Assembly: GCF_021502675.1 (NCBI RefSeq)
Contig: NZ_JAKFHA010000029.1
Coordinates: 1-53,833, forward strand
Direction: 5' to 3'
Source of the DNA: Yinghuangia soli
GTDB taxonomy: Bacteria > Actinomycetota > Actinomycetes > Streptomycetales > Streptomycetaceae
DNA: 53,833 nucleotides
In this document: positions 1 through 53,833 of the stretch, in pieces
How the letters are laid out: each line of letters opens with the position of its first letter
Numbering within the stretch: position 1 is the first letter of the stretch
Program-made: the position numbers and the translations under genes
Notes under the pieces: generated by a model
The model's input: the letters and a program-made list of their open reading frames with translations, nothing else
Databases searched by the model: none
Told to the model about the DNA's origin: nothing

Positions 1-1
1 C

Positions 2-109
2 ACCCAGGCCGTGCTCGCTCTGGCCCGCCGACGCGTGAACGTCCTGTGGGCCCTCATCCGTGACGGACGGTGCTACCAACACGAACTCCCGGTCACATCA
101 GCGGGTTGA
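2..109 (+). CDS. IS110-family transposase, C-terminal fragment (cut by window edge)
   Basis: An open frame runs in from the window start and stops at a TGA at 107-109, giving 35 residues. It contains the stretch ALARRRVNVLWALIRDGR, which resembles the extreme C-terminus of IS110/IS116/IS902-type transposases common in actinomycetes. No start codon or catalytic DEDD or serine part lies inside the window, so only the tail is visible. The MFS gene on the other strand ends only 8 bp later. Family assignment rests on recognition of this C-terminal motif. Confidence 0.7.
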   Translation, partial: TQAVLALARRRVNVLWALIRDGRCYQHELPVTSAG

Positions 110-125
110 CAACAGCATTAGGAGG
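2..125 (+). mobile_element. 3' end of an IS110-like insertion sequence
   Basis: This is the transposase tail plus the short AT-richer sequence after its stop codon (TTGACAACAGCATTAGG, 106-122). Similar sequence commonly follows IS110-family transposase genes in actinomycetes. The right boundary is approximate, because IS110 elements often lack terminal inverted repeats. A repeat at the window edge is a typical place for an assembly to break. Confidence 0.5.
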
Positions 126-1431
126 TGGTCAAGGGCGCGCGGGTTCGGGGGAAGGCGTGGCCGCGGGCCGCGGTGGCTATGGCCAGGGCGGTTGCTGCTG
201 CTGGGAGTGCCACCCACGGGAGTGCGGAGGCGCCTGCGTCGGTGCGTTCCAGGACGACGCCTCCGAGGAGCGAGCCGGCGGCGATGCCGATGTTGTAGAC
301 GGTGGCCTGGAGCGCTGTGGCCATGTCGGCTTGTGCCGGGCCCGACGCGTTGACGAGTGCGGTCTGGATCAAGGTCGGCGCGGCGCCGAAGGCCGTTCCC
401 CAGAGGGCGGTTGCGGCGAGCAGGATCGTGGTGTTGTCGGAGCCCGAGGCGCCGAGGGCAGCCATGACTGCGGCGACTGCGGCCAGGGCAACTATCAGCG
501 TCGGGCGGAGGCTGCGGTCGGCGAGTGTGCCGGCTGCCCAGATTCCGCCGACGGTTGCGATTCCGAAGATCAGAAGCACCAGGCCGGGGCCGACGGCACC
601 GGCAGTCTTTGTGAACGGCGCGAGGTAGGTGTACAGCGTTTGGTGCGCCAGGAGGAGGGTGAGCGTCACGCCGAGGATCGGGCGGATGCCCGGTGTGGCG
701 GCGATGCGGCGCAGGGGCAGGCGGTCGGCGGGCGGCTCGCCGGGGAAATTCGGGACGGTACGCCGGACCCAGAGGGCCACGGCGAGGCCGAGGACGGCCA
801 GCCCGCCGAAGACGCCGCGCCATCCGATTGCTGTGCCGAGCGCTGTGCCTGCGGGGATGCCGGCTGCCAGGGCGACGGTGATCCCGGCGAGCACGACGGC
901 GATCGCGCTGCCGCGCCGCTCGGCGGGCACCATGCGGGCGGCGTACCCGGCGAGCATTGCCCACATCGTGCCGCCCATCGCCCCCGCGACCAGCCGGGCG
1001 CCGAAGGTCAGCGGGTACGACGCCGACAGGGCCGTCACCGCATTGCACAGCGCGAAGCCGAGGAGAGCGCCGATGAGTACTGGGCGGCGAGGCAGCCCGC
1101 GCAGGGCAGCCGTGAGGGGGATCGCGGCAGCGAACGACGCGGCCGCGTAGGCGGTGACCAGGAAGCCGACCCGGCCTTCTGAGACCCCCAGGCCCGCGCT
1201 CATCTGGGGCAGCAGACCGGCCGGGAGGAGCTCGGTGAGTACGGCAGTGAAGGCTGCGGTGAAGAGCGCGAGCAATCCCGCCCAGGGAAGGGTGGGGCGA
1301 GATGCGACGGGAGGGGAGGACGCCTTGCGGGCGCTGCGCGAGGGGTCGTGCGGCGGCGTGGGCGGAACGTCGGGCAGAGCTGTCCGGGCTGCGGGCGCGG
1401 GCCCGCCCCTGGGGGATGACGCGGTCGGCAT
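118..1431 (-). CDS. MFS transporter, DHA1 (AraJ / drug efflux) type
   Basis: This 437-residue protein has about 12 hydrophobic segments after a Pro/Ala-rich cytoplasmic N-terminus of roughly 45 residues. The segment TELLPAGLLPQMSAGLGVSE resembles the first loop of AraJ-like DHA1 exporters, so export of a small molecule across the inner membrane is the likely role. The substrate cannot be read from sequence. It is divergent from the MerR gene at 1546, with a perfect MerR-type palindrome between them (1447-1466), so it is probably the MerR target. No Shine-Dalgarno is evident before the ATG, and no later Met lies before the first membrane segment, so a leaderless or near-leaderless start is plausible. 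Confidence 0.85.
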   Translation of the reverse strand: MPTASSPRGGPAPAARTALPDVPPTPPHDPSRSARKASSPPVASRPTLPWAGLLALFTAAFTAVLTELLPAGLLPQMSAGLGVSEGRVGFLVTAYAAASFAAAIPLTAALRGLPRRPVLIGALLGFALCNAVTALSASYPLTFGARLVAGAMGGTMWAMLAGYAARMVPAERRGSAIAVVLAGITVALAAGIPAGTALGTAIGWRGVFGGLAVLGLAVALWVRRTVPNFPGEPPADRLPLRRIAATPGIRPILGVTLTLLLAHQTLYTYLAPFTKTAGAVGPGLVLLIFGIATVGGIWAAGTLADRSLRPTLIVALAAVAAVMAALGASGSDNTTILLAATALWGTAFGAAPTLIQTALVNASGPAQADMATALQATVYNIGIAAGSLLGGVVLERTDAGASALPWVALPAAATALAIATAARGHAFPRTRAPLTTS

Positions 1432-1440
1432 GCGACCATG

Positions 1441-1470
1441 CTTGAACCTTCACATCAATGTGAAGGCAAG
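1441..1470. promoter_or_regulatory. MerR-type operator/promoter between MFS and merR genes
   Basis: The perfect inverted repeat CCTTCACAT-CA-ATGTGAAGG (1447-1466) is flanked by CTTG (1441-1444) and CAAG (1467-1470). The palindrome sits inside the promoter, as is usual for MerR-family regulators. On the minus strand TTGCCT (1469-1464) and TTCAAG (1446-1441) could serve as -35 and -10 elements. On the plus strand TTGAAC (1442-1447) could be a -35. The long spacer is typical of MerR-activated promoters. Confidence 0.8.
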
Positions 1471-1545
1471 CGGCGGCCCGGGAGCCTGTGGGGAGCGTAC
1501 CCGGGGCGGTGGCCGTGAGCGGCGGCCACGAGCGGAGGGAACGGG

Positions 1546-1932
1546 ATGCGGATCGGCGAGCTGGCCCGGCGTACCGGGGTTCCGACCCGGATGCTGCGCT
1601 ACTACGAGGAGCAGGACCTGCTGCACCCGGACCGCTTGGCCAACGGCTACCGCGACTACCCGGAAAGCGCGGTCCACCGGGTCCAGCAGATCCGCGGCCT
1701 GCTGGACTCCGGCCTGACCACCGAGATCATCCGCAACGTCGTCCCGTTTCTGAACCGCCCTGACGAGATCCACCTGCACCCCGACTGCCTGACCGCGGAG
1801 ACCGCGGCCCTGCTGCGCGGCGAGGCGGACCGCATCCAGGCCCGGATCGACTGCATGGGCCGCAACCTGTCGGCGATCCGGGCGTATCTGGCCGCAGTAC
1901 AGCCGGGCGCGGGGGATGGGCCTCCGGCCTGA
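1546..1932 (+). CDS. MerR-family transcriptional regulator
   Basis: This 128-residue protein has the typical MerR winged helix at residues 1-70 (MRIGELARRTGVPTRMLRYY) followed by a helical dimerisation and effector region. Two cysteines (in HPDCLT and DCMGR) lie in the C-terminal half, but not in the spacing of metal-sensing MerR proteins. The ATG is preceded by GGAGG at about 1534-1538. It probably activates the divergent MFS exporter through the palindrome at 1447-1466, with the exported compound or a related one as inducer. The inducer is inference. Confidence 0.88.
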   Translation: MRIGELARRTGVPTRMLRYYEEQDLLHPDRLANGYRDYPESAVHRVQQIRGLLDSGLTTEIIRNVVPFLNRPDEIHLHPDCLTAETAALLRGEADRIQARIDCMGRNLSAIRAYLAAVQPGAGDGPPA

Positions 1933-2107
1933 GCAGCGCATCGGGTATCGGCGCGCTGGGCCGCGGCGACCGACGGGTCGTTGCCGACTGGGAGCCCGCA
2001 TGAGCCGCGTCGGCCGGCGGGATCCGGAGGGCGCGACCTGGGTCGAGCAGGCCGGATGAGCCGGATAGGTGCCGTCGGCGGCTTCGGCCGAGGGGCCCTC
2101 GATCCGG

Positions 2108-2563
2108 TCAACCCGCGAGGTGCCGGGCCAGCAGCGAGAAGCTGGAGTCGAAGCCGGCGTGCGCATGCGGGCCGCGGAACTGCTCGGGGACGTTCGTCTG
2201 GTGCAGGGTCAGCCGGCAGCGGCCGCCGCCCAGGTCGGTCAGCGTGATCTCCTGCTCCATCGCCTCGCCGGGCACATGGAACGCGAGCCGCTCGGGCTCC
2301 TCGATGGCCAGGAAGGCGCCCGCGAACGGGATCTCCATCTCGCCCATCACCATGGTCAGTTCGAACCGTCCGCCCTTCTCCGGCTCGACGGTGACGCTCT
2401 CGCGCGGCACGGTCAGACCCTCGGGAGCGAAGAAGTTCGCCAGTTGGTCCGCGTCGGTGTACGCGGCGAACACGGCCTCGCGCGGCGCGTCGAACTCGCG
2501 GACGAAGGTGACGTTCCCGTCGCCGTTGTCGGTCATGGCGGTGGTGAAGGGGGTCTCGGTCAT
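2108..2563 (-). CDS. SRPBCC (AHSA1-like) domain protein
   Basis: This 151-residue single-domain protein has hallmarks of the activator-of-Hsp90-ATPase/START-like fold: FDAPREAVFAAYTDADQLANF near the N-terminus and a C-terminal amphipathic helix (FDSSFSLLARHLAG). Such proteins usually bind a hydrophobic ligand. Many in actinomycetes are partnered with an ArsR regulator, but none is adjacent here. The ATG is preceded by AAGGAG (minus strand, about 2571-2576), which fixes the start over longer in-frame options. It stands alone between the merR gene and the FAD monooxygenase. Function is unknown beyond fold. Confidence 0.85.
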   Translation of the reverse strand: MTETPFTTAMTDNGDGNVTFVREFDAPREAVFAAYTDADQLANFFAPEGLTVPRESVTVEPEKGGRFELTMVMGEMEIPFAGAFLAIEEPERLAFHVPGEAMEQEITLTDLGGGRCRLTLHQTNVPEQFRGPHAHAGFDSSFSLLARHLAG

Positions 2564-2729
2564 TGCGGGCTCCTTGGGTGTGTTGCGCTCGTGCGTGCTT
2601 CTTGCGGGGGTAGACCCCGGCAAGGCGGCGGACTCATCGGTGCGGCGGAAAGAACTTTTCCGGCCGCCCCGACGCGCACGGCTGTGCCGCCGGGGGCGTC
2701 TCCCGCGGCACGCCGTCTGAGCGCACGAT

Positions 2730-4181
2730 TCAGTGCACTGCCGCCGGACGGGACGCAGCCGCCTCCCAGGCCGCCCGGCTCGGGCCGTCCGGCGGGGGTA
2801 CCCGGCCGTCGCGGTCGGCGAGCCACCGGGCGACATGGCTGCGGACCTCGTCCGTGCCGTACGCCTGCTCGGGCAGCTCGATCAGATGCCGGACCCGGGA
2901 ACGGGCACGCATCACCACCGGGTCTTCGAATGCGCAGGCGGCACGTGCGGCGCGTTCGAGGACCGCCGGGCTCGGCGCCTCGTTTTCGGGTGCCACGCCG
3001 AGGCTGCCTGCCAGTGATTTGTCCGCGGCCACTTGGATGTCGAACCACGGCCGCAGCGTGGCCTGCGCCCAGGAGTGGTGGCGGCGCGCGAAGCCTTCGG
3101 GGTCTTCGGTTGCCTCCCCGGCGTGCCCGGCGACCCACTCGGCTTCCCGGAGCGCGAGCGAACAGCCCTGGCCGAGCGTCGGGTTGGTGTGCGTCACCGA
3201 GTCCCCGACGCCGATCAGCCCGGTGACCACCGGACCGCCGCCGTCGACGAGCGACGTCCAGCGGTTGTCGAGCCCGGCCATCGCATACACCCGGGACAGC
3301 GGTTCGGGGTCCGCTGCGAGCCAGGCCGCTGCGGTCGGGAACAGCCGGGCCACCGCCTCGAACACCGCCGGATCGCGTAGTGCGCCGCGCGTGGGGTCGA
3401 GGGTGGGGACCATGAGGGCGATCGCGAACACGTCGCCGTCGGACGGAAAGACCAGCGCGGAGGCGAACGCCGACACCGACGACAACCGCATCCCGCCGAC
3501 CTCCGGACTCGGCCCGCGCAACCGGTACCAGCGGCACAGGTAGGCGATCCCGGTGCGGTGGCTCTCCACGACCGGCGGACGGGTCCCCGCGTCGGCGAGC
3601 AGACCCGGAATCGGGGAACGCCGTCCCGCGCAGTCCAGGACCAGGTCCGCATGGTGTACGCCGTGGGCGGTCCGGACAGCGGTCACGTGCGGAACATCCT
3701 GTGCGGTTCCGTCGGTTCCGCCAGTTCGGTCGTTGTTCGGCCAGGTGACCTCGAGGCCCGTCACCGGGTCGCCGAGACGCAGGCTGATGCCGTTCTGCTT
3801 GGCCATCGCATCGGCCAGCGCCGCCTCCAGGAGGATCCGGCGGGACCGTACGGTGATCAGGTCGGCGTCCCCGGGACGCGCCGGCGGATGGCTGCTGAAG
3901 CAGTCGAACTCGTGGTGCTCGCGGGAGCCGGCCTGCAGCATCTGTGCGTAGACGTCCGGAGCTTCCTCCCGCAGCACGGTACGGACCGGAGCCAGCAGGC
4001 TGTGCGGCTGAACAGCCTGCGGGACGCCGGGGCGCGGCCAATCGAAGAACTCGGCGCTTGTCGGCCGCCGCGCCGCGCGTTCCCCTTCGCGCTCGAACAC
4101 CGTGACATCGTGGCCCCGCCGCGCCAGGAACAACGCTGCGGCCATGCCCCCGATCCCGCCGCCGACAACTGCAACGTGCAC
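2730..4181 (-). CDS. FAD-dependent monooxygenase / oxidoreductase
   Basis: This is a 483-residue flavoprotein of the PHBH (p-hydroxybenzoate hydroxylase)-like group. The N-terminal Rossmann motif VAVVGGGIGGMAAALFLARR is followed by the FAD ribityl-binding motif VGDSVTHTNPTLGQG around residue 350. I chose the GTG start at 4181 because AGGGAG lies just upstream and it places the nucleotide-binding strand at the N-terminus. An upstream ATG at 4253 would add a 24-residue unstructured extension. The Rrf2 regulator gene lies 162 bp upstream on the same strand and may control it. The substrate is unknown. Epoxidation, hydroxylation or halogenation are all possible in this family, and I see no halogenase motif. 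Confidence 0.85.
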   Translation of the reverse strand: MHVAVVGGGIGGMAAALFLARRGHDVTVFEREGERAARRPTSAEFFDWPRPGVPQAVQPHSLLAPVRTVLREEAPDVYAQMLQAGSREHHEFDCFSSHPPARPGDADLITVRSRRILLEAALADAMAKQNGISLRLGDPVTGLEVTWPNNDRTGGTDGTAQDVPHVTAVRTAHGVHHADLVLDCAGRRSPIPGLLADAGTRPPVVESHRTGIAYLCRWYRLRGPSPEVGGMRLSSVSAFASALVFPSDGDVFAIALMVPTLDPTRGALRDPAVFEAVARLFPTAAAWLAADPEPLSRVYAMAGLDNRWTSLVDGGGPVVTGLIGVGDSVTHTNPTLGQGCSLALREAEWVAGHAGEATEDPEGFARRHHSWAQATLRPWFDIQVAADKSLAGSLGVAPENEAPSPAVLERAARAACAFEDPVVMRARSRVRHLIELPEQAYGTDEVRSHVARWLADRDGRVPPPDGPSRAAWEAAASRPAAVH

Positions 4182-4343
4182 GACGTGCTCCCTTGCTCCG
4201 CGTTCCGGAAAGCCTGTCGAGGCGGTCCGGACAGCGGCAAGGGCAAAGTCCATCGCATCGGCGGAGCCGGGCGCGCTGGTGGCTGCGGGGGATCCTGCGG
4301 CCTGCGTCGGGTGCGTGGCGTGCGTGGGGTGGCTGGGGTGCGG

Positions 4344-4829
4344 TCAGGCTTTGCCGGTGGCGTACCAGTCGCGCACCTGCTCGGGGAAGTCCGGGGCCCG
4401 CTCTTCGACCTTGCCGCGGATGTCGGCGATGGTCTGCGCGGCGAGTTCGCGGCGCCAGGCCAGTTCGGCGCGCCGCATCGCCTCGTCGATCAGGCACGGC
4501 GACGGATCCTCGGCCTGGGACGCCGCGTGCGGCCCCTGGCGGCGGATCTCCGTGCAGCGGAACGCGTCCTCGGGTCCTTCGATGGCGGCCACGACGTCCA
4601 TCAGGGTGATCCGGGCCGGTGCCTTGGCCAGCCGGAAGCCGCCGCGGGGGCCGGGGGAGGAGGACACGATCCCGGCCCGCGCGAGGGCCTGGAGCTGCTT
4701 GTTGAGGTAGGCGGTCGGAAGGTCGTAGAAGGCGGCCAGCTTGGCCGCTGTGACGGCCTGGTCAGGGCCGATCCAGGAGAGATTGACGCAGCAGTGCAGG
4801 GCCCACTCGACGCCTTCGTTCATCCGCAT
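4344..4829 (-). CDS. Rrf2-family transcriptional regulator
   Basis: This 161-residue protein has an N-terminal winged helix (AAKLAAFYDLPTAYLNKQLQ, then GPRGGFRLAK, the typical Rrf2 wing). The C-terminal part contains FRCTEIRRQGP and PCLIDEAM. Only two cysteines lie in the region where NsrR/IscR-type members carry three cluster ligands. Redox sensing by these cysteines or another cofactor is possible but not shown. The start is MRMNEG at 4829; MNEG at 4823 is the alternative. A CTGGAT-N7-ATCCAG palindrome lies immediately upstream, consistent with autorepression. The neighbouring flavoenzymes (monooxygenase at 2730, azoreductase at 5002) are likely targets. Confidence 0.85.
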   Translation of the reverse strand: MRMNEGVEWALHCCVNLSWIGPDQAVTAAKLAAFYDLPTAYLNKQLQALARAGIVSSSPGPRGGFRLAKAPARITLMDVVAAIEGPEDAFRCTEIRRQGPHAASQAEDPSPCLIDEAMRRAELAWRRELAAQTIADIRGKVEERAPDFPEQVRDWYATGKA

Positions 4830-4832
4830 AAT

Positions 4833-4851
4833 CTGGATGGTAGATATCCAG
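4833..4851. promoter_or_regulatory. Putative Rrf2 operator (inverted repeat)
   Basis: The inverted repeat CTGGAT-GGTAGAT-ATCCAG has 6-bp perfect arms, extending to 7 of 8 matches (ATCTGGAT/ATCCAGGT). It sits 4 bp upstream of the Rrf2 start codon, where binding would block transcription or initiation. Its A+T content is higher than the surroundings. Confidence 0.6.
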
Positions 4852-4893
4852 GTAGCCGACCGCAAACGCGCGGTCGGCAGGCCGCACGAGTAC

Positions 4894-4922
4894 GGCGCGG
4901 CCGGCGCGGGGCCGGCCGCGCC
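4894..4922 (-). terminator. Strong hairpin downstream of the azoreductase gene
   Basis: A 12-bp perfect stem GGCGCGGCCGGC / GCCGGCCGCGCC has a 5-nt loop (GCGGG). It lies 79 bp beyond the azoreductase stop on the minus strand and just before the Rrf2 promoter. There is no U-tract, as is common for actinomycete terminators. Confidence 0.6.
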
Positions 4923-5001
4923 ACCCGCTCCGCACGATGGTCCGAACGACAGCGCCTGGTGATGTGCCAGTCGGAGCCCTTGAACCGGTGGATGGCGGGG
5001 G

Positions 5002-5634
5002 TCAGCTGCCGGCCAGGGCCCGCCCCGCGTCGCGGGCGAGTTCCAGTGCCCGGGAGTGCTCCCCGGCGGCGAGGTCCTGGAGCGCCTCCATTCCGGGTGT
5101 GGTGGCGGCGAGGGTGAGTTCGCGCTTGACGAGGGTCAGGTCGGCCTGCCAGACGTCGCGGACGACGCGCTCCAGGTAGGGCGTGGAGTGGTCCCAGCCG
5201 TCGCGCGGGGTGCCGGGTCCGTAGCCGCCGCCGACGGTGGTGACGAGCACGGTGGGCGTGTTCTTCAGCAGCGGCGTGGCCGGGCCGGCGCCCGCGATCA
5301 CCAGGTCGACCCAGGTCTTGAAGTGCTGGGAGACGCCGTAGTTGTAGAGCGGTACGGCCAGGATCGCGGCGTCGGCGCCCTCCAGTTCCGCGGCCAGCTC
5401 GGCCGCGAGGGCGAGTGCCTCGCGGTGGCTCTGCGTGCGCTCCCCTTCGGGCGCGAACGCGGCCATGGTGGCGTGCGTCCAGGCGTCGGCGGGCAGCGGG
5501 GCGGTGCCCAGGTGCCGGCGGGTCACCGTGCCGTCGGGGTGCGCGGCGCTCCACTCGCGCTCGGCGGTGTCGGCGATCTCCGCGCTTGCGGAGGTGGCCG
5601 GGAAGAGGCTGGCGTCGAGCCGGAACAGGTTCAT
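5002..5634 (-). CDS. azoR: FMN-dependent NADH:quinone oxidoreductase / azoreductase
   Basis: This 210-residue flavodoxin-fold protein of the AzoR family starts MNLFRLDASLF. It has the FMN-contacting segment AVPLYNYGVSQHFKTWVDL and a later VTTVGGGYGPG loop typical of the family. AGGAG before the ATG at 5634 fixes the start. Members reduce quinones or azo compounds by two electrons using NAD(P)H. It is divergent from a TetR regulator at 5780, which probably represses it. The Rrf2 gene lies downstream on the same strand beyond a hairpin. Confidence 0.88.
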   Translation of the reverse strand: MNLFRLDASLFPATSASAEIADTAEREWSAAHPDGTVTRRHLGTAPLPADAWTHATMAAFAPEGERTQSHREALALAAELAAELEGADAAILAVPLYNYGVSQHFKTWVDLVIAGAGPATPLLKNTPTVLVTTVGGGYGPGTPRDGWDHSTPYLERVVRDVWQADLTLVKRELTLAATTPGMEALQDLAAGEHSRALELARDAGRALAGS

Positions 5635-5739
5635 GGGTCTTGTCTCCTCGTGAAGCGGCCCGCACGTGCGGGCCCAGGGATCGGCGACGCGGCCGGACAG
5701 GCTCGGCCGCCTGCCGTCGTCGCGTGCCACTCTAAACGG

Positions 5740-5778
5740 ACTTTACCCCGCTTAGGCTTCCCCGGGTAGATTTACCCT
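5740..5778. promoter_or_regulatory. azoR / tetR divergent promoter and candidate operator
   Basis: The direct repeat TTTACCC occurs at 5743-5749 and 5771-5777. The second copy forms an inverted repeat GGGTA-GATT-TACCC (5764-5777) immediately before the TetR GTG. TAGATT (5767-5772) lies 7 nt before that GTG and looks like the -10 of a leaderless tetR transcript. TetR binding here would cover both promoters. Confidence 0.5.
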
Positions 5779-5779
5779 C

Positions 5780-6418
5780 GTGAACAGCCCTCTGGTGCCC
5801 TTTGGCAGACCACGCGGCGAGCGTGCGGACGCGGCGCGCAATCGCGAGCAGTTGCTGGAGACGGCCCGCGCGATGCTGGCCGAGCACGGCGCGGCCAAGG
5901 TCACCATGGACGCCCTGGCGGAACGCGCCGGGCTTGGCAAGGGGACCGTCTTCCGCCGCTTCGGCACCCGCGCCGGGATCTTCCAGGCGCTGCTCGACGA
6001 CGACGAACGCCGGTTCCAGCAGCTGGTCCTGTCCGGGCCGCCCCCGCTGGGCCCGGGAGCGGACCCCGCGGCGCGCCTGATCGCGTACGGCCGCGCCCGG
6101 ACCGCCTTCCTGCTCGACCACCACGCCATCGCGCGGGCGGCCCTGGACCGCAACCAGCCCGTACCGGCCGGGGATTCGCTGACCCGGCTGCACATCCGCA
6201 TGCTGCTCGGCCGCCTCGACCTCGGCCTCGCCGACCTGGACAGCCTCGCCATCCAGCTCACGGGCGCTCTCGAAGGGCCGCTGCTGCTCTACCTCGCCAT
6301 GGCCGAGTCGGAGGAACGACCGGTCCCCGTTGCCGACCACCCGCTGGCGGACGCGTGGCAAGTCCTCGTCGAACGCCTCACCTCGGGCGCCGGACAAGCT
6401 CCGAAAGACACCGCGTAG
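5780..6418 (+). CDS. TetR-family transcriptional regulator
   Basis: This 212-residue protein has a helix-turn-helix at about residues 20-65, with VTMDALAERAGLGKGTVFRR as its core. The C-terminal ligand domain is all helical. The GTG start has no Shine-Dalgarno and sits 7 nt after TAGATT, so the mRNA is probably leaderless. It is divergent from the azoreductase gene, which is the likely target. A 20-bp tandem duplication (6400-6439) spans its stop codon. Confidence 0.88.
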   Translation: MNSPLVPFGRPRGERADAARNREQLLETARAMLAEHGAAKVTMDALAERAGLGKGTVFRRFGTRAGIFQALLDDDERRFQQLVLSGPPPLGPGADPAARLIAYGRARTAFLLDHHAIARAALDRNQPVPAGDSLTRLHIRMLLGRLDLGLADLDSLAIQLTGALEGPLLLYLAMAESEERPVPVADHPLADAWQVLVERLTSGAGQAPKDTA

Positions 6419-6439
6419 TTCCGAAAGACCCCGCGTGGT
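6400..6439. repeat. 20-bp tandem duplication spanning the tetR stop codon
   Basis: Unit 1 (6400-6419, TCCGAAAGACACCGCGTAGT) contains the TAG stop. Unit 2 (6420-6439) matches it at 18 of 20 positions and carries TGG in place of TAG. Confidence 0.85.
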
Positions 6440-6453
6440 CCTGGAGCGCCGGC

Positions 6454-6993
6454 TCAGTCGTAAGGGGTCGGGTCGGTGCCGCCGGCCGGGGTGGCGGCCA
6501 GTTCGGTGCGGAGCCGGGTCAGGGCGCGGTGCAGTTCGCGTTCGGCGCCGACCGGCACTATCGCTGCGCGGCCCGGCACGCGGACTCCGCCGGTCAGCGC
6601 GACCCGGGTGCCCGGGGTGCCGTCGGGGAGGGGCTCGGCGGCCATGCCGATCACCAGGAACCGGCTCTGCAGCCAGCACCAGCCGGGGCGGACGACGCCG
6701 TGCAGGCGGGCCCGGAAGCCGAACCGGCTGCGGGCGTACGCCGTCACGCGCTCGCCTTCGCGATGCGTCACCCGGAGGTCGCGCATGTCCGGCTGGAACC
6801 GGCCGAAGCCGCCTTCCAGGTCGCCCATCACCAGCCATACGTCCGCGAAGTCGCCGGGCACGACGTCTGCCGCGATCCGCGCGCCCGGGATACCGGACAC
6901 CATGACCTCCAGCCGGCCGACAGCCCCCAGTACCGCGTCGGACTCGTGGGCTGCAGGCTGTTCCGGCCCGCCCCCGGCCGAGGTGTCGTTCAT
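6454..6993 (-). CDS. Hypothetical protein, possibly SRPBCC-like, coupled to ECF sigma gene
   Basis: This 179-residue protein is the last gene of a three-gene operon. Its ATG overlaps the sigma factor stop codon (ATGA). The order of segments (GDFADVWLVMGDLEGGFGRF, charged strands, a C-terminal helix ERELHRALTRLRTELA) is compatible with an SRPBCC/polyketide-cyclase fold, but I do not recognise a family with certainty. The position directly after an ECF sigma gene is where anti-sigma factors often lie. It has no membrane segment and no HxxxCxxC zinc motif, so a classical ZAS anti-sigma factor is unlikely. Confidence 0.7.
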   Translation of the reverse strand: MNDTSAGGGPEQPAAHESDAVLGAVGRLEVMVSGIPGARIAADVVPGDFADVWLVMGDLEGGFGRFQPDMRDLRVTHREGERVTAYARSRFGFRARLHGVVRPGWCWLQSRFLVIGMAAEPLPDGTPGTRVALTGGVRVPGRAAIVPVGAERELHRALTRLRTELAATPAGGTDPTPYD

Positions 6994-7649
6994 CGGGTCC
7001 ACATCCTTCGGAATCCGGCCCGGGCGCGGTGCAGCCGGGACTTGACGGTGCCTTCGGGCACCCCGAGCAGGGCGGCCGCCTCGCGTTCGTCCAGGCCCTC
7101 GACATCGCGCAGCACCAGGACGGCGCGGTGTTCGGGGGAGAGCCGGGCCAGGACGTCGGCGATATCGGCGGCGAGGTGGGGATCGTGGGAGCTCGTGCCG
7201 TGATCGTGACCGTGGCCGCGGCTGTGCCCGGAGCCGAGTTCTGCGGTGACGGCGGTGGTGCCCGACGCGGTGAAGTCGGCCGGCTCCACCGGAATGTCGC
7301 GTGCATCGCGCCGGGCGATCCGGACCGCTTCCCGGACCGCGATGGACCGGACCCACGCATAGAGCGCGTCCGGCCGATCCAGCGAGCGCAGCGCGCGGAA
7401 GACCGCGACCAGCGTTTCCTGGACTGCGTCCTGACGGCTGCTCAGGGCGATCGGATTGCAGATCGACGCGACGTAGGGGATCAGGTGGTCCAGCAGGTCG
7501 TTCATCGCGATCGTGTCGCCGCGCCGGGCCTGCCCGGCCAGTTCGATACCGCGGGCCCGGGTCTCGGCATGCCGGTCCGCGCCGGGGTCCGCCCGTGCGG
7601 CCGAGGGCGTTTGGTCCGCGGTCCGTTCGTCGCTCACGGCGCTGATCAT
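6990..7649 (-). CDS. ECF RNA polymerase sigma factor with His-rich linker
   Basis: This 219-residue protein has sigma-70 region 2 at about residues 48-115 (SSRQDAVQETLVAVFRALRS is the region 2.2 core) and region 4 at about 163-215 (LSPEHRAVLVLRDVEGLDER, then LLGVPEGTVKSRLHRAR). The linker carries six histidines within residues 142-158, with core HSRGHGHDHG, which is unusual and suggests metal binding. The ATG at 7649 overlaps the upstream gene's TGA. AGGAGG is only 1 nt away, so translation probably depends on coupling; a GTG at 7637 is an alternative. Promoter specificity is unknown. Confidence 0.88.
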   Translation of the reverse strand: MISAVSDERTADQTPSAARADPGADRHAETRARGIELAGQARRGDTIAMNDLLDHLIPYVASICNPIALSSRQDAVQETLVAVFRALRSLDRPDALYAWVRSIAVREAVRIARRDARDIPVEPADFTASGTTAVTAELGSGHSRGHGHDHGTSSHDPHLAADIADVLARLSPEHRAVLVLRDVEGLDEREAAALLGVPEGTVKSRLHRARAGFRRMWTR

Positions 7650-8236
7650 GCCTCCTGGCCCGTGGCTCGGGCGGGCATCACCCCCCGCGCCGAGCCATGC
7701 GTCGACCGCGGCGCCGTGCCGTGCACGGTCCCGGGCGCCGACCCGTGCGACGGGCTCGGCGTCACTCCGCGCCGGCCGCCCGCGGCGGCGAGCCGGGCTG
7801 CCGCGTATCCGAAGCCCACGCAGACAGGCGTGTAGAGGGCCAGGTTGAGCCAGTAGAAGGTCGTGTCCGAGTCGGCGCCGATGCCGAACGCCCAGCCGAC
7901 GCCCGCCAAGGCGCGCACGGTCATCCCCGCGGCGACTCCTGCGGTGGCCAGGCGTGCTGCGGAGCGTACGAACGGGCCGCCGAGGCTGCGGGAGTACGCG
8001 AACACGCCGAGCGCTGCCGTGCCGAGCACCGCGCACAAGGGCAGCAGTATCGGCGGAGTGAAGGGGACGTCGGCGTTGAGGAGGCCGTACGACAGCCCCT
8101 CGGTCGTCTCGGCGGGCCAGGTGGCGCCGGTCGCCCAGAAGGCGTGCAGCACGGCATCCGCCGTGAGCAGGGCGGCGACCGCAGTGCCGAGACGTCGCGC
8201 GGTGGCGGCCGCGAGCGGGGCGAATACGTCGACCAT
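7646..8236 (-). CDS. DUF3995-like membrane protein, first gene of the ECF operon
   Basis: This 196-residue protein has about four membrane segments. The region around HAFWATGATWP and the later WAFGIGADSDTTFYWLNLALY match what I know of DUF3995 integral membrane proteins. The cytoplasmic tail is low complexity, with a degenerate HGSAPGTV/HGTAPRST/HGSARG repeat. GAGGAG precedes the ATG. It overlaps the sigma gene by 4 bp, so the three genes are likely one transcript. A membrane protein encoded with an ECF sigma factor may serve as its sensor, but that is inference. Confidence 0.75.
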   Translation of the reverse strand: MVDVFAPLAAATARRLGTAVAALLTADAVLHAFWATGATWPAETTEGLSYGLLNADVPFTPPILLPLCAVLGTAALGVFAYSRSLGGPFVRSAARLATAGVAAGMTVRALAGVGWAFGIGADSDTTFYWLNLALYTPVCVGFGYAAARLAAAGGRRGVTPSPSHGSAPGTVHGTAPRSTHGSARGVMPARATGQEA

Positions 8237-8262
8237 GGTGTCTCCTCGTTCCGAGTTCGAGT

Positions 8263-8281
8263 GCCGAGACCCGGTCTCGGC
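8263..8281. promoter_or_regulatory. Palindrome upstream of the DUF3995-ECF operon
   Basis: The inverted repeat GCCGAGACC-C-GGTCTCGGC has 9-bp perfect arms and lies 27 bp upstream of the operon's first ATG. It could be an operator or an mRNA 5' hairpin. No known consensus is matched. Confidence 0.5.
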
Positions 8282-8462
8282 GTGGCGAGCCGAAGCGGGT
8301 GTCGGTGGGAAGAGGAGGCGTAGCGGCGGTTCGTTCCCTGCGAGTTTCGGGATTCTTTTGGCGAGGCGGATGAGGTGGACGCGGCGGACGAGGCTGGGCT
8401 GTGCAGGCCCGGTGACGCGGCGGTTCGGCGGCTGGATGGCTGGGTGGCCGGGCAGCCTCGGG

Positions 8463-9350
8463 TCAGGAGAGGTGCCGCCGGGCCGCGGTCGCCGGGCCGG
8501 ACGGCAGGTCGGCCAGCATCGTGAGCTCGGTGCGCACGCGCGCGAGTTCGGCAGGGTCGAGGTCGGCGTACACGAGTGCGTCGCCGTGTGCCGGCGCCTG
8601 CGCCACCAGTTGCCCGTCCGGTCCCCAGAACGCGCTGCCGCCGCTTGCGTCCCAGGAACCGGCGGGTCCCACGTGGTTGGCCAGCAGCGTGTACACGGTG
8701 TTGTCGATGGCGCGGGCCGGGAACCAGGTGCGGTACTGGAGTTCGCCGCCCCCGCGGCTGAACAGCGCGCCGACCAGGTACGCGTGGCAGCCGTCCAGCG
8801 CCGCGGCGCGGGCGTGTTCGGGGAAGCCCGAGTCGTAGCAAATGCCCAGCCCGAGGCGCCATCCCCGCAGCTCGAACGAGCAGACGGTCCGGCCCGGCAC
8901 GTAGTAGTCGACCTCGGTGGCGAAGAGGTGCTGCTTGTCGGCGCGGCCGAGGACCGTCCCGTCGGTGCCGAAAACGAGCGCGGAGATGAGGAGTTCGGTA
9001 CGCCCGTCGCCGGCGGGGTCCGGATCCGGCTCGTCGTCCGCGCTGCGCCCGGCGACCGCCGCGCCGACCACCGCAGCGGCGCCCGTCGTCCGGCAGGCCT
9101 CGGCGATCGGTGCCAGGCGCGGGTCGGTCTCGGTCACCGCGTACCTCGCGGGGTCGGAGACGATGAGGGCCGGTTCGTACCCGGTGAGGATCTTCTCCGG
9201 GAACACCACGAGCGCGGCGCCCTGCGCCGCCGCCTCGCGGATCATGCGGGCCGCGGTCGCGACGTTGGCGGCGACGTCGCCGCGGACGGACGACGTCTGA
9301 GCTGCGGCTATCCGCAACGGGGTGTCCGGAAGCCCGGTGATGATCTTCAT
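8463..9350 (-). CDS. Nitrilase-superfamily carbon-nitrogen hydrolase
   Basis: This 295-residue protein carries the nitrilase triad in order: Glu in VVFPEKILTGY, Lys in GRADKQHLFATE, and Cys in LGICYDSGFPE. Members hydrolyse amides or carbamoyl groups; the substrate here is unknown. It stands alone. No ribosome site precedes the ATG, while TAAGCT (9359-9364, minus strand) lies 8 nt upstream, suggesting a very short or absent 5' leader. The divergent GNAT at 9420 is also leaderless, so the two genes share a 69-bp promoter region. Confidence 0.87.
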   Translation of the reverse strand: MKIITGLPDTPLRIAAAQTSSVRGDVAANVATAARMIREAAAQGAALVVFPEKILTGYEPALIVSDPARYAVTETDPRLAPIAEACRTTGAAAVVGAAVAGRSADDEPDPDPAGDGRTELLISALVFGTDGTVLGRADKQHLFATEVDYYVPGRTVCSFELRGWRLGLGICYDSGFPEHARAAALDGCHAYLVGALFSRGGGELQYRTWFPARAIDNTVYTLLANHVGPAGSWDASGGSAFWGPDGQLVAQAPAHGDALVYADLDPAELARVRTELTMLADLPSGPATAARRHLS

Positions 9351-9407
9351 GGACGGCCAGCTTATCGAGCGGCGGGCACCGCGTACCGGCCCGATCGGAC
9401 GGCTCCT

Positions 9408-9413
9408 TAGACT
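9408..9413 (+). promoter_or_regulatory. -10 box (TAGACT) of a leaderless GNAT gene
   Basis: TAGACT ends 6 nt before the ATG at 9420. There is no Shine-Dalgarno, so transcription probably starts at or next to the start codon. Confidence 0.6.
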
Positions 9414-9419
9414 CCCGGC

Positions 9420-9878
9420 ATGCTCATCGAACCGCGTGACTTCACCGACCCGGCTGTTGTCGCGTTGGCCGCCGAAGCGGTCGCCGAACTCGACATGCGC
9501 TACCCCGAGGACGCCGACAAGGGCCGCCCGCTGGACCCGTCCGCGGAGTTCCTCGTCGCGGTCGGCGACGACGGCACCGTGCTCGGCATCGGCGCGCTTG
9601 CCCGCATCGACGACGAGACCGCGGAGATCAAGCGCATGTACGTGCCCCCGGCCGGGCGCGGCCAGGGCGTCGCCAAGCAGCTGCTCGCGGCCCTGGAGGC
9701 CCTGGCGGTCGAACGCGGCGCGCGGCGGATCAAGCTGGGCACCGGTACCCGCCAGCCCGAAGCGATCGCGCTGTACGGCAAGCACGGGTACATGGAGATC
9801 CCGGTCTACGGCATCTACAGGACCAACCCGCTGTGCGTGTGCTTCGGCAAGGACCTGCCGGGGCCGAGCGCGGCCTGA
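9420..9878 (+). CDS. GNAT-family N-acetyltransferase
   Basis: This 152-residue single-domain GNAT has the acetyl-CoA pyrophosphate loop in YVPPAGRGQGVAKQL (residues about 76-90) and the downstream GTRQPEAIALYGKHGY block. The same RQPEA-LY block recurs in the GNAT at 18464, so the two are probably related subfamily members. The acceptor substrate is unknown. Confidence 0.87.
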   Translation: MLIEPRDFTDPAVVALAAEAVAELDMRYPEDADKGRPLDPSAEFLVAVGDDGTVLGIGALARIDDETAEIKRMYVPPAGRGQGVAKQLLAALEALAVERGARRIKLGTGTRQPEAIALYGKHGYMEIPVYGIYRTNPLCVCFGKDLPGPSAA

Positions 9879-9939
9879 GCACCCCGCCCGGCGGCGCTGC
9901 CGTCGTCCGCGGGCTGTCCCGCACCCGCCCCCTGGCTCG

Positions 9940-9945
9940 TACAGT
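9940..9945 (+). promoter_or_regulatory. -10 box (TACAGT) of the lysR gene
   Basis: TACAGT ends 7 nt before the ATG at 9953, with no Shine-Dalgarno in between. This is the pattern of a leaderless actinomycete transcript. Confidence 0.55.
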
Positions 9946-9952
9946 GGCCGGT

Positions 9953-10927
9953 ATGCCGATGCCTTCCGACCTGGACCTGCGCAAAGTGCGGGTGCTGCGC
10001 GAGCTGGACCAGCGCGGCACCGTCTCGGCGGTCGCCGAGGCACTGCACCTGACGCCGTCCGCGGTCTCCCAGCAGCTCACCGCGCTCGCCCGGGAGACCG
10101 GCGTACGCCTGCTCGAACCGGCCGGCCGCCGGGTCCGGCTGACCGGCGCCGCGCGCGTCCTGCTCCGGCATGCCGACCAGCTGTTCGCGCAACTGGAGCG
10201 GGTGCACGCCGATCTGGCGGCGTATCAGGAAGGCGGTACGGCCGAGGTACGGGTCACCGCCTTCGGGTCGGCGATCACCGGGCTCGTCCTGCCCGCGGTG
10301 CGTGACCTGCGCGAACGCCGCCCCGGGCTGTCGCTGATCCTGCGCGAGTCGGAGCTTCCCGAGGGCCATGTCGGCCTCGTGCACGGCGAGATGGACATCG
10401 CGATCGTGATCGCCGCGCCCAACGGCCCGGCCGGGGACGATGCGCGTTTCGCCCGCGTCCCGCTGCTGGCCGATCCGCTGGACGTCATGCTGCCTGCCGA
10501 CCACCCGCTGGCCCGGTCGCGGTCGATCGCGCTGACCGACCTGGTCGACGAGGCGTGGGTGACCGGGTCGGTCGGCGCGTGCAGCCACCTGACCGCCACG
10601 GCCTGCGCGGCCGCCGGGTTCGCACCGAAGGTCGTGCACCGGGCCGACGAATGGACGACCGTGTTCGGACTGGTCGAGGCGGGCCTCGGTATTTCGCTGG
10701 TGCCGCGGCTGGTCACCGCCCGGGTGGGCCAGATGATCCCGCAGCGGGCCGGCGGCGTGGTGATCCGCGAACTGGCCGGGGTACCCCCGCAGCGGCACAT
10801 CGCCGCGTACGTCCGCAACGGCTCCGAGGAAGCGCCGCATCTCGCCGTGGTGCTGGACGCGTTCGCGGCCCAGGCCGCCCGGGTCCGGACCGGGCGGCCG
10901 ATGGCGGCGGTGGCCGCGGGGGCCTGA
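9953..10927 (+). CDS. LysR-family transcriptional regulator
   Basis: This 324-residue protein has an N-terminal helix-turn-helix (residues about 5-65; LHLTPSAVSQQLTALARETG). The substrate-binding domain begins near residue 90 (VRVTAFGSAITGLVLPAVR). A second in-frame ATG lies two codons later. LysR regulators usually control a divergent gene, but the upstream neighbour here is a co-directional GNAT and the downstream RidA gene is convergent, so the target is not evident. Confidence 0.88.
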   Translation: MPMPSDLDLRKVRVLRELDQRGTVSAVAEALHLTPSAVSQQLTALARETGVRLLEPAGRRVRLTGAARVLLRHADQLFAQLERVHADLAAYQEGGTAEVRVTAFGSAITGLVLPAVRDLRERRPGLSLILRESELPEGHVGLVHGEMDIAIVIAAPNGPAGDDARFARVPLLADPLDVMLPADHPLARSRSIALTDLVDEAWVTGSVGACSHLTATACAAAGFAPKVVHRADEWTTVFGLVEAGLGISLVPRLVTARVGQMIPQRAGGVVIRELAGVPPQRHIAAYVRNGSEEAPHLAVVLDAFAAQAARVRTGRPMAAVAAGA

Positions 10928-10980
10928 GCACTCCGTACGGACCGGCCTGCCCGGCAGCCCGGACCCGTGCGCGGCCGGGG

Positions 10981-11367
10981 TCAGCCGGCCGCGACCACCT
11001 CGACCTCGACCAGCCAGTCGTCCTCGAGGTGCTGCACGATGACGGCGGTGGTCGGGACCGGACGGCCCTCCAACGCGGCGACGCGCGCCGCGGCATTGGC
11101 CTCCGCGTGCGCCGGGTCGCGCAGGTAGCTGGTCAGCCGGACGATATTGGCCGTGGTCATGCCCGCCGAGGCGAGGATGGCCCGGATGTTGGACCAGATC
11201 AGCTCCAGCTGGACATCCAGATCGGCCCCAGGCTTGCCGGCCGGGTCGAGGCCCATCGTGCCGGAGACGAAGAGCAGGCGCTCGGCGCTGCGCACCTCCA
11301 TCGCGTGCACGTAGTCGTCGGTCGTGGCGTAGACGCCGTCGGCGGGGTCGTGCGGCACAAGTTCCAT
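10981..11367 (-). CDS. RidA-family (YjgF/YER057c/UK114) protein
   Basis: This 128-residue protein has the RidA core LFVSGTMGLDPAGKPGADLD, then NIRAILASAGMTTANIVRLT and the C-terminal strand VEVEVVAAG. Canonical RidA deaminates reactive enamine/imine intermediates from PLP enzymes. Many Rid paralogs have other substrates, so true enamine deaminase activity is not certain. It is convergent with the LysR gene. Confidence 0.87.
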   Translation of the reverse strand: MELVPHDPADGVYATTDDYVHAMEVRSAERLLFVSGTMGLDPAGKPGADLDVQLELIWSNIRAILASAGMTTANIVRLTSYLRDPAHAEANAAARVAALEGRPVPTTAVIVQHLEDDWLVEVEVVAAG

Positions 11368-11613
11368 GGCAGTTGCGGACCTTCCCGTCGGATCGCGCGG
11401 CGATCACGGAAGCAGTGGACGGGGGCATGCTGCGCGCGGCTCCGGCGGCCGGTCAACGGGATATCCGCACGGCGCGAGCAGGCCCGACCTTTCAGTCTTT
11501 GCTTAACGTTCTCCGGTGGATTTTGTCGATGGACGTAAACAGTCCGGGGCCGCCAGGCTGGACTCCGAAGGGCGGCGCGGCGGGCGCGCGGCCCAGGCGA
11601 GGAGGAGCCGGAC

Positions 11614-12663
11614 ATGGTCGGGACCGTGCGATGGGGGAGCCTGGCGCGGGTCGCACTGCTCGCCGCCATCTGGGGCTCCAGCTTCCTGTGGATCAAGCTC
11701 GCGCTGCGCGGCTTCTCGCCGGTGGAAGTCGCCCTGGTGCGGATCGCCCTCGGCGCGGCCACGCTGCTCGCCATCAGCCGGGTGCGCGGCATCGGCCTGC
11801 CGCGCGGGATGGGGACCTGGGGTCATCTGACGGTCGCGGCGTTCTTCAACAACGCCCTGCCGTACGCCCTGTTCGCGTTCGGCGAGGAGACCGTGGACAG
11901 CAGCGTCGCCGGGGTCATCAACGCCACCACGCCGCTGTGGACGATGCTGCTCGCCGTCCTCGTGGGCAGCGGCAAGCGGCTCGGCACCGGCCAGGTCGCC
12001 GGACTGTTCCTCGGCTTCGCGGGCGTCATCCTGATCCTCGCGCCGTGGCAGTCGGCCGGGGCTTTCGGCGCGGGCGCCGCGATGATCATGATCGCCGCGT
12101 TCAGTTACGCGATCAGCTACCTGTACCTCGAACGCTTCCTGTCCGGCCGCGGCCTCGACCCGATCGCCATGTGCGGCTCGCAACTCGCCGCCGCGACCGG
12201 CCTGCTGCTCCTCGTGCTGCCGTTCAGCGGCGATCTGGCCGTGCACGCCCGGCCGGACGCGTTCGCGGCCATCGCCATCCTCGGCGTCCTGGGCACCGGT
12301 ATTGCGGTGGTCATCAACTACCGGCTGATCCTCGACGACGGGGCCGCGGTCGCGTCCTCGGTCACGTACCTGCTGCCGCTCGTGTCCGTTCTGCTCGGGG
12401 CGCTGGCATTGGGCGAGGGCTTCGGGCTGCGGATGGCGGTGGGGATCGCGGTCGTCCTGGGCGGTATCGCGCTCAGCCAGCGGACACCCAAGGACGATGC
12501 GGACGCCGACGGGGGCCTTGCCGACGATGCGGCTGCCGCGAGCGGCGCCGGCCTCTCGGGTGAAGCCGCCCTCGCAGGTGAAACGGCAGGTGAAGCCGCA
12601 GGTGACGCGCACGACGCCCGCGCCGGGGCGCCGAAGCAGGCAGTTGTCGGAGCAGGCACATAG
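11614..12663 (+). CDS. EamA/DMT-superfamily transporter with Ala/Gly-rich tail
   Basis: This 349-residue protein has two EamA repeats of about five membrane segments each. They begin LLAAIWGSSFLWIKLALRGF and IMIAAFSYAISYLYLERFLS, typical of DMT metabolite exporters. After about residue 290 comes a soluble tail with short imperfect GEAA/GETA repeats, encoded by CAGGTGAA-type direct repeats near 12560-12610. The substrate is unknown. The SNF2 gene follows after 70 bp. Confidence 0.86.
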   Translation: MVGTVRWGSLARVALLAAIWGSSFLWIKLALRGFSPVEVALVRIALGAATLLAISRVRGIGLPRGMGTWGHLTVAAFFNNALPYALFAFGEETVDSSVAGVINATTPLWTMLLAVLVGSGKRLGTGQVAGLFLGFAGVILILAPWQSAGAFGAGAAMIMIAAFSYAISYLYLERFLSGRGLDPIAMCGSQLAAATGLLLLVLPFSGDLAVHARPDAFAAIAILGVLGTGIAVVINYRLILDDGAAVASSVTYLLPLVSVLLGALALGEGFGLRMAVGIAVVLGGIALSQRTPKDDADADGGLADDAAAASGAGLSGEAALAGETAGEAAGDAHDARAGAPKQAVVGAGT

Positions 12664-12733
12664 GCTGCCGGGGCGGCCGCCGGGACAGCCGGCGCCCGCC
12701 CCGCAGTCCCGCTCGTCCGACGAAAGGCCCCCG

Positions 12734-15700
12734 GTGTTCGCTCTGCACGCGCTCTGGCGCGCGGACCGGACGCTCGCGGTCTGGGGCGAGGACGCCCGCC
12801 CGGCCGATGCCCCCGCCGCTCTGCCCGGCCTCCCCGGCCCGCCTGCCCTTCCCCGCCTTTCCCTGATCGCCGATGCCCCGGGTCCCGACCCCTCCGGGGC
12901 ATCGGGCATGTCCGGGGACAGCCCCGAGGCCCGGCCGCACCCCTTCGCCGCGTCCGGCCAAGTGCTCGCCGAGCTGCTCTCCGGCGTCGGCCCGGGCCTC
13001 GAATGGCTCGTCGGGTACGCCCGTCCCGCGCCCCTCGTCATCGACCTCCCGACCCTCGCCGGCACCGCCCCGCAGCCCTCGCCCGAACTGCCCGGCGAAC
13101 CGCTGCGCGGCCCCCGCCCCGACCTGGCCCTGCGGCCATGGCAGGTGCCCGCGCTGGTCTTCGGCGCCGACGAGGCGGCGCAGCTGCTGGGGGCTCTGTA
13201 CGACCCGCGGCATGCCGCGCTGCGCACCGAACTGGCCGCGGAAGGCGCGGTCGACGTCCCGTACGGAGCTTCGCTGCGCTGGCTGACCGGCGTGCACGAC
13301 CTGGCCTGGCGGCTGGTCGGACGCGGCCGCGTCCTGCCCGGGCTGGCCGACGAGCGGGACGGGCCGGACGGGCCCGAAGTCCCGTACGCCCGCTGGCGCC
13401 CGGCCCCGGCCGAGGCCGACTGGCAGCTCATCCGGGACCTGGCTGCGGCCTGCCCGCCGGTCTGCCGGGCCGAGCACCGCGGCCCCGACGCCGAGGCGGT
13501 CACCGCCACCGCGCTGGTAGGGGACCTCCTGGAGACCTTGGCCGACCGCGAAGTGCGGGCCGCGCTGGAAGGCCTGCCGCCGCTGCTTCCGGCCGGGCGC
13601 CCGCCGCGGCCGCCCGCGACGGCCGCGGAGCACTGGCTTGCCGCACTCGGGGCCTCCGACGGGCGCTTGCACGGGGTCGGCCGGGACAGCGGATCGATCG
13701 AGGAACTCGGCCTGCTGCGGGCGGCGTTGACGGACTGGCACGGGTCGGAGGCGGTGCCGCAGCGTGCGTTGCGTACCTGCTTCCGGCTCGTCGAGCCCCT
13801 CGGGCCCGACCCTGCCGACCTCTACGGCGGCACCACGGACGCGAATTGGCGCGTGGACATCCTGCTGCAGGCCCCTGACGAGCCGTCGCTTCTTGTCGAG
13901 GCCGCCGAGGTGTGGACCGCGGGGCCCGTGCTGAACGTCTTCGAACGCAAGCAGTACCAGCCGCAGGATGCGCTCCTCGCCGACCTGGAACGCGCCTCCC
14001 GGGTTTGGCCGGTGCTCGACGCGACCCTGCGCGAGGCCCGCCCCGCGCAGGTACGCCTGGACCGGGAGGGGGCCCTCGGGTTCCTGCGCGACGCCGCCCC
14101 GGTGCTGGCCGCATGGGGCTTCGGCGTGCTGCTGCCGACCTGGTGGCAGCACCCGCCGAAGGTGGGGCTCATGCTGTCGGCCCGCACTGCGACACCGGGC
14201 GTGGTCTCCGGCGGCAGCCTGCTGGACCAGGACGCCGTCGTCTCCTTCGAGTGGCGCGCGGCGCTGGGCGACACTCCGCTCACTTCCGCGGAGCTGCGCG
14301 AACTCGCCGCGGCCAAGCAGCGGTTGGTGCGGTTCCGCGGCCAGTGGACCGAAGTCGACCAGAAGGCCATCGCGGCGGCCGCGGCGTTCATCGCGCGCGA
14401 CGGGTCGGGCACGATGACGGCCGGGGAGGTGCTGCGTACGGCGATCGATCCCGGGGCGAGCGCCGCCGGGCTTCCGGTGTTCGGCGTCGACGCGGACGCC
14501 TGGCTCGGGGAGTTGCTCGCGGGCGCGGAGGCGGTACGGGAGCGTCCCGTGCGTCTCCCGGACACCTTTGCCGCCGTGCTCCGGCCCTACCAGCAACGCG
14601 GCCTGGAATGGCTGGTGTTCCTCGCCCGGCTCGGAGTCGGAGCGGTGCTCGCGGACGACATGGGGCTCGGGAAGACCGTCCAGACCCTGGCGCTGCTTGC
14701 GGTCGAACATGCGGAACACGCGGAGCACGCGGCGCACGCGGAAGAGGCGGGAGGGGCGGAAGCGGCGGGAGAAGTGGGAGAGGCCGACGGCGGGCCCGGG
14801 CCGACTCTCGTGGTCTGCCCGATGACGCTCGTCGGCAACTGGCTCCGCGAAGCCGAACGCTTCACACCGACCCTGCGCGTGCACGTCCACCACGGCGCCG
14901 ACCGCCTCGCCGAGGGCGTACTGCCGGGCGCGGTGGCCGCCGCCGACCTCGTCGTCACGACGTACGAGACCGCGCACCGCGACGCCGAAGCCCTTGCCGG
15001 GGTGGCCTGGCGCCGCATCGTCGCGGACGAGGCACAGCACATCAAGAACAGCGCGACCCGGCAGGCCCGGGCCATTCGCTCGCTGCCGGCCGGGCACCGG
15101 ATCGCGCTCACCGGAACGCCGGTGGAGAACCGGCTCGCCGAACTGCATGCCGTCCTCGACTTCGCCAACCCCGGACTCTTCGGCAGCGCCGAGCAGTTCA
15201 AGGCGACCTTCGCGATCGCCATCGAACGCAACGGCAGCGAAAGGGCCTTGGCCGCGCTGCGCCGGGTCACCGCACCGTTCGTGCTGCGCCGCCACAAGAC
15301 CGATCCGGCCATCGCCGCCGACCTGCCCGCCAAGCAGGAGATGACGGTGCTGTGCCCGCTGACCCCGGAACAGGCCGGGCTGTACCGGGCGGTGGTCGCG
15401 GACATGAACCACCGCATCGCGCACACCGCGGGCATCGAACGCCAAGGCCTGATCCTCGCCACGCTCGGCAACCTCAAGCAGATCTGCAACCACCCCGCGC
15501 AGTTCCTCAAAGAGCGCCGCACGCCCTTCGGCGGCCGTTCGGGCAAGGTGGAACGCCTGGTCGGGGTGCTCGAAGAGGCCCTTGCCGAGGGCGACAAGAC
15601 ACTCTGCTTCACGCAGTACGCGCAGTTCGGCAGCCGGCTGCGCGACCACCTCGCGGACCGGCTCGGCGTCGAAGTCCTCTTCCTGCACGGCGGGATCACG

Positions 15701-16093
15701 GGACGCAGGCGCGACGAGATGGTCGCCCGGTTCCAGGAGGGCGACGGCCCGCGGATCTTCCTGCTGTCGCTGAAGGCGGGCGGCACGGGGCTCAATCTGA
15801 CCGCGGCCTCTCAGGTGGTCCATGTGGACCGGTGGTGGAATCCGGCGGTCGAGGACCAGGCCACCGACCGGGCGTACCGTATCGGTCAGGAACGGCACGT
15901 CCAGGTCAGAAAGTTCGTGTGCGTGGGCACCGTCGAGGAACGCATCGACGCGCTGATCGCGGCGAAGCGCGGCCTCGCGGCCTCGGTGGTGGGCGGCCCC
16001 GGGGGAAGCGCCGCGGGGGAGGGCTGGCTGACGGACCTGTCGGCGGAGGCGCTGCGCGAACTGGTCGCACTGTCGGAGGAGGCGGAGGCATGA
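12734..16093 (+). CDS. SNF2-family helicase / ATPase
   Basis: This 1119-residue protein has an N-terminal actinobacterial SNF2-associated region (about 1-590), an ATPase lobe with DDMGLGKT (Lys647) and DEAQH (765-769), and helicase lobe 2 with LLSLKAGGTGLNLT and a DQATDRAYRIGQ motif VI. This is a bacterial HepA/RapA-like translocase. I placed the start at GTG 12734, preceded by GAAAGG, because upstream in-frame codons overlap the EamA gene and encode only basic Pro-rich sequence. A repetitive HAEHAEHAAHAEEA insertion follows motif I. In many Streptomyces this gene is paired with a SWIM zinc-finger partner; here only a 73-residue ORF follows. Confidence 0.9.
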   Translation: MFALHALWRADRTLAVWGEDARPADAPAALPGLPGPPALPRLSLIADAPGPDPSGASGMSGDSPEARPHPFAASGQVLAELLSGVGPGLEWLVGYARPAPLVIDLPTLAGTAPQPSPELPGEPLRGPRPDLALRPWQVPALVFGADEAAQLLGALYDPRHAALRTELAAEGAVDVPYGASLRWLTGVHDLAWRLVGRGRVLPGLADERDGPDGPEVPYARWRPAPAEADWQLIRDLAAACPPVCRAEHRGPDAEAVTATALVGDLLETLADREVRAALEGLPPLLPAGRPPRPPATAAEHWLAALGASDGRLHGVGRDSGSIEELGLLRAALTDWHGSEAVPQRALRTCFRLVEPLGPDPADLYGGTTDANWRVDILLQAPDEPSLLVEAAEVWTAGPVLNVFERKQYQPQDALLADLERASRVWPVLDATLREARPAQVRLDREGALGFLRDAAPVLAAWGFGVLLPTWWQHPPKVGLMLSARTATPGVVSGGSLLDQDAVVSFEWRAALGDTPLTSAELRELAAAKQRLVRFRGQWTEVDQKAIAAAAAFIARDGSGTMTAGEVLRTAIDPGASAAGLPVFGVDADAWLGELLAGAEAVRERPVRLPDTFAAVLRPYQQRGLEWLVFLARLGVGAVLADDMGLGKTVQTLALLAVEHAEHAEHAAHAEEAGGAEAAGEVGEADGGPGPTLVVCPMTLVGNWLREAERFTPTLRVHVHHGADRLAEGVLPGAVAAADLVVTTYETAHRDAEALAGVAWRRIVADEAQHIKNSATRQARAIRSLPAGHRIALTGTPVENRLAELHAVLDFANPGLFGSAEQFKATFAIAIERNGSERALAALRRVTAPFVLRRHKTDPAIAADLPAKQEMTVLCPLTPEQAGLYRAVVADMNHRIAHTAGIERQGLILATLGNLKQICNHPAQFLKERRTPFGGRSGKVERLVGVLEEALAEGDKTLCFTQYAQFGSRLRDHLADRLGVEVLFLHGGITGRRRDEMVARFQEGDGPRIFLLSLKAGGTGLNLTAASQVVHVDRWWNPAVEDQATDRAYRIGQERHVQVRKFVCVGTVEERIDALIAAKRGLAASVVGGPGGSAAGEGWLTDLSAEALRELVALSEEAEA

Positions 16094-16311
16094 CGGACCA
16101 CGGGGGCGCCCCGGCCGGGCCTGATCCGGACGGGCCGCTGAGTGCCCGGGTGGCGGATTTCTGGGGCGGCGGGCCGGTGCCGGCGGCTCCGGACGTACCC
16201 CTCGAACCCGATCCGGCGGTCGCTGCCCTCGGGCAGCCGGCCCTCGTCGTCCGCGGACGGAATTGCGCGGATCTTGTGCGCCCGGCGTACCGGGCGATGA
16301 CCTCCCGGTGA
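16090..16311 (+). CDS. Small hypothetical protein coupled to SNF2 gene; possible SWIM-partner remnant
   Basis: This 73-residue ORF has its ATG overlapping the SNF2 stop (ATGA). It is Pro/Gly-rich, with the more ordered segment ARVADFWGGG and the C-terminus LVRPAYRAMTSR. In related genomes the coupled downstream gene encodes a several-hundred-residue SWIM zinc-finger protein. This ORF lacks any Cys/His zinc motif and may retain only the ends of such a protein after internal deletion. That reading is inference; a genuine small gene is the alternative. Confidence 0.45.
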   Translation: MTDHGGAPAGPDPDGPLSARVADFWGGGPVPAAPDVPLEPDPAVAALGQPALVVRGRNCADLVRPAYRAMTSR

Positions 16312-16387
16312 GTCGCGGGTGACGACACGGGAAGATCGTGGTCGGCCCGCGCACCTTGCGGGCCGGAAAAACGTAAGGAGCTTTCCC

Positions 16388-16924
16388 ATGTCCGCCGAGT
16401 CCGTCCGCATCCGGCCGGCCCAGCCCGCCGACCTCGAATCGGTCGCCGCCATCTACGCGCACTACGTCCACGAAAGCGTCGCGACCTTCGACGAAGTACC
16501 GCCCACCGCGGAGGATTGGCGGGCCAAGGCCTACGACCTGCACGCGCGCCGGCTGCCGTTCCTCGTCGCGGAGGTGGACTGGGCGGTCGCGGGCTTCGCG
16601 TACGCCGCCCCCTGGCGGCCCAAGCCGGCCTACCGGCACACCGCGGAGGACACCATCTACCTCGCGCCCGACCACGCCGGGAAGGGCCTCGGACGCGCAC
16701 TGCTCGGGACGCTGCTGCCGCTGTGCGCCGACGCCGGGATCCGCCGCGTGCTCGCGGTCATCGCGGACGGCGGCGACGAGAACACCTCGACGCGCCTGCA
16801 CAAGTCGTTCGGCTTCGTGGAGGCCGGCCGCCTGACCGCGGTCGGCTACAAGCACGAGCGCTGGGTCGACACGGTGCTGTACCAGCTGGAACTCCAGCCG
16901 CGGCAGCCTGCGTCCGGCGAGTAG
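16388..16924 (+). CDS. GNAT acetyltransferase, phosphinothricin/methionine-sulfone (PAT/MddA) type
   Basis: This 178-residue protein has the PAT-like N-terminal block AAIYAHYVHESVATFDEVPP, the acetyl-CoA loop APDHAGKGLGRALLG and the GDENTSTRLHKSFGF segment. Members acetylate phosphinothricin, methionine sulfone or sulfoximine; the exact acceptor is not predictable. AAGGAG precedes the ATG at 16388. Confidence 0.87.
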   Translation: MSAESVRIRPAQPADLESVAAIYAHYVHESVATFDEVPPTAEDWRAKAYDLHARRLPFLVAEVDWAVAGFAYAAPWRPKPAYRHTAEDTIYLAPDHAGKGLGRALLGTLLPLCADAGIRRVLAVIADGGDENTSTRLHKSFGFVEAGRLTAVGYKHERWVDTVLYQLELQPRQPASGE

Positions 16925-16939
16925 CCGGCTCCTGCCGCA

Positions 16940-17518
16940 TCAGCCCCGGGTCTCGATCCGGAACACCGGGTAGCCCGGGGCGATGCGCAGCAGGTCCTCG
17001 TCGCTCGACGACGCGTCCACGCCGTCGAAGAAGACGCCGACCTCCCACTTCCAGCGCTTCAGGTACGCGCGCAGGATGTCCGCCTTGTCGGCGTCCGCGA
17101 TCTCGGTGTACGTGAACGCCTGCGCACGCTTGCCGACCCGCAGTTCGCCGCCGTCGGCGGCCCGCAGGTTCCGCACCCACTGGGTGATGCCGCGCGGCGC
17201 CACCAGGTACTCCGCACCCTCGTGCGTCAGCAGGTTGACCGGGGTGGTCCGCCACTCGCCGGACTTGCGGCCGCGGACCGCCAGGACGCGGCTGCCCCAC
17301 ATGCTGAGACCGCGGCGCGTGAGCCAGGCGATCGTCGTGTTGAAGACCAGGGTGGGACGGCCGGGCTCGATGTAGCGCATGGGGTTCTCCGTCGTCTCGG
17401 CACCGCGGTCCGCGGCGGGGGCGGGCGCGGGGGCGGGGGCGGTAGTCGCAGCTGCTGCGGCGATCGCAGCGGACTCGGCGGACTCGGCGGTGAGTGTGGC
17501 GTCGGCGTGCGCAGTCAT
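16940..17518 (-). CDS. F420H2-dependent nitroreductase-family (DUF385/Ddn-like) protein
   Basis: This 192-residue protein has a conserved core from about residue 47 (MRYIEPGRPTLVFNTTIAWL, then VRGRKSGEWRTTPVNLL) typical of the deazaflavin-dependent nitroreductase/quinone reductase family. The first ~46 residues are Ala/Pro low complexity and may be untranslated. The long start is kept because GGGAG precedes ATG 17518; ATG 17380 is the alternative. It is divergent from a TetR gene with two inverted-repeat operators between, so it is probably induced by a TetR ligand. Confidence 0.8.
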   Translation of the reverse strand: MTAHADATLTAESAESAAIAAAAATTAPAPAPAPAADRGAETTENPMRYIEPGRPTLVFNTTIAWLTRRGLSMWGSRVLAVRGRKSGEWRTTPVNLLTHEGAEYLVAPRGITQWVRNLRAADGGELRVGKRAQAFTYTEIADADKADILRAYLKRWKWEVGVFFDGVDASSSDEDLLRIAPGYPVFRIETRG

Positions 17519-17564
17519 GGTCGTCTCCCGGTTTTTTCAGGGGCTGCGTGAGCCCCGCTCCTTT

Positions 17565-17634
17565 TCGAGAGCACCGCTCTCGTCTGAGATCAGCTTGCAC
17601 CATCGCCTCGCTCTCACGCAAGAGCACTGCTCTC
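17565..17634. promoter_or_regulatory. Paired TetR operators in the nitroreductase/tetR divergent region
   Basis: Site 1 is the perfect inverted repeat CGAGAGC-ACC-GCTCTCG (17565-17581). Site 2 is CAAGAGC-ACT-GCTCTCG (17618-17634), with one arm mismatch. Centres are 53 bp apart, about five helical turns. An extra half-site GCTCTC lies at 17609-17614. The shared GAGAGC/GCTCTC core strongly suggests one regulator binding both. Confidence 0.82.
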
Positions 17635-17673
17635 GTTTTTGTGCGCCGCTCACTTCTCTGTCAGAATTCCCCT

Positions 17674-18375
17674 ATGAACGCGAGCCGCACCGCCCGTGAC
17701 CGGGCCCGGGTCGAGCTGACCCGGGAGATCAAGGAGACCGCCCGCCGGCAGCTTGCCGTCGAAGGCGCCCAGCGCCTGTCGCTCCGGGCCGTGGCCCGCG
17801 AGCTGGGCATGGTCTCGTCCGCGCTCTACCGCTATTTCCCGAGCCGCGACGACCTGCTGACCCAGCTGATCATCGACGCGTACGACGGCATCGGCGGCGC
17901 CGCCGAGCAGGCCGCCGCCGCGCTCCCCGCGGACCGCCCGCAGGCCCGCTGGCACGCCCAGTGCACCGCGATCCGCGCGTGGGCCCGCGCCAACCCCCAC
18001 GAGTTCGCCCTCGTCTACGGCACTCCCGTACCCGGCTACGAGGCCCCCGAGGACACCGTCGCCCCGGCCAGCCGCGTGCCGATCGCCCTCCTGGGCACCC
18101 TGCGCGATGCCGACGCCCTCGGCCTCCTGGCCGGCCCGGCCGACGAACTCCCCGCCGGGCTCGCCGCCCAGGCCGCGGCGATCACCGAGGCCACCGGCGT
18201 ATCGCTGCCCGCGGCCGTCACCGTCCGGGCGGTGATCGCGTGGTCACAACTGTCCGGCATGATCAGCTTCGAACTGTTCGGCACCTTCGCGGGAACACTG
18301 GAGCCGGCCGACGCATTCTTCGAGGCAGCGGTCGCGCGGATGTCCGACTTCGTCGGGCTCCCGCCCGCCGCGTGA
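17674..18375 (+). CDS. TetR-family transcriptional regulator
   Basis: This 233-residue protein has a helix-turn-helix at about residues 20-65 (LSLRAVARELGMVSSALYRY). The C-terminal domain is of the TetR_C_33/WHG-like type, with FALVYGTPVPGY. No Shine-Dalgarno is present; CAGAAT (17662-17667) ends 6 nt before the ATG, so the transcript is probably leaderless. It likely represses itself and the divergent nitroreductase through the sites at 17565-17634. Confidence 0.88.
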   Translation: MNASRTARDRARVELTREIKETARRQLAVEGAQRLSLRAVARELGMVSSALYRYFPSRDDLLTQLIIDAYDGIGGAAEQAAAALPADRPQARWHAQCTAIRAWARANPHEFALVYGTPVPGYEAPEDTVAPASRVPIALLGTLRDADALGLLAGPADELPAGLAAQAAAITEATGVSLPAAVTVRAVIAWSQLSGMISFELFGTFAGTLEPADAFFEAAVARMSDFVGLPPAA

Positions 18376-18463
18376 CCTCGGGATACGCAGGCCCCACCGC
18401 CGGGACCGGCCGTCCCGCACCGGCACCGCAACGCCCGCACGACGCCCCGGGAGCGCCAAGAGC

Positions 18464-18958
18464 ATGACCGTGAGCCAGCAGACCCCGCCCTCGGCCGGCG
18501 GCTTCGAGGTACGCCACCTGCCGATAGCCGACCCCGCCGCCGAGCCGCTGCTGCGCTCGCTGGGCGAGGACTACATGGCCCGCTACGGCGAACTCGCGGC
18601 CGGCGAGATGAGCAGCATCCCGGACGGCGAATTCGACCCGCCGGACGGCGCCTTCGTCATGCTCTTCGAGAACGGCGAGGCCGTCGCGGGCGGCGCGTTC
18701 CGCCGCTACGACGACAAGACCGCCGAGTTCAAGCGCATCTGGACCCACCCGGACCACCGGCGCCGCGGCCTGGCCCGCAAGGTCCTCGTCGAACTCGAAC
18801 ACGCCGCCGCAGCCCGCGGCTACGCCCGCATCTACCTGACCACGGGCCCCCGCCAGCCCGAGGCCGTCGGCCTGTACCTGACAACCGCGTACACGCCACT
18901 CTTCGACCCCGAGAACCCGCCCTTCGCCCCCCTCGGCTTCGAGAAGTCCCTGCCCTGA
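18464..18958 (+). CDS. GNAT-family N-acetyltransferase
   Basis: This 164-residue protein has the acetyl-CoA loop HPDHRRRGLARKVL (residues about 98-111), then YLTTGPRQPEAVGLYLTTAY, matching the GNAT at 9420. GGGAG lies before the ATG, and a GTG two codons on is an alternative start. It follows the TetR gene by 88 bp on the same strand. The substrate is unknown. Confidence 0.87.
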   Translation: MTVSQQTPPSAGGFEVRHLPIADPAAEPLLRSLGEDYMARYGELAAGEMSSIPDGEFDPPDGAFVMLFENGEAVAGGAFRRYDDKTAEFKRIWTHPDHRRRGLARKVLVELEHAAAARGYARIYLTTGPRQPEAVGLYLTTAYTPLFDPENPPFAPLGFEKSLP

Positions 18959-19268
18959 CCCACAGGCACAAACCGGCGCCCCCGGCTCACTCCGTGCACC
19001 ACTGTCGGACGGCCCTGGGGGCGTCATTCGCGCAGCCAGGGCGTCAACTGTCAGGCCGGGGACGTCCTCTTCGCGACCGCGACGGATAGCGGTTCAGTCC
19101 GCTGCCCCTCCGGCGTCCGTGCTCTGCGATACGGCCAGACTGTGCGTCCACCTGCCGTGGCCTGCGCGTATCAGGGGGGCCTTGCCTGGGCCGCGCGTCC
19201 GCACCGGCACTGCCATAGCCTGGGCCGCACGCGCTGTGGGCGGTCCGCGGCGGGACGGGGCATGGCGC
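18959..19268. other. 310-bp gap with no convincing gene
   Basis: Near the left end CGCCCCC (18977-18983) and GGGGGCG (19017-19023) could pair with a 33-nt loop as a weak terminator for the GNAT gene. Near the right end TAGCCT (19216-19221) could be the -10 of the next ORF. Nothing else is recognisable. Confidence 0.4.
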
Positions 19269-19646
19269 ATGTGCACACTTGGCGCGGAGTACCACGCCGC
19301 CGCGGTCGCGGCGTTCATGGCGGAGTTCCCGCACCTAGTGGACTCGTCGTCAGCGGAGCATCCGTCACTGGCGGGCTGCGAGGACGTCGCGTGGGCGGAC
19401 CTGCATTGGCTGTCATCCGCACGTGCCGGTGCTGCTGCGGGGGGTGTTGGACGCGGACGCCGCGCCAACGAAAGTGCCATTCCCTGGCCTTCGCCCGAGC
19501 AGCAGAAGCGCGACGAGGCCGCCTGCCGCGCGGCGTTTGCTGCGGACGCGGAATGGGTGCGCCGGCTCCTCGACGACACGGCACTGTGCGCCGCGGCGGA
19601 CCTCGCCCCGGACGACCTCGCAGCCTTGGCCGCCCTGGCGACGTAG
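19269..19646 (+). CDS. Hypothetical protein, apparently with a pair of compensating frameshifts
   Basis: This 125-residue ORF from ATG 19269 is not a recognised family. Residues about 1-45 (GAEYHAAAVAAFMAEFPHLV) and 74-125 (PSPEQQKRDEAACRAAFAAD) have normal GC-rich third positions. The stretch between about 19405 and 19490 loses that bias. The same bases read in the frame starting at 19405 give the protein-like HPHVPVLLRGVLDADAAP. A shift out of and back into frame therefore seems to have scrambled about 25 residues. It could be a decayed gene, a tolerated change or a sequencing error. Confidence 0.4.
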   Translation: MCTLGAEYHAAAVAAFMAEFPHLVDSSSAEHPSLAGCEDVAWADLHWLSSARAGAAAGGVGRGRRANESAIPWPSPEQQKRDEAACRAAFAADAEWVRRLLDDTALCAAADLAPDDLAALAALAT

Positions 19647-19694
19647 GCACATCGCCGCGATCTTCCGGCCCGGCCGTGATTCGCCGGACAGGTT

Positions 19695-19925
19695 TCAGTC
19701 CAAGCGGTGGATGGTGAAGCCGGCGCTGATCAGGAAGCGGCGGGAGTCGCGGCTTTGCTGGTCGTACACGCCCATGCACGTGCGGGCTACTTGCTTGACG
19801 GGGTAGTGGTACCCGCCGATCACCATAAAGTACGTCGTGATGCGGTCCGGGGCGATGCCGCGCATCCGGGCCTCCACATCCGCCCGACTGAAGTCGTACG
19901 CCTCGCCGCGGTACCTGAAGACCAT
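19695..19925 (-). CDS. Small conserved hypothetical protein
   Basis: This 76-residue protein is preceded by a good GGGGGAAG ribosome site. The pattern FRYRGEAYDFSRADVEARMRG, then GGYHYPVKQVAR, then SRRFLISAGF resembles a family of short actinomycete proteins of unknown function that share the blocks Y.FSR..V, YPVKQ and S..ARR.L...GF. No function is assigned. It stands alone, convergent with the frameshifted ORF at 19269. Confidence 0.7.
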   Translation of the reverse strand: MVFRYRGEAYDFSRADVEARMRGIAPDRITTYFMVIGGYHYPVKQVARTCMGVYDQQSRDSRRFLISAGFTIHRLD

Positions 19926-20211
19926 CGCAACTTCCCCCGATCACCGCGGTTGCCGCCGACGTCGCGTCGTTCGGCATGCTCCGGAGACTGTCGCGGACGA
20001 TGCTTCGACGCGTGCGGTCCAGTACAGCGCAGTCTCGTCGGCAGGACGTGCCGAACAGCGGTACGCGACTGGCCCGCGCTCCGGATTGCGGCGGCCGGAT
20101 GCCCGGACGCCGCCCGAGATGAGGGCAGTTCACCGCGCGGCCGTACGAAGCGAGCCGCCATACGCTCTCGGCGGGGTCCGCGGGTGTGGGCGGACCCCGC
20201 CAAAGAAGGCG

Positions 20212-21138
20212 TCAGCCCAACTGGCGCATGACCTCTGCGGCTACCAGTTCCAGGTGGTCCAGGTCCGAGAGGTCCAGGATCTGCAGGTAGATGCGGGTCG
20301 AGCCGACCTCGGCGTAGCGGCCGATCTTGTCGACGACCTCGGCGGGGGTGCCGGCCAGGCCGTTCTCGCGCAGTTCGCCCGGCTCGCGGCCGATCGCCGC
20401 CGCGCGGCGGTTGATCTCGGCCTCGTCCCGCCCGACGCACGCCACCAGGACGTTCGAGAACGTCATCGTGTCGTGCGCGCGGCCTTCGACATCCATCGCG
20501 GTGCGGACGCCGTCGATCAGCCGGGTGGTCACCTCGGGCGACGAGAACGGCACGTTGAACTCGTCCGCGTAGCGCGCTGCCAGCCGCGGGGTGCGCTTGC
20601 GGCCGTGGCCGCCGATCAGCACCGGCGGCCGCGGCTGCTGCACCGGCTTGGGCAGCGCCGGGGAGTCGGCCAGCGTGTAGTGCTTGCCCGCGAAGTCGAA
20701 CGTCTTGCCCTCGGGCGTCTCCCACAGCCCCGTCACGATCGCCAGCTGCTCTTCGAGCCGGTCGAACTTGTCCGCCGGGAACGGAATCCCGTACGCCGTG
20801 TGCTCCTCCTCGAACCAGCCTGCGCCCAGGCCCAGTTCCACGCGCCCACCGGACATCGCGTCCACCTGCGCGACCTGGATGGCCAGCACCCCGGGCAGCC
20901 GGAACGTCGCCGCCGTCATGAGCGTCCCGAGCCGGATCCGCTTCGTCTCGCGCGCCAGGCCCGCCAGCGTGATCCACGCATCGGTGGGCCCGGGCAGCGG
21001 ATCGCCGTCGCCCATCCGCAGGTAGTGGTCGGAACGGAAGAACGCGTCATAGCCCAGCTCCTCCGTCGCCTTCGCGACGGTGAGAAGCGTGTCGTAACTG
21101 GCGCCCTGCTGTGGTTCGGTGAAGACACGAAGATCCAT
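20212..21138 (-). CDS. LLM-class F420-dependent oxidoreductase
   Basis: This 308-residue TIM-barrel protein of the luciferase-like family has GYDAFFRSDHYLRMG near the N-terminus and MSGGRVELGLGAGWFEEEH, the F420-binding subgroup signature, at about residues 95-113. It catalyses hydride transfer with F420; the substrate is unknown. TAGATT (21145-21150, minus strand) ends 6 nt before the ATG with no ribosome site, so the mRNA should be leaderless. Confidence 0.88.
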   Translation of the reverse strand: MDLRVFTEPQQGASYDTLLTVAKATEELGYDAFFRSDHYLRMGDGDPLPGPTDAWITLAGLARETKRIRLGTLMTAATFRLPGVLAIQVAQVDAMSGGRVELGLGAGWFEEEHTAYGIPFPADKFDRLEEQLAIVTGLWETPEGKTFDFAGKHYTLADSPALPKPVQQPRPPVLIGGHGRKRTPRLAARYADEFNVPFSSPEVTTRLIDGVRTAMDVEGRAHDTMTFSNVLVACVGRDEAEINRRAAAIGREPGELRENGLAGTPAEVVDKIGRYAEVGSTRIYLQILDLSDLDHLELVAAEVMRQLG

Positions 21139-21144
21139 TCGAAC

Positions 21145-21150
21145 AATCTA
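21145..21150 (-). promoter_or_regulatory. -10 box (TAGATT) of the leaderless LLM oxidoreductase gene
   Basis: TAGATT on the minus strand is separated from the ATG at 21138 by only GTTCGA (6 nt). Confidence 0.6.
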
Positions 21151-21228
21151 GCCACCGCCGCGGCCGCCCGACCGTCCGCCATTCCCACCCGGACCGGGCT
21201 TCCGCGTCTGCTGCGGCGCCGCAGGGGA

Positions 21229-21552
21229 TCAGAGGAGGTCGATCTCGTCCGGCGTCGCGCAGTGGACGTATTCGCCGATGCGGACGATGTAGCCCTTCGG
21301 GGGCTCGAAGGGAGTGGTGCACCAGATTCCGGTGACTTCGCCGTGGGACTCGGTGGGGTCGGCCGGGTCGGTGCGGAGGCGGACGCGGGTGCCTTCGGGG
21401 AGGTCGCTGCGGTAGCGGGGCGGCATGTCAGGGCGCAGGCTGCCGAGGGAGGCCAGGAATTCCGGAGGCAGGCGCCAGGGGCTGCCGTCTTCGGTCTCGA
21501 CCGCGTAGAAGAGGCGGACGGTCCCAGGCTCGGATCCGGGGCAGGGGGACAT
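21229..21552 (-). CDS. Hypothetical protein
   Basis: This 107-residue protein has strong GC3 bias, supporting real coding. Segments include VRLFYAVETEDGSPW, LPEGTRVRLRTDPADPTESH and a C-terminal EYVHCATPDEIDLL. It has no signal peptide or membrane segment. I do not recognise the family; it looks like a small beta-rich domain. The SRPBCC gene lies 18 bp upstream on the same strand, so the two are probably co-transcribed. Confidence 0.65.
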   Translation of the reverse strand: MSPCPGSEPGTVRLFYAVETEDGSPWRLPPEFLASLGSLRPDMPPRYRSDLPEGTRVRLRTDPADPTESHGEVTGIWCTTPFEPPKGYIVRIGEYVHCATPDEIDLL

Positions 21553-21570
21553 GCTGCCGTAGGGGGTGGG

Positions 21571-22038
21571 TCAGGTGGCGGTGGGGCGTTCGGCTTTGGC
21601 GGCGATGTCGGCCAGGTCTTGGCGCATGGTCTTCGCGACCGCCTTGGCGCCCAGCTTGGCGAAGAGTTTGTGGAAGACGCCGGGCTTGGCGCCTGCGGGA
21701 GTCGCGCCGAAGGTCATGCGGAGGACGGACGTGCCTTCCGTGTCCGGAACCACGGTGAACTCGGTGACGTAGTGCATGCCGTGCGAGTCGGCGTTGGCGA
21801 CGTACCGGTGGGGCGGCTCGCATGCGGTGATGCGCATTTCCTCGGATGCTTCCTTGCCGAACATCTTGCGGGTCTCGCGCCAGCGGGTGCCGACCCCGAA
21901 GGGTTCCGGAGTGAGGACCTCGACCGTGGAGACGCCGCTGAGGGTGTCGGCGGCGCCGGCGAGGTCGGTCAGCACCTGCCAGACGCGGTCGGGGGAGGCT
22001 GCGACCCGGCGCTCGACGAATACCTGGGATTCGGTCAT
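21571..22038 (-). CDS. SRPBCC-family (START-like) protein
   Basis: This 155-residue single-domain protein has the opening strand and helix VFVERRVAASPDRVWQVLTD, the loop FGVGTRWRETRKMFGK and the C-terminal helix AKTMRQDLADIAAKAE. The family binds hydrophobic ligands or acts as a cyclase/aromatase; no catalytic residues point to a specific role. The hypothetical gene at 21229 follows closely, suggesting a two-gene operon. Confidence 0.83.
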   Translation of the reverse strand: MTESQVFVERRVAASPDRVWQVLTDLAGAADTLSGVSTVEVLTPEPFGVGTRWRETRKMFGKEASEEMRITACEPPHRYVANADSHGMHYVTEFTVVPDTEGTSVLRMTFGATPAGAKPGVFHKLFAKLGAKAVAKTMRQDLADIAAKAERPTAT

Positions 22039-22153
22039 GCCTTCATGCCATCAGACGCGCAAACGATGCGCGCGGCGACACGGCGCGGGTGGTGTGCGGT
22101 GCTTGGTCCGATTTCCGCCGGTGCCCGGCGGGCGGCTGGGCGAGGGTGGGGGC

Positions 22154-22906
22154 ATGGACGGGACGCAGCAGATGACTCTTGCCGTGCACGCGACGGACGG
22201 CGGTGAAGGCCGCGGGGTGGACGCGGCGGATTGGGCAGCCGTCGGGCGGGAGCTGGATGCTCAGGGCGCGGCGCTCACGCCGAGGCTGCTGGACGCGGAG
22301 GCCTGCCGGGAGATCGCGGGGTTCTACGACCGGCCCGGGTTGTTCCGGAGCACGGTCGATATGGCCCGGCACCGGTTCGGAGCAGGGGAGTACCGGTACT
22401 TCTCGTACCCGCTGCCGGAGGTCGTGGCCGGGCTGCGGGCCGCGCTGTACCCGCGGTTGCTGCCGATCGCGCGTGAGTGGGCCGCGCGGCTGCGGCGCCC
22501 CGCGCCCTGGCCCGACACGTTGGACGAGTGGCTTGGGCAGTGCCACGACGCCGGGCAGGTGCGGCCCACGCCGCTGCTGCTGCGCTACGGCCCGGGCGAC
22601 TGGAACGCGCTGCACCGGGACCTCTACGGCGACCTGGTGTTCCCGCTGCAGGTGGTGATCGGGCTCGATCAGGCCGGGACGGACTACGAGGGCGGCGAGT
22701 TCATGCTCGTGGAGCAGCGCCCCCGGGCGCAGTCGCGGGGGACGTCGGTCACGCTTCCGCAGGGTCATGGCTTGGTGTTCACCACACGGGACCGCCCGGT
22801 CCGGTCGGCGCGCGGGTGGTCCGCGGCGCCGGTACGGCACGGCGTGAGCACCGTGCGGGCGGGCCGGCGGCACGCGTTGGGGATCGTCTTCCACGACGCG
22901 CTGTGA
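22154..22906 (+). CDS. 2-oxoglutarate / Fe(II)-dependent oxygenase
   Basis: This 250-residue protein has the metal-binding HxD as LHRDLYG (His154, Asp156) and a distal His229 in VRHGVS, followed by an Arg in AGRRHALG that would bind 2-oxoglutarate. The layout resembles the actinobacterial proline-hydroxylase-like 2OG oxygenase group. The substrate is unknown. GGGTGGGGG lies upstream of the ATG. It is divergent from the SRPBCC gene. Confidence 0.85.
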   Translation: MDGTQQMTLAVHATDGGEGRGVDAADWAAVGRELDAQGAALTPRLLDAEACREIAGFYDRPGLFRSTVDMARHRFGAGEYRYFSYPLPEVVAGLRAALYPRLLPIAREWAARLRRPAPWPDTLDEWLGQCHDAGQVRPTPLLLRYGPGDWNALHRDLYGDLVFPLQVVIGLDQAGTDYEGGEFMLVEQRPRAQSRGTSVTLPQGHGLVFTTRDRPVRSARGWSAAPVRHGVSTVRAGRRHALGIVFHDAL

Positions 22907-22920
22907 GCGGGAGCGCTCAC
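22903..22920 (+). terminator. Small hairpin at the oxygenase stop codon
   Basis: GTGAGCG (22903-22909) pairs with CGCTCAC (22914-22920) over a 4-nt loop. The stem begins inside the TGA stop. It is short and without a U-tract, so it is only a weak terminator candidate. Confidence 0.4.
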
Positions 22921-23037
22921 GGTGTGCAGAAGTTCCGTACGTCTCAGAGAGACCCACCGGCCGCGCGCCGCGGTGCAGCCCCGGGCACGGCTTAGCATCG
23001 GCTCGACGGGCACAGGGCGGTCTCCGGGAGGTTGCGC

Positions 23038-24615
23038 ATGGTCGGGTCGGGCGGGCCGTACGACGTGGTGGTGGTCGGCGGCGGCCACAACGGGCTGGTC
23101 GCGGCGGCGTATCTGGCCCGCGCCGGACGCTCCGTCCTCGTGCTCGAACGCGGTCCCGCGGTCGGCGGCGCGACGGTGTCCAGCAGGCCGTTCACCGGCG
23201 TGGACGTGCGGTTGTCCCGCTACTCGTACCTGGTCAGCCTCTTCCCCCGGAAGATCGTCGAGGACCTCGGCCTGCCCATCGAGCTGCGCCGCCGGCGGAT
23301 CGGCTCGTACACGCCGTTGGGCGAGGGCGGGTTCCTGGTCGACGCCGCGGACCCGGCCCGCACCCGGGCCGAACTGACCCGGTTCGCCGGACGCCGCGAA
23401 GCCGACGCTTGGGAGCGGTTCGGTGCCGCGACCGGCCGGCTCGCCGCCCGGGCGTTCCCCTCGATGACCGAACCGCTGCGGTCCCGGGCGCAGTTCCGCG
23501 AGCTGGTCGACGACGAGTGGACGTGGAACGCGGTATTCCGCAACCCGCTGTCCGCGGCCGTCGAGTCCGTGTTCGCCGACGACACCGTGCGCGGCGTGGT
23601 GGCCACCGATGCGCTGATCGGCACGTTCGCCCCGATGGACGACCCGGAACTGCGCCAGAACCGCTGCTTCCTCTACCACGTCATCGGCGGCGGCACCGGC
23701 GACTGGGACGTCCCGGTCGGCGGCATGGGCGCGGTCTCCGGGGCGCTCGCGGACGCGGCCCGCGCGGCGGGCGCCGAGCTGCGCACCGGTGCCGAGGCGA
23801 CCGCGCTCAGCCCGGACGGCGAGGTCCACTACCGCGCGGGCGGCGAGGAGTTCCGGGTCGCGGGCCGCCGGATCCTGGCCGCCGTCGCACCGCGCACCCT
23901 GGACCGGCTGCTCGGCACCGGGTCCGCCGCGCCGGACCCGGAAGGCGCGCAGCTCAAGGTCAACATGGTGCTGTCCCGGCTGCCGCGCCTGCGCGACGCG
24001 CGTACCGACCCGCGCGAGGCGTTCGCCGGGACGTTCCACATCAACGAGGGATACGGGCAACTGGCCGACGCCTACGCCGAGGCCGCCGCCGGGCACCTGC
24101 CGGCCCTGCCGCCCGGCGAGGTGTACTGCCACACGCTGACCGACCCGAGCATCCTCGGCCCCGGCGAGCAGGCGGCCGGCGTGCACACCCTCACCCTGTT
24201 CGGACTCCACATGCCCGCACGGTTGTTCGCCGGCCCGGACGGCGGAGCGCCGGACCGCGCCGCCCAGGACGCGTTCCGGGCGAAGGCGCTGCGCGCCGCG
24301 CTCGACTCGCTCGACAGCGTGCTGGCCGAGCCGATCGAGGACTGCCTGCTCCGCGACCGGGACGGCCGGCTCTGCGTCGAGGCCCGCACCCCGTTCGACC
24401 TGGAGCGCGAACTCGGGCTGCCGGCCGGGCACATCTTCCACCGCGACCTGTCCTGGCCGTACGCCGAGGACGATGCGGAGGCGGGGACCTGGGGCGTCGG
24501 CACCGGGCACGAGCGCATCCTGCTGTGCGGTGCGGGTGCCCGGCGCGGCGGCGGGGTCAGCGGGATCCCCGGCCACAACGCGGCCATGGCCGTCCTGCAC
24601 GGAGCCGAGCGCTGA
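23038..24615 (+). CDS. Phytoene-dehydrogenase-like NAD(P)/FAD oxidoreductase (PYROXD2 group)
   Basis: This 525-residue flavoprotein has the N-terminal dinucleotide motif YDVVVVGGGHNGLVAAAYLA and the C-terminal substrate-domain segment GAGARRGGGVSGIPGHNAA, as in CrtI/PYROXD2 relatives (COG1233). There are no crtB or crtE neighbours, so carotenoid desaturation is not supported. GGGAGG 6 nt before ATG 23038 fixes the start. TAGCAT (22993-22998) is a likely -10. Confidence 0.85.
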   Translation: MVGSGGPYDVVVVGGGHNGLVAAAYLARAGRSVLVLERGPAVGGATVSSRPFTGVDVRLSRYSYLVSLFPRKIVEDLGLPIELRRRRIGSYTPLGEGGFLVDAADPARTRAELTRFAGRREADAWERFGAATGRLAARAFPSMTEPLRSRAQFRELVDDEWTWNAVFRNPLSAAVESVFADDTVRGVVATDALIGTFAPMDDPELRQNRCFLYHVIGGGTGDWDVPVGGMGAVSGALADAARAAGAELRTGAEATALSPDGEVHYRAGGEEFRVAGRRILAAVAPRTLDRLLGTGSAAPDPEGAQLKVNMVLSRLPRLRDARTDPREAFAGTFHINEGYGQLADAYAEAAAGHLPALPPGEVYCHTLTDPSILGPGEQAAGVHTLTLFGLHMPARLFAGPDGGAPDRAAQDAFRAKALRAALDSLDSVLAEPIEDCLLRDRDGRLCVEARTPFDLERELGLPAGHIFHRDLSWPYAEDDAEAGTWGVGTGHERILLCGAGARRGGGVSGIPGHNAAMAVLHGAER

Positions 24616-24620
24616 CCGCG

Positions 24621-24681
24621 CCCGGCCCGGCGCAGCGGGACTGCGCCGGGCCGGGCGCAGCGGGACTGCGCCGGGCCGGGC
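24621..24681. terminator. Bidirectional terminator with a duplicated 25-bp unit
   Basis: A 15-bp perfect stem CCCGGCCCGGCGCAG / CTGCGCCGGGCCGGG has a CGGGA loop (24621-24655). A 25-bp unit beginning GCAGCGGGACTGCGCC is present twice head to tail (24632-24656 and 24657-24681), so alternative hairpins can form. It lies between the convergent flavoprotein and aldo/keto reductase genes. Confidence 0.8.
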
Positions 24682-24691
24682 GGCGGCATGT

Positions 24692-25732
24692 TCAGAAGGA
24701 CAGCGGCCGAGGCCGGTCCACCACCTGCGGGGACGCGTCGCCCAGCACCCAGCGCATCGTGCCGTCGATGAACTCGGTCGGGAACCCGGGCCGGAAGCCG
24801 CTGACCGCGTCCAGCCGGGCCACTGCCTCGGCGGGCAGCGCGAGGCCGGCCGCGCCGAGGTTGTCGGTGAGCTGCTCGACGTTCCGGGCGCCGATGATGG
24901 GCAGTACCGCGGGGGACTTGGCCATGGTCCAGGCGATCGCGACCTGGGACGGCGTGGCGCCCAGCTCGTCGGCGACGTCCTGGACGGCCTGGGCGGCGGC
25001 GTGGTCCTCGGCGCTGATGCCGTCCGCGGCGAGACGCGTCGAAACCCCCTCCCCGGGGCCGCCCGGACGCGTGTACTTGCCGGACAGCAGACCGCTCTGC
25101 AGCGGCCCCCAGGCCGTCACCGACAGGCCGAAGGCCTCGGCGAACGGCAGGAGTTCGCGTTCGATGTCGCGGTTCACCACGCTGTACGGGACCTGGATCG
25201 CGGACACCGGGGTCCAGCCGCGCAGCAGCGCGAGGGTATGCATGTGCGAGACCACCCAGGCGGGCGTGTCCGAGATGCCGACGTGCAGCACCTTGCCGGC
25301 CCGGACCGCGTCGTCGAGGGCCCGCAGGGTCTCCTCGACCGGCGTGTTGGCGTCCCAGATGTGCACCCAGTACACGTCGATGTAGTCGGTCCGCAGCCGC
25401 CGCAGGCTGGTCTCCAGCGACAGCCGCAGGTTCTTGCGCTGGTTGCCGCCCGCATTGGGGTCGGCCCCGCCGCGCGACACGGTGTACTTGGTGGACAGGA
25501 CGAGGCTGTCGCGGCGGCCCTCGACCGCCTCGCCGACGATGTGCTCGCTCTCGCCGCCGCGGTAGTTGATCGCGGTGTCGATGGTGTTGCCGCCCGCTTC
25601 GACGTAGGTGTCGATGATGCGCCGGGCCTCCTTGGGCGGGCATCCGACGCCGCCCTGCTCGCCGAACGTCATGGCGCCCAGGACGAGTTCGGATACCCGC
25701 AGGCCGGTTTTGCCCAGCAGTCGGTACTGCAT
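24692..25732 (-). CDS. Aldo/keto reductase
   Basis: This 346-residue NADPH-dependent AKR barrel has the catalytic tetrad in order: Asp and Tyr in NTIDTAINYRGG, Lys in LVLSTKYT, and His in YWVHIWD. The sequence GLRVSELVLGAMTFGE is the typical N-terminal AKR signature, and PIIGARNVEQLTDNL the C-terminal cofactor loop. The substrate is unknown. It is convergent with the flavoprotein gene, the terminator lying between. Confidence 0.88.
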   Translation of the reverse strand: MQYRLLGKTGLRVSELVLGAMTFGEQGGVGCPPKEARRIIDTYVEAGGNTIDTAINYRGGESEHIVGEAVEGRRDSLVLSTKYTVSRGGADPNAGGNQRKNLRLSLETSLRRLRTDYIDVYWVHIWDANTPVEETLRALDDAVRAGKVLHVGISDTPAWVVSHMHTLALLRGWTPVSAIQVPYSVVNRDIERELLPFAEAFGLSVTAWGPLQSGLLSGKYTRPGGPGEGVSTRLAADGISAEDHAAAQAVQDVADELGATPSQVAIAWTMAKSPAVLPIIGARNVEQLTDNLGAAGLALPAEAVARLDAVSGFRPGFPTEFIDGTMRWVLGDASPQVVDRPRPLSF

Positions 25733-25804
25733 GTGTGGTTCCCCCTGTGATCACGGCAGGCATTGCCTGCCCCCGGAACGCGCCCGGGTGCAAGGGGATT
25801 CCCG

Positions 25805-26404
25805 TCAGTCCAGGCCGAGTCCGGTCCACACGCGCGCGACCTGGTCCGCGACCAGGACGAGGACCGCGCCCAGCGTGCCGGTGAACGCGGTGATCAGGCC
25901 GGCCGCCGCCCACAGCCGCCCGGACCGGTCCGGTGCGGACTGGTGCACGACCGGAAGGCAGAGCGTCACGGCCGCGCCGGCGCCCAGCAGCGAGGCGAAG
26001 AGGCCGAGGACCGCCCACAGCGGCGACCCGCCCTTGCCGCCGGGCAGCCCCTGCCAGAGCAGGAACATGCCGAGCAGGGCAAGGATCCACGCGGCCGCGA
26101 GCGTGGCAGCCCGGAAGATGCGACCGGCCGGGTCAAAGGGAGCCGCAGCACCGAGACCCTCGGCGGCAGCGGGGGCCTCGGCTGCATCAAGAGAGGACGC
26201 CTGCGCCGGGTCGGCCGCGGGGACGGGCTCGGGTGTCCGGCGGGGCCGCATCGCGTCCGTCAGCGCGCCGAATACGGAGGTGACCGGCGCGGGGACTCTG
26301 CCTGCTTCGGCGCCTCTGCCGGCCTCGCCGGAATCACCGTTCAGGCCGTTCGGGCCGCTCACGCCGTTCGCGCTCTTCGGGCCGCGACGGATCGCTTCGG
26401 ACAC
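25805..26404 (-). CDS. Hypothetical membrane protein with disordered N-terminus
   Basis: This 199-residue protein has an N-terminal half (about 1-95) rich in Ala, Gly and Pro, followed by three hydrophobic segments (ATLAAAWILALLGMFLLW, WAVLGLFASLLGAGAAVTLC, AGLITAFTGTLGAVLVLVA). I chose GTG 26404 because GGGAGG lies 4 bp upstream; ATG 26455 would add 17 residues. No family is recognised. It is divergent from the NlpC/P60 gene across a long regulatory region. Confidence 0.6.
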   Translation of the reverse strand: MSEAIRRGPKSANGVSGPNGLNGDSGEAGRGAEAGRVPAPVTSVFGALTDAMRPRRTPEPVPAADPAQASSLDAAEAPAAAEGLGAAAPFDPAGRIFRAATLAAAWILALLGMFLLWQGLPGGKGGSPLWAVLGLFASLLGAGAAVTLCLPVVHQSAPDRSGRLWAAAGLITAFTGTLGAVLVLVADQVARVWTGLGLD

Positions 26405-26726
26405 CGGACCTCCCAGCGTGGCGGGACCGCATGCCCGGCCGTCATGCCGCAGCATCCGATTTGTTCTGATTAGAAGCTAATTGTGGGCAGGGAATCGGGC
26501 AGCCGGGAGTACGCCACGCGGGTGAAGGAGCGAATTGGGACAATCCATGATGTGTGCGGATTTGCTCTTCTGTGTGGTCGACGTCAAATCCCACCAATTT
26601 GGGTAACTGGTCCGTCACACTCACTCTGCGGCATCACCGCATGTCACCCCGGCGGGTCGCGGCGCCCTTCCGCGGCCGGGCCCGCCTTCACGCGGCTTTT
26701 AGGTGTGCCGACCATCCGGTTGCGAG
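26405..26726. other. AT-richer intergenic region upstream of the NlpC/P60 promoter
   Basis: This gene-free part of the 577-bp spacer is noticeably richer in A+T than its neighbours (for example around 26465-26480 and 26585-26605). CAATTAGCTTCTAATCA on the minus strand could hold the -10 of the membrane-protein gene. A 20-codon ATG-to-TAA frame at 26547-26606 has no strong support. No operator was recognised. Confidence 0.4.
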
Positions 26727-26756
26727 TTGTGGACCGCTGTGCGACCTGTCTAGCGT
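26727..26756 (+). promoter_or_regulatory. Promoter of the riboswitch-controlled NlpC/P60 gene
   Basis: TTGTGG (26727-26732) and TAGCGT (26751-26756) are separated by 18 bp, resembling a principal-sigma promoter. Predicted transcription would start about 26763, just at the 5' edge of the riboswitch. Confidence 0.6.
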
Positions 26757-26968
26757 TCCCCCGGTTTCGCCAGCCAGGTGAAACCCGCCGACCGGTACGC
26801 CGAATCCCGTCCCCGGTCGTGGCGCATGCACTGCCTTCCGGACGGGAGCGGGGGAACCAAGTGATACGCCGTACCCGGGTCACCGGGTCCGGCTTGGGGT
26901 GAAGCCGCGTTGCACGCGGCCGGGCCGCTCCGGTCCGAATCCGACAGCTCACCTCGCAGGCGGCAGGA
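26757..26968 (+). ncRNA. c-di-AMP (ydaO/yuaA) riboswitch
   Basis: The leader carries the conserved ydaO blocks in order: ACGGGAGCGGGGGAACCAA (about 26847-26865), TTGGGGTGAAGCCGC (about 26894-26908), then CCGAATCCGACAGCTCACCT (about 26936-26955) followed by CGCAGGCGGCA. This class is well known upstream of actinomycete cell-wall hydrolases, where c-di-AMP binding turns expression off. Boundaries are approximate. The Shine-Dalgarno of the hydrolase lies just after its 3' edge. Confidence 0.88.
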
Positions 26969-26981
26969 GAGGAACGACTTC

Positions 26982-27950
26982 ATGCTGTCTGCCAACAGCT
27001 TCCGCTGCCTGGTGGCCGCGGCCGGCATAGCCGGCCTGGGTGCCGCCATCCCCGCCACCGCCGCGCAGGCCACGCCGGTCCCCGCGACCTTCCAGGCCGC
27101 CGCCGTCTCTTCGGCCCCCGACTACACCGTCGACGCCGCCGGCGCCGCGGCCGCGCCGACCGCCGCGGCCTCCGCCGACTACACCGTCGTCTCCGGCGAC
27201 ACCCTGTCCGAGATCGCCGCGGCGAAGGACATCGCCGGCGGCTGGCCCGCGCTGTACGAGGCCAACCGCGCACTGCTGACCCAGGGTCCGGACTGGATCT
27301 ACGTCGGCCAGGTCCTCAAGCTCGCGGGCGTCGCCCCGGCCGCCCAGCCCAAGGCCGAGAAGCCCGCCGCGCCCAAGGCGCCGGCCGCGAAGCTCACCGT
27401 GGACGCCCCCAAGGCCGCCCCGGCCCCCAAGGCCCCGGCCAAGAGCACCGCCGAGAAGCCCGCGCAGCTCAAGACCGACGTCGCCAAGAGCAGTGCCGTC
27501 GCCGCGAAGGCCCCGGCGCCGAAGAGCGCCCCGGTCAAGCAGACCGCGCCGAAGGCCTCGACCGCGGACACCGCGCAGCAGCCCGCCCCGGCCGCCGCGT
27601 CCGGCAAGGCCGCCACCGCGATCGCCTACGCCCGCGCCCAGCTGGGCAAGCCGTACCAGTACGGCGCGGCCGGCCCGAACGCGTTCGACTGCTCGGGCCT
27701 CATGCAGGCCGCGTGGAAGGCCGCCGGGGTCTCGCTGCCCCGCGTCACCACCGACCAGATCAACGCCGGCACCCGCGTGTCGACGTCCAGCCTGAAGCCC
27801 GGCGACCTGGTCTTCTACTACTCGGGCATCAGCCACGTCGGCATGTACATCGGCGACGGCAAGATCATCCACGCGCCGAACTCGCGCAGCGTGGTCAAGA
27901 TCGTCGCGGTCGACTCCATGCCGATCGCCGGTGCGGTCCGCGTCGGCTGA
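26982..27950 (+). CDS. Secreted LysM and NlpC/P60 peptidoglycan hydrolase
   Basis: This 322-residue protein has a Sec signal peptide (about 1-30, core CLVAAAGIAGLGAAIPATA, cleavage near AQA), a LysM domain (about 65-110; YTVVSGDTLSEIAAAKDI), a Lys/Ala/Pro linker (about 115-205) and a C-terminal NlpC/P60 domain. The catalytic Cys is in NAFDCSGLMQAAW and the His in GISHVGMYIG, with a further His in KIIHAPNS. It should cleave stem peptides in the cell wall. GGAGAGG precedes ATG 26982. Expression is probably controlled by the upstream c-di-AMP riboswitch. Confidence 0.92.
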   Translation: MLSANSFRCLVAAAGIAGLGAAIPATAAQATPVPATFQAAAVSSAPDYTVDAAGAAAAPTAAASADYTVVSGDTLSEIAAAKDIAGGWPALYEANRALLTQGPDWIYVGQVLKLAGVAPAAQPKAEKPAAPKAPAAKLTVDAPKAAPAPKAPAKSTAEKPAQLKTDVAKSSAVAAKAPAPKSAPVKQTAPKASTADTAQQPAPAAASGKAATAIAYARAQLGKPYQYGAAGPNAFDCSGLMQAAWKAAGVSLPRVTTDQINAGTRVSTSSLKPGDLVFYYSGISHVGMYIGDGKIIHAPNSRSVVKIVAVDSMPIAGAVRVG

Positions 27951-28015
27951 CCTGCCGCGCCCCGAACCTCTCCGCAGCACCTGCAGCAGCTCCGTACGGG
28001 GCGGTGGACGCGTTC

Positions 28016-28849
28016 TCAGCCGCGTCGGCCGCCCCGTGCGGGTTTTCCGCGTCCGGCGTACGCTGCCGGGCTGATGCCCAGCATCTTGCGGAAGTGCCGG
28101 TTCAGGTGCGACTGGTCGAAGAACCCGGCCAGCCCCGCGACCTCGGCCGGCCGGCGGCCGTCCAGCAGCAGCCCCCGGGCCAGTTCGACCCGCCGCCCGG
28201 TCAGATAGCGGTGCGGCGGCAGGCCGTGCTCGCGCGTGAACGACCGCACCAGGTGGGCGGGATGCGCATGCAGCAGCGCGGACGCCTCCTCCAGCGTGAC
28301 GCCCTGCGGCATCCGGGCGTCCAGCAACTCGCGCAGCTGATGTGCGAGCCGGGCGTCCCGGCGGACCGGCTCGGCGGCCTCGGGGCGGTCCAGGTGGTGC
28401 ACCAGCCGCTCGCGGATCAGCGCCAGCCGGCTCGCCGCCTCGAGCGGATGGTCCGGCACTTCGAGCACCGCGTGCAGTTGGCCGATCCGCTCGCCCAGCA
28501 GCGGGTCCGCCAGCGTCGGATCGTCGACCGCGCGGCCGATCAGCCGGCCGTCCAGCATCGGCGCGTCCAGATACAGCACGCGCTTGCGGAAGCCCTCCGG
28601 ATGCACGGTCCGGCCGTCGTGCGGGACCTGAGGCGGCAGCACCGAGACCGTGGACGGCAGCGCGCCGTGCTCGTGCCGGTCCAGCCCGTACCGCACCGCG
28701 CCGTCGTCGACGATCAGCAGCGTCCAGGTGTCGTGCGTGTGCTTCGGATAGACGTGCTCGGTGAAGTGCGCGTGGAAGACCTCGCTGATCCCGGGCACGT
28801 CGGGGCGCCACGCGGAGATGTCCGCCCGGGGCACCGCAGGTCCGGCCAC
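28016..28849 (-). CDS. AraC-family transcriptional regulator
   Basis: This 277-residue protein has an N-terminal cupin-like sensing domain (HVYPKHTHDTWTLLIVDDGA) and a C-terminal double helix-turn-helix (LHAHPAHLVRSFTREHGLPP, then FFDQSHLNRHFRKMLGISPA). I chose GTG 28849 because TACGTT (28856-28861, minus strand) lies exactly 6 nt upstream, the local pattern for leaderless genes. GTG 28834 is an alternative. It is divergent from DUF2000 with only 49 bp between starts, so that gene is the likely target. Confidence 0.85.
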   Translation of the reverse strand: MAGPAVPRADISAWRPDVPGISEVFHAHFTEHVYPKHTHDTWTLLIVDDGAVRYGLDRHEHGALPSTVSVLPPQVPHDGRTVHPEGFRKRVLYLDAPMLDGRLIGRAVDDPTLADPLLGERIGQLHAVLEVPDHPLEAASRLALIRERLVHHLDRPEAAEPVRRDARLAHQLRELLDARMPQGVTLEEASALLHAHPAHLVRSFTREHGLPPHRYLTGRRVELARGLLLDGRRPAEVAGLAGFFDQSHLNRHFRKMLGISPAAYAGRGKPARGGRRG

Positions 28850-28898
28850 GTCAAGAACGTACAAGACGCGCCCGCCGGCCGGCGGGGAAGGTGGCCGG

Positions 28899-29330
28899 GT
28901 GACGAAGAACGACGAGACACCCCGGCCCGCCACCAAGATCGCCGTCCTGCTGCGCGACGACCTGCCCGCCTGGCAGCGCCTCAACGCCACCGCATTCCTG
29001 GTCAGCGGCATCGCCGCGGCCTGCGGCGAGCTGATCGGCGAACCCTACGAGGACGCCGACGGCACCGAGTACCTCCCGATGTTCGGCCAGCCGGTGCTGG
29101 TGTTCGAAGGCGGCAAGGACCTGCTCACCGCGGCGCACGCCCGGGCGGTGGACCGCGGTCTGGGCATGGCCGTCTTCACCTCCGAGCTGTTCGCCACCGG
29201 CAACGACGCCGACAACCGGGCGGCGGTGCGGGCCGTGCCGCGGGCCGGCCTCGATCTGGTCGGCATCGCGGTGCACGGCCCGCGCAACTCCGTCGACAAG
29301 GCGCTCAAGGGCGCTCGGATGCATCCCTGA
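28899..29330 (+). CDS. DUF2000 family protein
   Basis: This 143-residue protein has KIAVLLRDDLPAWQRLNATA at the N-terminus and the later GLDLVGIAVHGPRNSVDKAL, typical of DUF2000, a family of small alpha/beta proteins of unknown biochemical role often divergent from AraC regulators. The GTG start follows GGTGG. Its 3' end overlaps the convergent MFS gene by 26 bp. Confidence 0.82.
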   Translation: MTKNDETPRPATKIAVLLRDDLPAWQRLNATAFLVSGIAAACGELIGEPYEDADGTEYLPMFGQPVLVFEGGKDLLTAAHARAVDRGLGMAVFTSELFATGNDADNRAAVRAVPRAGLDLVGIAVHGPRNSVDKALKGARMHP

Positions 29331-30789
29331 CGCGGTCGGAAGCCGGGGCGGCGGCCGGGGCCGGGGACGAGGTCGCGGACGGGGCGGCGGGGAGTGCGGT
29401 GAGGTGCCGGATCGGCGACCGGAACACCGGGACGAACGCCACTGCCATGAACACCGCCCCGGCCCACAACGCCGCCCGGGGCGAGGCGAGTTCGCCGACC
29501 GCGCCGGAGACCGCGGCACCCACCGCGACCGCGCCGGTCAGGACGAAGTGGAACGTCGCGTTCATCCGGCCGAGCAGGGCGTCCGGGGTACGCGCCTGCC
29601 GCAGGCTCACGCCCAGGACGTTGTCGACGCCCATCCGCGCGGTGGTCAGGAACCACCCCAGGACGGCTGCCGCCATCGCGGGACCCGTGCCGACCAGCGG
29701 GATCAGCAGCGCGGCGGGCGCCAGGACCAGGCCGGCCAGCCGTATCGTGCGGCCGAACCCGAGCCGCCGGGCGACCGGCCGCGCCGCGCGGGCGCCGGCC
29801 AGCACCCCGGCCCCGCCGACCGCCAGATAGAGCCCCAAAGCGCCTGCGGAAAGCCCGAGTTCGTCGGTGAACACGAGCGGCATCATGGTGTTGGCGAACT
29901 GCGCGCCGAAGTTCGTCAGCATCGCGGTGAGGACCAGCGCCCGCAGTTCGGGGCTGCCGAAGACGTGGCGCATGCCCTCGGCGACGTCGGTGCGGAGCCG
30001 CGGGCGGGCCGGCTTCACGGCGGGCGCATCTGCCGCGGAGCCGCCGGTTGCGGGGGAGTCCTGCACAGTGGAGCCCTGCGCGGGGGAGTCCGGCGCCGGG
30101 CCGCCCGCAGTCGGATCGGCCGCGCGGCCGTACCGCATGCGCGCCAACTGCCAGGCGGAGCCCAGGTATCCGGCCACCGTGCAGAGCGCCGCCGCCGGGG
30201 CGCCGAAGAGCTGGACGACGCCGCCGCCCGCGCCGCGGCCGCCGATGCTGCCTGCCGCCTGCAGCGTCACCAGGGCCGTATTGGCCTGCACCAGGCCGGC
30301 GCGGCCGACCACCGACGGCAGTACCGATTGCGCGGCGATGTTGAAGAACACCGTCGCCGCGCCGCTGAGCAGCACGACCGCGAACAGCTGCCACAGCGTC
30401 AGGACCCCGCACCACCACGCGATCGGCACCGAGGCGAACAGCGCCGCGCGCACCACGTCGGCCGCGATCAGCACCCCGCGGTGCGGCAGCCGGTCCACCC
30501 ATGCCCCGGCCGGCAGGCCGATGAGCAGGAACGCGGCGGTGTCCAACGCTGCCAAGGCACCGACCTGGCCTGGTCCCGCGTCCAGCGCGAGCACCGCGAT
30601 GAGCGGTACGGCGACGGCGGCGATGTTCGCACCGGCCAGACTGAACGCGCTCGCGGCGAACAATGTGCGGAAGTCGCGTACCCGCCACGGCGAGGAGCCG
30701 GCCGCATCAACAGCGGCGGCGGGCCGGGGATCGGGACGGGGACCGGGTTCGGGGGCGCCGGGACGCGTCCCGGCGGAGGGCTGGAGCAT
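29305..30789 (-). CDS. MFS transporter (MFS_3 / enterobactin-exporter type)
   Basis: This 494-residue protein has about 12 membrane segments with a Pro/Ala-rich cytoplasmic insertion in the central loop (about residues 220-265) and a disordered C-terminus. Segments such as VRDFRTLFAASAFSLAGANI and MGVDNVLGVSLRQARTPDAL are typical of the MFS_3 group of antibiotic or siderophore exporters. It is divergent from the DUF5937 regulator at 30844 (54 bp apart), which probably represses it. It is convergent with, and overlaps, DUF2000. Confidence 0.86.
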   Translation of the reverse strand: MLQPSAGTRPGAPEPGPRPDPRPAAAVDAAGSSPWRVRDFRTLFAASAFSLAGANIAAVAVPLIAVLALDAGPGQVGALAALDTAAFLLIGLPAGAWVDRLPHRGVLIAADVVRAALFASVPIAWWCGVLTLWQLFAVVLLSGAATVFFNIAAQSVLPSVVGRAGLVQANTALVTLQAAGSIGGRGAGGGVVQLFGAPAAALCTVAGYLGSAWQLARMRYGRAADPTAGGPAPDSPAQGSTVQDSPATGGSAADAPAVKPARPRLRTDVAEGMRHVFGSPELRALVLTAMLTNFGAQFANTMMPLVFTDELGLSAGALGLYLAVGGAGVLAGARAARPVARRLGFGRTIRLAGLVLAPAALLIPLVGTGPAMAAAVLGWFLTTARMGVDNVLGVSLRQARTPDALLGRMNATFHFVLTGAVAVGAAVSGAVGELASPRAALWAGAVFMAVAFVPVFRSPIRHLTALPAAPSATSSPAPAAAPASDRVRDASERP

Positions 30790-30830
30790 CCCCGTACCCT
30801 GCCCGGCACCCCTCGGCGCGTCGAATGATT

Positions 30831-30836
30831 TAGTCT
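30831..30836 (+). promoter_or_regulatory. -10 box (TAGTCT) of the leaderless DUF5937 regulator
   Basis: TAGTCT ends 7 nt before the ATG at 30844, with no Shine-Dalgarno between. Confidence 0.55.
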
Positions 30837-30843
30837 CGGCTGA

Positions 30844-31809
30844 ATGCTGGGGATCGAGTTCACCGTCGAGGACGTCGCCCGGACCCGCTTCGCGCTGTCT
30901 CCCTTATGGGAAGTCGTCGCGAGCATCCGCGTGTTGAAGGGCAGCGACGCCGAGGGCATGCACCGCCCATGGGCCGACGAGGTCCGCCCGCGCCTGGCCG
31001 CCGCCGGGGCCGACCTGGCCCCGCTCTTCGACCTCGTCCCGGTGCCGACCCTGACGCTGCCCGCCTTCCTCGGCGCGCCGCCCACCCTGTCGCAGCCCTC
31101 GCTCGACGTCGAACTCGCCGCCTTGCGGGCCACCCCGCCGGAGCGCATCGACGGCTCCGACGGCATCCCGCCCGCGCGCATCGACGCGCTGCGCGCCGAC
31201 CCGGACCGGGCCCTCGGCGAACTCGCCGACGCCGTCACGGCGTACTGGGAAATCGCCCTCGCGCCCTACTGGCCGCGCATCCTCACGCTGCTCGAAGGCG
31301 ACATCCTCTACCGCGCCCGGCGCCTCGCGGACGGCGGCGCCTACCGGCTCTTCGACGACCTGGACCCCGGCATCAGCTGGGACGACGGCACGCTGCGCCT
31401 GGCGATGCGCTTCTGCCGCGGAGTCCGCCGCCTGGACGGCCGCGGACTGCTGCTCAACCCGTCGGTCTTCGTCTGGCCGCGCGTCTTCTCGCTGATCGGC
31501 GGCCCGTGGCAGCCGACCGTGCGCTACCCGCCGCGCGGCATCGCGAGCCTGTGGACGCCGACGGCGTCCGCACCCTCCGCGGCGCTGGCCGCGGTCCTGG
31601 GGCGCAGCCGCGCCCTGCTGCTCGGCGAACTCGCGGCACCCGCCTCGACGACCGATCTGGCCCGCCGCACCGGGCTCACCCCGGGCGGCGTCTCGCAGCA
31701 CCTCACCGCCTTGCGCGACGCCCGCCTGGTCAGCGCGCACCGCACCGGCCGGACCGTGCTGTACGCGCGGACCAGGATCGCCGAGGCGCTGCTCGCGGAG
31801 CAGCCGTGA
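30844..31809 (+). CDS. DUF5937 / ArsR-like winged-helix transcriptional regulator
   Basis: This 321-residue protein has a DUF5937 N-terminal region from residue 1 to about 230 (IEFTVEDVARTRFALSPLWE), followed by an ArsR-type winged helix (about 240-310; TDLARRTGLTPGGVSQHLTA). Such proteins are typical repressors of a divergent MFS exporter in Streptomyces, exactly the arrangement here. The inducer is unknown. Confidence 0.86.
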   Translation: MLGIEFTVEDVARTRFALSPLWEVVASIRVLKGSDAEGMHRPWADEVRPRLAAAGADLAPLFDLVPVPTLTLPAFLGAPPTLSQPSLDVELAALRATPPERIDGSDGIPPARIDALRADPDRALGELADAVTAYWEIALAPYWPRILTLLEGDILYRARRLADGGAYRLFDDLDPGISWDDGTLRLAMRFCRGVRRLDGRGLLLNPSVFVWPRVFSLIGGPWQPTVRYPPRGIASLWTPTASAPSAALAAVLGRSRALLLGELAAPASTTDLARRTGLTPGGVSQHLTALRDARLVSAHRTGRTVLYARTRIAEALLAEQP

Positions 31810-31839
31810 CCCCGGCCCGGGCTGCGGCAGGCCGCCGTC

Positions 31840-33687
31840 CTACTCCGCCAGCGCGTCGAGGATCTGCTGCCCGTATTTGGCCAGCTTGTTCTCGCCGACC
31901 CCGCTGATCCCGGCCAGCGCCTCCAGCGTGGCGGGCCCGGCCGTGGCGATCTCGCGCAGCGTGGCGTCGTGGAAGATGACGTACGCCGGGACGCCCTGCT
32001 CCTTCGCGGTCGCCGACCGCCACGCGCGCAGCCGCTCGAAGACCGGCACGGCCGCCTCGGGCAGGTCCGCGGGCGCCGCCTTGGCCTTGCCCGACGAGCC
32101 CGATCCGCCGGACGACTTCGCCCGGGTGCGCTCCGGTTCGCGGCGCAGCATGACCTCGCGCCGCTGCCCGAGCACCTCGCCGCTCGCCTCGGTCAGCGCC
32201 AGCGTGCCGTACTCGCCCTCGACCGCAAGGAGGCCCTGCGCGAGGAGCTGGCGGACCACGCCGCGCCAGGCGTTGTCGTCCAGATCGGCGCCGACCCCGA
32301 AGACGCTGAGCGTGTCGTGGTCGAACTTGATGACGTTGGCGGTCTTCTTGCCGCGCAGGATGTCGATGACCTGCCCGGCGCCGAACTTCTGGCGGCGCTC
32401 CTTGGCCAGCCGGAACACCGTGGACAGCAGCTTCTGCGCGGCGATCGTGCCGTCCCACGACGCGGGCGGCGCCAGGCAGGTGTCGCAGTTGCCGCAGGGC
32501 GCGCCCTTCTCGCCGAAGTACGCGAGCAGTTGCACGCGGCGGCACTCGACCGTCTCGCACAGCGCGAGCATCGCGTCGACATGCGCGGACAGCCGGCGGC
32601 GGTGCGCCTGGTCGCCCTCCGAGCCGTCGATCATCTTGCGCTGCTGCACGACGTCCTGCAGGCCGTACGCCAGCCACGCGGTGGACGGCAGGCCGTCGCG
32701 GCCCGCGCGCCCGGTCTCCTGGTAGTAGCCCTCGACCGACTTGGGCAGGTCCAGGTGCGCCACGAAGCGCACGTCCGGCTTGTCGATGCCCATGCCGAAC
32801 GCGATGGTCGCGACCATCACCACGCCGTCCTCGCGCAGGAACCGGGACTGGTTCTCGGCGCGGGTCCGGGCGTCCAGGCCCGCGTGGTACGGGAGTGCGG
32901 TGATGCCGCTCTGCACCAGGAACTCGGCGGTCTTCTCCACCGAGGCGCGCGACAGGCAGTACACGATGCCCGCGTCGTCGGGGTGCTCCTCGCGGAGCAG
33001 GCGGAGCAGCTGCTTCTTGGGGTCCTGCTTGCCCTCGATGCGGTACTGGATGTTCGGCCGGTCGAAGCTCGCCACGAAATGCTTCGCGTCGACCAGGTTG
33101 AGGCGGCCCGCGATCTCGTCGTGGGTGGCCGGGGTGGCGGTCGCGGTCAGGGCGACGCGCGGGATGTCCGGCCAGCGCTCGTGGAGTTCGGACAGCGCGA
33201 GGTAGTCGGGGCGGAAGTCGTGGCCCCACTGCGCCACGCAGTGCGCCTCGTCGATCGCGAAGAGGGAGATCTTCCCGCGGTCGAGCAGCCGGACGGTCGC
33301 TTCCACGCGCAGCCGCTCGGGGGCGAGGTAGAGCAGGTCCAACTCGCCCGACAGGAAGGCCTTCTCGACCTCCTGCCGCTCGTGCGGCATCTGCGTGGAG
33401 TTGAGGAACCCGGCGCGTACGCCGAGCGCGTTGAGGGTGTCGACCTGGTCCTGCATGAGCGCGATCAGCGGCGAGATGACCACGCCGACGCCGTCGCGCA
33501 CGAGCGCGGGGATCTGGTAGCAGAGCGACTTGCCGCCGCCGGTCGGCATCAGGACGAGCGCGTCGCCGCCGGCCACGACGTGGGAGATGATCTCCTGTTG
33601 GTCGCCGCGGAATGAGTCGTAGCCGAAGACGCGTTGCAGGACTTCATGTGCGGCGTCCGGGCTGCCGACCGGGGCTGGCGTACTCAT
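31840..33687 (-). CDS. recQ: ATP-dependent DNA helicase RecQ
   Basis: This 615-residue protein has the Walker A motif [20 protein letters not shown], the DEAH box in [20 protein letters not shown] and lobe 2 with [18 protein letters not shown]. The RQC zinc-binding domain carries [20 protein letters not shown] followed by a further Cys, and a C-terminal HRDC domain ends the protein. It unwinds recombination and replication intermediates. TAGACT (33694-33699, minus strand) lies 6 nt before the ATG, so the transcript is probably leaderless. It is divergent from the siderophore-interacting protein gene. Confidence 0.93.
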
Positions 33688-33693
33688 CCGGAC

Positions 33694-33699
33694 AGTCTA
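33694..33699 (-). promoter_or_regulatory. -10 box (TAGACT) of leaderless recQ
   Basis: TAGACT on the minus strand is separated from the recQ ATG (33687) by GTCCGG, 6 nt. Confidence 0.55.
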
Positions 33700-33739
33700 G
33701 GGAGTCCTGGTGCGGGGGTGACGCAAACGTCCACAGGCG

Positions 33740-33758
33740 GTTAGTTAGGCTTACCTAA
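33740..33758. promoter_or_regulatory. Iron box (DmdR/IdeR-type operator)
   Basis: GTTAGTTAGGCTTACCTAA closely resembles the Streptomyces DmdR iron box (consensus recalled as TTAGGTTAGGCTCACCTAA), with the right-hand TTAGGCT-ACCTAA half fully conserved. It sits 70 bp upstream of the siderophore-interacting protein gene and should repress it when Fe(II) is plentiful. It is 53 bp from the recQ start. Confidence 0.85.
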
Positions 33759-33828
33759 GTAGGTGCGCGCCTCGCGTGTGCCCGCACCCCACGTACCTGC
33801 ACGTACCTGCACCACAGAGGAGCCATCC

Positions 33829-34668
33829 GTGAGCACCACGACCAGTGCGCCCACTCCCGCGCCCAAGGGCCGTGCGGTCATCGAGCTGCAGGTGCGCGAG
33901 GCCCGGCGCATCACGCCGCACATGATCCGCGTGGTCGCGGGCGGGGACGAGTTCTCCCGCTTCGTCGACAACGGCTACTCCGACGCGTACGTCAAGATCC
34001 TGTTCCCGCGGCCCGGGGTCACCTACCCCGAGCCCCTCGACATGCAGGTCGTGCGCGCCCAAATGCCGCGCGAGGACTGGCCGGTGACCCGCACGTACAC
34101 CGTGCGCGCCCTCGACCCGGCGGCCCGCGAGATCACCATCGACTTCGTGTACCACGGCGACGAGGGCCTGGCCGGCCCGTGGGCGGCGGCCGCGCAGCCC
34201 GGCGACCGGCTCCTGCTGCTCGGCCCGGGCGGTGCGTACGCCCCGTCCGCGGACGCCGACTGGCACCTGTTCGTCGGCGACGAGAGCGCGCTGCCGGCGA
34301 TCGGCGCCTCGCTGGCCCGGGTGCCCGCAGGCGTGCCGGCCCGCGCGCTGATCGAGATCGACTCGCCCGAGGAGGAGCAGGAGCTCGACTCGCCCGGCGA
34401 CCTGAAGATCACCTGGCTGCACCGCTCGGCGGGCGCCCCCGCACTGCCCGACGCGCTGGCCGCCGCGGAGTTCCTGCCGGGCCGCGTGCACGCCTTCGTG
34501 CACGGCGAAGCGGACACGGTGAAGGAGATGCGCCGCCACCTGCTGGGCGAGCGCGGCGTGGCGCGCGAGGACCTGTCGATCTCGGGCTATTGGCGCCGCG
34601 GCCGCACCGAAGACGGCTTCCAGGCCGACAAAGCCGCCGAACGCGAAGCGGAGAACAAGCAGCAGTAA
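33829..34668 (+). CDS. Siderophore-interacting protein (FAD ferric-siderophore reductase, ViuB/SIP type)
   Basis: This 279-residue protein has an FAD-binding beta-barrel (about 15-135) with the RTYTVR motif in VTRTYTVRALDP. The NAD(P)-binding lobe follows, with WHLFVGDESALPAIGA and the C-terminal GYWRRGRTEDGF typical of SIP proteins. It reduces ferric siderophores in the cytoplasm to release iron. GAGGAG precedes the GTG start. An iron box upstream indicates iron repression. The last codons (ENKQQ-stop) are the first unit of a six-copy 13-bp tandem array. Confidence 0.9.
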   Translation: MSTTTSAPTPAPKGRAVIELQVREARRITPHMIRVVAGGDEFSRFVDNGYSDAYVKILFPRPGVTYPEPLDMQVVRAQMPREDWPVTRTYTVRALDPAAREITIDFVYHGDEGLAGPWAAAAQPGDRLLLLGPGGAYAPSADADWHLFVGDESALPAIGASLARVPAGVPARALIEIDSPEEEQELDSPGDLKITWLHRSAGAPALPDALAAAEFLPGRVHAFVHGEADTVKEMRRHLLGERGVAREDLSISGYWRRGRTEDGFQADKAAEREAENKQQ

Positions 34669-34731
34669 CAAGCAGCAGTAACAAGCAGCAGTAACAAGCA
34701 GCAGTAACAAGCAGCAGTAACAAGCAGCAGT
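34654..34731. repeat. Six tandem copies of a 13-bp unit starting in the SIP gene and carrying its stop codon
   Basis: The unit AACAAGCAGCAGT repeats perfectly six times (starts 34654, 34667, 34680, 34693, 34706, 34719). Across each junction the sequence CAGTAA recreates the TAA stop. Copy 1 encodes the protein's last residues, and copies 2-6 are 3' untranslated. Because 13 is not a multiple of 3, reading through would change frame at every copy. Confidence 0.95.
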
Positions 34732-34796
34732 AAAGGGGAGGAGGGCGAGTCGGGGGAGCAGGGGCGCGGGCGACCAGGAGTCACGCTGCAGAACCC

Positions 34797-34825
34797 TTGT
34801 CATTGCACGATGACGCGCCTACGCT
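34797..34825 (+). promoter_or_regulatory. Promoter of the LLM-SDR operon
   Basis: TTGTCA (34797-34802) and TACGCT (34820-34825) are separated by 17 bp, a good match to a principal-sigma promoter. It lies 65 bp upstream of the LLM start codon. Confidence 0.6.
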
Positions 34826-34889
34826 CCGGGCGTTCGGCTTGATCGACTTCGCGCGGTCGGGCGCTCCGGTCAGGCGGAAAGGCGGCGGC

Positions 34890-35879
34890 ATGCCCGAGGC
34901 AGCTCCGCGACCGGCGGCCGCGCCGTTCGCGGCCGGGTCGGTCTCCCTGCGCATCTACCCGCACAACGAACTCGACGCCCCGGGCATCGCCGCCCAGCTC
35001 CTCGGCCACGCCGCACTGGCCGCCGAGGCCGGGTTCGACGGCGTCATGACCAGCGAGCACCACGGCGGCTTCGCCGGCTACCTGCCCAATCCGCTGCAGG
35101 TCGCGGGCTGGATGCTGGACGCGATGCCGGCCGGCTGGGCGGCCGCCTGCCCGGTCCTGCTGCCGCTGCGCCCGCCCGCGCTGCTGGCCGAGGAAGCCGC
35201 CTGGCTTGCCGTGCGGCACCCGGGTCGGGTCGGTCTAGGTGTCGCGCCCGGCGCCCTCGGACTCGACTTCCGGGTCATGGACGCCGACCTCGCCGACGCC
35301 GTGCCGCGCTTCCGCACCGGGCTGCCGCGGCTGGCCGCCATGCTGCGCGGCGAGGACCTCGGCGATCTGGCGGGCGACCGCGCCCTCGCCGCCTGCGCGG
35401 ACCGCCCGGTCCCGGTGCTGAGCACCGCGATGAGCCCGGCCGCGGTCCGCCGCGCCGCCGGAGCCGGGACCGGCATCCTCTACGACGGCGCCTCCGACCC
35501 GGCCAGGCTTCGCGACCTGACGCAGCGTTACACGGACGCCGGCGGGACGGGCGCCCGCGTGCTGATCCGCCGCGTCTGGCTCGGCGACCCGCCGCGCGAG
35601 GCCTTCGAACGCCAGCACGTCATCTACCAGTCGTACTCGGCCGACGCCGCCCGGGAGCACTGGCGCGGCACCGGGTTCATCTGCCGCGACGACCCCGCCG
35701 AACTGGCCGCGGACCTCGCCGCCGCGCTGCGCGACACCGGCGCGACCTGCCTCAACCTCCGCGTGCAGGTCCCCGGCGTGAGCGCCGGGGCGGCCCGCGA
35801 TCAGATACGCGCCCTCGGTGCGCACGTGCTCCCGCTGCTGCGCACCGCGATCCGTCCCGAGCCCGAGGAGTCCGCATGA
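34890..35879 (+). CDS. LLM-class (luciferase-like) flavin/F420 oxidoreductase
   Basis: This 329-residue luciferase-like TIM barrel has GFDGVMTSEHHGGFAGYLPN and HPGRVGLGVAPGALGLDFRV as family landmarks. ATG 34890 is preceded by GGAAAGG; longer starts run into the promoter. The stop codon overlaps the following SDR start (ATGA), so the two enzymes are translationally coupled and probably act in one pathway. Cofactor choice (FMN or F420) is not clear. Confidence 0.82.
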   Translation: MPEAAPRPAAAPFAAGSVSLRIYPHNELDAPGIAAQLLGHAALAAEAGFDGVMTSEHHGGFAGYLPNPLQVAGWMLDAMPAGWAAACPVLLPLRPPALLAEEAAWLAVRHPGRVGLGVAPGALGLDFRVMDADLADAVPRFRTGLPRLAAMLRGEDLGDLAGDRALAACADRPVPVLSTAMSPAAVRRAAGAGTGILYDGASDPARLRDLTQRYTDAGGTGARVLIRRVWLGDPPREAFERQHVIYQSYSADAAREHWRGTGFICRDDPAELAADLAAALRDTGATCLNLRVQVPGVSAGAARDQIRALGAHVLPLLRTAIRPEPEESA

Positions 35880-36703
35880 TCACCGACAGGCTGCGCCTGG
35901 ACGGCCGTTCCGTCATCGTCTCGGGCGCGGGCGGCGGCGGCATCGGGACCTCCTGCGCGCGGGCGCTGGCCGAGGCCGGTGCCGTGGTCGTCGCGGTGGA
36001 CCGGGACCAGGACCGGCTCGACGCGCTCGACCTGCCCGGCGAGACCGTCCTGGTCCGGGCCGACATCGGCACGGCCGAGGGGGTCGCGGAAGTCGTCGCG
36101 GCCGCCCCCGGCGTACTGCACGGCCTCGTCAACGTCGTCGGCGGCAGCCTCCTGCCGCACTGGGCGCCGGCCCTGGACTTCGCGCGGGAGCAGTGGGACG
36201 CCTCGCTCGACCTCAACCTGCACCACGTGATGTTCCTGTCCCAGGCCGTCGCACGCCGCATGGTCGACCAGGAGTCCGGCGGGTCGATCGCGACGATCGC
36301 CTCGACCGGCGGCGTGGTGGCCGCGCCGTACCACGTCGCCTACGGCACGGCGAAGGCCGCGGTCCTCGGCCTGACCCGGACGCTCGCCGTCGAATGGGGG
36401 CAGTACGGCATCCGCGTCAACGCCGTCGCGGCCGGCTCGATCACCACGCCGCGCGCCACCAGCACCGTCCAGGACCCCGGACTCGCCGGACGCGGCGTGC
36501 CGATGCGCCGCCGCGGCACCCCGGAAGACGTCGCCGCGGCCGTGCTGTTCCTGGTCTCCGACCTGTCCGCGTACACCACCGGCGCGGTGCTGCCCGTCGA
36601 CGGCGGTGCGCTGCAGCGGCTCGGGCTGTTCGACGACGACAACGTGCCGGTGCACGTCACCAACCCGCAGATCCTCGCGCGTATCCGCGGCACGGACGGC
36701 TGA
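35876..36703 (+). CDS. Short-chain dehydrogenase/reductase (SDR)
   Basis: This 275-residue classical SDR has the cofactor loop VSGAGGGGIGTSCARAL, Asn in NVVGGSLL, catalytic Ser in IATIASTGG and the Tyr-Lys pair in YHVAYGTAKAAVLG. It starts within the LLM stop (ATGA), forming a coupled two-gene unit. The Asp after strand 2 (VVAVDRDQDRL) suggests NAD(H) preference. The substrate is unknown. Confidence 0.88.
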   Translation: MITDRLRLDGRSVIVSGAGGGGIGTSCARALAEAGAVVVAVDRDQDRLDALDLPGETVLVRADIGTAEGVAEVVAAAPGVLHGLVNVVGGSLLPHWAPALDFAREQWDASLDLNLHHVMFLSQAVARRMVDQESGGSIATIASTGGVVAAPYHVAYGTAKAAVLGLTRTLAVEWGQYGIRVNAVAAGSITTPRATSTVQDPGLAGRGVPMRRRGTPEDVAAAVLFLVSDLSAYTTGAVLPVDGGALQRLGLFDDDNVPVHVTNPQILARIRGTDG

Positions 36704-36795
36704 GCCCCGGCCGCGGAGCGCGGGCGGCCGTCGGAGCAGCCGGGTAGCGTCGGCAAGGAGAGCCAGGCCGCCCCGCCGCGACCCCGAGGAGCACC

Positions 36796-37722
36796 ATGTC
36801 CACGTCTCCCGAGCAGCCCCTGCACGGCAAGGTCGCACTGGTCGCGGGCGCCACGCGCGGGGCGGGACGCGGCATCGCCGTGCAGCTCGGCGCGGCCGGC
36901 GCCACCGTCTACGCGACCGGCCGGAGCACGCGCGGCAAGCGCTCCGAGTACGACCGGGCCGAGACCATCGAGGAGACCGCCGAGCTCGCCACCGCGGCGG
37001 GCGGCAGCGGCATCGCGGTGCCCACCGACCACCTGGAGCCCGACCAGGTCCGGGCCCTCGCCGAGCGCATCGAGGCGGAGCAAGGCCGCCTGGACGTCCT
37101 GGTCAACGACGTCTGGGGCGGCGAGAAGCTCTTCGAGTGGGAGAACCCGGTCTGGGAGCACGACCTGGACAACGGCCTGCGGCTGCTCCGCCTGGCGATC
37201 GACACGCACGCCATCACCAGCCACTTCCTGCTGCCGCTCCTGCTGCGCCGGCCGGGCGGCCTGGTGGTCGAGATGACCGACGGCACGCTCGCGTACAACC
37301 AGGCGAACTACCGCAACTCCTTCTTCTACGACATCGCCAAGTCGGCGGTCCTGCGCATGGGCTTCGCGCTCGGGCACGAACTCGGCCCGCGCGGCGCGAC
37401 CGCGGTCGCGCTCACGCCGGGCTGGCTGCGCTCCGAGATGATGCTGGACGCCTTCGGCGTGACCGAGGACAACTGGCGCGACGCCCTGGAGCGCGTACCG
37501 CACTTCGGGATCAGCGAGACCCCGCACTACGTCGGCCGCGCGGTCGCCGCGCTGGCCGCCGACCCGGAAGTGGCGCGCTGGAACGGGCAGTCGCTCTCCA
37601 GCGGGCAGCTCGCCCGGGAGTACGGCTTCACCGACCTGGACGGCAGCCGCCCGGACGCCTGGCGCTACATGGTCGAGGTGCAGGACCCCGGCAAGCCCGC
37701 CGACGCGTCCGGCTACCGCTGA
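36796..37722 (+). CDS. SDR-family oxidoreductase
   Basis: This 308-residue protein has VALVAGATRGAGRGIAVQLG and an extended loop (TGRSTRGKRSEYDRAETIEE) marking a distinct actinomycete SDR subgroup. The active-site Tyr-Lys is in SFFYDIAKSAVLRM. It lies 92 bp after the preceding SDR with its own likely -10 (TAGCGT, 36745-36750). The 3' end overlaps the convergent permease gene by 10 bp. Confidence 0.87.
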   Translation: MSTSPEQPLHGKVALVAGATRGAGRGIAVQLGAAGATVYATGRSTRGKRSEYDRAETIEETAELATAAGGSGIAVPTDHLEPDQVRALAERIEAEQGRLDVLVNDVWGGEKLFEWENPVWEHDLDNGLRLLRLAIDTHAITSHFLLPLLLRRPGGLVVEMTDGTLAYNQANYRNSFFYDIAKSAVLRMGFALGHELGPRGATAVALTPGWLRSEMMLDAFGVTEDNWRDALERVPHFGISETPHYVGRAVAALAADPEVARWNGQSLSSGQLAREYGFTDLDGSRPDAWRYMVEVQDPGKPADASGYR

Positions 37723-39176
37723 GCGCGCCCGGCAAACCAGGTGCGGACCGGCGTCACCGCGGCCAGGGCCAGGGTCAGGCCCGCGGTCCACAGCACCTGC
37801 TCGCGGGTCGCCGGGTCGCGCAGCATGAGCACCAGCACCGCCGCGATGCCGGCCAGCGCCAGCCAGCTCAGGTACGGGAAGCCCCACATGCGGACCGGGA
37901 GTTCGCCGCCGTTCTCGCGCTCCAGGCGGTACCGCAGCCGCAGTTGCGAGGCGGCGATCAGGCCCCACACCACGAGCAGGACCGCGCCGACCGCGTTCAG
38001 CATGTAGGTGAAGACGGTGTCCTCCCATACGAAGCTGAACACCACCGAGACGAAGCCGAAGGCCACCGACGCCAGCACGGTCAGATACGGCACGCGGCGC
38101 CGCGACAGCTTGAGCAGCGCCCGCGGACCCTCGCCGCGGCCGCACAGCGAGAACAGCATGCGCGAGGTGTTGTAGACGTTGGCGTTCATCGCCGAGACCA
38201 GGGCGAGCAGCACGATGACGTTCATGATCTGCCCGGCGCCCGCGATACCGATCCGGTCCAGCACCGCGGTGTACGGGCTGGCCCCGACCTCCGCCGCGTC
38301 CCACGGCAGCAGCGTCACCACGACCGCCATCGAGCCGATGTAGAACAGCGCGATCCGCCACACCGCGGTGCGCACCGCCCGGGCCACCGCACCGCGCGGG
38401 TCGTCGGACTCCGCAGCCGCGATCGTCACGACCTCGAGGCCGCCGAACGCGAACACCGCGGCCAGCAGGCCGGTGACCACCCCGGCCCAGCCGTTCGGCA
38501 GGAAACCGCCGTCGCCGGTCAGATTCGCGAACCCGACCGGGTCGGTGTCCGGCAGCACCCCGAAGATGGCGAGTGCGCCCAGCCCGAGGAAGAGCACGAT
38601 CGCGGCCACCTTGATGCCCGCGAACCAGAACTCCACCTCGCCGAAGAACCCGACACTGGCCAGGTTCGCGAGCGTCACCACGACCATGAGCACCAGCACG
38701 AACGACCACTCGGGCACGGCCGGCAGCCATCCGGCGAGGATCTTGGCGGCGCCGATCGCCTCGACCGCGACACCCATCGCGATCAGCGCCCAGTACAGCC
38801 ACCCGGTGGTGAACCCGGCCGACCGGCCCAGCGCGCGCTCGGCGTACACCGAGAAGGACCCGCTGGCCGGCATCGCCGCGGCCATCTCGCCGAGCATCCG
38901 CATGACCAGCATGATCAGCGCGCCGGCCAGCACGTACGAGATGAGGATGGCCGGCCCGGCGGCCGCGATCCCGGCACCCGACCCGACGAACAGCCCGGCG
39001 CCGATGACCCCGCCGAGCGCCATCATCGAAAGGTGCCGCTGCTTGAGGCCGCCGCCGAGCGCCTGGGGAGCCGCGGGTTCGGCGAGCGCGGGCGCGAGTA
39101 CGGCTGCGGAGGCGGGGGACGACGGTTCGGATGCGGCCGGTGCCGCGGGTGCGGCGGCCTTTGCGGGAGCGGGCAT
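37713..39176 (-). CDS. Amino acid permease (APC superfamily)
   Basis: This 487-residue protein has about 12 membrane segments. The first carries the APC consensus MMALGGVIGAGLFVGSG, and MPASGSFSVYAERALGRSAG follows segment 2, resembling GABA or aromatic amino-acid permeases. ATG 39176 begins a ~45-residue Ala/Pro-rich cytoplasmic leader; upstream in-frame Met codons are less likely because they lie in poorly coding sequence. It imports amino acids by proton symport; the specificity is unknown. Confidence 0.87.
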   Translation of the reverse strand: MPAPAKAAAPAAPAASEPSSPASAAVLAPALAEPAAPQALGGGLKQRHLSMMALGGVIGAGLFVGSGAGIAAAGPAILISYVLAGALIMLVMRMLGEMAAAMPASGSFSVYAERALGRSAGFTTGWLYWALIAMGVAVEAIGAAKILAGWLPAVPEWSFVLVLMVVVTLANLASVGFFGEVEFWFAGIKVAAIVLFLGLGALAIFGVLPDTDPVGFANLTGDGGFLPNGWAGVVTGLLAAVFAFGGLEVVTIAAAESDDPRGAVARAVRTAVWRIALFYIGSMAVVVTLLPWDAAEVGASPYTAVLDRIGIAGAGQIMNVIVLLALVSAMNANVYNTSRMLFSLCGRGEGPRALLKLSRRRVPYLTVLASVAFGFVSVVFSFVWEDTVFTYMLNAVGAVLLVVWGLIAASQLRLRYRLERENGGELPVRMWGFPYLSWLALAGIAAVLVLMLRDPATREQVLWTAGLTLALAAVTPVRTWFAGRAQR

Positions 39177-39488
39177 GGCGGAGCTACCGAAATCTGAGCG
39201 GAGATGGATGTACCTCACCACCATGGACTGATCGCCCGAATCGCCAAAACTCGGACGCAATCTGTCTCGCATGGTGGGATTTACCCAGGAAAGGGCCTGC
39301 CGATCCAGGACTTTCGGCACTCGCCCGGGGGCGGCGCAGTTCTCCGGAATCCGCGAGTGGGCGGTGGCCGCCGCGAAGATCTTTCTTCCGCGGAGTTCGC
39401 TATGCGGAAAGAACCTTTCCTATATGGCTTCTAGATTTCTGGATGTCGGGAAGAGCGCGAGCGCGGAACACGCACAAGGGAGAACGCA
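39177..39488. other. Divergent promoter region between permease and NmrA-type gene
   Basis: This 312-bp region has no gene. TTCCGC (39386-39391) and GCGGAA (39404-39409) form an inverted repeat with imperfect flanking matches, a possible operator. TAGATT (39432-39437) is a plausible -10 for the NmrA gene. The stretch TTTCCTATATGGCTTCTAGA is unusually AT-rich for this sequence. Confidence 0.4.
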
Positions 39489-40337
39489 ATGATCCTGGTC
39501 ATCGGTGGCACCGGACACTTCGGGCGCGAGACCGTCGAGGCGCTGGCCGCAGCGGGCGAGCCGGTCCGGGTCCTCAGCCGGAACCCGGAGCGCGCCGGTC
39601 TGCCGGACGGCGTCGAGGTGGTCCGCGGCGACCTGGCCGACCCCGGCACGCTGGCCCCCGCGCTGGCCGGGGCGGACCGGATGCTCATGGTCCTGCCGTA
39701 CGGTGCGGATGCGTCCGCGCTGCTCGCCGCGGCCCGCGAGGCCGGCCTGCGGAAGATCGTGTTCCTGTCCTCGGGTGCGGTCGTCGACGGTGCCGAGCCG
39801 CAGCCGGACGTCATCGCCGCCTACCACGCGGACGTCGAACGGGCGGTTGCCGCGACCGGCATCGAGCACACGTTCCTGCGGCTGTTCTTCCCGGCGGTCA
39901 ACTCGCTGAGCTTCGCGATGCAGATGGGCGGCGGCAACGACGTCATCCGGGCCCCGTACGCCGATGCGGCGAGCGCGCCGGTCCACGAGCGCGACGTCGC
40001 GGACGCCGCCGTGCGGGTGCTCACCACGGACGGGCACGCGGGCCGGACGTACGCGCTCACCGGCTCGGAGTCGCTCACCCAGGCCGAGCAGGTGCACATC
40101 CTCGGCGAGACGCTGGGCCGCCCGCTGGTCTTCGACGAGCTGCCGGACGCCCCGGTGCGCGAGCAGATGGCTCAGTTCATGGACGCCGACTTCGTGAACG
40201 CCCTGTTCGACCTGCTGGCCGGCACGGTCGGCAAGCCCGCGGAGATCACCGAGACCCTGGAGCAGCTCATCGGGCGGGCGCCGCGCACCTACGCGCAGTG
40301 GGCGGCGGACCACACCGCGGACTTCCCGGCCGCCTGA
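39489..40337 (+). CDS. NAD(P)H-binding, NmrA-like atypical SDR
   Basis: This 282-residue protein has the N-terminal Rossmann motif ILVIGGTGHFGRETVEALAA and VRGDLADPGTLAPALAGADR as in NmrA/QOR2-type proteins. The active-site Tyr-Lys is absent, so it could be a redox sensor or a quinone/isoflavone-type reductase. AGGGAG precedes the ATG. Confidence 0.85.
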   Translation: MILVIGGTGHFGRETVEALAAAGEPVRVLSRNPERAGLPDGVEVVRGDLADPGTLAPALAGADRMLMVLPYGADASALLAAAREAGLRKIVFLSSGAVVDGAEPQPDVIAAYHADVERAVAATGIEHTFLRLFFPAVNSLSFAMQMGGGNDVIRAPYADAASAPVHERDVADAAVRVLTTDGHAGRTYALTGSESLTQAEQVHILGETLGRPLVFDELPDAPVREQMAQFMDADFVNALFDLLAGTVGKPAEITETLEQLIGRAPRTYAQWAADHTADFPAA

Positions 40338-40359
40338 CCAGGGGGTACGAACATGCGTT

Positions 40360-40404
40360 GGGCCTGTCCCGGCCGGGACAGGCCCCTCGCACGACCGGTC
40401 GTGC
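40360..40404. terminator. Tandem perfect palindromes between convergent genes
   Basis: A 26-bp perfect palindrome (40360-40385, arms GGGCCTGTCCCGG/CCGGGACAGGCCC) is followed by a 16-bp one, GCACGACCGGTCGTGC (40389-40404). Both would form hairpins on either strand, making a bidirectional terminator for the NmrA-type gene and DUF1876. Confidence 0.75.
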
Positions 40405-40425
40405 GCCCGCGCATCGCCCCGCGCG

Positions 40426-40725
40426 TCACGTCCGCGGCGAGGCCATGGTCCCGGTGGACGCCTCGATGTCCGCGGCCGCGGCGTGCAGCAGCCGGTGCGC
40501 CAAGTCGGACAGCGCCCGCGCACAGGCGAGCTCGTCGCCGATCTGCGGCACGTCCATGTCGTCCGGGTGCTTGCGGGCATTACCCCAGCCCCGGAGCGAC
40601 GTATTGGAGTCCGTGGTCAGACGGGCCTCGGCGTGCGTGCGCACCGTGATGGCCCCGTCGGACTCCTCGACTCCGGTCTTCTCCGTCAGGTAGATGTCGA
40701 CGGTCCAGTGCTTCATGTCGGACAT
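40426..40725 (-). CDS. DUF1876 domain protein
   Basis: This 99-residue protein has KHWTVDIYLTEKTG at the start, AEARL, and the C-terminal block VPQIGDELACARALSDLAHR, diagnostic for DUF1876, a small dsRBD-like family of unknown function widespread in Streptomyces. GGAGGTGGGAG lies upstream of ATG 40725. Confidence 0.88.
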   Translation of the reverse strand: MSDMKHWTVDIYLTEKTGVEESDGAITVRTHAEARLTTDSNTSLRGWGNARKHPDDMDVPQIGDELACARALSDLAHRLLHAAAADIEASTGTMASPRT

Positions 40726-40795
40726 GGCTCCCACCTCCGCATGCGGGCCCCGCACTTCCAGTGTGGCCCTATATGCGGCGGCGGGAGCCGTCCGA

Positions 40796-40863
40796 TCATC
40801 AGCGCCGTGCACGGTTCATCAGCGGCGTGCACGGTTCAGGAGCGGAGCGTCAGGAGCGGCGCC
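40796..40863. repeat. Two tandem duplications at the stop codon of the peptide-binding protein gene
   Basis: On the minus strand the gene's end is followed by repeated stop-bearing units. A 14-bp unit, TCAGGAGCGGAGCG on the plus strand (40836-40849), is partly repeated at 40850-40863 and includes the real stop (40850-40852). A 20-bp unit TCATCAGCGCCGTGCACGGT (40796-40815) is repeated with one mismatch at 40816-40835. Each unit carries TGA on the coding strand. Confidence 0.8.
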
Positions 40864-42514
40864 CCAGCCGGTCCATCAGCATCATGCCGTCGTTGCTGAG
40901 CACGAGCCCGGCGACCGAGTTGCCGTGGAAGACCGTGAGGCGGCCCTCCTGGTACGGCCAGATCGGGATGTCCTTGGCAGCCTGCGCGGCCATCGCCGTG
41001 TAGGCGGTCCGCCGCTGGTCCGGGTCGCTGGTCTTGCGGCCCTGGTCGAGGGCGGCGTCGACGGCCTGGTTCTTGTAGCCGAGGAAGTTCGTCGGGCTGG
41101 TGCTGTGCATGTAGCTGTAGCCCATCGGCTCGATGTCCGAGATCATCCAGTTGTACAGCGCCGCCTCGTAGGCGCGGTTGATGCGGACCGCCTGGGTGAA
41201 CGCGACGATCGCCATCGGCTGGACCGTGACCTTGATGTTCTTCAGGCCGATCAGCTGCGACTGGATGTACTCGCCGGTGCGGGTCGCCTGGTTGTTCTGC
41301 GGCAGCAGGTAGGTGAAGCTCAACGGCTTGCCCTCGGCGGCCAGTTCGTCCAGCAGGCGCTGCGCCTCGACGCGGTTGGCGGACGGCACCGCCGGGGCGT
41401 CCGCGGCGACCAGCGGGCTGCCCGCCGGGAACAGGCTGTTGGTCGGCACGCCCTGGCCGTTGAACGCGACCTTGTTGATCTCGTTCGCGTCCAGTGCGAG
41501 CGCGACCGCCTTGCGGGCCCGCGGGTCGTCGAACGGCGGCTTGGCGTTGTTGAACGCGACCGCCTCGCCCACGATCACCGAGACCGAAACGGTACCGAGC
41601 CCCTTGGCCTGCGCCTTCGCGGCGTCGGTGGCGCTGCCGGTCACCTTGAGGTCCCGCTGGCCGGTGGCGACCGCGTTGAGCGCCTGCTCGCTGTCCGACA
41701 GGACCCGGAAGGTGACCTTGTCGAGCGCCGGCTTGTCCGCGCCCTGCCAGTACTTCGGGTTCTTGGTGAGCGTCATGTGGCTGTCGCGCACCCACTCGGT
41801 CATGACGAACGGGCCCGCGCCGACCGGCTTGGTGGCGAACGCGACCGGGTCCTTCTGCAGCGCGGTCGGGGAGCCGATGAACGCCAGCGACGAGGCCACC
41901 ACGCGGTCGAAGTTCGCGTTCGGCGCCTTGAGCGTCACGCGCAGCGTGAGCGGGTCGACGACCTCGGTCTTGTCGATGGCGGCGGCCGAACCGGCCACGA
42001 TCGAGCGGCGCTCGGGGTTCTTGTGCTCGTCCCAGAACCACTTCACCGCGGCCGCGTCGTACGGCGTGTCGTCGGTGAACTTGACGTTGGGCTTGATCTT
42101 CAGCGTCCACACCGCGCCGGTGGCGTCCGGCGTGAGGCTCTCGCCGATCTGCGCAATGGCCTTGCCGGTCTTGGGCTCGCTGTAGAACAGCGAGTCGTAG
42201 ACGGCGTTCAGCCGCGAGTTCTCGGTGTAGTAGTTGCTGAGCGCACCGAACGGGTCGATCTTGGCCATGTCGGTGACCACGATGACCTCGAGGGCGCCGC
42301 CGGCCTTCGCCGCCGACGCCGCCGCCGACGGGTTGCTGTCCCCGCCCTTGCTGCCGCCTCCCCCACAGGCGGCAGCAAGAAGGCCGGCCAGCGCCGCGGC
42401 GGCCGCCGCCAAGGTGCGGCTGCGGCGGCGCCGGAGCGGACCGGCCGGGCGTTGTTCCCGGGCACGGGAGGATCTTTCGGCAGTTCGGGGGCTGCCGGGC
42501 ATCGCTGGTGACAT
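40850..42514 (-). CDS. Family-5 ABC transporter substrate-binding lipoprotein (peptide/oligopeptide type)
   Basis: This 554-residue protein has a twin-Arg-containing N-terminus, a hydrophobic signal (LAAAAAALAGLLAAAC) and a lipidated Cys followed by GGGGSKGG. The SBP_bac_5 domain includes the family-typical region LTPDATGAVWTLKIKPNVKF near its N-terminus. I chose ATG 42514 (AAGGAC upstream); ATG 42502 is an alternative. It binds peptides or other solutes at the membrane exterior. No permease or ATPase genes are adjacent, so it is an orphan receptor. It is divergent from the carrier protein-P450-condensation operon. Confidence 0.88.
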   Translation of the reverse strand: MSPAMPGSPRTAERSSRAREQRPAGPLRRRRSRTLAAAAAALAGLLAAACGGGGSKGGDSNPSAAASAAKAGGALEVIVVTDMAKIDPFGALSNYYTENSRLNAVYDSLFYSEPKTGKAIAQIGESLTPDATGAVWTLKIKPNVKFTDDTPYDAAAVKWFWDEHKNPERRSIVAGSAAAIDKTEVVDPLTLRVTLKAPNANFDRVVASSLAFIGSPTALQKDPVAFATKPVGAGPFVMTEWVRDSHMTLTKNPKYWQGADKPALDKVTFRVLSDSEQALNAVATGQRDLKVTGSATDAAKAQAKGLGTVSVSVIVGEAVAFNNAKPPFDDPRARKAVALALDANEINKVAFNGQGVPTNSLFPAGSPLVAADAPAVPSANRVEAQRLLDELAAEGKPLSFTYLLPQNNQATRTGEYIQSQLIGLKNIKVTVQPMAIVAFTQAVRINRAYEAALYNWMISDIEPMGYSYMHSTSPTNFLGYKNQAVDAALDQGRKTSDPDQRRTAYTAMAAQAAKDIPIWPYQEGRLTVFHGNSVAGLVLSNDGMMLMDRLGRRS

Positions 42515-42848
42515 CGAGTACGTCCTTCCGGGAGGAGCAGGACAGAACTGCTGCGGCGGGGCCGCACGGAACCGGACGATCCTGTTCCGCATAGCTCCGA
42601 GGCCGCGTCGATCACGCTTGCGGGCGCACGGGCATGCCTAGCTGACGCTGCATCAGATGTCTACGGGGTACGGCTGGGTAACGCCTGATCCGGTCGCATA
42701 TTCGAAGCCGGTTGCGCAAAGTGGACGTCCTGCTTGACAGAAAGCGGAATTCTCCGGAACTCCGCCCCGGTACGTGTCGGATTTCTCCAATCCCCGGCCC
42801 CGCCGCCGGTGCAACAGTGGGTGGCTCCGCCGACCGCAGGGGGACCGG
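42515..42848. other. 334-bp divergent regulatory region of the SBP and PCP operons
   Basis: The region is gene-free. It contains the promoter and palindrome at 42734-42765 (listed separately). The left half holds the SBP leader with GGAAGGAC. No remnant of an adenylation domain or other NRPS sequence is visible on either strand. Confidence 0.5.
42734..42765 (+). promoter_or_regulatory. Candidate promoter and operator of the PCP-P450-C operon
   Basis: TTGACA (42734-42739) is a perfect -35. Immediately after it lies a near-palindrome GCGGAATTC-TCCG-GAACTCCGC (42744-42765, 8 of 9 arm matches), occupying the expected spacer and -10 region. No obvious -10 hexamer is present, suggesting activator dependence or a repressor footprint. 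GGAAC (42756-42760) with GTC at 42776-42778 could alternatively be an ECF promoter, though the 15-nt spacer is short. Confidence 0.5.
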
Positions 42849-43190
42849 ATGTCGTCACCGGAGACGCTGCACGCACGCGAAGCGGCACGCGAGGACGCGG
42901 GACTCAGCACCGCGTACGCCGCCCCGCGCACCGAACTGGAAGAACGCCTGGTCCAACTGTGGGAGGCCGCTCTTCAGTTCGGCCCCGTCGGGATCGCCGA
43001 CGACTTCTTCGAACTGGGCGGCGACTCGATGCTCGCCGCGCAGGTCCAACTGGACGTCGACCTGGAGTTCGGGGTGGAGATCTCGGCCGCCGCGCTGTTC
43101 CTCTCGCCGACCGTCGCGACCCTGGCCGAGGCGGTGGAGGACGCGGTCAAGACCGGGCGTACCGAGGCCGGCGGCCGGACCGGGCCGTGA
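42849..43190 (+). CDS. Free-standing peptidyl carrier protein
   Basis: This 113-residue protein has a single carrier domain at about residues 25-100. Its phosphopantetheine attachment site is Ser60 in FFELGGDSMLAAQVQ, the sequence context typical of NRPS thiolation domains. AGGGGGA precedes the ATG. The next gene (P450) begins inside its stop codon (GTGA). It should carry an aminoacyl or acyl group on a 4'-phosphopantetheine arm. No adenylation domain or phosphopantetheinyl transferase is nearby, so loading must occur in trans. Confidence 0.9.
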   Translation: MSSPETLHAREAAREDAGLSTAYAAPRTELEERLVQLWEAALQFGPVGIADDFFELGGDSMLAAQVQLDVDLEFGVEISAAALFLSPTVATLAEAVEDAVKTGRTEAGGRTGP

Positions 43191-44446
43191 CCCCGCCCCG
43201 GGCGCCGGACCTCGCCGCGCCCGGCTGCGCGGTGCCCGACCTCACCGATCCCGACCTGTACGCGGACGGCCACCCGCTCGCCCTGTGGCGCACGATGCGG
43301 GCCCGTACCCCGCTGCACTGGCAGCCGGTGGCCCCGGACCTGGGCTTCTGGGCCGCCACCCGGTACGCCGACGTCGAACGCGTGCTGCGCGACCACGAGG
43401 CGTTCAGCTCCGAGCACGGCACCCTGCTCAGCCTGCTGGGCCGCCGCGACCCCGCGGCCGGGCACCAGCTCGCGGCCACCGACCCGCCCCGGCACGGCCG
43501 GCTCCGCGCGCCCGTCCACCAGGCGCTGCGGGCCGGGACCGTGGACGCGCACCGCACCGAAGTGCGGGCCGGCATCCGGGCGCTGCTGCCGTACGGCACC
43601 GAGCCGTTCGACTTCGCCGCGGCCATGCGCGCCCTCCCGCTGGTCCTGCTCGGGGTGCTGATGGGACTGCCCGAGGAGGACCGCCCGCACCTGATCCACC
43701 TGGCATTCATGGCCTCCGCCGAGGACGACCCCGACTACCGGTTGCCGGAAGGCCCGCGGGCGACGCTGCAGCGGGCGCACCGCGAACTCTTCGCCTACTT
43801 CGCCGACCTGGTCCGCGACCGCGTCCGGCGGCCGCGCGACGACCTGGTCGGAGTCCTGCTCGCCCAGCGCCGCGACGGCGAGCGGGTACCGCCGTCCGCG
43901 GTGGTCTCCAACTGCTACAGCCTGCTGCTCGGCGCCGTCGTGTCGCTCTCGCTGGTGCCCGCCGCGGCGGTCCGCGAACTCGGCCGCGACGGCGGCTTCG
44001 CCCGCTGGGCGGCCCGGCCCGACCTGCTCGACAGCGGTATCGAGGAAGCCCTGCGCTGGGCCACCCCCGGCCGGTACTTCATGCGCACCGCCAAACGGCC
44101 GGTGCACGTGGCCGGCACCGAAGTCGCCGAAGGGCAGGCCGTCCTCGCGTTCCTGGCCGCGGCCAACCGCGACGAACGGGCCTTCGCCGAGCCCGACGTG
44201 TTCGACGTCGCCCGGCGGCCCAACCGGCACCTCGCCTTCGGCGCCGGCCACCACTACTGCGTCGGGTCCAATATGGCCCGCCTCACCCTGCGGCTGCTCT
44301 TCGAGGAACTGTTCGCGATGTACGCCTCGCTCGACGTCGTGGGCGAACCGGTCCGCGTGCGGTCGATGTTCCTGGGCGGCTACAAGGCCCTGCCCGTCCG
44401 CGGGCGGCCCCGCCCCAAGTCCCAGACACGTGGAGGACATCCGTGA
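43187..44446 (+). CDS. Cytochrome P450 with atypical I-helix
   Basis: This 419-residue soluble bacterial P450 has DPPRHGRLRAPV (C-helix), the ExxR motif as E287-ALR290 and the heme loop FGAGHHYCVG with Cys358. In the I-helix, where most P450s have A/G-G-x-D/E-T, it reads LLLGAVVSLSL (about 246-256), with neither the acid nor the threonine. This suggests altered oxygen activation or substrate assistance, as in some P450s acting on carrier-bound substrates. The GTG start overlaps the carrier protein stop and the end overlaps the condensation gene start, so the three are coupled. The natural guess is oxidation of the carrier-bound substrate. Confidence 0.9.
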   Translation: MTPPRAPDLAAPGCAVPDLTDPDLYADGHPLALWRTMRARTPLHWQPVAPDLGFWAATRYADVERVLRDHEAFSSEHGTLLSLLGRRDPAAGHQLAATDPPRHGRLRAPVHQALRAGTVDAHRTEVRAGIRALLPYGTEPFDFAAAMRALPLVLLGVLMGLPEEDRPHLIHLAFMASAEDDPDYRLPEGPRATLQRAHRELFAYFADLVRDRVRRPRDDLVGVLLAQRRDGERVPPSAVVSNCYSLLLGAVVSLSLVPAAAVRELGRDGGFARWAARPDLLDSGIEEALRWATPGRYFMRTAKRPVHVAGTEVAEGQAVLAFLAAANRDERAFAEPDVFDVARRPNRHLAFGAGHHYCVGSNMARLTLRLLFEELFAMYASLDVVGEPVRVRSMFLGGYKALPVRGRPRPKSQTRGGHP

Positions 44447-45765
44447 CGGCCCCGTCCCGCGAGGAAGAGACCTGCGCCCTGTCGTACGCGCAGGAACTGC
44501 TGCACCTGGTCGACCTGGTCAACCCCGGCAGCGTGTTCGACCCGGACTTCATCGTGCGCGCCGCATTCCGGGTCCGCGGCCCGGTCGACACCGGCGTGCT
44601 GCAGGCGGCACTCGACGACGTGGTGGCCCGGCACGGCGCGCTGCGCACCGAGATCGTCCGCGACGGGTCCGACGGCTCCGGCACCGAGCCCTACCAGCGG
44701 ATCCTTCCGCCGATGCCGGCACGGCTGGTGGTCGAGAGCCTGCCGGCGGGCAGCGACCCCGACGCATTCGTGGCCCGGGTCGCCGGACAGGGCCACGACT
44801 GGCGGACGCCGCCCCTGCTGTGGGCGTACCTCGGCCGGTACCCGGACGACGAACCCGGCGGCGCCGACCCGGTGCTCGTGCTGGTCGCCCACCACATCGC
44901 GGCCGACGCCTGGTCGCTCGGCGTACTGGCCCGCGACCTGGTCGCCGCCTACACCGCCCGCACGCGCGGCGAACCGCCGCTTGCCGCCGACGTCATGCAG
45001 TACACCGAGATCGCCGCCGACGACCGCTGCGCCAAGACCCAGGAGCGGTACGCCGCATCCCTGGAGTTCTGGCGCCCGCACCTGGCCGGCACCGCGGGCC
45101 GCGGCCTGCCCGCGCAGTACCCCGACGCGCCGCCGGGACCGACCGCGGTACACCGCTTCGTGGTCCCCGACGAGCTCGCCGCGGCGGTCGGCAAGGCGGC
45201 CCGGCGGGCCCGCACGACACCGTTCACCCTGATGCTCACCGCGTTCACCCAGGGCGTCCTTCCCGACCGGGACACCGTGGTGCCGGTCGTCACCGCCGGG
45301 CGGCTGCCCAGCGAATGGAACAGCGTCGGATTCCTCATGAACATGCTGGCCATCCGGATCGACCGGGCCGACGGCCCCGGCCTCGGCGAGCTGCGCACCC
45401 GCATCGACGCCGCACTGCGCCAGGCGTACGCGCACGAGACCGGACTGCTGGTGATCCTGCAGGCCGTCCCCGAGATGTTCGCCTCCCTGACCACGCGCGA
45501 CCGGGTGCCGCCCGCGTTCCAGCTCATCCCGCCCACCCCGGTCCGCCCGGCCGCCGACCCCGCGCTCGACCTGGCGCCGCTCGGCGAGGAGGGCCAGCCT
45601 GCGCTGGCGATCCCGCTGCCGTTCCTGTGGTCGATGCGCTCGGACGCCGGACCGCTGCGCGGCTATGTGACATATGACTCGAATCTCTTCGACACGGCGT
45701 GGATGACCGCCAAAACCCAGGCCTTCCTGCAGGTCCTCGCCCGACTTGCCGACCCGGCGGGCTGA
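44443..45765 (+). CDS. Free-standing NRPS condensation-domain protein
   Basis: This 440-residue protein spans a full condensation domain. The active-site motif HHxxxDxW is intact as H150-HIAADAW157, and an early core motif is LSYAQELLHLVDLVN. It starts at GTG 44443 within the P450 stop (GTGA). It could form an amide or ester between the carrier-bound acyl group and a soluble nucleophile, or with a second carrier protein elsewhere. The intact HHxxxD argues against a purely docking role like the X domain that recruits P450s in glycopeptide assembly. Subtype (LCL, DCL, starter) cannot be set from motifs alone. Confidence 0.88.
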   Translation: MTAPSREEETCALSYAQELLHLVDLVNPGSVFDPDFIVRAAFRVRGPVDTGVLQAALDDVVARHGALRTEIVRDGSDGSGTEPYQRILPPMPARLVVESLPAGSDPDAFVARVAGQGHDWRTPPLLWAYLGRYPDDEPGGADPVLVLVAHHIAADAWSLGVLARDLVAAYTARTRGEPPLAADVMQYTEIAADDRCAKTQERYAASLEFWRPHLAGTAGRGLPAQYPDAPPGPTAVHRFVVPDELAAAVGKAARRARTTPFTLMLTAFTQGVLPDRDTVVPVVTAGRLPSEWNSVGFLMNMLAIRIDRADGPGLGELRTRIDAALRQAYAHETGLLVILQAVPEMFASLTTRDRVPPAFQLIPPTPVRPAADPALDLAPLGEEGQPALAIPLPFLWSMRSDAGPLRGYVTYDSNLFDTAWMTAKTQAFLQVLARLADPAG

Positions 45766-45801
45766 CCCGGAAACAGCCGCCGGTCTGAAAAAATCCGCCA
45801 T

Positions 45802-46902
45802 ATGGCACCAAGCACCGACAAAGCTCTACTGTTCCGCTGGACCACCTTCGTTCCGCTGCTCGCCCTGGTGGCGCTTGTCCTGACCTGGGGGCGCGACGTC
45901 CCCGGCTGGGTGGTCGCGGTGGCCGGCGCGCTGCTGGCAGGTGCGGTGCTGGCCGCGGTGCACCACGCGGAGACCGTCGCGCACCGGGTCGGCGAGCCGT
46001 TCGGCTCGCTCGTGCTCGCCCTCGCGGTGACCGTGATCGAGGTCGCCCTCATCGTGACGCTGATGGCCGACGGCGGCGACAAGACCGCCTCGCTGGCCCG
46101 GGACACCGTCTTCGCCGCCGTCATGATCACCTGCAACGGCATCTTCGGCATGAGCCTGCTCGTCGGTTCGCTGCGCGGCGGCGTCGCCCGCTTCAACCCG
46201 GAAGGCACCGGTGCGGCGCTCGCCACCGTCACCACCCTCGCCGGGCTGAGCCTGCTGCTGCCCACCTTCACCACCAGCTCGCCCGGCCCGAAGTTCACCT
46301 CCGGCCAGCTGATCTTCGCGGCGGTCGCCTCGGCGATGCTGTACGGCCTGTTCGTCACCACCCAGACCGTGCGGCACCGCGAGTCGTTCATCCCGGTCAC
46401 CTCGGACGGCGAGGTCGTCGAGGAGGAAGACCACGTCCCGCCGACCGAGCGGGAGGCCTGGACCAGCCTCGGCCTGCTCGGGGTCGCGCTCGTCTCCGTG
46501 GTCGGACTCGCCAAGGTCGTCTCGCCCACCATCGAATCCGGCGTCGCGAAGGCCGGCCTGCCGCACGCGGTCGTCGGTGTCGTGATCGCCCTGCTCGTCC
46601 TGCTCCCCGAATCGATCGCGGCCTACCGCGCGGCGCTGCGCGACCGCGTGCAGACCAGCCTCAACCTCGCCCTCGGCTCCGCGATGGCGAGCATCGGCCT
46701 CACCATCCCGGCAGTAGCGATCGCGTCCATCTGGCTGGACGGGCCGCTGCTGCTCGGACTCGGCGCCACCCACATGGTGCTGCTCGCGCTCACCGTCGTG
46801 GTCGGCATCCTGACCGTCGTCCCGGGCAAGGCGACGCCGCTCCAGGGCGGCGTCCACCTGTCGCTGCTCGCGGCCTACATCGTGCTGGCCATCAACCCCT
46901 GA
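45802..46902 (+). CDS. chaA: Calcium/sodium:proton antiporter, ChaA type
   Basis: This 366-residue CaCA-superfamily membrane protein has two inverted repeats of about five segments. GEPFGSLVLALAVTVIEVAL and LLVLLPESIAAYRAALRDRV carry the acidic alpha-repeat residues, and an acidic cytoplasmic loop (EVVEEEDHVPPTE) lies between. It exchanges Ca2+ or Na+ for protons. It follows the condensation gene by 36 bp on the same strand but is unrelated in function. No clear ribosome site is visible before the ATG. Confidence 0.88.
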   Translation: MAPSTDKALLFRWTTFVPLLALVALVLTWGRDVPGWVVAVAGALLAGAVLAAVHHAETVAHRVGEPFGSLVLALAVTVIEVALIVTLMADGGDKTASLARDTVFAAVMITCNGIFGMSLLVGSLRGGVARFNPEGTGAALATVTTLAGLSLLLPTFTTSSPGPKFTSGQLIFAAVASAMLYGLFVTTQTVRHRESFIPVTSDGEVVEEEDHVPPTEREAWTSLGLLGVALVSVVGLAKVVSPTIESGVAKAGLPHAVVGVVIALLVLLPESIAAYRAALRDRVQTSLNLALGSAMASIGLTIPAVAIASIWLDGPLLLGLGATHMVLLALTVVVGILTVVPGKATPLQGGVHLSLLAAYIVLAINP

Positions 46903-46962
46903 CCGCCTGGCGGTCCATCGTGCCCCCGTCCGGTGCGCGCCGGTGCGCGGCAGGCCCGCTGA

Positions 46963-46968
46963 TAAGGT
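46963..46968 (+). promoter_or_regulatory. -10 box (TAAGGT) of the leaderless rsm22 gene
   Basis: TAAGGT within GATAAGGT ends 6 nt before the ATG at 46975. No Shine-Dalgarno is present. Confidence 0.5.
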
Positions 46969-46974
46969 CCCGGC

Positions 46975-48015
46975 ATGAGTTCAGCCCCGCCGGCCCAGCA
47001 TTCCGGCGAACGGCCCGGCGGGGTGCCCGGCACGTACGACCTGGCCACCGCGGTCGCGGCCGAGATCGGCGGCAAGTCCAAGGGGCTTGCGCACGCCTAC
47101 CAGGACCTGTCCGACCGGTACCGGGACGGCCGCGCCACCCCCGGCGACAGCCAGTTGACCAAGCAGCATGTGCACGCGTACCTCGCCGCGCGCATGCCCG
47201 CCACGCTCGCCGTGGACCGCGCGGTCTTCGACGCGGTGCTGCAGCGGCGCCCGGCCTGGGCCCCCAAGTCGCTCATCGACCTCGGCGCCGGGCCCGGCAC
47301 CGCGACCTGGGCCGCGGCCGAGCTCTTCGACTCGCTCGAACACGTCACCTGCGTCGAGCAGGCCACCGCGATGGTCGAGGTCGGCAAGCAGCTCGCCCGG
47401 CGCTCGGCGTCCGCGGCGGTACGCGGCGGCACCTGGCACCGCACCTCGGTCACCGCACCGCCGGCCGGGCAAGCCGACCTGGTGGTCGCCTCGTTCGTAC
47501 TCGGCGAGCTGCCCGACGCGGAGCTGGACGCCGCCGTCGACCGCTGGTGGGACATGACGCTGGGCGAACTGGTCATCGTCGAACCCGGCACCCCGGCCGG
47601 CTTCGCCCGCATCCGCCGGGTCCGCGAGCGGCTGATCGGCGGCGGCGCGACCATCACCGCGCCCTGCCCGTCGGACGCGGCCTGCCCGATGACCGGCGAC
47701 GACTGGTGCCACTTCTCCGCCCGGGTCACCCGCTCCGGCGTGCACCGCGCCGTCAAGGGCGGCGAACTCGGCTTCGAGGACGAGAAGTTCGCCTACGTCT
47801 CGGCGTCCCGACTGGAGCCCTCGCACGCCCCGGCCCGCATCCTGCGCGCCCCGCAGATCCGCCCCGGGCACATCCGCTTCACCGTGTGCGAGGCGCCCGA
47901 ACTGCGCGAAGAGGTCGTGGCGCGCAGCCAGAAGGACGCCTTCCGCTGGGCCCGCAAGGCGCACTGGGGCGACGAGGTGCCGCCCGGGACGTTCCGCGAG
48001 AAGCGCGGCAAGTAG
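46975..48015 (+). CDS. Rsm22-family methyltransferase-like protein with putative Fe-S site
   Basis: This 346-residue protein has a class-I SAM fold with motif I SLIDLGAGPGTATWAAAELF (about 98-117) and ELVIVEPGTPAGF later. Four cysteines are placed as C231-x5-C237-x7-C245 and C305, the first three in CPSDAACPMTGDDWCHF. Similar cysteines in mitochondrial Rsm22/METTL17 are reported to bind a [4Fe-4S] cluster. The family associates with the small ribosomal subunit; methylation in bacteria is unproven. It is probably leaderless. Confidence 0.87.
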   Translation: MSSAPPAQHSGERPGGVPGTYDLATAVAAEIGGKSKGLAHAYQDLSDRYRDGRATPGDSQLTKQHVHAYLAARMPATLAVDRAVFDAVLQRRPAWAPKSLIDLGAGPGTATWAAAELFDSLEHVTCVEQATAMVEVGKQLARRSASAAVRGGTWHRTSVTAPPAGQADLVVASFVLGELPDAELDAAVDRWWDMTLGELVIVEPGTPAGFARIRRVRERLIGGGATITAPCPSDAACPMTGDDWCHFSARVTRSGVHRAVKGGELGFEDEKFAYVSASRLEPSHAPARILRAPQIRPGHIRFTVCEAPELREEVVARSQKDAFRWARKAHWGDEVPPGTFREKRGK

Positions 48016-48062
48016 CAGAGCTGCAGGGGAGGACCCGCAGGGTCCGGCGCGGGAAAGCGCGA

Positions 48063-48096
48063 GCCCCGGACCGCGGCTCGCGCCGCGGTCCGGGGC
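48063..48096 (+). terminator. Strong hairpin after the Rsm22 gene
   Basis: A 14-bp perfect stem GCCCCGGACCGCGG / CCGCGGTCCGGGGC has a 6-nt loop (CTCGCG). It lies 48 bp after the stop. No U-tract follows. Confidence 0.75.
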
Positions 48097-48297
48097 GACC
48101 CCATCCACACACAGGAACCGGTGTTACCCCCCCCGGGCGCGCGGGGGCCGGTTTGCGCCGCGGCGCGCCCTGAGCAGGGCCGATTCCACCCGTTCGGCCC
48201 GCAGCCGGGGAAAGTGCGTGTGCGAGCGGCGGTTCGGGGCAGCCGTCGGATGACGGGGTAATCCGCGGCCGGCGACGGCCGGAAAGGACCCGAACCG

Positions 48298-48783
48298 ATG
48301 TTGTTCCTCGGAGTTCTGCTCCTCATGGCGACCGGCTCCTTCGCACTGCTGCTGATCGCCGACAACCACGGCGGTACACCGGAATACACGGTGACCCTCT
48401 TCGACCAGGACATCGCGACGATGAGCACCACCGCGGTGTTCATGGCCGGCATCGCGCTCGCGCTGCTGTTCGCGCTGGCCTTCTGGATGTGCGTATCCGG
48501 CGGCGGACGGTCCCGCCGGCGCCGCGCCGCGCTGCGCACCGCCCGTGCCGAGGCACGCGACGCCGCCGCCGAACGCGACGCCCTCCGGGACCAGTTGGAC
48601 ACCGCACCGGTGCACGGCGACGACACGGTCGAGCCGGTCTACCCGCCGCCCGCGGCAGCGGATGAGCCGGTGGCCCCGGCGTCGTCGTCCGCGCGGGGCG
48701 GGACGGCCACTGCGGCATCGACCAAGCAGTCGTCGCGCTCCGACCGGGTCAAGTACCGCATGCGCCACTTGTTCAACCACTGA
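48298..48783 (+). CDS. Small membrane protein with two membrane segments
   Basis: This 161-residue protein has an N-terminal hydrophobic helix (FLGVLLLMATGSFALLLIAD), a short outside loop and a second helix (TAVFMAGIALALLFALAFWM). An Arg-rich charged segment, a short coiled-coil-like stretch (TARAEARDAAAERDALRDQL) and a disordered tail follow. AAAGGA precedes the ATG. The architecture resembles short LapA-like or hypothetical Streptomyces membrane proteins. No function is assigned. A 9-bp tandem array begins at its stop codon. Confidence 0.75.
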   Translation: MLFLGVLLLMATGSFALLLIADNHGGTPEYTVTLFDQDIATMSTTAVFMAGIALALLFALAFWMCVSGGGRSRRRRAALRTARAEARDAAAERDALRDQLDTAPVHGDDTVEPVYPPPAAADEPVAPASSSARGGTATAASTKQSSRSDRVKYRMRHLFNH

Positions 48784-48823
48784 GCCCACTGAGCCCACCC
48801 AGCCCACTGAGCCCACCGAGCAC
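48779..48823. repeat. Five 9-bp tandem units spanning a stop codon
   Basis: The unit ACTGAGCCC appears at 48779, 48788 and 48806, with degenerate copies at 48797 (ACCCAGCCC) and 48815 (ACCGAGCAC). The first copy contains the TGA stop of the membrane protein gene. Confidence 0.9.
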
Positions 48824-48901
48824 AGCGCGCGTACTCGCGGGCAGCAGCACACGAGCACGAGACGACGCGAGCACGCGAGTACGCGCCCAGGAAGGAATCC
48901 C

Positions 48902-49378
48902 ATGAACGCACCCCGCGCCCGCGGCCGCCGCCGACATACCGTGCCCGGCACGCTGGCGCTCGCCGCGGTCCTCGCCTTCGGCGCCGCCGCGTGCGGTGCC
49001 GACGAGGACCCCAACTCCCTGCGCGACGACGCCGAACGCGCCGCCGAGGCGGTGCGGAGCGCGGCGGACGAGGCGCGCAGCGAGTTCGACAGGATCAAGG
49101 ACGGCGTCGACGCGAAGCCGGACACCCGGGTCGGCACCGCGGAGACCCGGCCGGACGGGCGCATGGCGGTCCCGCTGACCGTGGAGAACACCGGCAACGA
49201 CACCGTCGACTTCCTGGTCCTGGTCGAATTCCGCAACCAGGCAGGCGAGTTCGTGGACGCGGTCCTGGTTCGCATCGAGGACGTCCCGGCCGGGCAGGAG
49301 GGGAAGGCCACCGCGGTCAGCCGCGTGAAGCTGTCCCCGGAGGCGACGGCGGCCGTGTCCCGGGCGCTGCGGCACTGA
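48902..49378 (+). CDS. Putative lipoprotein, hypothetical
   Basis: This 158-residue protein has a basic N-terminus, a hydrophobic signal (TLALAAVLAFGAAAC) with a lipidatable Cys, a helical charged stretch (LRDDAERAAEAVRSAADEAR), and a beta-rich domain containing MAVPLTVENTGNDTVDFLVL that resembles FxLYD-like extracellular domains. GGAAGGAA precedes the ATG. It is 118 bp after the membrane protein gene on the same strand; the two may form an envelope operon. Function is unknown. Confidence 0.8.
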   Translation: MNAPRARGRRRHTVPGTLALAAVLAFGAAACGADEDPNSLRDDAERAAEAVRSAADEARSEFDRIKDGVDAKPDTRVGTAETRPDGRMAVPLTVENTGNDTVDFLVLVEFRNQAGEFVDAVLVRIEDVPAGQEGKATAVSRVKLSPEATAAVSRALRH

Positions 49379-49497
49379 ACCATGTGTGAGCCGTAGGCAT
49401 CGGACGCACGGCTGTGTCCGTCGCCACAGTGTCCGATCTCCATGGCAACCTCGGCACCGCGCTGTTAGCGTCGCGCGGACGTACCGAGGGAGGCCCC

Positions 49498-50511
49498 ATG
49501 GGATTCGCGGAAGACCGCATCGACCCGCAACTGCGTGCACTGCTGCCGGTGCTGCCGAAGGTCGACGTGACCGACCCGCCCGCCTTCCGCGAAGCCCAGC
49601 GCGCCCAGTCCGCCGCCCAGGCGGCCGGCGCCGCACCGCTGCCCGGCGTGGCCGTCGAGGACCGCACCATCCCTGCCGCAGACCCGGGCGGGCCGTCGGC
49701 GCCGGACATCCTGGTCCGCGTCTACACGCCGACCGGCACTGCGACCGGCACTGCGCGCGAGCGCGGCGTCCTGGTGTGGTTCCACGGCGGCGGCTACGTC
49801 TTCGGCGACGTGGCCGGCTCGGACCGCTCCTGCGCCGCCCTTGCGGTCGAGGCGGACTGCGTCGTGGTGAGTGTGGAGTACCGGCTCGCCCCGGAGAACC
49901 CGTACCCGGCAGCCCTCGAGGACGCGTATGCCGCACTCGTGTGGACCGCGGCCAACGCCGCAGAACTGGGCGGCGACCCGGCCCGCATCGCGATCGGCGG
50001 CGTCAGCGCCGGAGCCGGACTGACCGCCGCCCTCGCCCTGTTCGTCCGCGACAAGGGCGGCCCGGCCCTGGTCCTGCAACTCCTCGACAACCCGATGCTC
50101 GACGACCGGGTCGGCACCGCTTCGGCCGCCGCGTTCACGGACACCCCGCTGTGGAGCGGCCCGCAGGCCCGGCTGGGCTGGCGCCACTACCTCGGCGCCC
50201 TGCATCCGGACGCAGCCTCGGCCGACTCCGATGGCGTACCGCCCTATGCGGCCGCGGCCCGCGCCACCGACCTCGCCGGCCTGCCGCCCGCGTACGTCGC
50301 CGCCAACGAGTTCGACCCATTGCGTGACGAGGGCATCACCTACGCCCTGCGCCTGCTGGAGGCCGGCGTCCCGGTCGAACTCCACCACCGCCCCGGCACG
50401 TTCCACGGCTCGAACTTCCTCCCGGGCGCCGAGGTGTCCGAGCGCGCCCGAGCAGACATGTACGCGGCCCTCCGCCGCTCGCTGGGCCGACCGCCGGGGA
50501 TTCGCTCCTAG
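49498..50511 (+). CDS. Alpha/beta hydrolase, HSL-type esterase
   Basis: This 337-residue member of the hormone-sensitive-lipase family has the oxyanion motif WFHGGGYVFG, nucleophile Ser in IGGVSAGAGL, Asp in ANEFDPLRDEG and His in RPGTFHGSNF. It hydrolyses carboxylic esters. ATG 49498 follows GAGGGAGG. TAGCGT (49466-49471) is a probable -10. Its TAG stop interlocks with the TAG stop of the convergent TetR gene in a shared CTAG. Confidence 0.88.
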   Translation: MGFAEDRIDPQLRALLPVLPKVDVTDPPAFREAQRAQSAAQAAGAAPLPGVAVEDRTIPAADPGGPSAPDILVRVYTPTGTATGTARERGVLVWFHGGGYVFGDVAGSDRSCAALAVEADCVVVSVEYRLAPENPYPAALEDAYAALVWTAANAAELGGDPARIAIGGVSAGAGLTAALALFVRDKGGPALVLQLLDNPMLDDRVGTASAAAFTDTPLWSGPQARLGWRHYLGALHPDAASADSDGVPPYAAAARATDLAGLPPAYVAANEFDPLRDEGITYALRLLEAGVPVELHHRPGTFHGSNFLPGAEVSERARADMYAALRRSLGRPPGIRS

Positions 50512-51077
50512 AGTGCGGTCCGTGCGGCGAGGCCGGCCATCACCAACTCGAACAAATGATCCCGGCGGTAGGCCAACGCGGGGGACTGGTCGGCGATCCA
50601 CGCCACCGCGCTGACCAGGGCGAACAAGTCCGTGCCGTCGACGTCGCCACGGATGTCGCCGGCCTGCTGTGCGCGGCGCAGCAGGCCCGCGCCCGCGGTG
50701 CGCATCGCCTGGCACGAGGCGTGCAGCGGCGATCCAGGGTCGTCGAGCGTGGCCAGCAGCGTCGTCGAGAGGCCCCGATACGTTCCGGCGTCGGCGCCGA
50801 ACTCGGCCAGCCAGGTGCGCAGGACCGTCTTCGCGGGACGCGGGTCGTCGGCGAGCGACTCGGCCAGTGCGGCGAGTTCGTCGAAACGCCTGCGGAGCAG
50901 CGCCTCCAGCAGCGCCTCGCGATTGGGGAAGTGCCGGTAGAGCGTCCCCATGCCCACTCCGGCGCGGCGCGCGATGTCGCGCAGCGACGCTTGCGCCCCC
51001 TGCTCGGCGATCACGGCGCGGGCGACCTCGAGGATCCGGTCGCGATTGCGCAGGGCATCGGCACGCATGGCGGACAT
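50508..51077 (-). CDS. TetR-family transcriptional regulator
   Basis: This 189-residue protein has a helix-turn-helix at about residues 15-60 (ASLRDIARRAGVGMGTLYRH). The C-terminal domain is of the SCO1712-like TetR type, with LFALVSAVAWIADQ. ATG 51077 has GGAGAG upstream; ATG 51068 is an alternative. It is divergent from a quinone-oxidoreductase-like gene with two palindromic operators between, so it very likely represses it. Confidence 0.88.
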   Translation of the reverse strand: MSAMRADALRNRDRILEVARAVIAEQGAQASLRDIARRAGVGMGTLYRHFPNREALLEALLRRRFDELAALAESLADDPRPAKTVLRTWLAEFGADAGTYRGLSTTLLATLDDPGSPLHASCQAMRTAGAGLLRRAQQAGDIRGDVDGTDLFALVSAVAWIADQSPALAYRRDHLFELVMAGLAARTAL

Positions 51078-51147
51078 CGGCAGCTCTCCGAGGCGGTACG
51101 GCACAGGCAGTGCCAAGTCGGCGGAACGGGCGGCAGCGTACGACCCG

Positions 51148-51194
51148 TTGACAAACGGAGCGGTGCTCCGCTTAATATTCGGAGCACCGCTCCG
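51148..51194. promoter_or_regulatory. Promoter with twin TetR operators
   Basis: TTGACA (51148-51153) and TAATAT (51173-51178) form a strong promoter for the oxidoreductase. Operator 1, CGGAGC-GGT-GCTCCG (51156-51170), fills the spacer. Operator 2, CGGAGC-ACC-GCTCCG (51180-51194), lies just after the -10. The two perfect 15-bp palindromes are 24 bp centre to centre, so a bound repressor would block RNA polymerase. Confidence 0.88.
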
Positions 51195-51260
51195 CATAGT
51201 ACCGGGGCGGTCGACCGCGCCTGCCCGCACGGGCACGTGCCTTCACTCGGGGGACCTGTG

Positions 51261-52232
51261 ATGCTGCCATCGACCATGCACGCCATCCGCCTGCACGCCT
51301 TCGGCGGTCCCGAGCAACTCGCCTACGAGGAAGTGCCGGTCCCGGAACCGGGTCCTGGCGACGTGCTCGTGCGCGTGCACGCGGCCTGCCTGAACCCGCC
51401 GGACTGGTACGCGCGTACCGGCTTCACGGCGATCCCCGCGGAACTGCGGCCCGTGCTTCCGCTGCCGTACACGCCCGGCTCCGACGTGTCGGGCGTGGTC
51501 GTCGCAGTCGGCGGGGGCGTCACCGAATGGCAGGCAGGTGACGAGGTGTTCGGACTGGTGCGCTTCCCGGCACTTGGTGACGGCGGCCGCGGGTACGCCG
51601 AGTACACGACCTCCCCGGCCGGCCACCTGGCCCGCAAGCCCGCGGGCATCGACCATCTGCAGGCCGCGGCCGTGCCCATGGCCGGGCTGACGGCGTACCA
51701 GTTCCTGTTCGAGCACATCGGCCTGCGCCCGGGCCGGACCGTGCTGGTGAACGGCGCGGCAGGCGGCGTCGGGCATTTCGCGGTGCAGCTCGCGAAGGCG
51801 CACGGGGCCCGGGTCGTCGCGGTCGCCTCGGGCCGGCACGAGGAGTTCCTGCGCAGCCTGGGCGCGGACCGGTTCATCGACTACACGACCACCGAGGTCG
51901 AGACCGCGGTCGCGGACGTCGACCATGTCGTGGACACGGTCGGCGGGCCTGACGGCCACCGGTTCTTGAGCGTGGTCAAGCGCGGCGGGACGGTCAGCCC
52001 CGTGTTCCTCGGCGACTACGACCCTGACCGTGCGGCGGCGCTGGGCATCACCCTGCGCGGCGGGCAGGTGCGTTCCGACGGGGCGGGGATGGCGGCCCTG
52101 GCCGCGCTGATCGACGCGGGCAGGCTCCGCCCCGCGATCGACAGCGTCTTCCCGCTTGCCGAGGCCGGCCAGGCCCATGCCCGGGCCGCACAAGGGCACA
52201 TCCAGGGGAAGATCGTGCTGAAAGTCGTCTGA
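51261..52232 (+). CDS. NADP-dependent oxidoreductase, quinone-oxidoreductase (MDR) type
   Basis: This 323-residue zinc-free medium-chain reductase has GDVLVRVHAACLNPPDWYAR near the N-terminus and the cofactor motif VLVNGAAGGVGHFAVQLAKA. The zinc-ligand cysteines of alcohol dehydrogenases are absent. It reduces quinones or enones with NADPH. GGGGGA precedes ATG 51261. It is controlled by a strong promoter with twin operators, consistent with induction by a reactive electrophile sensed by the divergent TetR. Confidence 0.88.
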   Translation: MLPSTMHAIRLHAFGGPEQLAYEEVPVPEPGPGDVLVRVHAACLNPPDWYARTGFTAIPAELRPVLPLPYTPGSDVSGVVVAVGGGVTEWQAGDEVFGLVRFPALGDGGRGYAEYTTSPAGHLARKPAGIDHLQAAAVPMAGLTAYQFLFEHIGLRPGRTVLVNGAAGGVGHFAVQLAKAHGARVVAVASGRHEEFLRSLGADRFIDYTTTEVETAVADVDHVVDTVGGPDGHRFLSVVKRGGTVSPVFLGDYDPDRAAALGITLRGGQVRSDGAGMAALAALIDAGRLRPAIDSVFPLAEAGQAHARAAQGHIQGKIVLKVV

Positions 52233-52274
52233 CAGCCGAGCAGCAGGCGCCCCGGCGGCCGGATCGTCCGTGCG

Positions 52275-53033
52275 TCAGGCGGCGGTGAACGCACCGTCGC
52301 GGAGGACCGGAACGGCTTGGCCGGCGCCGAGTTCGGTGGCGATCGCGACGTCCTCGGGGAAGCCGCCGTCGACGAGTTCGCGGCCCGACGAACAGGCACG
52401 TACCGCGGCGGCGACGTCCGCGGTGGCCGCAAAGACGTCAGCGGCGGCCGCGGCCTCGGGTGACAGGGACTTCTGCCCGGCCGCGGCGGCGGAGGCGATC
52501 ACCAGGCCCGCGCCGAGCAGGTCTTCCAACGCCGGGCGCAGACTCCCGTCCGGCCAGCGCTCGCCGGAGGCGATCACCGCGACCGGCCGGTCCGGACGTC
52601 CGAAGCCTTGGGCGGCAAGCCACTTGCCCACCGCGGCGCCGTTGCGCAGCGAGGCCGCGACGACCGGGACGCCGTACGGCCGCGCGGCCGCCGAGATCGC
52701 GGAGCCGTTCGGGGACGGGAGGACGAGGCGGGGCGCGAACGGGGCGCGCCGCAGCGCCGCGGGGGAGAGCGACCAAGGTGCCGCCTCACTGGTTTCCCGG
52801 CGGCCGACCGCGAGTTCCGCGCCGTGTCCGCGCGCGAAGTCCGCCGCGGCGGCATCCCGCCAGGGGCAGGGCAGCACGGCGGTGCCGCGTTCGGCCAGGA
52901 CGCCGACCGAGGTGGTGAAGGACAGCACGTCGACCACGACCAGGCAGGCGACGTCGGGCGCGAGCCGCTCGGCGCCGGTCGCGCCCCATTCCAGGCGGAT
53001 CCCGAACCCGGACTGCAGGAAGTTCTCACGCAT
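52275..53033 (-). CDS. 2-phosphosulfolactate phosphatase (ComB) family protein
   Basis: This 252-residue protein has CLVVVDVLSFTTSVGVLAER, LVLPSPNGSAISAAARPYGV and VIASGERWPDGSLRPALEDL, all characteristic of ComB. In methanogens ComB acts in coenzyme M biosynthesis. Actinomycetes generally lack that pathway and no comA or comC neighbour is seen, so the true substrate is probably another phosphate ester. The GPP34 gene lies 43 bp downstream of... the window order on the plus strand, i.e. immediately upstream in transcription, so co-transcription is possible. Confidence 0.85.
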   Translation of the reverse strand: MRENFLQSGFGIRLEWGATGAERLAPDVACLVVVDVLSFTTSVGVLAERGTAVLPCPWRDAAAADFARGHGAELAVGRRETSEAAPWSLSPAALRRAPFAPRLVLPSPNGSAISAAARPYGVPVVAASLRNGAAVGKWLAAQGFGRPDRPVAVIASGERWPDGSLRPALEDLLGAGLVIASAAAAGQKSLSPEAAAAADVFAATADVAAAVRACSSGRELVDGGFPEDVAIATELGAGQAVPVLRDGAFTAA

Positions 53034-53076
53034 CCGGGGATCGTCGCACGCCGGGGCCCGCCCGGAACCGGCCAGG

Positions 53077-53673
53077 TCAGAAGCCGCGCCACAGGTTGTC
53101 GAAGGCGGCCTGTTCGATGTCGCGGCGTTCGCGGGCGGCGACGAGTTCCACGGTGGCGTCGTCGACGGCGATCAGGACTGTCCGGGTGGCCGGGTCGGGG
53201 GTGTCTCCCGCGGCCTTGTCGCGGATGCCCACGGCTGCGGCGAGGGTGGCGAGGACGGGTTCGCCGGAGGCCCAACGCGCTGCGGCGGCCTGGCGTTCGG
53301 GGGAGTCGACCAGTGCGGGGGCGCCCGTGCGGGAGGGCAACAGGCGGCGCTTGCGCGCGATTCGGCCTTCGTCGGTGAAGGCCTGCGCATAGGCCGGGGC
53401 CAGATCGCGGCCGCGGCGCCACAGCCAGTCGGCGACCGGCTCGTAGGGTTCGTCGGTGCGCAGCGATGCCGCGGCCTGCTTCAGGAGCGGGTCAGCGGTG
53501 TCGGCCGGCGGGCCGGGCACGATGGCGCCGTCGTCGTCCAGGGTCGCGGTGCCTGCGGCCAGGAGGTCGACCAGTTCGGCACCGGCCAGGGCAAGCGACA
53601 GTACGCCGCTCTCGACGGGACGGCTGGGCGGCACGTCCATGGCCGTCATGAGGAGGTCCCGGGCAGTGGACAT
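53077..53673 (-). CDS. GPP34 (GOLPH3/Vps74-like) family protein
   Basis: This 198-residue protein has SARDLLMTAMDV-like N-terminal and SGVLSLALAGAELVDLLAAG segments, then LTWRRGR-like RGRDLAPAYAQAF, typical of bacterial GPP34 proteins that are abundant in Streptomyces. The eukaryotic relatives bind phosphatidylinositol 4-phosphate; the bacterial role is unknown. GGAG precedes the ATG. The ComB-like gene follows on the same strand after 43 bp. Confidence 0.82.
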   Translation of the reverse strand: MSTARDLLMTAMDVPPSRPVESGVLSLALAGAELVDLLAAGTATLDDDGAIVPGPPADTADPLLKQAAASLRTDEPYEPVADWLWRRGRDLAPAYAQAFTDEGRIARKRRLLPSRTGAPALVDSPERQAAAARWASGEPVLATLAAAVGIRDKAAGDTPDPATRTVLIAVDDATVELVAARERRDIEQAAFDNLWRGF

Positions 53674-53781
53674 GGCGGCTCCAGGCGAGGAGGGGTCGGC
53701 ACGTGCGGCGGCCGCGGAAGAGGATGCGGCCGGGGGTGCGATGGCGTGCGGTTTTGCTCACGAGCCTAGGCAGGGGGTCGC

Positions 53782-53833
53782 GGGGGGGGGGGGGGGGGGG
53801 GGCCCCCGCCCCCCCGCGCGCGCGGCCCGCCGC
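53782..53833. other. Poly-G run and low-complexity G/C end of the sequence
   Basis: Twenty-one consecutive G (53782-53802) are followed by C-rich and CG-alternating sequence to the end. This looks like an assembly or base-calling artefact at a contig end rather than biology. Confidence 0.75.

Follow-up and report, generated by a model that had tools for sequence, protein, structure and literature searches.

A free-standing PCP-P450-condensation enzyme operon in Yinghuangia soli, probably three quarters of a discrete NRPS cassette predicted to transfer beta-hydroxyhistidine

Among the described systems that come closest to the locus analysed here, the nikkomycin pathway has an A-PCP protein, NikP1, and a thioesterase (TE), NikP2; P450sky (CYP163B3, skyllamycin) acts within a modular NRPS, and SgcC5 uses a beta-tyrosine-type substrate and an acceptor that is not known to be carrier-bound. 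The available text of a previous report has established that the P450 NikQ hydroxylates the beta carbon of carrier-bound histidine, free histidine not being a substrate (PMC10099666), and NikQ-type hydroxylation of histidine on a carrier is also described in the accessible part of PMC3943440. The same part of that source presents, for polyoxypeptin A, the trio PlyQ-PlyR-PlyS (PCP-P450-TE), in which a free PCP adjoins a NikQ-like P450 and no adenylation (A) gene is included, a free A (PlyC) being found on another contig of the draft; its proposed substrate is leucine and it lies inside a large NRPS-PKS cluster (PMC3943440). In addition, P450sky is described as an aminoacyl-PCP hydroxylase (PMC5238595, available text), and SgcC5 as a free enzyme capable of making esters as well as amides (PMC10212144, available text).

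The window (the whole stretch of DNA analysed, 53,833 nucleotides) carries the three genes listed in Table 1. The initial annotation had read them as separate genes for a PCP, a P450 and an intact condensation (C) enzyme, which is borne out by the translations, the Pfam matches and the catalytic residues. None of the three frames has an internal stop, and the two GTGA stop/start overlaps that it described, of 4 bases each, were found between PCP and P450 (43187-43190) and between P450 and C (44443-44446).

Table 1. Positions of the trio genes and of the stretch preceding them in the window, with the basis of each assignment
Feature	Position	Strand	Basis
Purine-rich stretch before PCP start codon, possible ribosome-binding site	42838..42845	+	Read by eye
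Free-standing PCP, 113 aa, Ser60	42849..43190	+	Translation, Pfam PP-binding 3.1e-12
Cytochrome P450, 419 aa, Cys358, predicted histidyl-PCP beta-hydroxylase	43187..44446	+	Pfam p450 4e-16
Free-standing condensation enzyme, 440 aa, SgcC5 clade, HHIAAD 150-155, Tyr170	44443..45765	+	Pfam Condensation 1.3e-30

A PCP that has the phosphopantetheine serine and adjoins a P450 gene is a feature shared with cassettes of the NikP1/NikQ type, while the thioesterase that releases the free amino acid in those cassettes was not found here. A profile search gave no TE on the contig of the window (C22), and a search of the whole genome with the TE of locus L060 at E 1e-10 returned two matches only, of 34% and 37% identity, on contigs C23 and C47. 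Profiles that we built from single seeds for A, PCP, C, P450, MbtH and TE (cut-off E 1e-3) matched only the trio genes in the window and gave zero matches in the remaining contig C22 (104,822 bases; L098, L101, L102), so that the earlier statement that nothing else NRPS-like lies in the window holds for the whole contig. Upstream of the PCP gene there is a divergent gene for a solute-binding protein, and downstream a gene of the sodium/calcium-exchanger family (ChaA-like), 36 bases past the C stop. Given this short distance, and the absence of A from C22 in the profile search, a relic of an A gene directly after C was rejected. The possibility, raised in the initial annotation, that the trio is a fragment broken off a normal modular NRPS cluster was also discarded, as no modular remains were found on C22 and the unit is conserved elsewhere (see below). 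Around ChaA, few genes match in the congeners: when the window genes from 30000 on were compared with G001 only ChaA matched, and in G018 ChaA was accompanied by one weak match (33% over 210 residues), for which reason an empty trio site could not be read in them.

Relatives were obtained by scanning a species-genome collection with a P450 alignment, which gave 153, the best 80 of which were kept and none dropped afterwards; the C protein alone gave zero relatives in that collection. Among these best 80 of 153, the P450 is flanked by a fused A-PCP before and a TE after in 43 loci, by a TE without PCP in 11 and by a free PCP and a TE in five, whereas six resemble the window in having a free PCP ahead of the P450 and a free C behind it, accompanied in their case by a free A; the remaining 15 are spread over nine smaller classes. 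The six free-C loci belong to Streptomyces fumanus (L117), S. silaceus (L120), Micromonospora craterilacus (L119), Micromonosporaceae bacterium KJ-029 (L121) and two Hamadaea MAGs (L123, L124), and in all of them the free A is the gene following C (that of L124 reaching the contig end). The order PCP-P450-C is thus conserved outside the window, and the co-occurring A genes, whose listing had been suggested along with a search for that order, are at hand. All six allow a stop/start overlap of -3 at the PCP/P450 as well as the P450/C junction, although in L117, L119 and L121 other starts within a few bases could also be used, and the A start lies at -3 (L117, L119, L121), 0 (L123, L124) or +2 (L120) relative to the C stop. 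These overlaps and spacings suggest that the ancestral free-C unit was a tightly coupled PCP-P450-C-A operon, and because the free A comes next in six of six, the window appears to hold a four-gene cassette that has been rearranged.

Identity of the window proteins to those of the six cassettes is 55-66% for the PCP carrier domain and 57-63% for the P450. Other arrangements include PCP-P450-A-TE in L118, in L122, where PCP and P450 share one frame, and in genome G136 (locus L061), and an Actinoplanes locus (L131) with the cassette parts in a different order. Heuristic gene calls revealed, among the rows listed, no acceptor-making gene that L117, L120, L119/L121 and L123 have in common in their flanks, which counts against the reading preferred below. 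In S. fumanus, a LanB-type dehydratase gene adjoins the cassette. A second copy of C was found in none of 394 family genomes (C protein as query, four candidates scored per genome), the best-scoring other match having 37% identity (E 6.7e-53).

When the window's own genome was searched with the A enzyme of L060, a 59% match appeared on another contig (C34:13392-14672), the next match being 36%. The frame is open, and the identity of its product to the ten other A enzymes of cassette type is 49-56% (37% for the next in the 40-target list). A matches at E 1e-70 or better are present in 4 of the 394 family genomes (the window's own, G076, G136 and G095) and, at that threshold, absent from both further genomes of the genus. 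In the A tree (22 rows), the 11 cassette-type rows form one clade with support 97/90, a value that was 100/100 before a near relative, the A of G095, was added; the latter falls just outside (100/99). The C34 enzyme is sister to those of S. fumanus and S. silaceus (99/96; 99/97 without the G095 row), and the same pair is sister to the window's C in the C tree (support 98) and to the window P450 plus an Embleya copy in the P450 tree (91/94). This agreement is the main reason why the C34 gene is regarded as the lost fourth member, although its end branch is long (0.5) and the enzyme with which it shares most raw identity is that of L123, not one of its tree sisters. The free A of G095 has the same nine code letters (see below) and sits in a larger NRPS cluster, where the P450 is 33% identical to that of the window; the existence of a related A with the same code outside any cassette means that code and kinship alone do not prove the partnership between A and trio. 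The initial description of the operon as one without adenylation domain is thus correct for locus and contig, but not for the genome, in view of C34, nor for the system, in view of the free A found next to C in the six relatives.

Between the trio and the nearer end of C22 there are 42.8 kb, and between the A gene and the end of C34 13.1 kb, so that, provided the assembly is correct, a minimum of about 56 kb separates the two. The neighbours of A on C34, encoding a GMC oxidoreductase, an amidohydrolase and LtrA, do not look like pathway parts, which, like the distance, speaks against a partnership with the trio. In the congener G001 the genes flanking the A site are kept in order and enclose two other open frames and no A; this indicates either that A arrived there in the lineage of the window or that G001 lost it.

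The specificity code of the A enzymes was read at nine positions, with motif anchors that we take to be those of GrsA, and the tenth letter (K) was supplied rather than read. It is DSALIAEVW in the C34 enzyme and in L117, L118, L120 and L122, and DSA[LH][IV]AEVW in the other six cassette-type rows. According to the available text of a survey of 2051 A domains, DSALIAEVWK is a histidine code able to accept the beta-OH form (PMC12283262). The C34 enzyme, which has this code feature, is therefore a candidate histidine-specific A enzyme, a component shared with cassettes of the NikP1/NikQ type, and histidine can now be proposed, by the code, as the likely substrate of the system. With respect to the P450, the 12 cassette-type enzymes form one clade (100/98) in a tree of 32 rows. 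P450sky, at about 33% identity, is the closest natural solved structure to the window P450 by both sequence and fold: in the PDB sequence search it came first among natural proteins, after two reconstructed CYP125 entries, and in the fold search with the predicted model (pLDDT 85.3) the P450sky-PCP complex 4pxh (TM 0.86) was the first natural protein, again after reconstructed CYP125.

The solved structure nearest in sequence to the window's C is SgcC5 (3e-49), which was also the top Foldseek match of its model (pLDDT 89.5; TM 0.81). In the C-1027 record SgcC5 adjoins a free PCP, with AMP-binding genes in the vicinity; it differs from the window's C in showing 35% identity to it and in having no P450 between PCP and C. 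The phylogeny of C domains that the initial annotation had called for was built from 167 domains thinned to 96 at 75% identity, of which all 27 free and 40 of 69 modular ones were taken (67 rows). It places 16 stand-alone enzymes, SgcC5 and the window's C included, in one clade (SH-aLRT 100, in a quick tree without bootstrap), which splits into nine with SgcC5 (99) and seven with the window (90), while 11 of the 27 free rows, among them the second C of L131, fall outside. The window's C is 47-54% identical to four cassette C enzymes and 37-38% to those of the two Hamadaea MAGs, which by identity are no closer than outside C enzymes (29 to 41% in the other-genome rows listed, up to 36% in a second list) and are grouped by the tree only. 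In addition, the window's C retains only 92 of the 110 positions invariant in the six other cassette C enzymes, a looser conservation than that of the P450 (see below), and both facts speak against the reading preferred below. The motif HHxxxDx14Y, as given in the available text of PMC10051162, is present (H150-Y170); its Tyr is invariant in a 17-row alignment that includes modular C domains and so does not discriminate the SgcC5 type. Since a TE occupies the position of the window's C in 59 of the 80 loci (best 80 of 153), C is read as the enzyme of release, handing the product to a free acceptor in place of water. Two observations run against C as the release step, the HR that replaces HH in L119 and L121 and the second C enzyme present in some relatives.

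Our preferred reading, to which we give a probability of roughly 0.6, is that the trio represents three of the four parts of a discrete-NRPS cassette in which histidine would be loaded in trans by the C34 A enzyme, beta-hydroxylated on the PCP and transferred by C to an acceptor. As code and clade suggest, the stand-alone A would activate L-histidine and load it onto the free PCP; the P450, judging from its clade, would hydroxylate the beta carbon of the PCP-bound histidine, and the SgcC5-type C may then take the beta-hydroxyhistidyl group off the PCP and attach it to an amine or alcohol on a small acceptor, so that an amide or ester would presumably result. Loading in trans, oxidation on the free PCP, transfer by the free C and a compact unit had all been anticipated from the window, and, as far as sequence comparison goes, they would fit the relatives, the C34 gene and the enzyme clades. 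Instead, C could form a dipeptide or carry out an N-acylation, the partner of beta-hydroxyhistidine being a second substrate, carrier-bound or acyl-CoA, within a larger pathway that has its other parts elsewhere, in line with the second C beside the cassette in L123/L124, L119/L121 and L131, with three further C domains in the window's own genome (on C12 and C47) and with the bigger cluster around the same-code A of G095. We consider this unlikely, given that the nearest relatives, L117 and L120, show one C and no modular NRPS within 17 kb, that no modular NRPS was found on C22 either and that the window's C groups with SgcC5, which makes esters and amides as a free-standing enzyme (PMC10212144, available text).

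That the trio instead makes nothing now, being what remains of a cassette broken by a rearrangement that moved A to C34, is also suggested by several facts and seems to us rather improbable. A and trio do lie on different contigs, the A site of G001 holds two other frames, neither further genome of the genus has an A at E 1e-70, and the sister P450 of Embleya sp. NBC_00896 stands alone and keeps 49 of 58 positions invariant in 19 relatives, nine having been lost. The window P450, however, keeps 57 of these 58, compared with 58 of 58-63 for each of the 19 relatives left out in turn. All four genes are open, the trio has kept its catalytic residues and its two overlaps, and in nine of nine gene-by-relative comparisons (three relatives) divergence is greatest at the third codon position and smallest at the second. 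The least probable explanation, and in our opinion a very unlikely one, is that C is not a catalyst but a platform bringing the P450 to the PCP, in the way X domains recruit P450s according to the accessible text of PMC8949500. C and P450 genes adjoin in all six free-C relatives, and HH is degenerate in L119 and L121; the degenerate HHxxxD of glycopeptide X domains is nevertheless absent from the window's C, which has it intact, as have L117, L120, L123 and L124, and loci of the PCP-P450-TE and PCP-P450-A-TE types have no C at that place. In addition, PRDD is found at the start of the F helix in P450s that partner X domains (PMC5238595, available text), whereas in the window P450 it occupies residues 216-219, between model helices 190-214 and 220-226, and would thus lie after the helix taken for the F helix, not at its start; seven of eight aligned relatives have other letters there, the Embleya copy sharing PRDD. 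The X-domain analogy drawn in the initial annotation loses its footing on both counts.

Returning to the cassette reading, the parts are of known kinds (PCP-P450-TE without A, as in PlyQ-PlyR-PlyS, which has TE in place of C; free PCP with free C, as around SgcC5), while their combination and the split over two loci appear to be new, in that we did not find them described. Compared at the level of description, the system shares with NikP1/NikQ/NikP2 a P450 that would act on carrier-bound histidine (PMC10099666 and PMC3943440, available text), and differs in its separate A and PCP, in the free C that replaces the TE and in the location of A at another locus. No PCP-P450-C-A set with a histidine code, or split over two loci, was recognised in the open-access literature as far as its text was available, among the matches listed; this coverage leaves subscription papers mostly outside, so that a named pathway may exist there. 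It is also conceivable, though at present quite speculative and improbable, that the four enzymes are a portable toolkit without an assembly line, functional although split in the window's genome, and attach beta-hydroxyhistidine to various scaffolds of their hosts, for example a modified peptide in S. fumanus.

What this analysis predicts is that beta-hydroxyhistidine would be made and transferred by a few discrete enzymes without an assembly line, and as all four proteins are separate and of modest size, the chemistry is testable step by step. Besides, it indicates that an apparently A-less NRPS fragment can have its A elsewhere in the genome, where it may be found through matching trees and the specificity code, a pairing of A and trio that a search restricted to the neighbourhood would miss.

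The cassette C enzymes of Micromonospora craterilacus (L119) and Micromonosporaceae bacterium KJ-029 (L121) carry HRVAVD in place of the condensation motif HHxxxD, and both loci have an additional C gene on the opposite strand, located in L119 around 3.4 kb from the cassette C. Another C gene and a reductase-like protein were observed upstream of the Hamadaea cassette (L123). Immediately upstream of that of Streptomyces fumanus (L117) there is a divergently oriented gene for a LanB-type lantibiotic dehydratase.

Locations of features
Feature	Locus	Position	Strand	Remarks
PCP-P450-A-TE sister locus	L118			Kitasatospora aureofaciens ATCC 10762
Free A	L206 (G095)	9782-11344	minus	same nine-letter His code as C34 A
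Cassette C enzyme	L119	9218-10513		
Cassette C enzyme	L121	9236-10510		
Lone P450	L055	15007-16182		Embleya sp. NBC_00896, 3.1-Mb replicon
LanB-type dehydratase	L117	3900-7202		
Reductase-like protein	L123	5051-6136		NAD_binding_4

The P450 closest of all to that of the window (64%) is the lone Embleya copy. It is probably decaying, since 9 of the 58 invariant positions are altered and PCP, C and A were not found in the surrounding 31 kb. A search of the replicon gave no cassette-type A (best match, 36%). The free A of G095, 53% identical to the one on contig C34 of the window's genome (C34 A), is flanked by modular NRPS genes on one side; on the other are a PCP-TE protein and a less closely related P450, at 33% identity to the window P450.

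An IMP dehydrogenase-like gene is present at the PCP-P450-A-TE sister loci L118, L061 (G136) and L122, assigned through a Pfam check on L060 (taken as the same place as L118) and by homology in the other two. L118 and L122 also have in common a putative threonine aldolase gene, judged by eye. Together, these genes suggest that the product of such loci derives from beta-hydroxyhistidine cleavage and inhibits IMP dehydrogenase, the IMP dehydrogenase-like gene suggesting self-protection against it.
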